Below, piece after piece: positions 1 to 64,000 of a stretch of DNA of 64,000 bases. Position numbers and translations under genes: made by a program. Origin of the DNA: Rugalucina vietnamica (taxonomy: Eukaryota > Mollusca > Bivalvia > Lucinida > Lucinidae); contig OZ024871.1 in NCBI GenBank assembly GCA_964017185.1, positions 61,927,226 to 61,991,225 of the forward strand. Reading direction: 5' to 3'. The notes under the pieces are model-generated. The model was not told the origin of the DNA. It searched no databases and was given only the letters and a program-made list of their open reading frames with translations. Position 1 is the first letter of the stretch. Each line of letters starts with the position of its first letter.

Positions 1-970
1 TGATTTTAAGAATTCGCCGACATGAGAAATTTGCGGTTGGGTAATGAAAATTTTCAAGTTTGAGTTGAAGTCAATTTCAAAGTTTCTTGAAAATATCTAC
101 TATCCAGGTAATAACTAGACGTTTGGAGGGTATGTTAAAACCAGTTTTTGTTTGGAAAGCTAGAACAGAAAAGAAATGCGATAGATTTAGAGCCCCTTTA
201 TGTTAGACCCCAATTCTTGCATGGTGGTCGAACCTTTGAGCAGAATATTTATATAAAAATCCTCTTATAATGTCTGACAACCTAGAACATAGAGATATAC
301 TACTTAGATTCTACATTTTATTGTGAAATTCAATTTAAACACAGATTCAATTTCCAAAATTGTTAAAATATCTTTCATTTGACTTTCAAAAAAGAAGTGC
401 ATTGTAATTGTATGGTGGCCTATAAATGTCATGCCTTTGTTATGGACCAAAATAGTTGCCTTCCTTAAAAAATAAGGAAAAGTATAATTCTTAGTGGTCC
501 TATTCTTGTTTTCATACTATACACTATATCACTTCCTGTCTTTAGTCTTAGGTCATCAAAAAAGCCTTCCTAATCCTCCAAATTCGAATCAATCAACTAT
601 CAAACAGGACTATTCTGTTCCAGTATAACATTCAAGACATTGTCCTGGATGAATCGACACATAATCCATTGGTACACAGGTTGTTGAAGATCATCTTAAG
701 GACAATAAATCTGCTGCATGCTGTACATGGATTTAGAAAAAATTGTGTTAAATATCCAATTCCAAGTGAACAGTGAACATTGTCGGAAATTTATATAACA
801 AACCATCTCATTCTTCAATATGAAGAACATGACACTTGATACAAGTACTTCTGTTTCCATTTCAATATATGTTTACTGTCCACTCATTGTAGCACACTGG
901 TCAATTTTTAAAAAAGCACTGTAATAACTAATAACAATTCAGGATGCACTTCAGCTTTGCCGCCAATCGA

Positions 971-1011
971 TTATAAAATTTTCCAAGGATTGACCTTGCA
1001 GCCAACATGAT
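971..1011 (-). CDS. Candidate terminal coding exon
   Basis: On the minus strand a T-rich tract ending in TTTTTCAG precedes this segment, a good 3' splice site. If entered with one base carried over from the exon at 1574-1681, the frame reads DHVGCKVNPWKIL and stops at TAA (971-973). If entered in phase 0 instead it reads IMLAARSILGKFYNR and runs on to a TAG near 930. A possible AATAAA signal lies downstream on the minus strand near 317-322, giving a 3' UTR of about 650 bases. I do not recognise the peptide in either frame. The splice signal is seen; the gene assignment is inference. Confidence 0.35.
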
Positions 1012-1573
1012 CTGAAAAACAAACAAACAAAAAACATAAAACAATATCAAGAGCCTGAAAACATAAGAATAGCATCCAAAAATGTTTATTCCCTCAAAAC
1101 CCCCATCCTTCTGATTATGAAAATGGGAACTGAAAATTCCTTCAAATTACACTTCCTAATTTACTTTAAAAATAGTTTAATTTTGGAGAAAAATGCAAAT
1201 AATTAAGTTAAAAAATTATGCATAATCCTTCAAATCATTTTGTAAATGATATGCATTAATTCACAGGGATTTCTCTGGGAGGGGCCCTGTGTTAAAATGA
1301 CATACCATTTCTATAAATGGCCTACCATAAATGGGCCTTTTTAAGTACAGTATGTATGAAGTAGAGATCAAAGTTTGGGCAAAAGTACAAATTGCTTTGG
1401 AAAAAGCCCATACTGATTTCAGTTCAGAAATATCCATGCTTCATGTTGTGTCCTTACAATATATGATTCTGATTTATGAAAATAAACCATTAAAAGCTTT
1501 TCAATATGTATAAAAAAAATTCTTGAATTTTAAGAGAGATGCCTCAAAAACAGCCCTGGTCCTAAATTCTTAC

Positions 1574-1681
1574 CTAGTTTCACACTTTTAACCAAATTAT
1601 AGCCTCTATCAGTCCATGTGACATTCGTTTTTAGTTGTTGAATGGGACGATGAACGCCAATTAAACCAACTTTTGAGTCGC
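1574..1681 (-). CDS. Candidate internal coding exon (best exon in window)
   Basis: This 108-base segment has a strong acceptor on the minus strand (TTTCTTTCTAATTTACAG) and a strong donor (G followed by GTAAGAA). Only one of the three frames is open throughout: 2 bases + 35 codons + 1 base. It contains GLIGVHRPIQQLKTN and then TDRGYNLVKSVKL, a balanced residue composition that looks like a folded protein. The other two frames stop after 6 and 23 codons. It fits in phase with the candidate exon at 971-1011 downstream and with that at 1762-1816 upstream, except that the upstream one then has an in-frame TGA as its last full codon. I cannot name the protein family. Confidence 0.45.
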
Positions 1682-1761
1682 CTGTAAATTAGAAAGAAGA
1701 AAATATATACAAAAAGATTAGATTTTAATGTAAATGGAGTCCATCAATTTATGACCATTAC

Positions 1762-1816
1762 CTCAGGAGTTGTGAAAAGGTGACTTGCTGAAGGCCACAA
1801 CAAAGGGTGCTTCCAC
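1762..1816 (-). CDS. Candidate internal exon with an in-frame TGA
   Basis: A 55-base minus-strand segment between an acceptor (TTATTGGATCTCAG) and a donor (CCTGAG before GTAATGG). Read in the phase needed by the next exon it gives VEAPFVVAFSKSPFHNS and then TGA, followed by one base. All three frames are nearly open, so the frame is not decided. The TGA could be a nonsense change in a decaying gene, a sign that this is not an exon, or a recoded codon; nothing seen favours recoding. Supported only by splice signals and phase compatibility. Confidence 0.25.
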
Positions 1817-2074
1817 CTGAGATCCAATAAATCCCGCATAGGTGTATGAATGGTATTTATTAGAAAAATGTGGTTTCGGCTAGATTGTCACGGCTGTAAT
1901 TAATAAAGTTTAAAAGCTGACATTTGATTTTTTTCTTCACAAAGCAGTAGCTCAATATACCAATTGTAAGACAGTGTCAAATCTTATTTCTGGAGAAAAG
2001 AACATGATCAGCGCAAATCTTCTACAATGTTTGTGACAAATTTAATGGTTTTCACCTTTTTTTTATGGCTGAGG

Positions 2075-2170
2075 CTATCCGCACGACGGTCGTGCCGATA
2101 AGCGGCGTTATCCGCACGACGGTCGTGCCGATAAGCGGCGTTATCGGCCCGACTGTCGTGCGGATAGCCA
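2075..2170. repeat. GC-rich palindromic tandem array, copy 1
   Basis: In an AT-rich setting this 96-bp block is GC-rich. It holds two tandem 33-bp units (2077-2109, 2110-2142), each with a perfect dyad GCACGACGGTCGTGC, then a partial inverted unit. The whole block is bounded by GGCTATCCGCACGAC and its reverse complement, so it could fold into a long hairpin or several small ones. No coding potential. The family is not recognised. Confidence 0.75.
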
Positions 2171-2294
2171 ATGCTACAGGTATTGGCTATCGGCATGTGT
2201 AATATTCTGTTTCAGTTTTGAAGCCAGTGTAATATATTTTTCAACTCAGAATGAATCAATTTCTAAACACATTTAACCTTTGGATATCGATTTC

Positions 2295-2379
2295 CCTGTC
2301 GTGCGGATAACGCCGCTTATCCGCACGACGGTCGTGCCGATAAGCGGCGTTATCCGCACGACCGTCGTGCGGATAGCCA
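2295..2379. repeat. GC-rich palindromic tandem array, copy 2
   Basis: Second copy of the palindromic unit seen at 2075-2170, about 125 bp away. It carries the same ATAAGCGGCGTTATCC spacer in both orientations and ends in the same GTCGTGCGGATAGCC terminus. The sequence between the two arrays is ordinary AT-rich DNA. Confidence 0.75.
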
Positions 2380-2514
2380 GTGTCTTTTTTTATATAAAAA
2401 TCAACAGATTTGGGTAAAAATGAAGGGGAAAACTCCAATTTCTTTCAAGTAGTATAAATTTTGACCAAACATGATAAAAACATCTAATTATGCACCAGTC
2501 ATTTGTAACCGCTG

Positions 2515-2700
2515 CTTCCCCACCTAAAGGGAAGAGCGGGGATTAAGACTTCACAGTTTTCAGGTCCTTGCTAGAAGCCCCACTGCCAGGTGGCAAACTG
2601 GAGGTATAAAATTTGCTCTTTACCATGCACTTCGCAAGGATCGAACCTTATGGAGTCCAACACTCTACCATTGTGCCAGTTATTAATTGGACTGAATAAA
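2515..2700 (-). repeat. tRNA-like SINE head or tRNA pseudogene
   Basis: On the minus strand there is an A-box-like TGGCACAATGGTAGAGTG followed about 13 bases later by a B-box-like GGTTCGATCC. The spacing is shorter than in a working tRNA, and no acceptor stem closes around it. It is best read as a degraded tRNA-derived SINE head or tRNA pseudogene. An A-rich run lies at 2700-2711. Confidence 0.4.
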
Positions 2701-3480
2701 AAAAAAAAAAGGATTGCCGTATTGACCACCATACATTCTTTACATTTACAAATTTTACAACACTGTCAATTGATCGTAAACAATGGCTTTGGATATATCT
2801 TCGAAATTCGAGTTGAAGGTTTAGTCATTCGATCTAAGTATCTACCAAATATGCAAAAAAGAAGTAAAAGGCACAAGTTTGCAATAATAATTACCTCGAT
2901 CGCTCTTTGCTAGTCCTGTGAAAGTGCTAAAATCCTGTTCAAATTACTGTCAAAACATGGCCTCCCATTTTTGGACCTAACATCGTCGAGAGAGGTTGTG
3001 CACCTACGCCTGAGAAAGTAGTGCTATTCTGATTATTTTACTTGATAATGTTTATTTTATGATGCGAATAACGCATATATTATTTAAATTTATGTAGACT
3101 TTCAATCCATAATAGATTATTTTTTGAAAATATAAAAATAAACAATATTTTAACCAAAATAAGTCAATTATGACTAAATGCCGGTACTGTATTGCGGACA
3201 ACTCGGTCACCTGAGGTGATGATCAGAAATTGATCGACTCAGTATCTGAAGACGATAACTTACCGCAACAAACTACACCCACGGATATGTACGTTGAAGG
3301 ACAGACTGTACACCATACTCACCATTGTCGTGTTAAGGCAAAAAAAGAGGTAGAGATCACACCAAAAGTATTTTGGGCTATAATTTATATTCAAAGCATA
3401 ACACAGTCATATGACATGTGTCGTGACAGACTGGTGGTGGGAGTCTGTAATTAGATGCCTAAGAAGAGCCGAGAGGGAGT

Positions 3481-3484
<4 letters not shown>

Positions 3485-3511
<27 letters not shown>
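3485..3511. repeat. Poly(A) tract
   Basis: An uninterrupted run of A of about 27 bases. No element body ending in it was recognised. Confidence 0.9.
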
Positions 3512-3513
<2 letters not shown>

Positions 3514-3660
3514 CTTACCGAAATCCCGAAAACACCGTAGTCACCACTGAAAACACCCGAAACAATATTATTGAGGTCTTTGATGTTTGCAATTTTTAAT
3601 GTTTATATAATTTCTGCTCTCAATTTATGCAATCGTCACGACGGCCAGACCCATCAGTCA

Positions 3661-3753
3661 ATGCCAACCGAAGTCATCGCCGTGAAAACACGAAAATCAA
3701 TAAGATTTTACGATTTTGTGGAATTGAATGGCTTATCTTTCCTGGGCATACAG
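3661..3753 (+). CDS. Candidate first coding exon
   Basis: An ATG at 3661 opens 31 codons (start MPTEVIAVKTRKSIRFYDF) and ends in CAG before GTATAT, a usable donor. The same frame is open back to an ATG at 3571, so the start is uncertain. On the minus strand a strong donor (GTAAGT) lies at 3516-3517, so this exon and a minus-strand transcript could diverge from about 3.5-3.65 kb. Protein unknown, no membrane segment. Chance occurrence of such a frame plus donor in 64 kb is likely. Confidence 0.2.
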
Positions 3754-3759
3754 GTATAT

Positions 3760-5620
3760 AGAATTTAATTGTAACTTCGCGAGTGCCTGATTTCAGTCAT
3801 TGATCATTCAAATTTAAACAAATTGTTTCATAAAAAAAAAAAAAAAAAATATTTAAATGTATCCTACATTATCCGCCATGCATCTTTGTAAGAATTGGGT
3901 GCAGGAAAATGCTAATAATAGCTGCAAATGTGGAAATACCTTATACATTATATTTTTTCATATGTACAGTGTTTGATTTTTTTTTGTTCATTAATCATTC
4001 TTTTGTCATTCTAAGTATATTTTCGGATATGTACTAGACAAATATGTTCATAAATATCAAAAGTTATTTTCTGCAAAAACTTGTAATTTTATATTCATCT
4101 ATAACTTTGGATGTTGTTAATTGGCAAGTACATTGTAAGTACTTGTACAGTTTTAAACACATTCCGTTGGCATACAACAACATTAGCATTTAAAGTATTT
4201 CATACAGTGTGATTTTCTCATTTTTCGTATTAAATTTCTGATAAAAGGAATGATACCTCATATCTTATTTGTGCTTTTTGTAGTTTTTCATATATATTTC
4301 AACGCGTCTTAAAATGATAGGCATATCTATCAAAAATATTATCTGTTATAAAATGTTGTTTTAAACGCCCTTTGATTGACATTTTGTTGCTTGTTGATTA
4401 TCCAGTCAGTAGTGTACGTCTATATGCTGTTAATTAGATTAGCTATATTACAACTTAGCACGTGTACGTCTATGTATTTACTGTGCATTATCAATAATTG
4501 CAGTAGTATCATAAAATTAAAAAAGATTGAATAAATATCATTTTTGTTCTTTCTCTTCCTTAGTATTTTCACTCTTTTGTTTGCTAAGCGTAATTCAACG
4601 CACACAAAAATGTACAAAAGGTCATGTAGGCATTGATTAGGAAAAAAAAGCAATCATAAACAAATTCCCACTCCAAAAACCGAGGTGGGAAAAAGAAATA
4701 AATTCCCACAAGCTCACTCAATCTTGAATATTACCATTCTATACCCTTCAATAGAATAAGTTATAAGTAAATAATATAAAGTAAGTATAGAAAAATGCTT
4801 CCGATGTATCATTGACATTTTTATTAAAGTTTATAATTAACTGCACCCGATGTCTCTGTTATATTTTTTAACGATTTATCTTAATTTACATTATAGTAGT
4901 TACTATAAAATGAAATATTTTAATACATGCCTTTTATGTGGTGTAATTCTACATTATTGTTTTTACACCCAGATTTATTGTAGAACTGTGCGTTTTAAAT
5001 TGCAAATGATTCTTTTCTTTTTATATATCAAAATGCATATATTTTAAGTACGTTTATCTAAATTAACTATTAAAATAAATTATGTGTTTTATTACTTTAA
5101 TGTGTATTTATGTGTTTGTGTGTGTTGATTTTACGAAAAAACATCAATCACTCAATCAAGTATATCTATGAATTATTTTGCGCCATTACAAAATAAAAAG
5201 TTACAAGTAGGCAAAGATCAGGAAAAGTTTAGCAATTCAAATGCTTTAGATCTTTAGTAATTTATTAATGAGCCTAATCCATGATTTTGCGGTGATTTCA
5301 GTGATATAAGTGGTGTTTCCGTCTGTCTGTCTTGAATAATATAGAAAACATTTGAAATAGTATATAAAGATCGAAAATCAGCAAATTAAGTCAATTTGTT
5401 TAATATTGAAGTTGATTTTGTTGTTGTTGTGATATCGATAGGATGAACAATTGTAAATAGTAAATTTAGATATCAGTTTAACTTGTTACATCCCCAAAAA
5501 GACATTTATATACATGTATATCGGAATGGGCTGACATTGTTTATTTTGTTGGTGATTCCGGCGATTTCAGTGGTGTTTTTGGTAATTCCGGTAGTGGGTT
5601 AGGTGATTTTATCGTGTTGC
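3760..5620. other. No gene recognised; AT-rich with R1 scraps
   Basis: AT-rich, with A runs near 3832-3850. Short fragments related to repeat R1 occur at about 4640-4710 (TTCCCACTCC, CCGAGGTGGG) and 5195-5225 (AGTAGGCAAAGATCAGG). Nothing else recognised. Confidence 0.5.
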
Positions 5621-5631
5621 AAAAAAAAAAA

Positions 5632-5682
<51 letters not shown>

Positions 5683-5722
5683 AATAAATAAATAAATGAA
5701 AATTAAATAATAATAATAATAC
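5621..5722. repeat. Poly(A)/(AAT)n/(AAAT)n compound microsatellite
   Basis: An A run is followed by about 14 AAT units, then AAAT units and a second short AAT block. The minus-strand open frame here is only the repeat and its flanks. Confidence 0.9.
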
Positions 5723-5724
5723 AG

Positions 5725-7045
5725 CAAATATGTTTAAGGGGTCTGGTGAGGTAATATCCTTACTTGGTGTGAAAAGAAGGTTCGCCGATAATGGCGGTCT
5801 AATTTGGATAAGTACAGAAATGCACCGTGGTGGAAAATAATTCATTAAAATATTCAATGGTCTTAAAACATCTTAGTTTTAATTTTTATGTAATTTGAGC
5901 TCAAAAGTATATTTTACACCGTGTGTTGGTGTCTCGCTAAGACAACGGCGGAACAGAAACGACGGTTGAACGAATAGCCCCCAAAAATGGCGTATTAATA
6001 TTGAAAAACAACATGTAAACAGAATTATCGGAATTTGTCCATTTCGCATAGCTGACAGCTTCTCAAACCCAGATTCAGACTAAAATTCATACAGAGAATC
6101 TTGCACTTTCGCCAGGTACATTTCGATTTTCTTGTATCGAGACAAAAGTTGATAAAACCTGCCTAAAATGACTCAAACGCAATGTTTACATTTTTTTATG
6201 AATGGGGAAATCGGCCATTTCTGAACACGAGGTTTTGAAGGAAAAAAAATTCTTTGTCACAACTTTTCATATAGAATTACAGCGTTCTGGGATAAACCAC
6301 TCTTGCATCTAGGTAGTTCAAATGGTCGCCCGTGTCGTTCACTCGTTGAGAAATTTCTAACACATTGGTGATATGTCAAATTTGGGGTCTAACAAAAACG
6401 CTCTTTTTTCTAAGTTTTTTCTCCAAGTAGGCATTTTTTTAATATATACCTCTTCCCTGCAATATGGGAATACAAATTGGTTTTGAACATGCACAAAAAT
6501 TTCAGTAATTATGGTTAAATTTACAAAAAAACTACGAAAAACAAAAACAGGTACCCCACCCACTCATGTCAATATTGTCAAATCCTTAATATGCGATAGA
6601 GGTCTTTGACAGCTTAACTTCTCAAACAGGGCTATCGGTATCATAAACTTCGTAAAGATTTTCGAAATTGAATCGACGCCATTTTGAATTATTAACTAAA
6701 TTTTGGCAACATGGAGCCAAACATAATTACTGTAATTAAAAACGGTAATCGGTGTCCCAGGAAAAGTGGTTTATCTTCATTTGTACATGCCTCTCTGTAG
6801 TGTTCGTTGCATTTTGTTTTGGTTGAAACTTAGCCGGATGGCTACCTTGTTGGGAAAGAGCTAGTCAGTCTGCTCTTCGTGTGTGTTGTCGGGAAAAATG
6901 TTTTGTTGTCGGCGAGGCGGTTCTAACGTGTACCCACAATCTATGTTTTGAGCAAAATTAAGAAAAATATGAAAACTTTTCAGTAGAAAAATTTCAGTTT
7001 TTACAATTTAAGAAAAATCTGTTTATTACATGGGCGTGTTTTCGT
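5725..7045. other. No gene recognised
   Basis: AT-rich sequence without a supported exon. A 24-bp segment (TTTGGCAACATGGAGCCAAA) at about 6703-6724 recurs at about 9009-9030, a small dispersed repeat. Confidence 0.4.
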
Positions 7046-7049
7046 TATG

Positions 7050-7500
7050 ATGAATCAAAAACGAGGACTCACAGATTCAGTAAGCTGCCTGACGACGGAG
7101 ATCCCTGGGCGCCCAATATCTTACTGAAAATCTGGAGCAAAAAAAAAATGGAGCCCCGATGAGCCAAGCAACAGACATGAAGATCCGGCTTAAATGAATA
7201 GCTTTAATTCGGGACCATCATAGAGTCTGAGGGCCGACCCACCGGCGTGCAGTTAAAGAAAGCAACATAGTTATCAACCATGTTTTGGTTAAAACTTAAG
7301 CATGCAGACTTCGCATAACATTTAAGTTAAATCCTTCAAGTTTGTAACGTATAATGAGTTTTCTAAACTGAAAAGAAAAATCATTCCCTCCGATAAGTTT
7401 CTTAAATCTATAAACCAATTCACCATAAAATTCACGTTCCGAAAGGCCCTCACGTAAAAACATGATTGCAGACTCTAGCGAAACTTTTCTGATCATTCAA
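7050..7500 (-). pseudogene. R1 dispersed repeat with decayed conserved ORF
   Basis: Minus-strand reading from 7496 gives an open frame with EFYGELVYRFKKLIGG and then FQFRKLIIRYKLEGFNLNVM before a stop near 7296. Beyond the stop, coding-like sequence continues with further stops (for example RRWVGPQTL). The same region recurs at about 57215-57545 with better-kept residues (ITRYRHIGYNLNVMRQSAC). I remember similar strings in predicted proteins of bivalves, always in repeats, but cannot check this. The ORF is clearly broken. It may be a domesticated or element-encoded protein of unknown role; it does not look like a reverse transcriptase or transposase core. Confidence 0.5.
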
Positions 7501-7937
7501 TGATGCATTTGAATCATAATTGATGTATGTATACGCAAAGCACTACAATCTCACAAACATCAAACTTTAATATGCGTATAATTTTGAAACAGCCCCCACA
7601 ACTGATGATTTGATTATGAACCAGTATGGTCCCATGAAGAAACGACTCTTTTAAGTAGGAAGATGGTTTACTTAGTTCAATTATATAAACAAAAGTTTTG
7701 ATGATTTATCGACCTTAATATATATTTGCTATAATATGTAAGTAAACAAACGCGTCTGTGAAACTCCATGATTTATTGAAGCTATCGTCTAAGTAAACAT
7801 GTGCACTATTTAACCTCCACTTAATATATACGAGTAAGTAAATGGGAAAGGTATATCCTTTTTGTGCAGCAAAACATTAAAAATTAAGAATGAATGGTCC
7901 AAACGAGGGTGTCATTTGCTTGATTACTTTTCCCGTG

Positions 7938-8135
7938 GACTATCAATAATAATAATGTTTATATGTGGTGAAAGCTTAATCTTTTCTGTTTATATTAATA
8001 TCAAAATCATTGCTCTCTGACGCACGGGTAATGACAGACTATCAATAATAATAATGTTTATATGTGGTGAAAGCTTAATCTTTTCTGTTTATATTAATAT
8101 CAAAATCATTGCTCTCTGACGCACAGGTAATGACA
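7938..8135. repeat. 99-bp tandem duplication
   Basis: Two adjacent copies (7938-8036 and 8037-8135) that differ by one G/A substitution near the end. A short AAT run lies in each. The near identity points to a recent event. Confidence 0.9.
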
Positions 8136-8319
8136 CTGTGTTGTTTTTCAATTAAGTTGCAATATGTTATTTCGATCACAAGTACAGCAAATGCTATAAC
8201 ATTCGCAACAATATATACAAACCCACTTCCACTTTACACATAAACTGGCCATTGATATGAGCAACAGAGAATATTTTTGTTGAATTCATTCGCTTTGACT
8301 TCAAAGAATTATTGCCCCT

Positions 8320-8654
8320 GCTTCGTGACGTCATAATAGTTTGAATATACGCCACTTAAAATCACCGCACGTGCACGTGTTATGCCTTTCAATATTTTCA
8401 TATTTTGCAAATTTAATAGTATGGTGAATATCTCAAGTTTATGGTTATCTTAATTTCATCTGAAATGGTCTAAATGGATATTATCTGTAAATTGCTAAAT
8501 TGGCAATTAAACATTTACGACAGGTTTATGGTGAAGCATGCCCACAGTTTCTATGACAGCTGTCTATCTCTATAGCAATAGATTCCCAGTCAAATTTTCT
8601 GATTGAAAACGTCTAACAAAACGATTATTGAATTTACGAAGAAAATAGATTTTG
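8320..8654 (+). promoter_or_regulatory. Putative promoter and 5' UTR exon
   Basis: A CRE-type palindrome TGACGTCA (8326-8333) is followed by two abutting E-boxes CACGTG (8368-8379). About 280 bases further on is a strong donor, TTTTG before GTGAGT (GT at 8655-8656). This would suit a promoter and noncoding first exon. A possible second 5' UTR exon, 9159-9189, has an excellent acceptor (TTTCTGTTTTAG) and a donor (GCAAG before GTAATG), and leads to the coding exon at 9626. No TATA box or start site can be fixed from sequence alone. Confidence 0.25.
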
Positions 8655-9625
8655 GTGAGTTGTAGTGAGTTTAGCACATGATTACATTGTGGTATGGACA
8701 CCTCTTCAAAAGGAATTTTGTGTTATCTTTCAAAATGTTACTACTCATAAATCAAGTTTTTAGAGAATGAAGAATCCTAACCTTGTATCAATGGAATTAG
8801 CAAAGATCTGCTACAAAGCAGCAGTAACAGTTTGGATCAGTCATAACTGGCCATGAAATTATGAGGCTGAGAAACTTCTATATCGACGTTTCTTAATTAA
8901 ATAAAAATTAAAACTGAGATCCTTTAAGAGCAGTGAACACATTAATGAGAAAGGGCATGGGCCATACCGCGGTTTCGACTATTAACGTCTCGTCAGTGAC
9001 CCTTTAGATTTGGCAACATGGAGCCAAACAGAACCACTGAAATTTTGCACCTTTCAACAGGGTAGTCGATACAAAAACTAGTATTATCTAAACAATTCAT
9101 AACAAATAGGCGCAGTGCTATGTTTACAGCTATCGTAAAAATGTAATTTCTGTTTTAGGCCAGCAACTTTTCGCCTATGAGTTAGCAAGGTAATGAAGAC
9201 TCCGGCATTTTTCTAACCGCTTTAATTTAAATTCTATACTGTATGTTGGCACAAGCTAAAGTACGTGTTTGAGGAGTCATAAAGGTGCCCCGTTTGCAAT
9301 AATTGATTGCATCATCATAAAATGGTTGGGTGATTTAAATATCGCAAAGAACCTAGTATTTATAACAACCAAATAGCTTTCTTTCGGTACAGATCCAGGT
9401 TTAGGAGAAAACGAGTCGATGACAAGAATTAAAGAACACCCCACGTAGCTCAGCTACACCGAAAGGACCATTGACACTTTAGGGCAATATATGCCCTGTT
9501 TTCGAAAGCCCGAAACACCGTTTTAAAACAATATCTACTACACTTTTACACTGAGAAAGGTAGAAGGATGCCTTAAGAACGGATAAAAGGTATCACAGTG
9601 AAACATTCCTCCACATACTATAGAA

Positions 9626-9736
9626 ATGGCTACTGAAGCAGAGTTAGTTGTGAAAAAATTGAAAATAGAAATTGGAATAAGAATCATTTTTGTTGCATGT
9701 CTCTATTCAGTTTCCATTGTGATGAGTTTTAAACAT
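9626..9736 (+). CDS. Candidate first coding exon of a membrane protein
   Basis: ATG at 9626 in a good context (GAAATGG) opens exactly 37 codons and ends in phase 0 before GTAAGTCAG, a near-ideal donor. The N-terminus is MATEAELVVKKLKIEIG, charged and amphipathic, followed by a hydrophobic stretch IIFVACLYSVSIVM that could begin a transmembrane segment or act as a signal anchor. A plausible acceptor (CCTCCACATACTATAG) lies just before the ATG, so upstream 5' UTR exons are possible (8654 and 9159-9189). A downstream exon candidate with a fine acceptor and donor lies at about 12382-12445, but its phase does not match directly, so an exon would be missing. The family is not recognised. Confidence 0.4.
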
Positions 9737-10199
9737 GTAAGTCAGTGTCAAGCGTCTTAGACACCCTAAAATTCAACTAAAATATTCTATTCGTCACATT
9801 CAGTAGGAATCGCCTGGGACAAGTGTACAAATGCAGCAATACGGACAGTCCCGTATTTTCCTCCTCTAATTCGGACAAAATAGGCCATTGGCACTATGAA
9901 AAAATATTTTATTCATCACTATGAATAAAAATATTTTATTCATAAGCTGATTTAATTTCCAGAAAGAGTAAACACTGTAAATAACAACGTTATTGCAAGT
10001 TCTATGGTAGATAACACGTCACTTTGCTACTGTCAAGAACAAATTATTTGGCGTTGGCAACGCCAAGCAAGCCATATCCACCACCTTATGCGCATGTACC
10101 ATTGTTGTTGCCAGTACCCTTGCCGCGGAATATTGGAAATACATACGGAATACCTTGTATTTTTTTTTTCGTAACAAATGTACATCTGTAATCCCATAA

Positions 10200-10340
10200 T
10201 TCATACGGGAAAATTGTAACGTGAGGTCACATGATTGCAACGTCATTGAAACGTTAGGTCACATGACAGCATATGACGTCAAATGTGAGATGAAAGAATG
10301 ACGTCAAACGTCTTGAGAATGACGTAGAATGTCACGCGTT
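10200..10340. promoter_or_regulatory. CRE-like motif cluster
   Basis: TGACGTCA occurs at 10274-10281 and 10299-10306, with related half sites (TGACGTAG, AACGTCATT, GGTCACATGA) around them in a loosely repeated pattern. It may be a small degenerate tandem repeat rather than an enhancer. Confidence 0.3.
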
Positions 10341-10969
10341 TAAAATGATACGTGGCACGCCAATTAGCAAATGGGGTTGTGCATTTAGAGGGTTTTCTGG
10401 CCTACCTAAAAGCGAAAAAAAAAAGTTGCTGTACAGCATTTTATCTTACATGTTTAAATAGATAATTGATGCAAGTGTTTTGATCTAATATTGATTTGAC
10501 ATTGATGGTTGCTATGGCAACTCATAATGGCCGCCAGTATTGGCTAAAGCAGGAATTTTGCCAATTTGGACCAGAAAGTAGTGGTTTAACAGAAAAGTTT
10601 ACATAGACCCCAGAAATACAACAGGATTTTTGTGTGTTGTGGAGAAATACATAGTTCCATGGCAACTTGTATTGTATCTTGTGATTCTGGCCTATTTAGG
10701 CTAGCCCTTCTTTGCTACAAGGCACCAGGGAAAATGCAAGTTCTGGATACTACGCAACAAATGACCAAACTATTGCTACAATTAAAAATAAATAAATAAT
10801 AAAAAACAAATCATGTAGATTCCAAACCATAACCCAGTCACGTCATGCGATTGTGCCAGATTGCCAACCACAATGAGTTTTGAATATGGAGGTTTATCTA
10901 AAAAATCCAATGCAACTTCTAACATATATCCCAACTCACTAAACATGGTAGCATGTTAAAGCTTATGCT

Positions 10970-11345
10970 CATGCCTTTTTTCCCAAAGGCAACTTGTGTA
11001 AATTTTCTAATTTACATATTCATATAATTTGCAAATTCATGAATATTGATAAAATCAGAATAGAAAATATGTTAATAAAAAACTTTTAACATACTGACTT
11101 TAGTTACAAAGCTACATTGTAGCATGTTGTAGTTAAGCAATACAACTTGACATGTAGATCCCTATATGAAAATTTGCCCAATGGCATATTTATAGAAACA
11201 TAAGAAATTGAAAGAAAAGTCGATCCAATTCTTAAATTAACTAATTTCAGTTACAAATTATAACTGTGGCTTGTGTTGTCCATTAGTTATACAATTTTAG
11301 TTTTAATAACCTACTATGACGCAATATGAAAAATTATCTAAAATG
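10970..11345. repeat. Degenerate ~175-bp tandem repeats, block 1
   Basis: Two diverged units share the motifs GCATGTTGT, AATACAATTTTGAC-like text, ATATGAAAATT and ATTCATGAATATTGAT, and begin after a TTTCAGTTACAAA-like lead. The same unit recurs at about 11585-11660 and 13060-13380. It resembles the decayed core of a tandem-core element, without recognised ends. Confidence 0.5.
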
Positions 11346-13059
11346 CATGTTCATTAATATCGAATCAAAGCACATTGGAAATTGAGGGGAATTCAGTTAA
11401 ATCCCATAAATATTCCACTCACCAATACATACAATACAATAAAAATTCATTCATCGAATCAGGCCACTGTACCATAACAACATTAAATACACAGAGGGAA
11501 TATACATGTATGTAGGTACTGGTGCATAGTCATACTGGAATACTGGAAATAGCAATTTTATTAATTTTATTAATGTGGGTTGTCATTTAAAGAGTCCATA
11601 TAACTGGTGCACTATCATTGTGGCATGTTGTCATGGACCATTTATACAATTTGACTGTCTCAGCTCAAACGTCTCAGCTAAGATCAGATGCAAATTTTTG
11701 TTTCACCTGTTGTCAGAGGTGTTTTGTCAAAGTTGTACCCTTGGTTTTGTTTCACTTTTTCCATAATCTATAGGTTAAAAAATTTCGGAAAATGTATACC
11801 TTTTTATTATTCTATGCCGTTATATCCAAAACACTATGTCAACTTGAAAAATCATGACAATTTCAGAAAGGGGAGCTAACTCCTTACTAAGGAATCGGAT
11901 TTGGCCAAAACTTAATATTAAGTAAAGCTGATGTGTATATCCTCGTTACAAATAAGTTTGAGCATAATCAGACCAATAGCTAGCTAGAAAATACGAAAAT
12001 ATTGCTTAAAATTAAAACCCTATGGGGCCTATCTGTTGACATGGTATCCAGAGTTTTGACCCATTCCACCCTATATTCCTATAAAACTTTTGCCCTGTTA
12101 AAAGTATGCGTCATGTGAAATTTGATGGCTCTGGGTTCATTGGTTTCAGAAATTTGCATTTTATAGTAGATTTTTTTCTCTACGAACTTGACATTTTTAA
12201 CCAAATTATTATTTCCATAATTCTACATGTCGTTGGTGTTGGTGTAATATTTTACTTATGACAATTATCAGTTCTGAAGACTCCATTCCCCAATGTGATT
12301 TTAAATTCCAGAAGTATGTGACGTCATAGAGAAATGTATGTCTAACGGACAGGACATCTTTTTTACATTTTCCTCAGTAATTTGGGATATAAATTTCTAT
12401 CCAGTGGTAAAAGTAAGCCACGAGACTGGTTATTTTTGCTAATAAGGTATGTCCAAATATTGTTTATAACCCATTGAAAGTAGTATTGGATGTAACAGTC
12501 GGACTTATCTGGCAGGTGACTCCTTTCTCACTTTAAAATACCTCAGTTTGGCACGTGTCATCGGCTTTAGTAATCATGGCATAACTCAAAAACACATAGT
12601 CGTAACCTATTCAAATAAACGGCAGAATAAAGGGGATATGGTCACTTACAAGCCACAGACTATTTTATATGCACATGAATTGTCAGTTTCAATACCCTTA
12701 CCCATACAACAGAAGCAATTTTCAAGTGAGACAGTATAACACCTGTTTTGGGGGTAATTTTTGTTGTTTAAACTTATACTGTGAAAAAATGGCTTGTCCA
12801 TTTGTCCATTTTAGACCTGTGAGAATTCATTGATCCTGACATCCTGCAATTCAATTTAAGTACGTTAATGTTGAAGTATTCATTACACAACCGCATAACA
12901 CTTGGTTTATTTAAAACTATCATCTGATCTTAGCTGACCCGAATATACTGCCGGTATGACAAGTATCTAGTTTGCAAACTTTGCATATTTACGGTATTGA
13001 TCTTCATGAAAGTAATGATAAAAAGAACCAAGAAATCGAGATAACATTTAATAAAATCC
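11345..13059. other. Mostly unassigned; weak exon candidates
   Basis: One more degenerate repeat unit at about 11585-11660. Exon-like plus-strand pieces: about 12274-12315 (acceptor ACAATTATCAG, donor GTATGT) and 12382-12445 (acceptor CATTTTCCTCAG, donor AATAAG before GTATGT; the second frame is open for 22 codons). Neither joins in phase to the exon at 9626-9736. Nothing else supported. Confidence 0.25.
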
Positions 13060-13380
13060 TTCAGTTTTAAATATTTCAACTTACTTATTTCAGTCAAAAA
13101 CAACCTTTGTGGCATGTTGTTGTTGATCAGTAATATAATTTGACTAGTCTTATAACCTACTATACATGGGCCTGTATGAAAATTACCATATTTGCACATA
13201 TTCATGAATATTGATCTGGAAATAAGGAACTGAAAGAAAATTCAAATAAAACCGTATACATGCTTATTTCAGTCAAACACCAGCATGATGGCATGTTGTC
13301 GTTACATGTAATCAGTAATGCGATTTTCATGACCTAACATGTAATGGGTCTATGTGAAAATCAGCCTATTCATGAAGCTA
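13060..13380. repeat. Degenerate ~175-bp tandem repeats, block 2
   Basis: Two more units of the repeat seen at 10970-11345, with GGCATGTTGT, ATAACCTACTAT and ATTCATGAATATTGAT. Same orientation as block 1. Confidence 0.5.
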
Positions 13381-13394
13381 CATGCATCAATCAA

Positions 13395-14100
13395 ATGATG
13401 ACAGTGTCTGATATCGCACCGTTCGATTTTTTTCACGATCTCAAGACCGATCTTTGGAAATCTTTCTGATGTAAAACAATCCTATGGTTTTGCCCATTAT
13501 ACTCAATTAAAAGACAATGTATCATAGATGTATATGCCCAAATGTGGTGGAAACATTTTTGAACCGATCAAGTGACACTTCTTGTAATCTCGTTTAAGCA
13601 TCGAAGTATTTAAGAAAACAAACGGTTTCTTACGTAATTCACATGGCTGGATCTATTCACTTAATTTTAATGGTACATCACTTGCGTACCATATCCTTTG
13701 TAATCGTAGGACCTATTTAAGATTGTTGTCAGAATTTTGAACATGTTCAAAAAACGCCTGCGATGTATATTTTTAATCATACGATTGCTCAAAAACGCTA
13801 GGATCGGGCGTAGGACGATCTCAGATACTTAAGATGTTTTTTTTTTTTTCAAGATTACGATTCAAAGCAGAATAGCCTCATAAAATCATTTCGGCTACAT
13901 CCGTAGATTTTAAATTACAGCATCAGACATTTTGGAATGCCCGTGAGTCCTTATAATGACCTCTAGAACGGATTATTTCAAGGGACCGCCCAAAATTACT
14001 TAAGATCGATCTTGTGATCCACCAAGTTTGCCTGAGATTATCACAGTATGGTTGTAAGACGATCTTAAGCGATCCTTAGAGCAGTGGAACCAGGGCTTTA
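13395..14100. repeat. Possible short DNA element, one end only
   Basis: The right end (about 13995-14092) carries repeated GATCTTAAG / AAGACGATCTTA motifs in both orientations and ends in CAGTGGAACCAGGGC. Similar motifs (GACCGATCTTT) occur near 13445. No clear left terminus or target duplication was found. Confidence 0.3.
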
Positions 14101-14151
14101 GAATAAGAATGGTTGAAACGAATTAATATAGGGATCAAACATGTTTTTTTT

Positions 14152-14252
14152 ATGCATTAACATCTGCTGGGCCCCGAGGGAGGCGTTGAAAACCGAGTCT
14201 GAAAGGCGAGGGTTTCAACCCTCCCGAGGGGCCCAACAGATGTTAATGCATC
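14152..14252. repeat. Foldback (hairpin) sequence
   Basis: Left arm ATGCATTAACATCTG followed by CTGGGCCCCGAGGG is matched by a right arm ending CAGATGTTAATGCAT with GAGGGGCCCAAC before it. The two arms are about 42 bases each around a short loop. Likely the terminal part of a foldback MITE; the DNA to 14640 repeats related pieces (ATGTATTAACAGC) and several TGACGTCA sites. Confidence 0.65.
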
Positions 14253-14904
14253 AGAAAGAGAATGTTTGATCGTTATTATTGCATTATACATTTCTTTTAT
14301 GCGAAAATTTGGAGAAATTGTCCAGATTTTGCATAAATTCATAAACCTGAAATGGCGCGGAAAATGGCGTTTCACTTAGCTAACGACGTTTTAAAAATGC
14401 TGCTTTCGGGGCGAACTACAACGTCATCATGACGTCACAAAATAACGTTTAATCAAATGCTCGTTACGTGATGACGTCAATTTTTGCGAGAGGCACTGTA
14501 ACAGTCATATGTAAAAGCCATGTATTAACAGCACGCGCTCACGAGAATTGCAATATTAATACATGACTTTCTTTTCATTAATATATGGTCGTTAATATCG
14601 TGTGACACGGGTATTCATGCAATAATACGCATTTATGTAGCCTTTATTCTCAAATATCTAATTTATGTAGAAAATCTAGTATCACACTGGCTTAAATCTC
14701 GATAAAAGGGCGACTTACAAATTCTGCAAACACTTTAGACTCAACAATAACTGTTGTTACACGGACGTGCGTCGTGAAGTTGTTTCCTCCGAGAGAGGAC
14801 ATGACTACTTAACTCTTCACATGACAATATAATCTGTTATGAACCTTTCAGTTTATTTTGGATCAACACGTCTTGACTTGTCTGGATTTAGTTCTTTATT
14901 TTAT

Positions 14905-15095
14905 CGTTTTATTATTCGAGGTTTAACATCCCAACAATTGCTAATGTCATGTGGAGCTGGGATTTCGATTTTTTAACACTGATCCGCAAGACTAAAGAAG
15001 ACCGGCAACGAACCCATGACCCCCGATTTTCTATATGGGTGGCATAACCGATGATACGCAGAGGCTTCTAGCTTAGTGTAAACTGTTAGCACTCA
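14905..15095 (-). repeat. SINE-like insertion, minus strand
   Basis: Read on the minus strand it has a B-box-like ATGGGTTCGTTGCC downstream of GGTTATGCCACCC, and ends in GGGATGTTAAACCTCG followed by AATAATAAAAC. This layout suggests a tRNA-derived SINE with a simple tail. It is missing from the related region at 37.3-37.5 kb. Confidence 0.4.
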
Positions 15096-15108
15096 TAAAA
15101 TGTTGTGA

Positions 15109-15109
<1 letters not shown>

Positions 15110-15140
<31 letters not shown>
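15110..15140. repeat. (AAT)n microsatellite at a HINE1 edge
   Basis: About ten AAT units that abut the CTAG end of HINE1. More AAT units (16613-16626) abut the other end, so this was either the target or a duplicated target. Confidence 0.85.
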
Positions 15141-15141
<1 letters not shown>

Positions 15142-16612
15142 TAGAATTTGTTTTCTATGTGAAAACTGATGTCTCCCCCTTTCTATGTGCATGTCCAAAA
15201 TATGCAAGCAAGAGTTATAGTTCTTGTGCATCACATATACTGTCATTCTGTTTTATAAGTGTACCAAGTTTCATTGAAATATCTCTTACGGTTTTCAAGT
15301 TATAGAGGGGGCACGAAAGTGTTTGGAAAATAATCAAAGGGAAATATCTTTGATATGAAAGCAAGAGTAATGATTCTTGTGCATCATGCTTTATAAGTGT
15401 ACCATGTTTCATTGAAAAATCTCTAATGGTTTTTGAGTTATAGAGCAGACACGAAATTGAATGAAAAATAATCAAAGGAAAATAACTCCAAAGATATGCA
15501 AGCAAGAGTTATGGTTCTTTAGCATGACACATCATCTCATCATGCTTTATAAGTGTAACAAAGTTCATTGAAATATTTCTTATGGTTTTCAAGTTATAGA
15601 GTGGACATGAAATTGTATGGAAAAATAATCAAAGGGAAATAACTCCAAAGATATGAAAGCAAGAGTTATAATTCTTGTGCATGACACATCGTCTCATCAT
15701 GCTTTATAAGTGTACCAAGTTTCATTGAAATATTTTTATGATTTTCAAGTTATAGAGTGGACATGAAATTGTATGGAAAAATAATCAAAGGGAAATAATC
15801 CAAAGATATGAAAGCAAGAGTTATAATTCTTGTACATGACACATTGTCTCATCATGCTTTATAAGTGTACCAAGTTTCACTGAAATTTCTCTTACGGTTT
15901 TCAAGTTATAGGGTGGACACGAAATTGTATGGAAAATAATCAAAGGGAAATTACTCCAAAGATATGCAAGCAAGAGTTATGGTTCTTTAGCACGACACGT
16001 AATCTCATCGTGCTTTATAAGTGTACCAAGTTTCTAACGATTTTCGAGTTATAAAGCGGACACGAAATTGTATGGAAAATAATCAAAGGGAAATAACTCA
16101 TAAAATACTCAAGCCAGCGGTATGGTTCTTGTGCATGACACATTGCCTGATCATGCTCAATAAGTGTACCAAGTTTTATTGAAAAATCTTAAACGCTTTT
16201 TAAGTTATACAGCGGACACGAAATTGTATCGAAAATAATCAAAGGGAAATAACTCCAAAAATATTCAAGCCAGAGTTATGGTTCTTGTGCATGACACATC
16301 GTCTCGTCGTGGTCTACAAGTGTACCAAGTTTCATTGAAAAATCTTTAACGGTTTTCAGGTTATACAGCGGACACGAAATTGTATCTAAATTAATCAAAG
16401 GGAAATAACTCCAAAAATACTCAAGCTAGAGTTATGGTTCTTGTGCATGACACATCGTCCCGTCGTGGTTTACAAGTGTACCAAGTTTCATTGAAAAATC
16501 TTTAACGGTTTTTAAGTTATAGAGCGGACACGATTTGTGACGAACAGACAGACAGACGGACAGACGCACGGGGAAAAACAATATGTCTCCCGACCCTGTC
16601 GGGGGGAGACAT
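15141..16612 (-). mobile_element. HINE1: tandem-core, Helentron-like non-autonomous element
   Basis: Read on the minus strand it starts with a hairpin end (ATGTCTCCCCCCGACAGGG folding onto GTCGGGAGACAT), a GTCY-type microsatellite (GTCTGTCTGTCTGTTCG-like, 16540-16570), then about eight ~160-bp tandem units, and ends in a hairpin GTTTTC-ACATA-GAAAAC followed by AAATTCTAG. Hairpin plus CTAG at one end and a GTCY microsatellite at the other match the organisation published for bivalve pearl elements and Helentron-associated elements. Open frames inside are repeat translations. Same subfamily as HINE3 (28795-30139), in opposite orientation. Confidence 0.65.
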
Positions 16613-17140
16613 AATAATAATAATAAAAAAAGCAAGCCAGCTTACTACAAAGCATAAGAAATTGTCCAACATTCCCAGCATTGAAAAGCATCCTATGAGT
16701 TAACAAGCACGACAAGTGTTCTAACTGTTGCAATGATATTGTCCGGCCAACTCGGAAATGAGACATTCCGGAACAATAGCTGTGCTGTATCTGATATTGA
16801 TATCTTGATGTCGACAACGAATAGACAGTCACACTCAGCAATAAAGTATATTAAGTGTATTAAGTTCTTGGCATTTGGATACACAAATACGTTTTCATTC
16901 ATTGCAAAGCAATGCACGTTGTGACATGTTGGAAAGACAACCTTATTTGAGTACACGTATGATTTCCATTAAGTGATAATAAACTGACGATTACGATCAT
17001 ATTAGATGCAAGCACATGACATGTACATGCATACTAGTCCAAAGTTCTAACCGGCCACTTTTTAAATTCACTTTTCTGACAGATGAATGACATGATTCCT
17101 TTTAAAATGCACATGTTCCTGTTGTCATTGGACCCTACTC
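16613..17140. other. Diverged copy of 37.49-37.72 kb; no gene
   Basis: Between about 16730 and 17000 the sequence (GATATTGTCCGGCCA, ATTAAGTTCTTGGCA, TTCATTGCAAAGCAATG, AAGTGATAATA) matches 37.50-37.70 kb in order and direction. It is part of the proposed segmental duplication. Confidence 0.5.
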
Positions 17141-17154
17141 TTGTTTTCATGCAG

Positions 17155-17419
17155 TGTCTGGACCAACCAAGTTTCTGGTATATCTCCTGGAGGTTGAACA
17201 TGAAAGGGTAAGGAATGCAGATGGCAGAAGACCATTTTTTATGTCAACTAATGTATGAAAATAAATGTGTGAAATAATGAAGTAAGCTCTAATGGACTGG
17301 ATCATACTCTTGGTTTCATGCAGTATCTGGAACATCTCCAGTTTCTGGAATATCTCTTTACTCCTAGGCCTCAGAGCTATCTTCTGCTTCAATTCAGCAA
17401 GCTTATTTATATCCAATGA
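17155..17419 (+). pseudogene. Tandem duplicated exon-like segment
   Basis: Two direct copies about 168 bp apart each follow the acceptor CTTG(T/G)TTTCATGCAG. Copy 1 (17155-17207) is open in phase 0 (CLDQPSFWYISWRLNMK) and ends before a donor GTAAGG. Copy 2 (17324-17419) reads YLEHLQFLEYLFTPRPQS and stops at TGA 17417-17419. On the minus strand copy 2 is also open for about 50 codons (KLAELKQKIALRPRSKEIF), so the true coding strand, if any, is undecided. The duplicates differ by small indels. This could be a duplicated exon, a pseudogene fragment or a minisatellite. Confidence 0.25.
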
Positions 17420-17429
17420 TTCAGAAGAT

Positions 17430-18300
17430 GTAAGCGTCTTTTTATAGAAATATAGTCTGTATTACCAGTTTGCTAAAAAGGCAAGCTGAGCCGATGCACA
17501 TGCATTTTTATTATGTAGGTGAAAATTAAAGGTGCAGATCAGATGTGCTGGAGCTGAGTTCTTACTATTCCTGACATGATAGAATAATACTCTTATATTT
17601 TTCAATCAAACAAACCCAGCACAAATGGTAGCAATGGTAGCTTTCAAGCTGTGCAGCATCCTTTGTGGTTATCAGGGTCTGACTAATGAAGAAAGGTTTT
17701 CTCATACAGAATCTAATGTGTTAACAAAATTATAAATCAAGCCTAATTTTACAAGCCAATTATAGAGGGGATGTAACCTAATAAGTTATAGTAATCAATT
17801 TTGCATTTTCAATAAAACTTGTACACTACATATACATGTACTAGTCTACAGAGAATATACCAATGAAGTAATGACCAGGAACCGGCACAATCAGAGAAAG
17901 GTACTGACCTAACTAGTCTAAACTAGATGGGAAACAATCAACATCTTAATATAATAAGGCTGTATGTGGTACATGTGCACTGCTTTTTACTTTAAGTATG
18001 GATGATTTTCATTACATTCTTGTCAGTCCCATAGGCTTCACTCAACTTTCTGACACTATTTTCTAGGAATTTTTGATAAGCCTGTTCATAAAAATAAAAT
18101 ATGGTCACCATAACAAAACTTCAGAAATGGCTTCATAAAAATGACCACTAACTGTATAATGTTGTACCCCCTGTAACAAAATTTTGTATCGCAGCATGAA
18201 TTGGTTAATCAGATAAAACTTGATGTATGCAGTCTCCAGTAAATTGAGTTTGTAAAAATGCATGATGATATTATTGTTATTATTATTATTCCATTTATTT
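17430..18300. other. No gene recognised
   Basis: AT-rich, with short ATT runs near 18270-18290. No supported exon. Confidence 0.4.
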
Positions 18301-18314
18301 ATGGCATGTTTAAC

Positions 18315-18545
18315 GGCGGCTCCAGTGGCCGAGTGGTTAAGAGCGCTGTTTCTTAATCACTCGATCATCTCGCCGCTGTGACTAGTGTGGGTTCGAGCCC
18401 CGCTCTGGCCACATGTGAGACAAGCCATGTTCTGCTTGCGGGTGTGTCAGGTGATTTTTCTCGGGGTTCTCCCGTTTTCCTCCCACCTACTGATTGGCCC
18501 ATCTCATATGAGCTGAAATAATCTGAAAGGGACGTAAACTGAATA
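18315..18545 (+). mobile_element. tRNA-derived SINE, plus strand
   Basis: The head has an A box (TGGCCGAGTGGTTAAGAGCG) and a B box (GGGTTCGAGCCCC) with the spacing of a Ser/Leu-type tRNA. The central domain contains TCTCGGGGTTCTCCCG and TCCTCCCACCTACTGATTGG, and the tail is CTGAATAAAAA. Central domains with TTTCCTCCCAC-type text are known in V-SINE superfamily members such as the molluscan RUDI family; I place it there only tentatively. A 13-14-bp target duplication (TATGGCATGTT) is seen at 18300-18311 and 20458-20468. The right copy lies beyond HINE4, so HINE4 inserted into the SINE tail. Confidence 0.75.
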
Positions 18546-18548
18546 AAA

Positions 18549-20452
18549 ACAAGTAGCCCAAGGGCAACGATCGCTCACCTGAGAGTCAACAAGTACAGTC
18601 ACTGGACAAAGTAATTAGAGTTTATACCATATATGGGTATGGTGGCCATCTTGGTCATGTGACCTTGAAACCCTACTTACATCAGCAGAATAGCTCTTGT
18701 CTGGATTGTGTATCCTCTTGTCTGCCATTTTGGTTCATTGAAAAAATCATCTAACAAGGTCAGGGTCCTATAATAACCCCCGGGGTGGGGCCATATTTGA
18801 CTCCAGGGGCATAATTGGCAGGATTTATGTACAGCTCTACATGACATTGTTGTATATCAAATATACAAGCTTTGTGTCATGCTGTTGCAGAGATTTTTTC
18901 ATGTATTTCCATTATAAGTCTATGGTAGATAATGACATGCCTTGGGCGTGGCCTGTATGGACCCCAGGGGCACTGTTGGCAGCCTTTATAAAGGAGAGTA
19001 TTATACATTAGTCCACAAAACATATAAAAGCTCTGGGCCATATGGTTTTGGGGAAGATTTTTTTTAGTTTTTTTCTAATTGTAAGTCTAAGGGAGCTATT
19101 GACCCCCTGGGGTGGGGCCATTTCTGACCCCAGGGGCATGCTTGGCAGGATTAATGTAACGCTCCATATTACAATGCTGAATACCAAATATAGAAGCTTT
19201 GGCTGTTGTAGTTTCAGAGAAGAAGATTTTTTCATGTATTTTCCATTGTAAGCCTATGGGAGCTAATGATCCCCTGGGCGGGGCTATTTTTGACCCCAGG
19301 GGCATGGTCGGCAGGATTTATATAGAGGACCACTACACATCGCTACATACAAAATATGAAAGCTCTGGGCCTTGTGGTTTCGGAGAAGAAGATTTTTTTA
19401 TGTTTTTCCCATGACGCCTCCGGGGCGGGGCCTGTATGGACCCCAGGGGCATGGTTGGCAGGATTTATAAAAAGGGCCACTATACATTGCTACACACAAA
19501 TTATGAAAGCTTTGGGCCTTGTGGTTTTTGAGAAGAAGATTTTTTTTATTTTTTTCCCATTGTAAGTCTATGGGAGCTAATGACCCCCCAGGGCGGGGCC
19601 ATTTTTGACCCCAGGGGCCTGGTCGGCAGGATTTATAAAGAGGACCACTACACATTGCTACATACAAAATATGAAAGCTCTGGGCTTTGTGGTTTCGGAA
19701 AAGAAGATTTTTTTATGTTTTTATATGACGCCCCCGGGGTGGGGCCCATATGGACCCCAGGGGCACGGTTGGCAGGATTTATAAAAAAGGATCATTATAC
19801 ATTGCTACACACAAAATATGAAAGCTCTGGGCCTTGTTGTTTCTGAGAAGAAGATTTTTTTTATGTTTTCCCATTGTAAGTCTATGGGAGCTAATGACCC
19901 CCTGGGCGGGGCTATTTTTGACACCAGGGGCATGGTCGGCAGGATTTATAAAGAGGACCACTACACATTGCTACATACAAAATATGAAAGCTCTGGGCCT
20001 TGTGGTTTCGGAGAAGAAGATTTTTTTTTATGTTTTTCCCATGACGCCCCCGGGGCGGGCCCGTATGGACCCCAGGGGCAAGGTTGGCAGGATTTATAAA
20101 AAAATGACGATTATACATTGCTACACACAAAATATGAAAGCTCTGGGCCTTGTGGTTTGGGAGAAGAAGATTTTTTTTATGTTTTTCCAATTGTAAGTCT
20201 ATGGGAGCTATCTGTTGCTATGGAAACCAGAGTTCTGATCCGACCTGGCCCAAAACCTAACACAACCTTTCCCCCTCCCTAATGATGCTTTAGATAAAAT
20301 TTGATCATGATTGGCCGTGTTGTCTTAGAGATATTGAAGTTTGAAAATGTGAACGGACGGACGGACGGACGCACGCACGGACGGACGGACGCACGCCGGC
20401 TCGACTTCTATACTATAAGCTCACCTTGTGAGCCTTCGGCTCAGGTGAGCTA
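18549..20452 (-). mobile_element. HINE4: tandem-core element inserted in the SINE tail
   Basis: One end is AGTAGCCCAAGGGCAACG with CGCTCACCTGAG. The other is a hairpin made of AGCTCACC / GGTGAGCT around GAGCCTTCGGCTC, preceded by an ACGG/ACGC microsatellite (20354-20395). Between them are about ten ~160-bp units. From 19.1 kb these alternate in two types (GGGAGCTAATGACCCCC and CCATGACGCCCCC), giving a ~315-bp higher-order repeat. Open frames here are shadows of the repeat. Confidence 0.65.
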
Positions 20453-20524
20453 AAAATATGGCATGTTAAAATTGCTTTAACTTCGACGAAACACTTTTCA
20501 AATTTCTAGACCAACAAACTAAAA

Positions 20525-20600
20525 TGAAGGAAAAAGTAGGCAGTGATCAGGAAATTGCGCAATCAGAAAGAACTTCCCACTCCAATAACTGAGGTTGGAA
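20525..20600 (-). repeat. R1 fragment
   Basis: Short match to one end of R1 (AGTAGGCAGTGATCAGG, then CTTCCCACTCC and GAGGTTGG). Confidence 0.5.
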
Positions 20601-20929
20601 AAACAAATTGAACCTCAACGCGACAAAATGTACCTTCAGACATTCTGACATTACAAGCAGAAAGTGAAAAAAGCCGAAAAATCATGTTATATATGTTTGA
20701 GAGATAACACTGTATTTGTAATCTTTTAACACTGGGCTATGAAATAGTTGTGTTTTTACGCTCCCTTTTGCAGCGTCCTGGCTGATACATTGTATCATTC
20801 AATTGGAAGATACTGTAATATATGACTGATGCTTTGGAGAGTAATGTGTTTTAAAACATATTTATTTTCAATATTTGGAGTTATATGCCCTTGTTTTAGC
20901 CCAAAATATACTTAATATTCATATATTTA

Positions 20930-21420
20930 TCGTTTAACTGTAACCATAGCAACTGCATCTAGCCCCACTTCAGGCATGGACCCTAGAGTCCAATGTCATC
21001 TTTATAGAGTACCGGTTCCTATGGTCCAGGTATGATTGATTTCTAAATATGGTTGAAAAGAAAAGTACAGAAAATACAATTTTTAAAGAAGTTCTAGATT
21101 TTGACCTCTAGCCATACGCCCCCCCCCCCCCAAAAAAAAAAAAAAAAAAAAAAAAAAGGAACCTATAGTCTCTGAACATTGCAGGGGGCCTATGGTTTAA
21201 GTATGAATGCTTTCTGAAAAGACTTTCTCAAATACAGATGTACAGAAAATATCATATTATAAAGGTGTCCTAGATTTTGAACTATAGCCCTGTCTCTGGG
21301 GACAGAATCCAGGATTTGGCCTGGACACAGGGATACGAACTCATGTAAACAAAGCTAACCTTATAGGGTACCTATGGTCCAAATATGAATGATTTCTGAT
21401 GGTTGGTTCATGTGATATAC
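20930..21420. repeat. Decayed ~170-bp tandem core
   Basis: Three degenerate units share CCTATGGTCC, AGTATGAATG-like text, TACAGAAAATA and TCTAGATTTTGA. The same core resurfaces at about 23070-23220 inside HINE-B. The first two units are separated by a C/A tract (21120-21157). Confidence 0.45.
21120..21157. repeat. Poly(C)-poly(A) tract
   Basis: About 12 C followed by about 25 A. Confidence 0.9.
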
Positions 21421-21699
21421 ACCACTAGATGACCGAAACTTTGACATGATCTATGAACTAACGAACTTATGAACGGGCAAGCGAAAACTATATACCAGTA
21501 CCCATCGTCATAAATGCTGGGGGTATAATAAGAACCACCACAAAGGTCACTATCATAGAGTTTGATGGCCAGCTTAAAGAAGACAGTTAAGTTAACAAAC
21601 ACGATTGAGTTAAAAACTAGGCTTACACATTGGTCGGAGGGGTGTCAAATTCAACTAAAGCGTTGCTTTTGAATATAACAGCCTAAGTTTAAGTAAATA

Positions 21700-23447
21700 A
21701 TAACTAGAAAATGTGTTTATGAAACACTATGCCCCCACCTGGGAAGTCACTTTCAAGATGTAAAAATGTCCAAAACATTGTCAAAAAGTGACAAAAATTA
21801 ATCTGAGGAGTATATCCCAACCACATGCATATCTTCAAAGCATGGTCACAATGTCTGCAAAGTTTCAAAAGCATCGGTATTAAATTGTAGGAGGAGTTGC
21901 GCACACAATGTACCCTCTATCCATTCACTAAAATGCCCGAAAAAAATGACTAAGTTCAAATTGTGAAAAAAATGACAAAAAATAATCCAAGGATTATATC
22001 CAAACCACATGCATATCTTCAAACCATGCCCATAACACATGTAAAGTTTTAAATGAATTGGCATGAAACTGTAGGAGTTGCGCACACAAGGTACCCACTG
22101 CCCATTCACTATCATTGTGAAAATGCTCGAAAAATGGCTAAGTTCAAATTGCGAAAAAAGTGACAAAAATTAATTTGAGGATTATATCCAAACCACATGC
22201 ATATCTTTAAAGCATGGTCACAACATGTGTAAAGTTTCAAGAGAATCGGAATAAAACTGTAGGAGAAGTTGCGCACACAAGGTACCCACTATCTATTCAC
22301 ATTATCAAGAATCAAGAATTAATAAGAGCTGTCGCAGGACGGCGTAGCTCGCCTGACTTATCAAAATCTATGACTCATGACCTTAACCTCAAGGCCGCTC
22401 TGGTGGGTTGTGATGGTACAGCATAAAATTTCAGACCAATATCCACAAACATGCAAAGTTTCAACTTGATCCAAAAAAATGCTTAAAAAATGACAAAGTC
22501 ACTGGAGCATGAAATATAGGTCAAGGTCAGTAGGTCAATGTGGGTCCAATTCGGGACATCAAGGAGAAGCCACATGCAAGGTTTGATGGTTGTAGGCTTT
22601 ATAGTTGATGAGATATTAAGGGTTGGCTTAGAAAATGACAAAGTCACTGGAGCATGAAATATAGGTCAAGGTCAGTAGGTCAATGTGGGTGCCCAGTCGG
22701 GACATCGGGGAGAAGCCATATGCAAGGTTTGATGGTTGTAGGCTTTATAGTTGATGAGATATTAAGGGTTGGCTTAAAAAATGACAGTCACTGGAGCATG
22801 AAATATAGGTCAAGGTCAATAGGTCAATGTGGGTGCCAAGTCGGGACATCGAGGAGAAGCCATATGCAAGTTTTGATGGTTGTAGGCTTTATAGTTGATG
22901 AGATATTAAGAGTTGGCTTAAAAATGACAAAGTCACTGGAGCATGAAATATAGGTCAAGGTCAGTAGGTCAATGTGGGTGCCTAGTCGGGACATCGAGGA
23001 GAAGCCTTATGTAAGGTTTGACAGTTCTAGGCTTTACAGTTGATGAGAAACTAACACAGCATCTGAGCATTGTGCAAAGGTGTTCTAGATATTGAGCTCT
23101 AACCCCGCCCCCAGGCATGACCCCACGGGTCCCTTCACACTAAATCACAGAAGACCCTCATATGCAGCATTGTTCCAAATATGAATGGTTTCTGGTCAGT
23201 GACTATCAAGATATAATAATTTTAAAAACTTTAACCGAAAGTGTGACGTGGACGCGGACGCGGACACGGACGCGGACGTACACGTAAACGCGGACGACCG
23301 AGGTGACAACAATAGCTCTGTGCACTTCGTGCAGGCGAGCTAAAAAGGGAAATAACTGTAAAACACAGACAGACAGACAGACTGACTGCACTGCACTGAC
23401 AGACCAAACCAATATGCCCCTTCAACTTCTTCCGAAGTTGGGGGCAT
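21700..23447 (-). mobile_element. HINE2: tandem-core element, split by HINE-B
   Basis: The left edge is CTAGAAAATGTG with a hairpin GTGTTT-CATA-AACAC, like the CTAG end of HINE1. Three ~188-bp units follow (GTTGCGCACACAAGGTACC, CCACATGCATATCTTC). After HINE-B the element resumes at about 23344 with a GACA microsatellite (23367-23395) and ends in a hairpin (TGCCCCTTCAACTTC / GAAGTTGGGGGCA). It has the same plan as HINE1 but a different core. Confidence 0.6.
22308..23343. mobile_element. HINE-B nested in HINE2
   Basis: It is bounded by GTAGCTCGCCTGAC on the left and GTGCAGGCGAGCTA on the right. It has four ~145-bp units starting at 22492, 22637, 22783 and 22926 (GTCACTGGAGCATGAAATA), then a different tract and a GCGGAC-rich microsatellite (23247-23300). 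The outer element HINE2 resumes after it. Confidence 0.6.
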
Positions 23448-23533
23448 AAAAATTTATTTCTCGCAGCCCACATTTCTCCTATTCCACATTTTACTACATT
23501 ACAACTTCACTTCTGGAATCGACAAAAAGAAGA

Positions 23534-23573
23534 ATGGCCGTAGAAATATATTCATTCTTTGCAAATGTGCCGG
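23534..23573 (+). CDS. Weak candidate first exon
   Basis: ATG in context AAGAAGAATGG opens MAVEIYSFFANVP and ends before GTGAGAG, a strong donor. A good acceptor (TTTCTGTTTCATTATCAG) at 23789 would continue the frame for about 30 codons (EKFSEVCSWFVKICN) to a stop. The peptide is short and unknown; chance is a real alternative. Confidence 0.2.
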
Positions 23574-23929
23574 GTGAGAGAAATATACCTCAGGTTCGCA
23601 CCAACAGAAGGACTTGTTGTTTTGTATACTGCCTCTTTATTTACTCTTCTTTCAGTTTGTCGTTTAGGTTGTTTGAAAAAAGCCGTAGAGAAAGGTTTTC
23701 TGATGAAACCGCTTGTACAAACATAAAATGCAACTATTCAATCTTCAATTTGTATAACCTTTTAATGTAGTTTTCTGTTTCATTATCAGAAAAATTTTCT
23801 GAAGTGTGTTCATGGTTTGTTAAGATCTGTAATTTATCTATCAACACCTACTCTGACAAGAGAGAGTGTTTTAGGTTATGATACAGAGTATAATCTAAAC
23901 TTATATTAGAACTGGATATTCCATCCCCC

Positions 23930-24950
23930 AAAATAGATTAGTCATGGTTTCATATTTCAAAACATTCGGCCTAGTTTTCTTCTGTGGCACAGGAGTATCT
24001 TGGGATTGATCATAAAAGATGCGCATGAAAACTTTAGATTTGGCTTCAATAGCATAGTTAACATTTTAAGATCAGCAATGAAATTACTTATTAATATAAA
24101 ATGTGGATTAAGGCTTGAGATGGGTGTTATCAGTAAATATGAGAAAGTATGGTGAGGACGCATTGTAATGAATTTCTTAAGGACTGGTATTATATACAAT
24201 GTTTGTCTAAATAATACAAACGCTGGGAAGATTTTCTAACTTTTGAAAGCAGACTATAATCAAGGTATGGCGAGGAAATAATTATAAGCGTCCGCAAGAT
24301 TATTACTACTGTTACGTGCAAAATAAAATGAGTTTTAATAGAGAAAAAATCAATTAAGAATCATACAAGAGTATGTATGTAACTTTATACAAAGCGCCCC
24401 GATTGTCAATGTTCTATCTTTCAATCTATAATCCAAAGAATTGGTATGGTGAAACTAGGTCTTTGCGGTTTGCTTTGTTCAGATGGTCTTTCATTATTTA
24501 ATTATTAATATAAAGTTTTTAACCTCCCCTTTCTTGACCCCGTCGTTTTATTGAAAAAGGCTAAGAAACGTTTTAATAGGGTTAATCAAGACTCAGTGTC
24601 GAAGAGGCAATCATGCACAAGTACATCAAACCATTGTCAGACGAGAACAGTAACGCCGGAGATACAATAGAAGAAGGTATAGGTATGAAATCGCATCTAT
24701 TTTATTTATTGGAAATTTCAAAGTACATACATATGTACCAAAGGCTGGAACAATCCAAAACAATGCTGTCATCTGGTTTGCGAAATTATCAGAGCAAATT
24801 TAAGGCCAGCAGATTCCTTAAAATTAAAGTGTCTGTTTATATGATTATACTATAGGCTGTCTGTGTACAAACCGCGGACTGTTTTCATAAATCAGAAACC
24901 TAAAGTTTGCTTCCTGGCGTCATCTGTGCTATGGGCACTTTCCATAATCA
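23930..24950. other. Diverged duplicate of 39.55-39.9 and 42.29-42.56 kb
   Basis: 24000-24340 matches 39560-39880 (ACATTTTAAGATCAGCAAT, TTCTAACTTTTGAAAGCAG). 24720-24940 matches 42290-42500 (AAGGCCAGCAG, AAAGTTTGCTTC, TTGGCGTCAT-like text). An exon-like ORF at 24613 (MHKYIKPLSDENSNAGD, possible donor GTATAG at 24677) is not kept in the second copy. Confidence 0.55.
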
Positions 24951-25141
24951 AATATTGCAAATATTAGGTAATCTTGGGACAAAGAATATTATTAAGTAAA
25001 GCATTGATATTGTACAAACAAATTCGGACATCACCTCCTTTGATACATTAACATAATTAGTAATAGGAGATAGCTTGAATGAACTGGCAGGATGCTTTAT
25101 CGACGTTTTCTTCTTCATCGACGTTTGCATAATAAACACCG

Positions 25142-25144
<3 letters not shown>

Positions 25145-25185
<41 letters not shown>
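25145..25185. repeat. (TG)n microsatellite
   Basis: About 20 TG units. The corresponding place at 42.6 kb has a CG/TG tract. Confidence 0.9.
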
Positions 25186-25186
<1 letters not shown>

Positions 25187-25261
25187 CATTGATAAATACG
25201 AAGTGATGGTTTATACCGTACCCATCATAAAAGAACCTTTGAATGTTTTGAATTGTTAAGG

Positions 25262-26312
25262 ATCAGTCAGACCAGAGAACGGGTTCCAACGGATGCCGAA
25301 CGGATGCCGAACGGACAGAAAATATGCAAAAAATACTTGTCCGTTGATATCCGTTCCCAAAAGTCGTCTCGAGGGCGGTGAAGACCATCGCGGAAGATTT
25401 CAGGAACGTGTAAACCGGACGAGAACCGCATTTGTAATGGACAAGGAACGGTTAACCAACGGACAGAACGGACAAGGAACGTTTAACTAACGGATATTAC
25501 CGGATGAGGAACGGATGTATACCGGACAGAACGAACATGAACCGCACGAGAAACGGGCAAAACGGTCGTCTAACGGTTAACGAACGTGTTTAAACGGTCA
25601 CGTGACGGATGAAACGGATATAAATACTCAGGCAAGACTGGCCAGTTCATGCTCATCAATACTGACCCCAAGCAGGTCTATCTCAGCCTGGATCGGCGCT
25701 GCTTGGCACTCAAGGCCGGCTCTTACACGACAGTCCATTGCACTAATATTTTATTCAACTAATATTCTATATTCCTGAATGTCCTAACACACAAAGTGAT
25801 AGAAATAAAATGAGTGTAGGATTGGGCAAGTCGCATCTTTTAAGATTGAGGTAATTGGTTCGATCACATGAAACAGAGCTTATATTCGTTACTTGAACGT
25901 TCCCTGTCCGTTGTTGTCCGTTTAGCAAACGGTCCCCGTCCGTTCCAGACCGTTTTAACCGTTACATGTCCGTTAGTCGTCCGTTGGCCACCACTTTTGA
26001 CCTGACGCAAACGGGTATCTACCGGATGACTACCGAATGTAGAACGGATAAGTACCGGGCAAACCGGATACCAACGCACAGCTAACGGACAACCAACGGA
26101 CGCCCAACGGATTCATTTATCCGGTCTAACCCGTTGGAACCCGTTCCAAGTTTTGAACATGCACAAAACTTGTCAACGGACACCAACGGGTAAAACGGAC
26201 ATCAACGGACACGGAACGGGTTCACCGGATAAGGAACGGATGCCAACGGACACCAACGGACACCAACGGACTTAACCCGTTTGACGTCCGTTCGCCTGGT
26301 GTGACTGATACA
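25262..26312. mobile_element. TIR element packed with AACGG-type repeats
   Basis: The ends are inverted: ATCAGTCAGACCAGAGAACG on the left and CGTTCGCCTGGTGTGACTGAT on the right, about 85% complementary. Between them dozens of degenerate 9-12-bp motifs of the type AACGGACACC, in both orientations, surround a small unique middle (about 25640-25860). Short repeats inside TIRs are typical of transposase-binding subterminal arrays in DNA transposons. The core YAACGG also matches animal Myb sites. No transposase frame, so non-autonomous. The superfamily is unknown. Confidence 0.6.
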
Positions 26313-27643
26313 TAAATGTAAAAATACTTAAAATTATATACGAAATATAGTGGTAAAACATTGTGGAAGCTTCATCCCCGAAAGGTGACCCATAGACAAC
26401 TATTAATTAATGCGATATTTTTGGACATACATGCCGTACATTAGAGGCACATTGCCTTTAATAGACACCAAAGAAACAGAATATATCTACGAATGCATGG
26501 TAAGGAAGCTATACCGTTTTTCGCACGAACAGTTAAATATCAATAAAAAGCAGTCATCAGTACTGATGTTTTCTAGCAGCTGTAATAGCAATTGGAAATA
26601 ATCTTTTAAAAATGTAGAAACACAAACCTGTAAACACTTAAAGTCGAATGAGTCGATTTTATTTTGTGAATAATGATTTTCGTATTTTATAAACGATTGT
26701 TAGTAAAACGAAATGATGCAATTTCCGTTTACCTATTTTTGTAATGGTGCGAAACTGCAATATGCTATTCTTATTTTGCACAATGGTTCAATTACAACTT
26801 TCCACAGTACAATACGCTATGTTTCAACCATATCATATTTCATGTTGAAAAAGCAGAACAGTTATATAAGGTTCAGATACATTCCATCATGTATATTTCT
26901 TTGAAAACATAGTATGACGGAAATCTGAAGCGAACCCTGCGTATACTATTAAACTTTATATGCTATTTACTATTTTAATCGTCGACATCTATCAAATGTG
27001 ACATTTTCATATTTACTTTCCATTGTCTGAAAGAAAACACATATTGTTTCCTGAAACATAATAACACACATAACACATAACATACGAGGGGAAAGCAAAA
27101 AGTTCGTGGACTTTCTTAATAACTCTTATAATTGACGTCTGATTGTTTTCGTATTTTCACAAGTGTAATAATGGTCTACTGTCGACATTCATGTAAAATG
27201 TTATTTGTCGAATCTCATTTTTGATTGGTCAAATTACATCGACAAACACGTGGGGTTTGCTACCCCGGAGCACGCCGTAAAATCTCTGTTTACGTGTTTA
27301 TAAATATAAAAATATTTTAAACAATGCCATTTCTAAATCTCCTTAAATTATGGAAATATTGATAATGATGTTATTCGGCTTGAAATGTGAAATTGCAGTT
27401 CTCGCATTCGAAAGACAACGCTACAGCGACACGTTTTGAAAGACAAGTCTAAGCAAAAAATTTAGTAAAAATGACGTTACTGGTAAATGGCGGAAACTTG
27501 CACATCGATAAAATTTGTGCGAGACTTCCGAATAAAACCTACAGAAGCGTCTGATTTGTTACAAACAGCTAGAGACACATCAGAACTGAAGCATACAACA
27601 GTGTTCAATGATGTGCAAAGTGTTACTCACAACAAAATAGCTG
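26270..27643. repeat. Source copy of recently duplicated block B
   Basis: Direct duplicate of 30883-32256, offset 4613 bp, almost identical (one difference seen, A/T at 27269). The block starts inside the last 43 bp of the AACGG element and stops inside the mariner-like element, so it is a segmental copy and not a transposon unit. The short open frames at 26410 and 26713 recur unchanged in the copy only because the duplication is recent. Confidence 0.85.
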
Positions 27644-28102
27644 TTAAAAACAACAAGTAAGCACAAAAATCTACGCAAACAACTTTAACGTCATGGCATG
27701 CCCCGTATAATCCTAGCGTCTATCGCAGAAATTGTCATAAAAACTAAATGTTTCTAGTGATTCGCCTTAAACTTTCTATTGCAAACCTTCACGGATGGGG
27801 AATAAATATATGAAAATTTGCTTGAAGTCGAATGAGAAATAATGTTTTTATATGAACTTTTAACTTGGCCAGCGTATGCAGAAGCCCGTTGGCAAATGAC
27901 GTTAACGTCTTGGCGTGCTCCGGGTAGCGCTAACACGCATCAAACAAATTGCCATAGAAACGATGCTTATCAAGCGATTTGTCTGAAACTTTCTATGCTT
28001 GTTTGCATTAAATTGATCGCAAACATACGATAATTTCAGAGAAATCGCATATATACTTTTGATTTTAATGACAAAGTCCACGAACTTTTTGCTTTCCCCT
28101 CG
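27085..28102 (+). mobile_element. Mariner-like element with perfect 30-bp TIRs
   Basis: Both ends carry CGAGGGGAAAGCAAAAAG followed by TTCGTGGACTT, perfect inverted copies, with TA at each side (27083-84, 28103-04) as expected for Tc1/mariner. At about 27504-27660 a plus-strand frame reads IKFVRDFRIKPTEASDLL and then KHTTVFNDVQ before a stop. This resembles the N-terminal helix-turn-helix of mariner transposases (IKF...KP.E....L....L....VF). The 1-kb length and stops show it is a deleted, inactive copy. Confidence 0.75.
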
Positions 28103-28119
28103 TATATTCTTAGGCATAT

Positions 28120-28794
28120 GGGCCTAGAATTATAATGCTTCCTTAATTCTTAAGGACGACCTTGGCTCAATATTTTCCTTAAAATCGACAAAAGTGCATT
28201 ACAATAGATTTTCTTAGACCTTAACTTGAGGACACGCCCGCCTGGCATTTGGAACTGTTACTTAGATTCTGAGTTCGATACCTATTGGTGTGATTATTTT
28301 TTTTCTTGTCACTTTTTTATTTTTGTTAGTAATACATGTGTACTTTATTATTCGTTTACATTCTTTATCTTTTGTTTTGTTTTCTTGTTTCAAATTTAGT
28401 AATTTTTCGAGTCGTCCTACAGTGAAAATTCACCATTGCCACACACATTCACATACACACGTACAATGAGGTCTGACCAGAGACATATAGGATATGGTCT
28501 GACATAGACTTATCTAGAATACATACTTGGAAATAATCCAAGGACACATGATTTTTATCATTATAGTAGGATCTATATAATGGCGACTGCAAATATAGTT
28601 ATTAAGGTTAGGTTCTTTGGGATGCAGTGAAAACATTCAAAGGGAGTAGTGGGGGCTTTAGTGCACTATTTCGGGTAATGAACCCTCATCAGTGACGCTT
28701 TATAAACCGACACCGAAAGCCAGACAAGGCTATGAAGTTCGATATGTGCGATATTTTTTCTTTCTTTTTATTTTTCTTTGATTTTTCTTTTATT
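28120..28794 (+). repeat. Left arm of compound inverted repeat
   Basis: It starts GGGCCTAGAATTAT and is the inverted match of 32897-33738. It holds a B-box-like GAGTTCGATACC (about 28270) of a tRNA-derived head whose A box is lost here, then unique sequence shared with the other arm up to CTTTTATT at 28794, where HINE3 begins. Confidence 0.8.
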
Positions 28795-30139
28795 ATGTCT
28801 CCCCCCGACAGGGTCGGCAGACATATTGTTTTTCCCCGTGCGTCTGTCTGTCTGTCCGTCCGTCCGTCCGTCTGTCCGTCACAAATCGTGTCCGCTCTAT
28901 AACGTGAAAACCGTTAAAGATTTTTCAATGAAACTTGGTACACTTGTAAACCACGACCAGACGATGTGTCATGCACAAGAACCATAACTCTAGCTTGAGT
29001 CTTTTTGGAGTTATTTCCCTTTGATCATTTTCGATACAATTTCGTGTCCGCTGTATAACTTGAAAACCATTAAAGATTTTTCAATGAAACTTGGTACACT
29101 TGTAGACCACGACAAGACGATCTGTCATGCACAAGAACCATAACTCTGGCTTGAGTATTTTTGGAGTTATTTCCCTTTGATTATTTTCGATACAATTTCG
29201 TGTCCGCTGTATAACTTGAAAACCGTTTAAGATTTTTCAATAAAACTTGGTACACTTATTGAGCATGATCAGACGATATGTCATGCACAAGAACCATAAC
29301 TCTGGCTTGAGTATTTTATGAGTTATTTCCCTTTAGTTATTTTCCATACAATTTCGTGTCCGCTTTATAACTCGAAAATCGTAAGAGTTATTTCAATGAA
29401 ACTTGATACACTTATAAAGCACGATGAGATTACGTGTCGTGTTAAAGAACCATAACTCTTGCTTGCATATCTTTGGAGTAATTTTCCTTTGATTATTTTC
29501 CATACAATTTCGTGTCCACCCTATAACTTGAAAACCGTAAGAGAAATTTCAGTGAAACTTGGTACACTTATAAAGCATGATGAGACGATGTGTCATGCAC
29601 AAGAATTATAACTCTTGCTTTCATATCTTTGGAGTTATTATCTTTTGATTATTTTTCCATACAATTTCATGTCCACTCTATAACTTGAAAACCATAAGAA
29701 ATATTTCAATGAAACTTGGTACACTTATAAAGCACGATGAGATGATGTGTCATGCTAAAGAACCATAACTCTTGCTTGCATATCTTTGGAGTTATTTCCC
29801 TTTGATTATTTTTCATTCAATTTCGTGTCTGCTCTATAACTCAAAAACCATTAGAGATTTTTCAATGAAACATGGTACACTTATAAAGCATGATGCACAA
29901 GAATCATTACTCTTGCTTTCATATCTTTGGAGTTATTTCCCTTTGATTATTTTCCAAACACTTTAGTGCCCCCTCTATAACTTGAAAACCGTAAGAGATA
30001 TTTCAATGAAACTTGGTACATTTATAAAACAGAATGACAGGATATGTGATGCACAAGAACTATAACTCTTGCTTGCATATTTTGGACATGCACGTAGAAG
30101 GGGGGAGACATCAGTTTTCACATAGAAAACAAATTCTAG
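28795..30139 (+). mobile_element. HINE3: same subfamily as HINE1
   Basis: Starts ATGTCTCCCCCCGACAGGG, then a GTCT/GTCC microsatellite (28850-28880), about eight ~160-bp units (CATGCACAAGAACCATAAC, GAAACTTGGTACACTT), and ends with the GTTTTC/GAAAAC hairpin and CTAG at 30136-30139. The 11-bp string TTTCTTTTATT lies directly at both edges (28784-28794, 30140-30150). Confidence 0.7.
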
Positions 30140-30372
30140 TTTCTTTTATTGTTACTCGACAGCTACCTTAAGAAAAGATTTTACTAAGGCTAGACAAAAA
30201 GTGCTCAATGTAAGCATTATTCGCGTTTTGATAATATGTTGATGCACATTATGTAACCTCGCAACGCAACGTACACACGCGATATCACTTTTTTCACTTT
30301 TTTCATGAGTGTCCGCGCGTGCAAGAGTGAGAGTCTTTTTCACTTCCTTTTGTTTTACTTTAACATTACTTT
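30140..30372. other. No gene recognised
   Basis: Spacer between HINE3 and block A. No supported exon or repeat. Confidence 0.4.
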
Positions 30373-30882
30373 TAAACTAAACAGCTCGAAGAAGAAAGAT
30401 AGTACATGTACGATGTGGCTTAACCACCCAGTCAGCAATTTTCAGTCATGTCGGGATATAAGCATTTTTTTAAGATTCAGTTTTACGTCCCTTTCAAGAT
30501 TATTTCAGCTCATATGAGACGGGCCAATCAGTAGGTGGGCGAAAACGGGAGAACCCCGAGAAAACAGATATGGTCATGTCGATGCGTTGGTTCAGTTTTA
30601 CAGAATTTCTACCCACTGACATTTGCGAGATGTGTATAACCACCCAAGTAAACAACTAAATATGCATGGATAGTTTGACAACCACTTTTTCTGGGCAGAC
30701 CCAGACCTACTTTTAGTTAGCAATTAACCAGTCATCGGGTGAGTCAGTTACATGTATAAGCTTAACCTGGAGGTACGAGCAGCCTATCTATTTCTCACGG
30801 CCCCAATGGCCGAGGTCACATAATGAATGTGTCGGGTTGGCGGGACAAGGTTCTTAATCTATGACCAGAGTACGGCAATCAA
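30373..30882. repeat. Block A (copy 1), carrying a minus-strand SINE piece
   Basis: Direct duplicate of 32252-32760 (offset 1879 bp) with almost no change. At about 30475-30560 it contains the SINE central domain in reverse (TTATTTCAGCTCATATGAG, CCAATCAGTAGGTGGG). Confidence 0.85.
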
Positions 30883-32256
30883 ACTTAACCCGTTTGACGT
30901 CCGTTCGCCTGGTGTGACTGATACATAAATGTAAAAATACTTAAAATTATATACGAAATATAGTGGTAAAACATTGTGGAAGCTTCATCCCCGAAAGGTG
31001 ACCCATAGACAACTATTAATTAATGCGATATTTTTGGACATACATGCCGTACATTAGAGGCACATTGCCTTTAATAGACACCAAAGAAACAGAATATATC
31101 TACGAATGCATGGTAAGGAAGCTATACCGTTTTTCGCACGAACAGTTAAATATCAATAAAAAGCAGTCATCAGTACTGATGTTTTCTAGCAGCTGTAATA
31201 GCAATTGGAAATAATCTTTTAAAAATGTAGAAACACAAACCTGTAAACACTTAAAGTCGAATGAGTCGATTTTATTTTGTGAATAATGATTTTCGTATTT
31301 TATAAACGATTGTTAGTAAAACGAAATGATGCAATTTCCGTTTACCTATTTTTGTAATGGTGCGAAACTGCAATATGCTATTCTTATTTTGCACAATGGT
31401 TCAATTACAACTTTCCACAGTACAATACGCTATGTTTCAACCATATCATATTTCATGTTGAAAAAGCAGAACAGTTATATAAGGTTCAGATACATTCCAT
31501 CATGTATATTTCTTTGAAAACATAGTATGACGGAAATCTGAAGCGAACCCTGCGTATACTATTAAACTTTATATGCTATTTACTATTTTAATCGTCGACA
31601 TCTATCAAATGTGACATTTTCATATTTACTTTCCATTGTCTGAAAGAAAACACATATTGTTTCCTGAAACATAATAACACACATAACACATAACATACGA
31701 GGGGAAAGCAAAAAGTTCGTGGACTTTCTTAATAACTCTTATAATTGACGTCTGATTGTTTTCGTATTTTCACAAGTGTAATAATGGTCTACTGTCGACA
31801 TTCATGTAAAATGTTATTTGTCGAATCTCATTTTTGATTGGTCAAATTACATCGACAAACACGTGGGGTTTGCTACCCCGGAGCTCGCCGTAAAATCTCT
31901 GTTTACGTGTTTATAAATATAAAAATATTTTAAACAATGCCATTTCTAAATCTCCTTAAATTATGGAAATATTGATAATGATGTTATTCGGCTTGAAATG
32001 TGAAATTGCAGTTCTCGCATTCGAAAGACAACGCTACAGCGACACGTTTTGAAAGACAAGTCTAAGCAAAAAATTTAGTAAAAATGACGTTACTGGTAAA
32101 TGGCGGAAACTTGCACATCGATAAAATTTGTGCGAGACTTCCGAATAAAACCTACAGAAGCGTCTGATTTGTTACAAACAGCTAGAGACACATCAGAACT
32201 GAAGCATACAACAGTGTTCAATGATGTGCAAAGTGTTACTCACAACAAAATAAACT
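30883..32256. repeat. Derived copy of block B
   Basis: Copy of 26270-27643 placed between blocks A and A'. It begins with a cut-off 43-bp end of the AACGG element and ends with a cut-off left half of the mariner-like element (its left TIR at about 31696-31728, right TIR absent). Those truncations show that this copy is the derived one. Confidence 0.85.
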
Positions 32257-32760
32257 AAACAGCTCGAAGAAGAAAGATAGTACATGTACGATGTGGCTTA
32301 ACCACCCAGTCAGCAATTTTCAGTCATGTCGGGATATAAGCATTTTTTTAAGATTCAGTTTTACGTCCCTTTCAAGATTATTTCAGCTCATATGAGACGG
32401 GCCAATCAGTAGGTGGGCGAAAACGGGAGAACCCCGAGAAAACAGATATGGTCATGTCGATGCGTTGGTTCAGTTTTACAGAATTTCTACCCACTGACAT
32501 TTGCGAGATGTGTATAACCACCCAAGTAAACAACTAAATATGCATGGATAGTTTGACAACCACTTTTTCTGGGCAGACCCAGACCTACTTTAAGTTAGCA
32601 ATTAACCAGTCATCGGGTGAGTCAGTTACATGTATAAGCTTAACCTGGAGGTACGAGCAGCCTATCTATTTCTCACGGCCCCAATGGCCGAGGTCACATA
32701 ATGAATGTGTCGGGTTGGCGGGACAAGGTTCTTAATCTATGACCAGAGTACGGCAATCAA
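32252..32760. repeat. Block A' (copy 2)
   Basis: Second copy of block A including the reversed SINE domain (about 32355-32440). The junction with block B shares only about two bases of microhomology. Confidence 0.85.
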
Positions 32761-32896
32761 TTCAATCGCGCTCCCAGGGCGCGCTTACTGAAAATCACCG
32801 TTGCAAAATAAAAAATATGTGAAAATGCATAAAATTATACATTTTCTCGCTTCTTTGCACCAGCCTGTGAACATGCACACGTGATTGGTGGTTGGG

Positions 32897-33738
32897 AAAT
32901 AAAAGAAAAATCAAAGAAAAATAAAAAGAAAAAAATATCGCACATATCGAACTTCATAGCCTTGTCTGGCTTTCGGTGTCGGTTTACTGATGAGGGCTCA
33001 TTACCCGAAATAGTGCAATAAAGCCCCCACTACTCCCTTTGAATGTTTTCACTGCATCCCAAAGAACCTAACCTTAACTATATTTGCAGTCGCCATTATA
33101 TAGATCCTACTATAATGATAAAATCATGTTTCCTTGGATTATTTCCAAGTATGTATTCTAGATAAGTCTATGTCAGACCATATCCTATATGTCTCTGGTC
33201 AGACCTCATTGTACGTGTGTATGTGAATGTGTGTGACAATGGTGAATTTTCACTTTAGGACGACTCGAAAAATTACTAAATTTGAAACAAGAAAACAAAA
33301 CAAAAGATAAAGAAAGTAAACGAATAATAAAGTACACATGTATTACTAACAAAAATAAAAAAGTGACAAGAAAAAAAATAATCACACCAATAGGTATCGA
33401 ACTCAGAATCTAAGTAACAGTTCCAAATGCTAGGCGGGCGTGTTAACCACTGCACAACAGAGTCTAACGCAAGTGAGATAATAAACCAATGCTCATAATC
33501 AAAATATTTTAACTATGTAATATGTCGCTTACGCGATGTCAAATTTTTAAATTTTCGTGTTGCTCCGGTAAGATTTTCGACTGTTCCCGGAACGGTCCCG
33601 TAAGGCTTTACAGAAACTACACCTCATAGTAAAGGACGATCATAAAGTGTATTACAAATGCGCTTTTTAAGGAAAATCCTAGCTAAGGTATGAACTTAAC
33701 TTAAACCGCTCAAGAGACCTTAACTAACGGAATAATTC
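32897..33738 (-). repeat. Right arm of compound inverted repeat
   Basis: Reverse complement of 28120-28794, about 170 bp longer because the left arm has an internal deletion. On the minus strand near 33375-33455 it has both an A box (TGCAGTGGTTAACACGC) and a B box (GAGTTCGATACC), a tRNA-derived head. It ends AATAATTCTGGGCCC, the inverted copy of the left terminus. Confidence 0.8.
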
Positions 33739-33739
33739 T

Positions 33740-34060
33740 GGGCCCTGGTAAACATAAATCTTAGGGACAATCTCAATGTAACAAATTCAGAGATATGTTG
33801 ACTCGTCAATATATGCAATGTGACATAAACTAAACAATTTTATCTAACGACGTATTTAAAGTACAACACATACTGTACTTAAAACGATTTGTTTGATAGT
33901 ACAATGATTTTCTTATTCCGTCTGTCGAAGACATGATATTATTTTAAGTGTTATCATCGAATGCGACAGTCTTGTCATAATGACACATTAGTACATACTT
34001 TCTCAAAAACGGATACTATGCGGCTTTTAGACCCAAGGCATATAAACACTGAGATTAGTA
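33740..34060. other. Diverged duplicate of 45.33-45.75 and 46.72-46.95 kb
   Basis: TAAATCTTAGGGACAATCTC, GAGATATGTTGACTCGTCAA and CAATTTTATCTAACGACGTA are shared in order with 46.72-46.85 kb, and partly with 45.33-45.6 kb. Confidence 0.6.
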
Positions 34061-34237
34061 ACTTTTTATTGTAACTGCGCCCTCAATATCTGTATAATTG
34101 CAGTCTTTAAATGAAACTACTACTTTCCTATTGGCATTCAACATAGGTATCATGCATAAATGGTTATAAGAGATACGATGGTTTACTTACATGTAGTTTA
34201 ATTACATAAACGAAGGATTTGATGATTTATCGGTTTA

Positions 34238-35244
34238 TTAGCTCATCTGAACCGTTAGGCTCACAAGGTGAGCTTATAGGATGGTCATGATCCGGCGTCA
34301 GTCCGTCCGTCGTCGTCGTCGTCCGTCGTCCACCATTTTCAAAGATCTTCTCAATCAAAGCCACATTTTATGAGAAGCATCTATTGAAAGAAAAAAACAA
34401 AGTGTTTATAAATAATTCAGGTCACATGACCAAGATTGCCGCCACGCCCATATATGCTAAAAACCCTTCAAAAATCTTCTTCTTCGGAACCGGTGGACCG
34501 ATTTCAATGAAACTTGGCATGTAGCATCAGTGACCAGAGTACTTCAATGTGTTTATAAATTATGAACCTGGGATGACCTTAATCTATTTTACGGGAAGGT
34601 CAACATAGGTCGCCTATGCTTTTGAATGGGGAAAACTGTTAAAGAAAAATTCTTGCAGGAAATGGGCAGTAGGACTGAATATTAATGATTCTGAAAAACA
34701 TTGGACCCCACCCTGGGGCAATATTCATGTATATTACAATAATATTCAAACATTTTTTCTCCTCTGGAACCGCTCGGCCAATCTAAGCCAAATTTTATTT
34801 GAAGCATCTGTAGGAAGGGGGAACCAATGTATATATAAATAATCTAGGTCACATGATCAAGATGGCTGCCATGCCCATATATGGTAAAAACTCTACAAAA
34901 AGCTTCTTCCCCGGAACCAGTGGACCAATTTCAACAAAACTTGGCATGGAGCATTGATGCCTAAAGTGCTACAATGTATATATAAGTCATGACCCTGTGA
35001 TGACATTGACCTATTTTAAAACAAGGTCAACATGGGACCCTATGCATTTGATAGGGGAAAACTTGTTAACAAGTCATTTGAAGGGAAATTGGCAAATTGA
35101 CATAATATTGATTATTCTGAAAACAAATGGCCCAAGGGCTTCATCTGCCCCTGCACTGTGGCTAAATACCATAATATTCAAACATATTTATTGGTATATG
35201 TAGCCGATCTCAGGTGAGCGTTTACATAACCATTGGTCCTCTGT
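34238..35244 (+). mobile_element. HINE-C: tandem-core element
   Basis: Starts TTAGCTCATCTGAACC with a hairpin (GGCTCACAAGGTGAGC), then a GTCC/GTCGTC microsatellite (34297-34332). The core includes GGTCACATGACCAAGAT and TTTCAATGAAACTTGGCATG, and it ends GGTGAGCG...CCATTGGTCCTCTG. Same subfamily as the nested elements at 59.5-64 kb. Confidence 0.65.
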
Positions 35245-36490
35245 TTTTTATTTTACTCCGGAACGTTATGAAATAAACTTTGTATCTATTGAAACTATTC
35301 TGTGGGCGTTTTTTTAAATTACAATAATTTCATAATAACAATAATTCGACGGCATGTTACCAGTGTTTTTTTTTCTTGATTTGTTAGAACTGTTAACATA
35401 GCGTTTGCCCCTATCGCTTAAATGTTTTGGAGGCATGTAGGCCACTATACACTAACCCCTATTTTGGGGGTATGTCCAGTATGTATAATTGATCAATAAC
35501 TATTAGAGCTCGAAAGTACACTACGGTTAAAATATAGACAAGTCTCAAGTTGCATTTTGTTTTACTCAATATTTATTGAAATTACAGGAATAGCCATCCA
35601 AACATATTCGCTTATAATTAAAGCATTAGGTTTTCACTACGTAACACTTCATTCCTAAACATTTCATAACTGTTGATACATACATGTATCAGAGATATCA
35701 ATTCGCATATTCATGGGTGGTTAGGTTGAATTTGACATTGCAACACAATGACATTAACATTTTACACTTTTGGGTGGTTTGAACTTTTTTTTCAAATTGC
35801 TTGGCTATTTCAGGGGTCTTTGCATAGTCAATAACTTTATGTAATGTGAATCAAGATTTGTTGTAATTTATCTATGATATATCAAACGTCATAAATATTA
35901 CAAGGCAGATGGTTTGTCTGGTTAATTCTGGAACACATTCAAAGAGATGTTGTAGTTGCAGTTGAATCATACAGCACTCTACACTGTGTGCAGCAGGTCC
36001 ATGAAAGCAAGGTACATAATGTGTACCAAACTTGTGTTTTGAATTCATGAAGGGTAGGGTGATGCACCCGGCTAGTACGACAACTGTTTACTTGCCCTTG
36101 CCAGTTTCTCAATAACACTTCACTCCTAAACAGTCAAGCTCGATTTCAAAACATACATGGTAAAGAACTGTCATTGATTAAACATTATGACACAAAATGT
36201 TCAGGCGATGCTTAACTTATGTCTGACTGTATATTTTCATGTTTACAATAAAATTATATTTTGGCCAACATATTAGTTTGATTTTGGTTTCATTTGAAAG
36301 CTTAATAAATTCAGCAATAAACAAAGGTCATTTGATAAAGTTTCGACATTGCATTGGAATTTTGCATTGGAAAGTTCTGAAAAGCCACTTTCACATTGAC
36401 GCAAATGGTGACATTGCCAACAAATTGTCACAAAAAAAATACCACAACCTTTTTTTTTTTTTTATAAAAAATGTAGCTTGAAAACGTATT
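35245..36490. other. No gene recognised
   Basis: AT-rich unique sequence. Short homopolymers near 36425-36465 create the open frames there. No recognised repeat. Confidence 0.4.
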
Positions 36491-36491
36491 T

Positions 36492-36632
36492 ATGGAACTG
36501 ATTAAAATACTATATCCGTTGGAAGTATTAAAACATTCAACGTTTAAAAGGGAACACAGACTGAGTATCGATTGTGATTCTTTCTTATCTATGCAAAAAC
36601 AGAATATGGATTGGGATACTTTCATATCTAAG
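36492..36632 (+). CDS. Weak candidate coding exon
   Basis: ATG at 36492 opens 47 codons (MELIKILYPLEVLKHSTF ... MQKQNMDWDTFISK) ending before GTAAAC. The frame then continues 20 codons to a stop. Composition is protein-like but no family is recognised and no acceptor is evident. Confidence 0.2.
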
Positions 36633-36793
36633 GTAAACCGAAATGAAAATAACGAATTATCAATGTTCAATTGTAACGATAAGGATAAACATTAAGCCTT
36701 AACACAACGCAATGAGGAATCGACTGTCAGCTGTACTGTGACACTTACCAGTTATATCCTTCATCATGATTAAAAACAAAAGAAAACACACTT

Positions 36794-37720
36794 ATGTATT
36801 TTTTAGATCAGCTGGCTAGGATAGACTCCGCTAAAGTTCGGCTTAGCATTGTTTCCTATAAGATCGTATTATGTACAGCGTGCCTAATACTAGCACTTAT
36901 AGAATATGCAAACCATCAATCATGTGGAAGCTACAAGAAAACAGGAAAATATAGATTAACATTTATTGCTTCTTTCGGTTTGAGGCAATTTATTGATAGA
37001 CATACATGTATGTAGTATTTCCTCGAAGGAATCAGTTTTCATGTAATCTGTGTTGAAAACTATATAATTTAACATGGCCCTCTCTTTCTTTGCTCTTCTT
37101 GTTGATTTTTGATTTTCGACTAATGGTTTCCATCCGTGTCAAGTTATACACAAAACAGCGACGGGAACACCTCATCTAGAATTTTAATGTTCAAATACAT
37201 TTTGTCTTACGTAGACCCAGTGTCATTATGGTTGCGACAAATTGCGAAAAGGCAAAAACTGATTGTGCATGCATATGTAGACAATAGGCAAAATACCAAT
37301 AATTGTTATTATACATTGCATATTACACCGACGTACGTCGTGGAGTTGTTACTCCCGAGAAAAAATGTTCAACATTTAACACTTCATATGCCTATAAAGT
37401 CTTATATGGATTATGAAACATTTGTTTGGACTCGGCCTAAATAATGATCTGAATTAACTACTCTGATAATTTTTTTATACCTGATAATATACCTGAAATA
37501 TTTTTGAAAGTATTGTCTGGCCAGCTCGGATTAAGTGCATTAAGTTCTTGGCAGTTTGATACGATTTAATTCATTGCAAAACAATGTACACTGTTGAAAA
37601 GGCAAACCTACTCCAACATGATTAGTTTTCTTTTTCTTAAAACACATACGCTTTCCAGTGAGTGATAATATATTGATAATAACTAATATTTGACCAATTA
37701 CTTATTCAATGCAAGTTTTT
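36794..37720. other. Diverged duplicate of 14.7-17.0 kb; short open frames
   Basis: 37300-37400 (CGACGTACGTCGTGGAGTTG) and 37500-37700 match 14.75-14.83 and 16.73-17.0 kb in order. HINE1 and the minus-strand SINE of the first copy are absent here. Open frames at 36794 and 37136 are not kept in the other copy, so they are probably not genes. Confidence 0.45.
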
Positions 37721-37789
37721 GAAGAAATTGTAGATGCTCGTACGTGTATGTGATGTGCCTTTTCTATTCCCAGTATGTCTTATTCATAC

Positions 37790-38216
37790 ATTGGGTCAAA
37801 CTATTTCAAATATAATCTTCACCACGAGGACCGAAGAACTAACTAAATGTTATGAACCACTGCAGAAGCTGAGGGTGAGGTTATGGCCATGTAAAATCGA
37901 TTTAAACCCGCCAGTAACTTTGTGTTACTGATCGTTCCAAGTCGATACTTCTGTGGTGGTTCTTTTTGTTTTATGTCTTGGTGTTTAAAATATTTTTGTG
38001 CTGTTGGCGCCTTATGTATGTTTTCATATTTTTAATTAAGTTAAGGTAACTGAGTGACCACCTATTGGGAAAAAAGCTGCTCATTCAGCTTACGAAATGT
38101 TTTCATGGTATAAGTACCTGATTGTTAGTTTGGTTTTTTCCCACCTCGGTTTTTGGAGTGGGAATCTTTTTCTGATTGAGCCTTTTCCTGATCTTTGCCC
38201 ACTTGTACCTTTTTCT
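37790..38216 (+). repeat. R1 copy, plus orientation
   Basis: Reverse complement of 40618-41045. It reads EELTKCYEPLQKLRVRLWPC in the plus frame, the part downstream of the decayed ORF of R1, then TTTTCCCACCTCGG and CCTTTTCCTGATCTTTGCC at the end. Confidence 0.65.
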
Positions 38217-39550
38217 ATCTATTCGCCCATTTCTGTTAGTTTCCCCAATCACTGACTTTGTAACAGTCTTTCCCATATCAATTCATATGTGACCAAATTT
38301 GACATTGCTGTTAAGGTCAACTCATCAAAGTCGACATTCAAATAAACATTGTAGAGTTCAAGAAAAAAGTAAATGTCGTAAATTATAAAGTATCAGTACG
38401 GTCTGAAGAAGACGACATTGCAAGGTATTTAACATATATGAAAATAACGGTCATCATAATCCTGTGACCTGAATAATATCTATAAATTTTCATTCACAAC
38501 TTCCCATGAGACCTTTCCATGTCAGTTGGTGTTGATTGTTGATTAAAATACACCCATGACGTCATCCTTTTATAAAAACTGTCCATTATTTTTCGGGAAT
38601 GGACAGTTTAGTGTCCATTATTTTTCGCATGAGCTCGTGTGAGCACAAAAGTCATGGTCACCAATGGAGTGTTCATTTTCCCTTTGCTGCACCCCAAAAT
38701 AATGTGTTCGCTATGTTCAAAGACATTAAATTTTGTGCAGGCTGATTGGAAGCTTTTCTAGCAAATGGTTTAGAATCTACCTAATATTAAATACAATTTC
38801 TTCCTAATATTTGAAATCCTTTGCGATGAAATAGTCGGTGTCATAAATTCCCCAAAACGTTATATCCAACGAATCGTCGCATATTTCTGTATGAAAAAGG
38901 TTCTTGCTCCCTGGTTTCATTGTTAGAAGGTTAGGGTTAGTGTGAGGTGAATGAGAAACCTGGCAGTAGGAACAGACTTCACACAGTTATTTATGACCAG
39001 CTGTTTCCCCCCAAAACAGCCGGGCATTATAATGGTCCTCTGTCTTTCGAGCATGGAGATTAGCCCTTAGCAGACCCATGTACGCTGTCTCATCGATTAA
39101 CACACATTATGTATTTATACAAAATCATAATTAAATGGTATTGAACATAGACACTACGTTTAACGACGTGTAAAAAGGCAAACTACTGTGACTGCTCTAT
39201 TTGTACATGGATGCACGAGAAAGTGTTAACATCGTTCACAGTTAGTTTCCTCGTTATGTCCGTGGGATAGTTTGACCAACATATCATGTCGCGAGAAAAG
39301 AAAATTAAGCGGAAATATGTTGTGCAAGGTCTGGTCAACCGGCTTGCTGTCTAAAGATTAAAAGCGCTTGTTATGACGAAACAAAGGCGCCAGTGTATGG
39401 GCCCCTTCGGGGCCTCGGATCCATTATTTTTCAGGAATGGATACTTACTCGGACTTTCTCCTATACGTCACTTCAGAGTTACAATACATTATTTTTCTAT
39501 TACGACATTTACACAACAAAGTTACATCAAAAAGGGCACTTGTCACCCAA
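38217..39550. other. No gene; two related hairpins
   Basis: Contains a hairpin at 38576-38609 (AAACTGTCCATT / GAATGGACAGTTT) and a related one at 39419-39442 (ATCCATT / GAATGGAT), both with the loop ATTTTTC. A GC palindrome (GGGCCCCTTCGGGGCC) is at 39399-39414. Confidence 0.5.
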
Positions 39551-39554
39551 TGGC

Positions 39555-39885
39555 GAAACAGATGCGCACAAAGACTTTCGATTTGGCTCTGCTTGTGTAG
39601 CTTACATTTTAAGATCAGCAATAGAATTATTTAGTTATACAAAATGTGTATTAACGTATCAGTAAACATGAGCATACAAAGTATATCAGGTAGGAAGTAT
39701 TAGTCATTCATCGCAAAGCCATTACAAGTATATACAAATTTTGTCCAAATAATACAAAGGCTGAGAAGCTTTTCTAACTTTTGAAAGCAGGCGATAATCA
39801 AGGTATGCCGAGGAAACAATTACAAATATATGCTACCGCAAGCTTATTACTGATCATTACATTTTATGCAAAATAATATTGAAAT
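39555..39885. other. Diverged duplicate of 24.0-24.34 kb
   Basis: Shares ACATTTTAAGATCAGCAAT, ATTTTGTCCAAATAATACAAA and TTCTAACTTTTGAAAGCAG with 24.03-24.26 kb, in the same orientation. Confidence 0.6.
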
Positions 39886-40617
39886 GTAATAGGAGAAGTA
39901 CAAGGAGAACGTTCATTCTGAATGACAGGTTGCCTGTAGGAATTTGAAAATTAAAATACAGCGGAAATAAAATCAATCTCTTCTAAACTGGACTGGTTTT
40001 TGAATTATCCCAAAATATGTTTTCTAAGTTGATGAAGTTCTTTAATGAAAATTTGGTTAGAAACATAATTTCCCCTATTAAACATGTAAGAAACACATGT
40101 TATATATCAATGATGTGCACCCCCCCACCCCCCGCAATAAAATCCTTTTGCATACAATTGTATTTTACCAATACACATGTTATATACAAATGACGTTATT
40201 GATCCCGCAGGCTGTATATTATATATAGTAAATGCTCACAAACAAAATTATGATACTAGCTCATCAAACCACCTGTTTTTATTGTCTACTCGCAGACTAC
40301 TCTAAAGTTTGAGACTGACCTACTTACATAATTAAATTACAAGACAACTCATACACCTCTCTACAACTGCAAATGCACGTTTGAGTCTAGTGGCTTGACC
40401 ATCGTGTTAGTAGGATTCCGGGTCGTTTCGCCAAGGACCGTGTAAACACACAAAAACACCCATACAAACCTCTCTTTGGTTGGTAACATTTGTACCAATG
40501 GTGCAGTAGGTACCAAAAATGGGACAAATTGTTAAATTCGTGGAACTGGTGCATGATTGCATTCAATCTAAGCGGAATGAAATGAATCGACGGTATTGTG
40601 ACGCTATATGATCAGGT

Positions 40618-41045
40618 ATGAAGATGTACAAGTAGGCAAAGATCAGGAAAAGGCGCAATCAGAAAAAAGATTCCCACTCCAAAAACCGAGGTGGGAAAAA
40701 ACCAAACTAACAATCAGGTACTTATACCATGAAACAATCGTAAGCCGAATGAGCAGCTATTTTCCCAATAGGTGGCCACTCAGTTACCTTAACTTAACTA
40801 AAAATATGAAAACATACATAAGGCGCCAACAGCACAAAAAATTTTAAACACCAAGACATAAAACAAAAAGAACCACCACAGAAGTATCGACTTGGAACGA
40901 TCAGTAACACAAAGTTACTGGCGGGCTTAAACCGGTTTTACATGGCCATAACCTCACCCTCAGCTTCTGCAGTGGTTCATAACATTTAGTTAGTTATTCG
41001 GTCCTCGTGGTGAATCTCTAACTAGTCAATGAATCATCAAGAACA
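40618..41045 (-). repeat. R1 copy, minus orientation
   Basis: Matches 56766-57195 and the reverse of 37790-38216. It is flanked by two diverged ~45-bp direct repeats (about 40573-40620 and 41108-41155, CGGAATGAAATGAA(C/T)CGAC). Confidence 0.65.
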
Positions 41046-41765
41046 AACAAAAGCTTTGACCGCGCCCTACCTGCCGTGTAGCCAATTTCATTCTATCCAA
41101 GCCACAACGGAATGAAATGAACCGACAGTATTGTGACGGTCGATTGTCGGGTATGAATGCTTTGACCGCTCTGCGTTTTATTAATGAACCACGCTGAAAT
41201 GGGAGTACGGTCAGATTCTTTGAATTCTAGTTTATATATGCGAAGCGTAGACCAAACTTTTTGTTAAAGCTTATACTTGTTAATATAATAACTAAGCTTA
41301 TCTGAGACAAGTCAAGACAGTGGATTTTATTCTTTGCTAAACATAAAAATGTTATGCAGGTCAGTATTTACTAGACTGATTACAGCCGTAGATGTTGAAA
41401 TATATTCTCGAAGTACACCATGCCTTGTTTTATATTATGCTGATATGTCATACCATATTTTACACTAAGCTGACTCAAACATCTGATGAGATAGACAATC
41501 AAAATAGTCAACAAGAATAACGAAGAATAGAGTCTTTGGGTGGAGTGGAAAATGGTATCATGTATGCATATCAAAGATGATATAGAAAAATACATCATCT
41601 CATTAGACTATGTCTTAGTATTTATTTGTCATATTAATTTTTAACTGCATAAATAATTAAATTTTATTGTGGCACACGTGTACAATTGCAAGGTACATTT
41701 ATCGGACACACTATAATGCATGTATAAGGTACGTATTCATAATGTACCTCAGTGAATAGGGTAGG

Positions 41766-42259
41766 TTAGGTGCTATTACATTTGCGCACTTTTTTCAAAA
41801 AAAATCGTTTGCGCTCAGTTTATTTGCGCGCAAAAACGTACATCATTTACGCACAGTTTTAGTATTACATTTGCGCACGTTTTGCACCTCTTCCAGCCAG
41901 CTGCTAATTTCTGTTTACAAGTCTCCCTCAATGCCTGTCATTTCATTGTTCCGTCATCTTCTTCCACGTGGTCATTTTTTAATCTCCCTGCTAGAATCAT
42001 TAAGATCAGTTTTGCATCTGGCTTTGCGAGTTTTCTTTACGATTCGCCACAAATGTGCCGTCTTACTTTCTCTTTCTTTTCTGAATCTAAAATCTTCGTA
42101 TAAAATTCCTTGTTAAGGAAGACTACGAAAAACGTATAGCTTGAACTGGAAATGAGGGGTTGAGTTGTCTATACAGTTTTACGAGCGCAAACGTACCATA
42201 TACCTGAGAAAAACTGATGTGTGCAAATGTAACATTTACTTAGGTAAATTGTGTGCGCC
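41766..42259. mobile_element. MITE-like element with TTTGCGCAC ends, copy 1
   Basis: Left end AGGTGCTATTACATTTGCGC, with several internal TTTGCGC and AAACGTAC motifs. The right end has GTGTGCAAATGTAACATTTA and GTGTGCGC, inverted relative to the left. A copy in reverse orientation lies at 58300-58835. The open frames inside are not transposase-like. Confidence 0.55.
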
Positions 42260-42289
42260 TTCTTCAAGATGCATCTATTAGATTGGTTG

Positions 42290-42600
42290 GTACACTACCA
42301 AATGGATACTGTCAACTGGTTTGCAAAATATTAAGAGCAGATGTAAGGCCAGCAGGGTTTTTAAAGTTACAATGCATACAAAGTGTCGGCTTCTATGTAT
42401 ATACAATAGACAGATTATTTACAAAGAGCTGACCGTTTGACAAATGAATCTGAACATAAGTCCAAAGTTTGCTTCTTGGCGTCATGTTGGTCTGGTCAGT
42501 TTTCTCAATCAAATAAAGTGTAGTTATGGAGCACCAATATTGTACAAATAAATTCAAACAGAAGAAGCATGAACTGAATATGGTGCTTAATCGATGGACA
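42290..42600. other. Diverged duplicate of 24.72-25.07 kb
   Basis: Shares CTGTCAACTGGTTTGC-like text, AAGGCCAGCAG, GCTTCTTGGCGTCAT and ATTGTACAAATAAATTC with the first copy. Confidence 0.55.
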
Positions 42601-42602
42601 AA

Positions 42603-42605
42603 CGC

Positions 42606-42651
<46 letters not shown>
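42603..42651. repeat. (CG)n(TG)n tract
   Basis: About 9 CG units run straight into about 16 TG units. Alternating purine-pyrimidine, a classic Z-DNA-prone sequence. Confidence 0.95.
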
Positions 42652-42652
<1 letters not shown>

Positions 42653-42761
42653 AGCTTCCTCCCGGAAGGTGGCCAATATATAACTATTAATGTACCCAAA
42701 TTTCTGGGTGTAAATAAGGGAGATGTGGTCGGACTTGACAGCCGAATTTTTTTTTAGGTTC

Positions 42762-42895
<134 letters not shown>

Positions 42896-43280
42896 TGCCG
42901 TTAAACGTAGTTTTAGCCTACAATAACTGTAGAATATATTCAAATAAAGTGTCTAAAACATAAAAAACAATTTGTTTGACCAAACTGGCCCTAAAAATCT
43001 TTATATTTTGTTGATCCAATAATTCACATTCACTTTGGTATTTTCCTGTCTTTTCCGGTAGTTTCCTATGGGCAGGGCTTATGGCGTCATACTTCTCAAT
43101 GCGATCGGAATCTGGCACTCGCTCGCGAAACATAGTACCTTTTATGGATTAACTAGTGATTATTCTGTGTGATTTCACCTTTACTGAGTCAAACATCAAA
43201 TTTTCTGCAAAATGTTATATACACGGAGTAGAGAGAAAAAATATGCATATAGTGAATAGTTAAGGTTGAAATAAACATAA

Positions 43281-43511
43281 ATGTCCGAACGTGCACTGAG
43301 CTTCCATTACGTGAGTGCGGTATCGCATGTCTCGAATAAAATAGTAAAAATCGATTTGTTGTCACAAGTTTGGAAGAAAATACGTCCGGCCGGATTCGAG
43401 AAGAAAATATGGGAAGCGGCGAAAGGCGCTATGATATGCGGACTGCATCTTGAATTTGACGCTTTTGAAAAGCATCCAATTTGTCACGGTTGCCTTTTCG
43501 TCGTGCAATGA
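43281..43511 (+). CDS. Weak candidate coding segment
   Basis: A 76-codon frame with a higher GC content than its surroundings: starts MSERALSFHYVSAVSHVSN and contains VWKKIRPAGFEKKIWEAA and later CHGCLFVV. Inside it GTGAGT (43311) could be a donor after ten codons. About 90 bases after its stop is AG before GCAAGT, a GC-type donor. No family recognised. Confidence 0.25.
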   Translation: MSERALSFHYVSAVSHVSNKIVKIDLLSQVWKKIRPAGFEKKIWEAAKGAMICGLHLEFDAFEKHPICHGCLFVVQ

Positions 43512-43630
43512 GAAAACTGCGAGGCGCGCTGGTCACCATCGAAGCTGTATAATATTCTACGATCAGTTGAAAAGAAACCGCTGCTCAGAGAGGCAAGTAT
43601 ACATATAAATTGGCGTATTATTCTTTATAA

Positions 43631-43670
43631 TGAGAGAGAGAGAGAGAGAGACAGAGAGAGAGACAGAGAG
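43631..43670. repeat. (GA)n microsatellite
   Basis: Imperfect GA/ACAGA repeat. Confidence 0.9.
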
Positions 43671-44039
43671 CAAAAAAGTGTGTTTTTTTCATTGTGAAAT
43701 TTATTATGTTTCCGAATACAGTCTTCAATATTGTTACATTATTTAACCAATTATTAATAAACTGTTAATTGGATAATTGGATGAGGTATCGGTTATCCAT
43801 GCAGCACGTGCCTACGACGTGACATATATGCGTGAGATTTTTACCGGCTCGAAGATCAAATAAGTCACCGAATCAACAGGTATTGCTCAGTGCAATATCG
43901 GTAGCTGGTAATAAAAGTGTCATTTTTCTTTTGAAGTCCGGTGGCGACTTCACAGGATATACATGAAAAGAAAGTATTTGAAAAAAGAAGAAAATTCGAG
44001 TTCATGACTTATTCCATAAAGTCCACATAATCCATACTT

Positions 44040-44042
<3 letters not shown>

Positions 44043-44085
<43 letters not shown>
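44043..44085. repeat. Poly(A) tract
   Basis: About 43 uninterrupted A. Confidence 0.95.
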
Positions 44086-44087
<2 letters not shown>

Positions 44088-44099
44088 CGAAAATGGTTG

Positions 44100-44970
44100 T
44101 TAATTGTATATCAAACGTGCACCTCTCCATAACCAGTAAAATAAGAACTACGCAATGGAATTATATTCAGATATCGGCAGTCTTCTAAATTGAACATGAT
44201 AGATTGATTTGATGCGTCTGAGTTAATTTTGAAATAACTGCCGGCTGTGGCTCAAATGGACATGGGGCAATCTCCTGACGCTATTCACGATGGGAACAAC
44301 ATTAAAACCGGTGTTGTCATACAAAATTCTGACAGATTCTGATACAGTTAAAAATACGTGTACAGTGTAGTAATGACGGATCGAATGGAAACGGATATCT
44401 ATGTAAAGTAAAACGTCACTTCCGGTTTAGAAGACAAGATTTTCCTCTTGTATTTTTACGGTCCGACCCACCGTGATCGTTTTGTCAAATAAATTGATAT
44501 AATGCACTAAAGTGTGTTATTTTCTTATTGCATCACCTCAGTTTATACTATTGATTAAATATGTCACATCCAAGCGGAATAAGACTAAAAGATACTTCAT
44601 GTTTAAACCAAAGTAAACCTTGTCAACTCAAAGAGGATATACATGTACACAGATATCTAACAAAATTTCGAATAACTATGCAATAGAACAAACCGTTTCT
44701 TCTAAAAAATTACAATTACAGTTGTTATAGCTAAAGTACCGACTCAGAGTAGAAAACAACACAGCGAGTCGATGAGTTGTTTTTTTATAGTCAATTTGTT
44801 TTGTTTCTAGGCGGTCTTTATCTGACAGACCAGAAATGGAAAGACTCGTATGTATGCAATAACTTCCAATATCGGAAAATATTAGTACGGTCTTCATCCT
44901 TTAGCGTTGCTTATTATTGATAAGTAGCCCGCCTCTTTCATATTAACTTGCACTGTATTTCTATTATCTT
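44100..44970. other. No gene recognised
   Basis: AT-rich, no supported exon or recognised repeat. Confidence 0.4.
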
Positions 44971-44972
44971 GT

Positions 44973-44973
<1 letters not shown>

Positions 44974-45018
<45 letters not shown>
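44974..45018. repeat. (GA)n microsatellite
   Basis: About 22 GA units. Confidence 0.95.
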
Positions 45019-45021
<3 letters not shown>

Positions 45022-45199
45022 TACACACTACAATGTTGCGTTACGGTACAATACAGTATTCCACGTTTGGGTTTGTGCATGTATAAAATGAACAAAAACA
45101 CTTAATCATACAAATTACTTTGAAAACGGAGTAAGACGGACTGCCAGTAGTGGACTTGAGCTGTCGAAGCCTGGTTAGAAGCTATATTTTACATTTACT

Positions 45200-46950
45200 T
45201 GCTTACCATATCGACATATTCCCAATTTGAAATCTTAGGATTCTAATTCCATTATTTATAAAAAGAAATCCACAAACATACTGTCTCGTCAAACACAATG
45301 TTTTATATTACACTAAATACTAAGCATAAGTCTTAGGGACAATCTCAATGTAACAATATCCAGAGTCTCACTAACTCCAATATTGGAGTCTTAAACACCA
45401 ACTTTTTGATTTTGACTCCAACTTTTTAGAAAGTCCCAATAGTATATATATAGTATAGGAAGAATCCAACAGTTTTGGAAAAACCTCTTTTTTACTCCAA
45501 TTTTCAAATCCTAGTGAAAGATATGTTGATTCTTCAATCTACACAATGTGACATAAACTAAGGACATATTTAAAGTGCGATTTCCGACACATAATTAAAT
45601 GATTTTCTAACTCCATCTTTAAATGAAAAGAAAATAGTTTAACTATCATTTAAGGTGACAATCTTGTAATACTGACCCATTATTACAGAATTGCTACAAA
45701 ATGATCAACAGCACAAAATCATTGATCCAAAAGTCACACTCCACTATCATGCCGTTTTATATGAAACCACTGGTGGCACCGTGTTGTGTCCTTGAGCAAG
45801 GAAGATTAACTCAACAGAATAATCTACAAATGCTACGGCCAGCATTCTTTAATTAAAACTTAAAGATGCATGATACACATGTAATTTGTTTAATCTGGTG
45901 AATGCAGTGCTTCAACAATAATAATTAAGAAACCTCTGAAGGAAATCTTGCAAACGATTAAAAGAATACGGAATGTTTACTTTTGGCATTAATTTTTAAA
46001 AGCGCGCGCGCGGACGTGTGTGTGCGTGTGTCTGTTTCATATAGGAAGCAATAACCTGGTACTTGATAATCGGAAAGAGGACAATTTAAATGCGGACATA
46101 GTTAAACATAGAAAAACTACGTCCTTAAATGAAGGAACCATCGCGAAGTTCGTGGATTCAAATATAATTGTAGGGGCATACATAAGATTGCTGGCAATGA
46201 CATAAGTGAGTCAAAAAAGAATTTTCGTCACATTGGAAAAACAAGTTACATTTAATTCATAATTTAAACTATTCATAAGTAGAAACGCATTACATGTGTA
46301 TCAACAGTACTTCGTGAGTATTTTTTTAGAGAAGAATAAAGTTGCATTATTCATTTAAATCCTTCTTTTTGGTATGAAATGAAATTGCATTTTGTTCTAA
46401 TCTTAATACAGAGCTTTAACCAAACTTTTCTACAATACTAGTACGCTATGATTCAACCAGATGCTATTCAATTTGAAGAAGCACTTATCTAAGGAGCAGA
46501 AATATTTCGTCATACACATTGCTTGGGAAGCGTAATGAATACGATGTGACCAAGAGACTTAAGACGAATCCAACTTAAAGATTATAGATTATATTTGCTT
46601 ACCATTGTTGATAAGTGTGAAATTTGAGATTTAAGATCCGTTCTCTGTATTAAAATTCCATAAACACATATTGTCTCGTGAAATATAATGTCAGATATAT
46701 TAAACACACAATACTAAGCATAAATCTTAGGGACAATCTCAGTATAACAATATCAGAGATATGTTGACTCGTCAATCTACACAGAGTGACATAAGCTAAA
46801 CAATTTTATCTAACGACATATTTAAAGTGCGATTTCCGACACATACTTAAATCGATTTGTTTAATGTTATATTTTCTAGCTTGTCTACAGAAGACGTGAG
46901 GACATTTTAAGTGTTAGCGTCATATATATGATTATATACATAAGTAATGT
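45200..46950. other. Two diverged copies of the 26.8-34.05 kb ancestral segment
   Basis: 45200-45750 and 46430-46950 each resemble 26.80-27.08 plus 33.74-34.05 kb joined directly. Shared text includes AAACACATATTGT(T/C)TC, CTTAGGGACAATCTCA and AGATATGTTGA. The first copy has an extra ~130-bp insert (45370-45510). A CG/TG tract lies at 46002-46030. Confidence 0.55.
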
Positions 46951-46954
46951 CTGT

Positions 46955-47444
46955 AGTTTGCTTATAACTGTCGGAAAGAAGAGATTACAACAGAATTTTT
47001 AAACGTTATGGAAAGACTGTACCAAACATCAAAGACGCTTCCACAAGTACAGGAATGTCCCCATTTTCACAAATCGTCAATGGCTGTTCCGCGCAATACT
47101 ATTTCATATATCAAACAGGACTTGGTATGAACATGTCAACAATTTAATATCCTTTCATTGCAAGTAAGTTTTTATACTCATGCCTTCCGTGTGCACGTTG
47201 GAAGCTCAAATTTCAAGGGCCCCATGCGTCCCCAGTTACGCACACCTGTCCCCAGTGCCACAAACTCAAATCATATCAGTGAATTTCACATACACAGAAG
47301 TGAAGCAAACTCTTTTTTGTGTGTATGAAATGGTTGTAGAGAACTATGATAAGGGCATCTTAGTATAATACACCAACGTTCTGCCTATGACCTAAACAAA
47401 TCAATGGATCATGTTCGACGAACAACGTTAGTACAACGTATCAG

Positions 47445-47482
<38 letters not shown>

Positions 47483-48490
47483 AAGAGAGATATCGAAAAT
47501 GGTTTACATGAGGCGACCAAAGAATATATTCTATTTATGAAAGTGTTACCTCCTGGGTACAGCTTTTTCAAAAAGCTGTAGATGTTTGCTGATTTGAATT
47601 TTGCACAAGCCCTGGATGTATTAAAAGTGTGAAGTGATGGTGTTCGTCGAATGGGCGTCCAAGACACAATTTATCAACATGTGCCCCGACAATCTGATCG
47701 ACGTTTTGTCATTTAATCAACAGGCATGTCTAACCTGGTCTTGACCAAAAAAGATAGTTTTCTAGTGATGTGTCAGTGATGGGGCACACATTCCAACATG
47801 AGAAACACTAAACGAAACATGCACGTGAAACACCGGCTAGACCCATAAACAAGGGGATACGGAACAGTGTTGGCTTGATCCTCAATTCTTGACAGTACGC
47901 TTAATTGTATTTTAGGTGTTTCAGAAAATGGTGATTTTGAAAAAGACAGTGTCTGAAAGATAGTGTAAGGACAGTAAATTCTCCAAGCACATTGTTCCGT
48001 CCATCATAGTAGGAACTGATATTAGCATGCGGGCCGATGAATCGCAACGTCCAAAAAAGACCTGTGGGCTAGTTTAATGATTTGTCTGTTTGTTTGTTTG
48101 TTTGTTTGTTTGTTTGTTTGTTTGTTTGTTTGTTTGTTTGCTTGATTTGCGGCTTAGCATCTGGTTTGTTTTATTGAGAACTTAATGTCCTAGTAAGCAA
48201 TATATCAGATGCACAAAGTCCGTTATTTGTTTGCAGTTTCAGGATCGTACGGAAATTTTGAATTATATTATAAAAGATGGCTTGTTTAATTGTTTATTTT
48301 TATTTTATTTTATTTTATTTTTATCTTTTTTTATTTATTTATTTTTTTTTTTGTGGGGGGGGGGGGGGGTGGTTTAAACTCCTAATCGAGACATATCGGA
48401 CTACTCCGAGTAAACACAGTTGGCATCAAGCGTTCGCACGGTTGCGAGAAGGCCTCGGTAAGAATCCCGGTCTAACCACTCAGGTCAAGC
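46955..48490. other. No gene; simple repeats
   Basis: Poly(A) 47445-47480; (TTTG)n of about 14 units at 48086-48140; a T-rich tract 48290-48352 followed by about 16 G (48354-48369). No supported exon. Confidence 0.6.
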
Positions 48491-48494
48491 TTTT

Positions 48495-50255
48495 TAGCTC
48501 ACCTGTGTGCGTTCACACTGTCAATCTTGAATATCTCTGAGACTAGCTGGCCCATTGCAGTCAGATTTTACATGAAGCAGCATTGGGGTAGGGGATTACC
48601 TGTCATAGGTTTTTAAGCAGATCGGATCGGAACTCTGGTTTCCATAGCAACATATAGCTCCCATTGAGTTATAATGGGGAAAATGTTGTGGCCCCTCTGG
48701 CAACTTCATTTTTGATTGGATCTTCTTCATTCTTGGGAATAACAAGGACAACCATAATATCTCGGATGAGTTCGAATTTTGGTCAGGTTCGACCTCAGAT
48801 TGCGGAGTTAGCTGCCCTTGAGCGTCTTGAGCGTCTGGAAAAATCCCCATAGACTTATAATGGGAAAAATGTTGTGGCCACTTTTTCATTGGATCTTTTT
48901 CATTCTTGCAGGTAACAAGGTAAACTATAACATCTCGGATGGGTTCGAATTTCAGCCAGATCCGACTTCTGACTGGGGAGTTAGCTGCCCTTGAGTGTTT
49001 GAAAAATCAATATTTTGTGTTGTGGCCACTCTAGCGCCTTCAATTTCAATCGGATCCTCTTCATACTTGGAAGTTACAAGGATAGCCATAACATCTTGGA
49101 TGAGTTTGAATTTCAGCCAGATCGGAATCTTGAGTTATCTGCCCTTGACTGTGTGAAAAATCAATATTTAGTGTTGTGGCCACTCTAACGCCTTCATTTT
49201 TATTCGGATATTCTGTATTCTTGACAGTAACAAGGACATCCATAACGTCTCGGCTGAGTTCGAATTTCGACCAGATCCGACCTCTGACTGCGGAGTTATC
49301 TGCCCTTGAGTGTTTGAAAAATCAATATTTTGTGTTGTGGCCACTCTAGCGCCTTCAACTTTGATCGGATCTTCTTCATACTTGGAAGTAACAAGGATAG
49401 CTATACCATCTCGGATGAGTTCGAATTTCAGCCAGATCCGACCCTTGACTGAAGAGTTATCTGCCCTTGACTGTGTGAAAAAACAATATCTAGTGTTGTG
49501 GCCACTGTAGCGCCTTCATTTTTATTCCGATCTTCTATATTCTTGGAAGTAAGATAGACACCCATAATATCTCGGATTAGTTCGACATTTGACCAGATCT
49601 GACCTCTGACTGCAGAGTTATCTGCCCGGGAGTGTTTGAAAAATCAATATTTTGTGTTGTGGTCACTCTAGCATCTTTGTTTTTCAGTGGATCTTCTTCG
49701 TTCTTGCAGGTAACAAGGATAACTACAATATCTCGGATGAGTTCGAATTTCGACCAGATCCGACCGATTATCTGCCCTTGAGTGTTTGAAAAATTAATAT
49801 TTTGTGTTGTGGCCACTCTAGCTAGCGTCTTTGTTTTTAAGTGTATCTTCTTCATTCTTGCAGGTAACAAGAATAACTACAACATCTCGGATGAGTTCGA
49901 ATTTCAGCCAGATCCGACCTCTGACTGCGGAGTTAGCTGCCCTTTAGTGTTTAAAAAAATCAATATCTTATTATATTGTGGCCACTCTAGCGCCGTCAAT
50001 TTTGATCGGATCGTCTTCATTCTTGGAAGAAACAAGGATAACCATAACATCTTGGATGAGTTTGAATTTTAGCTAGATTCGACCCTGGACTGTGGAGTTA
50101 GCTGCCCTTGAATGTCTGAAAAATCAATTTTTGGTGTTGTGGCCACTCCAGCATCTTCAATTATGATCTTCAAAAAAAAAAAAAAAAAAAAAAAAACACT
50201 TTGTCCAGTGACTGTACTTGCTCAGGTGAGCGATTGTTGCCCTTGGGCTACTTGT
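48495..50255 (+). mobile_element. HINE5: tandem-core element
   Basis: Starts TAGCTCACCTGTGTGCG and ends GGTGAGCGATTGTTGCCC followed by TTGGGCTACTTGT, the inverse of the HINE4 left end. About nine ~160-bp units (ATCTCGGATGAGTTCGAATT, TGTTGTGGCCACTCTAG). A poly(A) run at 50171-50196 interrupts the last unit. No GTCY microsatellite remains. Confidence 0.65.
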
Positions 50256-50404
50256 TTGTTTTCTTCCAAAAATCTTCGTTCTGCTAACGGGTGTGCTAGG
50301 TATATTTTACCGACCTGGGTATTTTTATTATATTATTTTTTTGTTAAATAGGATTGCACATTTAGCTGTAATAGCTAGTTACTCTCGTTTTAGCACCCCA
50401 GCTA

Positions 50405-50580
50405 TACGCTGATTAATCCACAACCAATATGAGTGAAATAGCCTGGAAAGGGGTGTAAGACTGAATCAAAAGAAAAGAATCACTATTCCATTTCAATGTT
50501 ATTTCAGCTCATTTCAGATGCGTCAATCCATAGGTGGGACGAAAACGGGTACACCCTGGGGGAATATCTGGTACATTAGC
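50405..50580. repeat. Two SINE tails in inverted orientation
   Basis: 50405-50475 (CTGATTAATCC ... AAGACTGAATCAAAAG) is a plus-strand copy of the SINE 3' region. 50480-50580 (TTATTTCAGCTCATTTCAG, CATAGGTGGGACGAAAACGG) is a minus-strand copy. Together they can form a hairpin. Confidence 0.5.
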
Positions 50581-52375
50581 AAGAAGATCTTTGACTTGTC
50601 TCACGCGCCCTATGCAGACCTCGTTCCCATACCGGACACATGATCGAACAATTAAGAGCGGTAATAAAAACGACCAATGTACCATTTCGTACAGGTGTGA
50701 AAAATCAATGGCATAACATTTGGATCAGTTTCTTGTACAGGGAGGGGGTTCTCCCCACCCATCTCCACTGACTCATACCATCACTTATCTAAAAGACACA
50801 GATAAAGCTGCGTTTTTGTTTAGTCTAGCGTTTTTGTTATGAATGATTATAAAATATTAATGTAAATACGACTGCTTGAAAACAAACGCCCTACAAAGAA
50901 GACCCTACCGGGTTGGGGGATGGGCATGGAAAATTACAGATTCCAAAACCCCTGATAGCCCCCCCCCCCATACACACACAAAGCCTGTAGGATGGACATG
51001 CACTGCTGTACATGCACCTTTATTAGTAACAAAATCATGTTGATCACTGTATTTTCCGTTGTATTGCCATTTTAAAAAGTAATCTGATTACTGAGCAACA
51101 TAATTCCAGGCACAATTATATATCAAACACGTCTAACCAGTACTGTGTGCTCAAGGACACAACATGGTGCCTTTGATGAACGAGCCCTACTGGACGTACC
51201 GGTTCTGAGTCTGATGCTTTACCACCAAGCCACAGCGCTCCTCCAATGTCACGATGATATTATTGGTGAAAAATGAACGAAGAGAATACAAGATCTACAT
51301 TATTCATCTTATTCTCTTCCTGGAACAATTATTTGGACACTGGAATCGCATAATCTATGGATATTCCTTTCAAAGTCATTCAGGGCATCCTAGAAATGTG
51401 AAAAACAAGTTTGTGAAACTGGGGACGGACCGTGGTTATGTTTGATATGGAATAAAAATTTACAGCATTTACAAATTATCAATTTATTTTCATAAGTACA
51501 TAGCTAATACATTTGTTTTCCCTTGTGATTTCACCAGTCACCTACAATCGCAGCGTGAAGAAGTAATTAGGTCATTGACTGGATGTCAAAAAATCGAAAC
51601 ACGAAAAGCAACTAAAGATGGATTTGATGTCAACCTATTGTGTTGAAGATAGAGATTAGATGGTGTAATATTTTTGATAATCGACTTCGCTAATCGACAG
51701 AGGAATAAAAACGGATTATAAAAATCACAAACGTATTTTTCTTCTGGAAGGTAAGGCGTGTTAAATTGCGATTGAAAGTGGGCGTGTGTGCATCTGGGGA
51801 CAGTGCGGAAATGAGGACGGCAATGTAGTAACATATGCACACGAATGAAAGATGTGTATTTCACATACGCAAGATGATGCTTAGTTTACGTCCATTATAT
51901 CAGAAGGGTTGTTGATCCAGGATTGTGTCTATCGGCATGTGTTTCGATTTATGTTTCAATCATCAGTACAGATTTGTCAAAGATCAAGACCGTCCTGATT
52001 GAATTAAATCTACATAAAGCTAATTTCGTTGAATATCTCTGACGTATAAACAACCCGCATTTGCCTTTTAACTGACATTTTGACTTAAATTTCAAACGCA
52101 ACGTAGGATTTTTGCGCTGTTTAATCAATTGATTTCATTTCTGATGATTCGACCGGCGCTTTAAAGCCTGTTATTGTGTCATTTTATTTTCACTGCATAC
52201 AAATATATTATTCCCCTTTGTCCAGGAGTCTATGACGATTTCCTAGACCACACATGCTTAAAACAGTATGCTCAAATACCGATGTCAAGTGAGGTCCCGT
52301 CAGGCAAGTTACATACAGAAAAAAATCACAAAAAACAACCAGTTGTATGACTATCAAATAAAGATGATATTTAAG
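50581..52375. other. No gene recognised
   Basis: A C-run at 50961-50969. Open frames at 51254 (+) and 51586 (-) have no splice or family support. Confidence 0.4.
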
Positions 52376-52379
52376 AAAT

Positions 52380-52541
52380 AGATCAGCTCTAGTAGTGAAT
52401 TGTTGAGTAATATATCACTGTTTGGAGGTCAGTTGTAAAGCAGAGCAAATCACGAGCGCGCAGCGAGAGTGATTTATCGGCGTACAACTGACCGACAAAC
52501 AGTGACATATTTCTCAACAATTCACGCACTAGAGCAGATCT
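52380..52541. repeat. Foldback sequence
   Basis: Arms 52380-52438 and 52483-52541 pair over about 59 bases (GATCAGCTCTAGTAGTGAAT with ATTCACGCACTAGAGCAGAT). The loop holds GAGCGCGCAGCGAGAGTGAT. Confidence 0.7.
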
Positions 52542-52549
52542 ACTTCAAT

Positions 52550-52872
52550 TCTAACACACAATAAACGGAATAAAATCATTTTAAACCTTCAGTTTCTTTA
52601 ACTTTTCCAACATTGCACTGAAGAAATCCCGCCAAACGTTTGACTGTACCGCAAATGTTTACATATGTTTGTTACGTTTTTAACGAGTTGAAATGACGTT
52701 ACACCGTCTAACATCAAGGTAACGTGACTTATGGGATAGCTGACATCATAATTTAATCAAAACGGCGTCGAAACGGCGCAAAGTAACGTCACGCTAATCC
52801 GCCCAGTGATATATCACTCAATATATCACTGCACTTTACCATTGGCTTCTATAGGCAGGGTGTGTTAGAATA
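52550..52872. repeat. Short element bounded by TTCTAACACACA
   Basis: TTCTAACACACA on the left is inverted as TGTGTTAGAA on the right. Inside are GAAATGACGTTACACC and ATATATCACT repeats, related to the adjacent foldback. Possibly one compound MITE with it. Confidence 0.4.
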
Positions 52873-53076
52873 AATAATAACGATTTCAGCCTGCCTTTTG
52901 TTTTTATCATAGTTCTCTTCAACTAAAATTGTCCACTTGTGGATCATTTAGTGCCAAAAACTGCGACACAATGATGACGTGTACATTCTGTCTCTGCATC
53001 TTAGCGTTAACATTCATGAATGCGACGAGGACATACTGAAATGACACTGCCCTACGGACCAAGCAAGCACATAAAA

Positions 53077-53156
53077 TAAAAATAAATAAATAAATAAATA
53101 AATTCACTGTTTTCATGCTGCCATTCCTCAGGGTATTCTCCCCCCTCTCTCTCTCT

Positions 53157-53194
<38 letters not shown>
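53077..53194. repeat. (AAAT)n and (CT)n microsatellites
   Basis: AAAT units at 53077-53102 and a CT/CCCT tract at 53140-53194. The 134-codon minus-strand frame is built on them. Confidence 0.9.
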
Positions 53195-53196
<2 letters not shown>

Positions 53197-53980
53197 GTGT
53201 GTGTACATGCAGTTTCGAAGATACATGCATATAAATGTTTTTACTTTTATTACATATACTTACAAGTGTGGACAAGTGTGCACATGTTAAATTACATTGC
53301 TGCAACAAAGATCGCCTGATCACAGCATCCTCATCTAAAGTACAAACATCCGGAATATGTACAGCCTTGCATAATCAACATGTTGAATCTGAGATAAAAC
53401 GCTTTTCGAAATTAATACGCGGATTAGCTGTGCAGTAGCTTTTCAGAGCCTTTGAGTTTGATTACTTGCCATCTTCTTCATACCGAAGTATTTAGCTTCT
53501 AGCCCCCTTCTGTGAGTGTTCAGGCCGGAAACCTCAGAGGCACGTTTTCTCGTGATGCGGTCCAATCTTGGGGTTTGAGATAAGAAACGCGATACATTAA
53601 TAATGGAAATATCGGAGGTTTTCTCGTGACATTGCTCAACATTATAAAGGCATTGATTTACATTTTACGATATTTAAATTCTAGATATCTGTGAGTTTCT
53701 TAGACTGAATTTTACGCCATTTTTGTGTTGTATGTTGCATCAAGTATTCAGCTGTCAACAGCATACATAACTGATATGTAGATGTAATAAGTAACAGAAT
53801 ATTATCTACGGAATAATTACGAGCTATGAAATGAATTTTCGAATAGTTAAAATGAAATGAAATGAATAGTTAAAATGAAATGAAAGTCATTTGCATTTGA
53901 AATCGTTACGACCCGACAGTACCGTTCCATAACTTACGACAATCATGCACTCGACATGCTTAGTTGTCGTATTTAACATA
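53195..53980. other. No gene recognised
   Basis: AT-rich. A short AAATGAAATG repeat near 53850-53885. Confidence 0.4.
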
Positions 53981-53982
53981 TA

Positions 53983-54954
53983 CGAGGGATCATCAAAAAT
54001 TACGTGGACTTTTCCCATAACTTGACAACAATTCCGGCAAACATATTCAAATTTCAGCTGGCAATAAACTTGCATATCTCTACTAGATTCTGAAAGTTTG
54101 GTTAGCAGTTGGTGATGATTTTTCTTACCCCACCCTCCCCATCACGGAGCACATCAGAAACGACGTTAAGTTTGGCACTGCAGTATCGCATTTCTTTTGC
54201 GTTTTCTTCAAAATGGTTTTTCAGATCACAGCCAAATGTGCCATGTGTCTTAATAAATCCATAACAAAACAATTTATGCTTGCTCAAAAATTATGGTGGT
54301 CCGGTTGTGCACCTACGTTGTTTTGCTTAGGCATACATGTTTGCTTTTTTCAAAATGTTTAAGCAATGTCTGAATTGCATGCAACACAGATCAACCGGCA
54401 ATATTGTACAATTCACATTTGAAACTAATCCTAAATTCGTAATTTGCTGGTAAAACTTCAAGGTCCTTCGATAAAGCATTACGTTTGAACAAATAGGACC
54501 CCAAATAAATATCGAAATTCATATCCGTCACTTAAAATGTTCTAACGTCTAAATTATAATGTTAAAAGTCAGCATCCTTATGCCCAGTCCAAATTGGCAA
54601 TACATTAAAAAATTTATATAGATTTGTAATTTAAACCATGTCCCAATAGTTAAATAATCTTTTAACATACTTTGAGCAGTAAAACTGTAAAAATCAGTAG
54701 CCCTAAAAAGCACATTTTGTGGTTCAAAATCAGTGTTTTTGCGTCGACGTCACTGACGTCATCGGAGTGCTCCATGGTGGCGAAAGTGGGTGTTTTCATT
54801 TCACAATAACTTTGTAACGGATAAAGGGATTGTGATGAAATTTTGCACACTGCTGCATATTACATGGGTCCATGTGGATTGAAAGTTTGAGTGGAATTGA
54901 GTCATATAGTCATAAGTTATCAGAAAAGTCCACGTAATTTTTGATGATCCCACG
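53983..54954. mobile_element. Second mariner-like element
   Basis: TIRs of about 30 bp (CGAGGGATCATCAAAAATTA / CG[T]GGG on the other side) with TA at both edges (53981-82, 54955-56). The TIR pattern is similar to that of the 27085 element (CGAGGG...TCAAAAA...GTGGACTT). About 970 bp; no transposase frame recognised. Confidence 0.7.
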
Positions 54955-55211
54955 TATGTTTCATAGCAATATCTGCATATGGTGGACTTCAGGGTCATAT
55001 AATATTGATTCTTTGGTCCGTGTTAGGGTATAATGCGACAGGAAGATGTAACAAGTGGCGTTGTACATTACGGTAGCACTTGAAAAATTGTCATGTGCCT
55101 TAATATGACAAAGTGAATGATCCGCCATATAAAGTTGTTTAGAACAGTAACAAAATGACAATGCAAGCAATAACTTGCAATAACATGGTCTATGATTGTA
55201 CGAATATTTAC

Positions 55212-55350
55212 CTTCGAAGCATTTAGCTACTGGTTCCCATTTTTGAAGGAATCCTCTATTCGCTATCCTTGTAAGCTCCCTGTATAGAATGGAGTCGATG
55301 TGTTGAGTTAAAGACTTCAATCTAGAGTCAAAAGAATCATGCCAATGTTC
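55212..55350 (-). CDS. Candidate internal exon
   Basis: The 139-base minus-strand segment is open in just one frame (46 codons + 1 base), between an acceptor (GCTCTGTATATTTAAG) and a donor (CGAAG before GTAAAT). It reads EHWHDSFDSRLKSLTQHI and then YRELTRIANRGFLQKWEPVA. The residue mix (charged helices, two Trp) is protein-like. The same frame is open beyond the donor to 54961, so the ORF alone does not prove splicing. No family recognised. Confidence 0.3.
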
Positions 55351-55842
55351 CTTAAATATACAGAGCAATTAATCACTCGGTCGCAATCTTGACGTCATTT
55401 CCTATGGTTGGATGTCGTGTCAATTGACTGTTAAGATGGTCTGTAATGATGGTTAAAGCTACAAAGACAACAGCAAAGGTTCCATTTCAGGAAAGAACAA
55501 ATTAGAGAGGAGTAAACTGAGAGAGTTTTATGCTGAATAGAACGAGGTTTAGAAGACATTATTCTACACTTGCAGTTTAAGAAATATTTGACTTTGATTG
55601 GAATGGCAACTAAAGATGTTCTTAAAGTTCATAATGAGCTATGTAGATGTCAAATTATTTTTTCTGTTATTACTTTCTATTAAAATGACAGTGCATAGTC
55701 CAATTAACATAAACAATGAATAACGTAAACCACCACCTTAGAGCGGCCAGTATTAAGCTATGATAAGTTTTCTGCAGGACGTCTGTGTATGAAAATTTGT
55801 CTTGTTGCTTGATTCCAATAGTTTAAAACAACTTAAGTGAAA

Positions 55843-55903
55843 AGGTTAAATATGTTTACTTGTGGTGCGGCTCAGGTGTCCAAAATCAAGAATACCGCTA
55901 AAA

Positions 55904-55947
<44 letters not shown>

Positions 55948-56118
55948 GAGATGTTCGTTAGATGGGAATCCAAATGGTAATACTACGAAAAAATAGCAGT
56001 TATCCTGTAAATGGGGTCATTTTGTTAAAAAATATTATAAATAGTCTACCCATTTGCCCATTTCCTGAAAGTGTTTCCCTCCAATGACATTGTTGTAGTA
56101 TTCTGCTTATTATACCTA
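55843..56118. repeat. Left arm of a 2.2-kb inverted repeat with (ATT)n
   Basis: Inverted match to 57728-58023. Includes about 13 ATT units (55908-55946) and a stretch of HINE-C-type core (TTTCCTGAAAGTGTTTCCC). Confidence 0.7.
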
Positions 56119-56599
56119 AGGTAAAAGTAAACAATGACCAGGACCAAAGATGACACTTCTGTACTGAACAAAGAGAACACATGGTGAGCCAAGTGAGCAG
56201 CTATTTTTCTGAAGTTGGCCACTCAGTTACCTGAGATTAGCATGATACGCACATAAAAGGCACAGAAAGCACAAGATGTTTATCGCTTAAAACAAATAGA
56301 GTCACGACCAAAATACGCATCGCAACGTCCAGTAATACTAATTGGGGCCTATTTTGTCCGGGCCTCCCATGGATTTAAGAGGATTGGCAGTACCGCTACC
56401 TCTAGACTTAGTTTTGAGTCAAACCTGATAGTCGTCTATCATTCTAGTTTTCTCAAAACATTAAACAGATGCTACACAGTAGCATTCCTGGTTCTGGCAG
56501 TAACCTCATAATCAATGCGTACTTCTTAAAAAAGGGCGCCTCCTACGTATACAATATTATTATCAACAGGTTTCAGCTGTTTCTATTCAAAGTGATGGT

Positions 56600-56765
56600 T
56601 GGTTCATTTTACGGGTATCCGGATGTGGCTTGATCTGAAACCGCATAGCCAATCAAAGTCAAATTTAATGGGAAGCATCTATATGAAGGGGGGACCAATG
56701 TCTTTATAAATAATCCAGGTCAAATGACGAGGATGGCCGCCATGCCCATATATGGTAAAAAAGGG
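56600..56765 (+). repeat. HINE-C core fragment, left part
   Basis: Core text AACCAATCAAAG-like, AAATAATCCAGGTCAAATGA, ATGCCCATATATGGTAAAA; interrupted at 56766 by an R1 copy and resumed near 57590. Confidence 0.6.
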
Positions 56766-57589
56766 TAAAAGTAGGCAATGATCAGGAAAAGGCGCAATCA
56801 GAAAGAAATTCCCACTCAAAAAACCAAGGCGGGAAAAATTAAATACACAATAAGGTACTTATACTAAGAAAACATGTCGTAAGCCGAGTGACCAGCTATT
56901 TCCCAATAGGTGGCCACTCAGTTACCTGAACTTAAATAAAAATGCGAAAACGTACATAAGGTTCAAACAGCACAAAAATTCGAGTCCAAAACATAAAACA
57001 AATGGAACCACAATAGAGGTATCGCCTTGGAACTGTCAGTAATATAAAATTACTGGGGGCTTAAACCGGTTTTACAGGTGCCTGACCTCATCCTCATCTT
57101 CTGCAGTGGTTCACTACATTTAGTTAGCTGTTCGGTCCTCGTGCTGCTGAATCTCAAACTAGTCAATGAATCATCAAGGACAAACAAAACAATTACGATA
57201 ACCACCCTGATTAATCAAAAAACGAGGACTCAACAGATTCAGAAAGCTGTCCGACAATGGAGATCCCTGGGCGCCGAATAACTTACTGAAACCTGGAGCA
57301 AAAGAAAAACACCAGTTGAACTACTATGGGCCAAGCAACAGACAAGAAGCTCCGGCCCAACCAACTAAAATGAATAGCTTTATGTCGGGGCCGTCATAGA
57401 GTCTGACGTCCGACCCTCCGGCGTGCAATTAAAGAAGGCAGCATAGTTATCATAATTGGGTTAAAACCTAAGCATGCAGACTGTCGCATAACATTCAAGT
57501 TATAACCTATATGTCTGTAACGTGTTATAATTTTTCTGAACTGAAAAAGACATAACTAAAACAACATAAAACCGTCAAAAATCACCCCG
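56766..57589 (-). mobile_element. Most complete R1 copy, inserted in a HINE core
   Basis: The host core reads TATATGGTAAAA on the left and AACCGTCAAAAATCTTC on the right, which are adjacent in uninterrupted HINE-C copies, so R1 spans about 824 bp. On the minus strand the right half carries the decayed conserved ORF (ITRYRHIGYNLNVMRQSAC, FNPIMI, RVGRQTL then a stop). The left half matches 40618-41045. No clear terminal repeats or target duplication, so the class is undecided; a 15-bp string AAACCGTCAAAAATC occurs twice at the right edge. Confidence 0.6.
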
Positions 57590-57913
57590 ACATTAAACCG
57601 TCAAAAATCTTCTTCTTTGGAACTGCTAAACCAATTGCATCGAAACTTGACGTGCAGCTTATTGGGAATAGAGTACTACAATCCTGACCCTGTGATGACC
57701 TTGACAGATTTTACGTCAAGCTTAACTTAGGTATAAAAAGCAGAACACTACAACAATGTCATTGGAGGGAAACACTTTCAGGAAATGGGCAAATGGGCAG
57801 ACTATTTATAATATTTTTAACAAGTGGACCCCGTGGGTTATATCATACATTTTTGCCTGAATAACTGCCATTTTTCGTAGTATTACTATTTGGATTCCCA
57901 TCTAACGAACATC

Positions 57914-57962
<49 letters not shown>

Positions 57963-58023
57963 TATTAGCGGTAATCTTGATTTTTGACACCTGTGTTGCA
58001 CCACAAGAAAACATATTAAACCC
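57590..58023 (+). repeat. HINE-C core right part and right arm of the inverted repeat
   Basis: The core resumes (CAAAAATCTTCTTCTTTGG). From 57728 to 58023 it is the inverted match of 55843-56118, with about 14 AAT units at 57916-57960. Confidence 0.65.
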
Positions 58024-58299
58024 TTTTAAATCAAAACAAAGGTGCAGTTTTATACAGCTTTTAGCCAACGCTCCTGTTTTGTTATGCTGCTATTTATTTA
58101 GCACAATGCATTGTTAATCCTGATTCTCAAACATCGAGACGTTAACTGTGTCTGTCCTGTCCGTATTCAGAAATCCCGACGGCACATGATTTTGTATGAC
58201 ATGGCTCTACAGTTTGATGATGTGATCGTATAATGCTTGGCGAACATTTTTGAAAGAATGTGGTTCATTTTCACCCACAATTTTCCAGGGTAAACGTAT

Positions 58300-58835
58300 T
58301 CATTTGCGCACACAATTTTCCTTGGTAAATGTTACATTTGCACTCATCAGATTTTCTCAGGTAAATAATGTTTGCGCTCACAAAAACGTATAGACAAGCC
58401 AAGCCCCTATTTCCAGTCCGAGTTATACATCTTTCTTTGTCATTTCCATACATCTTGCCTAATCCAAGCTATAATCATTTCCAGTTTAAGTATAAAGACA
58501 GAGCGTGATGATGCCAAATGAGCAAAACAAAGTGCTGAGAAATGTAAATATATTAGTAAACTAAAAAAAAAAGAGAAGATTTTTAAGTGACTGTGTAAAC
58601 CTGTTGGAACTCTTCCACCTCCATGCCGGTGAACATGATTAACAGTGCTGCTATTTCATTTATCGTACCTTGATATAATGAAATACCAGCAGCTGCCCAA
58701 GGAAAAGGAGCAAAAACATGCGAGCAAATGTAACACTAAAACTGTGCGCAAATGATATACATTTCTGCGCGCATTAAAAACTAAGCGCAAGCGTTTTTTT
58801 TTTTTTTAAATGTGTGCAAATATAAAAGCACCTAA
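58300..58835. mobile_element. MITE-like element with TTTGCGCAC ends, copy 2
   Basis: Reverse orientation to 41766-42259. Left: ATTTGCGCACACAATTTTCC and TGTTACATTTGCACTCATCA. Right: CTGTGCGCAAATGA, CTAAGCGCAAGCG and GTGCAAATATAAAAGCACCT. Confidence 0.55.
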
Positions 58836-59507
58836 TGCTTGATTGACATAATTAGGAAAAAGGTGTCATTGAATCAGGACCAACAAAATGAAGACTATCG
58901 ACATACCATGTTGCTTCGAATGATAACATGATAGGCACGGTCTGCTTTGGTTACAAAACCTAACTTGAAAACCTTTTAGGCCATATTCTTATTGTAATCT
59001 TCCATTTTGATAACATCAAATGGAGGCCATTTACAAGAAAACCTCAAGATTTGAGCCAGAAAAGCCGACCAAGTCAGTCCGAAGTTACCAGTTCTATTAT
59101 AATAGCAGCGAAGGCAGTTGGCTGAATGACTGCAATGTTGAAACATTTATTCACTTAAACTAATGTTAAATACCTGTACGTTCTTGGTCAACAGCTAATT
59201 TAATGACACAAGGGTCATTTATCTTTATCTTAGCAACTTTTATCCTAAAGGGTGGGTCGGTGGGAATATGGATGTCCGCCCATTTGGGCCTAAAGAAATA
59301 GATGGGCTGCTGGTGCCTCTAGGCAAAGCTACTACAGGCAAATTTTATATTTTTGTACACTACTGAATGACAATCTGATTACTGGTTAACCGCTCTTGTC
59401 TGAGCCTGCCAAGGAAAGGTGATTCATGTCAAACCATCTATCTGTGGCTTAGTTTGATAGTTATATTTGGGCGTCAAGACATCTTCATTTTGGGTAAAAT
59501 TCCCATA
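58836..59507. other. No gene recognised
   Basis: No supported exon or repeat. Confidence 0.4.
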
Positions 59508-59877
59508 CCAGAGGACCAATGGTCCTGTAAACGCTCACCTGAGATCTGCTGCATATACCAATAAACATGTTTGAATATTATGGTATTTAACCCCAGTGCA
59601 GGGGCAGATGAAGCACTTGGGCCATTTTCTTTTTTCAGAATAATCAATATTCTGTCCACTTGCCAATTCCCTGCTGGTTTTCCCCTTCAAATGACATTTA
59701 AACAATTTTCTCCATTCAAATACATAGGCAACCCCTGTTGACCTTGCCATTAACTTTGTCAATGTCATCACAGGGTCATGATTTATATTCGCATTATAGT
59801 ACTTAAGCCATCGATGCTCTACGCCAAATTTCATTGAAATCAGTCCATTGATTCAAAGAAGATTTTTGAAGGGTTTT

Positions 59878-61458
59878 TAGCTCACCTGAGCCGAAGGCTT
59901 ATAATGTGATCTTATAGGATGACCATGCTCCGGCGTCCGTCGTCGTCGTCGTTTTCGTCGTTCACACTTTTCAAAGATCTTCTCCTCTGAAACCCCTGGT
60001 CCAATCAAAGTTTGTATAAATGGTTCAGGTCACATGACAAAGATGGCCGCCATGCCCATATATGGTAAAAACTTTAAAAAAGCTTCTTCTCTGGAACCGA
60101 TGGGCTGATTTCAATGAAATTTGGTATGTAGCATCAAGGACTCTGGCCCATCATAGTTTGTACGCTCATATAAATCATGACATTGGGTTGACCTTGGCCT
60201 ATTTTACGGCAAGGTCAACTTTGGTCACATACATGTAGGCTTTTCAATGGAAAAAAAGTGAAAAAATTGGATTTTCAGGAAGTTTTGTTGCCTGTGACTT
60301 GAAAGTTGGTACAGTAGATACATATAACTTATTGATTTAATGAAGTCATAAGAGTATTCAAGGTCAAGGTCATCTCTTGACTTTGGCCAAAGGTCATTTA
60401 CTTATTAAATTTAAAACTTAATTTTCTCAGAAACCACTTCACCAATCAAAGCCAAATTCTATATGTGGTATCCTTTGGAATGGGGAACCAAAGTTTATAT
60501 AAATGGTCCAGGTCACATGACCAAGATGGCCACCATGCCCATATATGTGGAAAAATCCTTTAAAAATCAACTTCTCTGGAATCGGTGGACCGATTTCAAT
60601 GAAACTTGGTATGTAACATTGGAAGTTTGTATAAATAATTTATGTCACATAACCAAGACAGCTGCCATGCCCATATATGGTAAAAACCATAAAAATCCTC
60701 TATGGAACTGCTGCACTGATTTCAATAAAACTTGGTATGTAGCATCGGGGACTCATAGTTTAAATAAATCATGACATTGTGTTGACCTTGGCCTATTCTA
60801 TGGCAAGGTCAACTTTGGTCACATAGGTTTCTCAATGGAAAAAAAAATGAAAACATTGGATTTTTCAGGAAGTGTAGCCTTTGACCTGAAAGTTGGTACA
60901 TACATACAACTTATTGAATTAATGAAGTTCCATGAATATTTTAAAGGTCAAGTTCATCTCTTGAAATTGGCCAAAGGTCATTTACATATTGAATTTAAAA
61001 CTTAATTTTCTCAGAAACCACTTCACCAATCATAGCCAAATTTTATATGCGGTATCCTTAGGAAGGGAAAAGTTTATATAAATGGTCCAGGTCACGTGAC
61101 CAAGATGGCCGCCATGCCCATATATGTTTAATCCTTTAAAAATCAACTTCTCTGGAATCGGTGGACCGATTTCAATGAAACTTGGTATGTGGCATTAGGG
61201 GCTCTGGCCCTTCATAGTTTATATAAATCATGATCTTGGGTTGACCTTGACCTATTAAACCGTAAATTTAAACAGAAAGGTCAAATACTGTCAGAAAGAT
61301 TTGAAAGTTGGTACATACAGACAGTTTATAGTGTTAATAATTATGTCAGTATTTGAGGTCAAGTTTACTTTTTACGTTAGCCAACATGGCCTTAGCCAAA
61401 GGTCATTCATCAAAGACAAAATCTCAGGTGAGCGATATCAGGACCATTGGTCCTCTGG
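59878..61458 (+). mobile_element. HINE nested in the outer element (level 2a)
   Basis: Starts TAGCTCACCTGAGCCGAAGG with a GTC microsatellite (59937-59965) and ends CCATTGGTCCTCTGG. The outer core is split between GAAGGGTTTTT and TA(A/C)CATATATGGGCATGG, which are adjacent in intact units. Confidence 0.65.
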
Positions 61459-62508
61459 TAAACATATATGGGCATAGCGGCCATCTTCGTCATGTAATCT
61501 AGATTATTAAAATACATATTGGTTCCCCCATCCTATAGATGCTTCACCTAAAATTGGGTTCTAATTGGCCAAGTGGATTCAGAGGAGAAGATGTTTGAAA
61601 ATTATGGTAATATACATGTATATTGCCCCGGGGTGGGGTCATATGAGCCCTTGGGTCCAATGTTTTTTTCAGAATCATTAATATTCAGTCCTTCTACTAA
61701 TTTCCTGTAAGATTTTCACCTCAAATGACTTTTTAAAAGTTTTCCTCATTCAAATGCTTTGGCGACCTATGTTGACCTTGTCGTAAAATAAGTCAAGGTC
61801 ACCACATGGTCATGATCTATATATACATTGTAGTACTTTAGCCATCGATGCTTTATGCCAAGTTTCTTTGAAATCGGTTCACCGGTTCCGAAGAAGATTT
61901 TGAAGGGTTTTTACCATATACGGGCATGGCGACCATCTTGGTCATGTGACCTAGATTATTTATATATGCATTGATTCCCCTATTCTATAGATGCTTCACA
62001 TAAATTTTAGCTTTGATTAGCCAAGCGGTTTCAGAGGAGATGTTTGAATATTATGGTAATATACATATATAATGCCCCGGGGTGGGCGCAGATGAGCCCC
62101 TGGGGTCTAATGTTTTTCAGAATTATTAAGACTCAGTCCTGCTGCCCATTTCCTGCAAGACTTTCACTTTAAATGATACTTAAAAGTTTTCCCCATTCAA
62201 ATGCATTGGCGACCTATGTTGACCTTGCCGTAAAATAGGTCAAGGTCATCACAGGGTCATGATTTATAAACACATTGTTGTACTTGAGTCATCCATACTT
62301 CATGCCAAGCTTCGTTGAAATCGGTTTAATGGTTCTGGAGAAGATATTTGAAGGGTTTTTTTTTTTCAAATATGGGCATGGCGGCCATCTTGGTCATGTG
62401 ACCTGGATTATTTATATACACATTGGTTACTTCTTCCTATAGATGTTTCACATAAAATTTGGCCTTGATTGGCCAAGTGGTTTCAGAGGTCCTGGAGATG
62501 TTTGAATA

Positions 62509-63453
62509 CCAGAGGACCAATGGTCCTGTAAACGCTCAATTGAGATCCGCTACATATGCCAATAAACATGTTTGAATATTATGGTATTTAGCCCCAGTGC
62601 AGGGGCAGATGAAGCCCTTAGTCCATTGGCGACCTATGTTGACCTTGCCGTAAAATAGGTCAAGGTCATCACAGGTTCATAATTTATTTACATATTGTAG
62701 TACTTGAGTCATCGATACTTCATGCCAAATTTCGTTGAAATCGGTCAACCGGTTCCGGAGAAGAAGATTTTTGAAGGGTTTTTACCATATATGAACATGG
62801 CGGCCATCTTGGTCATGTGACCTGGATTATTTATATGCACATTTGTTATCCCATCCTATAGATGCTTCACATAAAATTTGGCTTTGATTGGCCAAGCGGT
62901 TTCAGAGGAGAAGATGTTTGAATATTATGAAGATATACATGTATATTGCCCCGGGCCGGGGGCATATGAGCCTCTGGGGTCCATTTTTTCAGAATCATTA
63001 ATATTCAGTCCTACTGCCCATTTCCTGCAAGACTTTCACTTCAAATGACATTTTAAAAGTTTCCCCATTCAAATGCATTAGTAACCTATGCCGTAAAATA
63101 GGTCAAGGTCATCACTGGGTCATGATTTATATACACATTGTGGACCTTGAGTCCCTTCTGCTACATGCCAGGTTTCAAAATCCTAGTCCTTTGGACTCTG
63201 GAGAAGAAGATTTTTAAATGTTTTTACCATATATGGGCATGGCGGCCATCTTGGTCATGTGACCTGGATTGTTTATATATACATTGGGCCCCCTTCCTAT
63301 AGATGCTTCATATAAAATTTGGCTTTGATTGGCCAAGCGGTTTCAGAGGAGAAGATCTTTGAAAATGGTGGACGACGACGACTTCGACGGACGGACGACG
63401 GACGGACGCCGGATCATAGCCATCCTGTGAGCCTTACGGCTCAGGTGAGCTAA
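62509..63453 (-). mobile_element. HINE nested in the outer element (level 2b)
   Basis: Begins CCAGAGGACCAATGGTCC and ends GGCTCAGGTGAGCTAA after a GACG/GACGAC microsatellite (63369-63412). The outer core is split as GATGTTTGAATA / TTATGGAGATATACATG, continuous in intact units. Confidence 0.65.
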
Positions 63454-64000
63454 TTATGGAGATATACATGTATATTGCCCTTGGGTTGGGGCAGATGAGC
63501 CCCAGGGTCCATTTTTTAAGAATCATTAATATTCAGTCCTACTGCCCATTTCCTGCAAGACTAGTTTTCCCCATTCACATACATTGGCTACCTATGTCTT
63601 GCCGTAAAATAGGTCAATGTCATCACAGCGTAATGATTTATATATACTTTGTAGTACTTGAGTCATCCATACTTCATGCAAAGTTTCGTTGAAATCGGTT
63701 CACCGGTTCTGGAGAAGAAGATTTTTGAAGGTTTTTTTTCCATATATAGGCATGGCGGCCATCTTGGTCATGTGACCTGAATTATTTATATACACATTGG
63801 TTACCCCTTCCTTCAGATGCTTCATTTAAAATTTGGCTTCGATTGGCTAAGTGGTTTCAGAGAAGATCTTTGAAAAGTGTGTATGGACGACAGACCGGTC
63901 AAGGTCAAGAGATGACCTTGACGTAAATTAATCATATACCTTCATCTAATTCATTAGTTGTTTGCATCTACCACTTTTCATGTCTCGGGCTGCAAAAAAT

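Follow-up and report, generated by a model that had tools for sequence, protein, structure and literature searches.

The window, that is, the whole 64,000-nucleotide stretch of Rugalucina vietnamica DNA that was analysed, holds a compact element with inverted ends, most of which is made up of a short motif that is repeated in both orientations. Its parts, along with one displaced fragment, are as follows:

25256..25258: left flanking TWA, here TTA, at the TWA flank position in 58 copies
25259..26312: whole element, a PIF/Harbinger-type transposon and deletion derivative of 1054 bp, with ends set from 58 paired copies
25259..25275, plus strand: left TIR, AGGATCAGTCAGACCAG, sharing 14 of 17 bases with the right TIR
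25278..25617, plus strand: left array, with 19 exact A[AC]CGG cores, mostly on the plus strand, in steps of ~10.5 bp
25619..25626, plus strand: TATAAATA, TATA-like, at the left array's inner edge; it precedes the second ORF in longer copies (54 of 58 copies)
25637..25738, minus strand: start of a HARBI1-like transposase, 34 codons (MDCRVRAGLEC...), truncated by internal deletion, with longer versions in other copies
25879..25887, minus strand: GAATATAAG, TATA-like, at the right array's inner edge; it precedes the transposase ATG (56 of 58 copies)
25908..26292: right array, with 31 exact A[AC]CGG cores, some runs facing one way and some the other
26296..26312, minus strand: right TIR, reading TGTATCAGTCACACCAG on the minus strand; the right terminus of 22 bp is found genome-wide
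26313..26315: right flanking TWA, here TAA, its central base unlike the left one, as in 14 of 58 copies
30883..30925: 43-bp fragment of the element's right end, which came along in a segmental duplicate and is no independent insertion

An earlier note on this DNA had described inverted ends bounding a 1-kb element, and its coordinates prove to be almost exact. Within a 14-bp part of the ends 13 of 14 bases match, a degree of matching that 5 of 3000 random pairs of 35-bp window pieces equal or beat, and the 17-bp TIRs agree at 14 of 17 positions. Judged by copies elsewhere, the left end lies 3 bp outside the first-noted 25262, which gives 25259-26312; from the window copy by itself a target duplication is ambiguous. 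The middle, which had been described as a short stretch apart from the motif, is short indeed (~0.29 kb), but it is not anonymous, as it holds the 34 minus-strand transposase codons. The plus-strand reading of 25631-25762, considered as a captured host exon, gave no Pfam or PDB match, and is really the antisense of the transposase start.

The duplicate from which the displaced fragment comes is a tandem one, 99.8-99.9% identical, with 26270-27639 equal to 30883-32252 and 30373-30882 equal to 32251-32760. One of its copies includes an extra 2.7-kb segment (27640-30372) that has TA at both borders and a 156-bp minisatellite inside, and the whole (26270-32760) reflects either a duplication of recent date that received an insertion, or two haplotypes wrongly joined in assembly. 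A further repeat of the window involves TTGACCCCAGGGG, part of a BIV160 primer (PMC5139131). This has 13 window matches at no more than 2 mismatches (2 of them exact) versus 0.56 expected, with 10 of the 13 found in a BIV160-like satellite at 18797-20078, in tandem arrays with a period of ~147-315 bp. The repeats point to a bivalve mollusc as the host.

As to the motif, AACGG/CCGTT occurs exactly 42 times in 25262-26312, versus a mean of 5.1 and a maximum of 13 when the element was dinucleotide-shuffled 1000 times, and at 0.86 per kb elsewhere in the window. If ACCGG is included, there are 50 exact A[AC]CGG cores, 36 plus (29 AACGG and 7 ACCGG) and 14 minus (13 AACGG and 1 ACCGG), and these fill 50 of ~71 array slots. 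Gaps of 16 bp or less make up 37 of the 49 between cores and average 10.49 bp, i.e., about one helical turn. The original description, of a motif that fills nearly everything outside the middle and is flipped repeatedly, is thereby borne out. The consensus of the arrays, which are ~350 and ~400 bp long, reads A[AC]CGGNY; all of the 50 window sites have a pyrimidine at base +6, the second past the core, and most other spacer bases vary. Phase coherence is not lowered by permuting the observed gaps, with 454 of 2000 permutations on the left and 576 of 2000 on the right reaching the observed value, and there is thus no support for selection on helical phase beyond the mean spacing.

Tandem 10-11-bp units in flipped runs, with a phase order no better than that of permuted gaps, might be taken for a neutral minisatellite that expands within transposon ends and is bound by no protein. 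Neighbouring units, however, have a spacer similarity of 0.418 (33 pairs) versus 0.400 for other pairs (n = 1192), which is unlike recent tandem expansion, and exact cores occupying that large a share of the slots likewise argues against neutrality. Comparisons within and between families, taken up below, bear on this reading as well.

The element is not confined to this locus. When the 1.09-Gb assembly (47 contigs) was searched with up to 2 mismatches allowed in the termini, the 21-bp left terminus was found at 111 places genome-wide (reversed-pattern control, 3) and the 22-bp right terminus at 106 (control, 1). A local minisatellite, which is what the earlier note expected should no other copies exist, is therefore ruled out by dispersed copies that share and pair their termini. 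Copies examined numbered 61, i.e., 60 of 100 listed left ends plus the window copy, and in 58 of them a right end is paired within the fetched stretch (L147, L173 and L187 being unpaired). Paired copies are 942-2765 bp long, with 57 distinct lengths among the 58, and the largest core-free gap per copy ranges from 0.19 to 1.8 kb, the middle being altered by deletions and insertions. Both arrays are nevertheless present in full in 54 of 58 (31-37 plus and 11-14 minus cores), the exceptions being L145, L153, L155 and L174.

Arms diverge between copies by a mean of 1.5% (57 left and 52 right arms, with 1 left and 6 right arms omitted as broken or interrupted), and in the window copy 1 of 352 and 2 of 425 arm columns depart from the family majority. 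The feature belongs to a young, apparently non-autonomous PIF/Harbinger-type family whose ~100 copies are internally deleted. Constraint on the cores within this family is marginal (letters, p = 0.035 and 0.040; shared-variant columns, p = 0.31 and 1.0), which is a point in favour of neutral arrays. Two copies, L171 and L172, have ~1.1-1.2 kb extra just inside the right array, at an identical point, and represent a transposing subfamily or else a nested element. Outside of this genome, the element ends had 0 matches in a scan of viral contigs, and a scan of a genome-contig collection returned 2 places, whose surroundings hold 3-4 sites per 500 bp and which were taken as chance. The array pattern was met with in at least 120 stretches of viral contigs, the densest with 15 sites per 500 bp versus 31 here, and these were judged unrelated.

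Flanks in the 58 copies are TAA/TAA in 25, TTA/TTA in 16, TTA/TAA in 8, TAA/TTA in 6, ATA/ATA in 1, AAA/AAA in 1, and of another type in 1, namely L136, where the flank has apparently been shifted by an insertion. TWA is thus found on both sides in 55 of 58 copies and the same TWA in 41, and the central base is equal in 43 of 58 versus 29.1 expected, which points to a duplication in most copies, though in 14 it is unequal. That number is above what an arm divergence of 1.5% suggests, and work on mPing has offered no obvious explanation for unequal TWA flanks (PMC4561436, in the portion available). Empty sites were sought by joining the flanks of a copy and looking for related sites, with 11 copies inspected. 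Clean sites with one TWA were found for L150, L172, L178 and L143 (best matches of 98.2, 97.3, 96.4 and 92.1%, respectively); for L179 the sites show TAA in most cases, between flanks that are unequal; L168 is ambiguous; the related sites of L156, L154, L166 and L134 lack a clean TWA; and for L181 there are none. Target duplication, a check suggested from the outset, accordingly finds its answer in the flanking TWA together with some clean single-TWA empty sites.

The first TIR base is A in 50 and T in 8 left ends, and, reading from outside in, A in 52 and T in 6 right ends (n = 58), where PIF/Harbinger TIRs usually begin with A or G (PMC4482050). A TWA target, a HARBI1-like transposase and a second ORF are features of PIF/Harbinger (PMC4482050, PMC2836001), and it is from the TWA flanks, the empty sites, the paired dispersed copies, and the HARBI1-like piece plus second ORF that this family is assigned to that superfamily. 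One might instead think of a hAT-type element with Ac-like AAACGG sites and a CGG-binding BED transposase, as the Ac transposase binds AAACGG subterminal repeats cooperatively (PMC3260210) and CGG is preferred by many hAT-derived CGG-binding proteins (PMC8097297). The flank agreement that exceeds expectation sits at the TWA, however, and not over 8 bp; given 3-bp TWA flanks without an 8-bp duplication, and gene pieces that are HARBI1-like, we consider hAT excluded for practical purposes. CACTA is excluded by flanks and gene pieces. Foldback arms were considered as well, but the best direct alignment of the arms scores 75 and the best inverted one 66, so that the arms are not inverted copies of each other. 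Folding energy lies below that of 50 of 50 order shuffles in which orientation was kept, and above that of 50 of 50 with random orientation.

A transposase gene with the same ends had been proposed as something to look for, and part of one exists. Behind the right array, longer copies encode on their minus strand as much as 149 aa of the N-terminal part of a transposase, starting with MDCRVRAGLEC, which from its letters we initially took to be HARBI1-like. By itself this piece is without a credible Pfam or PDB match; it does, though, align over 106 aa, at 51% identity, with a 380-aa frame of L194, a Harbinger family of the same genome, and the catalytic part of the L194 frame matches PF13359 (DDE_Tnp_4) at 1.3e-25. 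L194 (L194:640-2211) is a separate Harbinger family, with nine listed places that have a 392-aa transposase frame. On the plus strand behind the left array is the second ORF, starting MPPKGKSKRTP and found at 55 places, its N-terminal 50 aa being present letter for letter in L179. Only ~50 aa of this ORF survive, and no Myb domain was seen in these; nor was the catalytic transposase part seen in the copies read. PF13837 (Myb_DNA-bind_4) occurs at 48 places in the genome, of which 0 are within 100 kb of the listed places of the transposase query, as compared by eye.

No autonomous copy was found; of 541 candidates 150 were scored, and where identity is at least 88% the open frames are 174 aa or less. 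The transposase query ended at residue 149, so that this genome search is blind to sequence beyond, and the paired copies read are 2.77 kb or shorter. The longest candidate, on contig 13 and ~3.9 kb by its end positions, is a family copy (L195) lengthened by a LINE-like insertion that contains an open frame of 470 aa, presumably a reverse transcriptase. The copies that were read look like deletion derivatives that depend on a partner.

Two relatives, L193 and L194, for each of which the letters of one copy were used, allow the arrays to be considered over a longer time. L193, whose transposase part shows 60% identity over 131 aa, is flanked by TAA left and right and carries the TIR AGTACCAGTCACA at both ends, and its arrays hold 23 and 6 exact cores. 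That a relative so diverged carries the identical motif in its arrays indicates that the arrays are older than the window family. Between L193 and the window, identity on the transposase side extends to 122 of 138 core columns versus 266 of 377 others, and in ungapped blocks of at least 30 columns the counts are 92 of 106 versus 152 of 232 (p = 4e-5), it being the case that alignment of arrays can in itself favour cores. On the other (left) side there is little or no difference, with core columns at 69 of 93 versus 179 of 261 elsewhere; the left-arm blocks give 41 of 54 versus 82 of 111 with window-defined cores (p = 0.85), and 17 of 18 versus 106 of 147 with L193-defined cores (p = 0.045). 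In the transposase-side arm of L193 all 23 sites have a pyrimidine at base +6.

For the neutral minisatellite, then, the want of a core effect in the left arm between families may be counted in its favour; against it are the better keeping of cores than of the rest on the transposase side, and a +6 pyrimidine that is invariant in both the window family and L193. On balance we regard that reading as improbable. In L194, a more distant family with a weaker array, the +6 pyrimidine rule does not hold, and the motif is a shifted one: a stretch of 341 bp, which was chosen after reading, has 14 [ACT]ACGG sites versus a mean of 4.2 and a maximum of 10 in 1000 shuffles. This array stands upstream of TATAAAAG, followed by the transposase ATG.

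What the arrays would be for is best approached from the proteins of the superfamily. PIF/Harbinger transposition needs two proteins (PMC2836001), and the Myb-like protein of zebrafish Harbinger3_DR recognises a 9-bp subterminal motif (PMC9710019). The suggestion in the earlier note that this is a transposase-binding array is thereby supported as a reading, by analogy, in that the superfamily normally encodes a Myb-like partner and the Harbinger3_DR motif is a precedent. Membership in the superfamily makes a Myb-like binder plausible, yet the sites are not of the classical YAACGG kind, as the base before AACGG is C in 14, G in 13, A in 10 and T in 5 (n = 42).

Of the dozens of YAACGG Myb-type sites first claimed, that is, dozens of AACGG sites are indeed there (42), but the YAACGG form fits 19 of these. 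AACGG does resemble the YAAC[GT]G Myb core, in which a pyrimidine comes before AAC, and superfamily members do encode Myb-like proteins, from which one could envisage a sponge for host Myb proteins, or an enhancer. With no preference for a pyrimidine in front of AACGG, such a host-directed role seems very improbable, more so than neutrality.

Both arrays end at inward-facing TATA-like boxes (54 and 56 of 58 copies), and promoter control is thus a natural second role for them. It could also be imagined as the chief one, with the arrays serving mainly as promoter or silencer elements for a transcription factor of host or element, their position at the ends a by-product, and the TIRs sufficing for transposition. 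That the L194 array likewise lies directly upstream of TATAAAAG and the transposase ATG agrees with this. The arrays, however, are kept in deletion copies (54 of 58) despite the loss of most of both genes, which fits movement in trans, and most of each array would seem to lie beyond the distance from the TATA box that a core promoter requires. As the main function we think it unlikely, if less so than the alternatives already weighed. Promoter role and transposition role are nonetheless compatible, and not exclusive of each other.

The reading we prefer, at a probability of roughly three in four, is that these are PIF/Harbinger deletion copies in which the arrays act as docking sites for an element-encoded partner (or for the transposase), and so in TIR recruitment and end pairing, with the binding inferred from sequence. 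The ancestral element would have had two convergent genes, i.e., a minus-strand transposase gene behind the right array and a plus-strand second ORF behind the left one. A DNA-binding partner encoded by the element, presumably the Myb-like ORF protein of the superfamily (or else the transposase), would bind cooperatively along each array, and once bound would recruit the transposase to the TIRs and pair the ends. Sites that recur roughly once per helical turn within each end would suit such a cooperative binder. Bound arrays may also tune the output of both promoters. Deletion copies would retain arrays because arrays are what is recognised in trans. In short, it is most likely that the transposase or a Myb-like partner lands on the arrays, which may double as promoter elements.

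A bolder version, which we offer tentatively and hold to be possible rather than probable, has the array in dual use: some 50 one-turn sites for one element protein would both scaffold the transpososome and act as autoregulated promoters for the two convergent genes, and from family to family the site would change along with the protein (AACGG in two families, CACGG/TACGG in another).

In comparison with known systems, the family resembles PIF/Harbinger elements and their MITEs (Harbinger3N_DR, mPing/Ping/Pong) in its TWA, its mostly A-first TIR, its HARBI1-like piece, its second ORF and its deletion derivatives, and resembles Harbinger3_DR in particular in having a subterminal motif, which there is 9 bp and recognised by that element's Myb-like protein (PMC9710019). 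It differs from known PIF/Harbinger in having 50 exact sites within the ~0.75 kb of its ends, in both orientations, in the unequal TWA of 14 of 58 copies, and in that the catalytic part and a Myb domain were not seen in the copies examined. Maize Ac/Ds, a hAT system, similarly has many short CGG-containing repeats inside its TIRs, cooperative transposase binding to these subterminal repeats, and non-autonomous copies with variable filler (PMC3260210). Unlike Ac/Ds, this family belongs to another superfamily, with 3-bp flanks, and has A at the first base in 10 of 42 sites, i.e., without preference; Ac and Hermes nevertheless show, from another superfamily, the general logic of cooperative binding to end arrays (PMC3260210, PMC10368747).

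CACTA elements (En/Spm, Tgmt*) have many asymmetric subterminal repeats that are able to pair as stem-loops, and a separate element-encoded TNPA-like protein that binds the subterminal motifs (PMC2613891), but this family lacks CACTA ends and its gene pieces resemble HARBI1. Foldback elements (FB, Galileo, Tetris) have repeats within their ends, those of Galileo holding additional transposase sites (PMC4079207); the arms here, with their closer direct than inverted alignment, are not inverted copies. The earlier note knew of no such family. Its kind is a known one, PIF/Harbinger, and it is the array-rich variant that is new, insofar as no report of such an array in a PIF/Harbinger element was found in a literature that was covered in part and in papers that were available in portions.

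How the two-protein machinery recognises PIF/Harbinger elements is poorly known, DNA binding having been shown experimentally, so far as the available portion of PMC9710019 indicates, only for the Harbinger3_DR Myb-like protein and its 9-bp motif. Fifty natural sites, ~100 copies, L193 with the same motif and L194 with a shifted one together constitute a direct test system, in which one can ask which protein binds, how sites cooperate, and whether protein and site co-evolve. If the arrays do have a dual use, then deletion copies would both ride on and soak up one and the same protein, thereby limiting the family.
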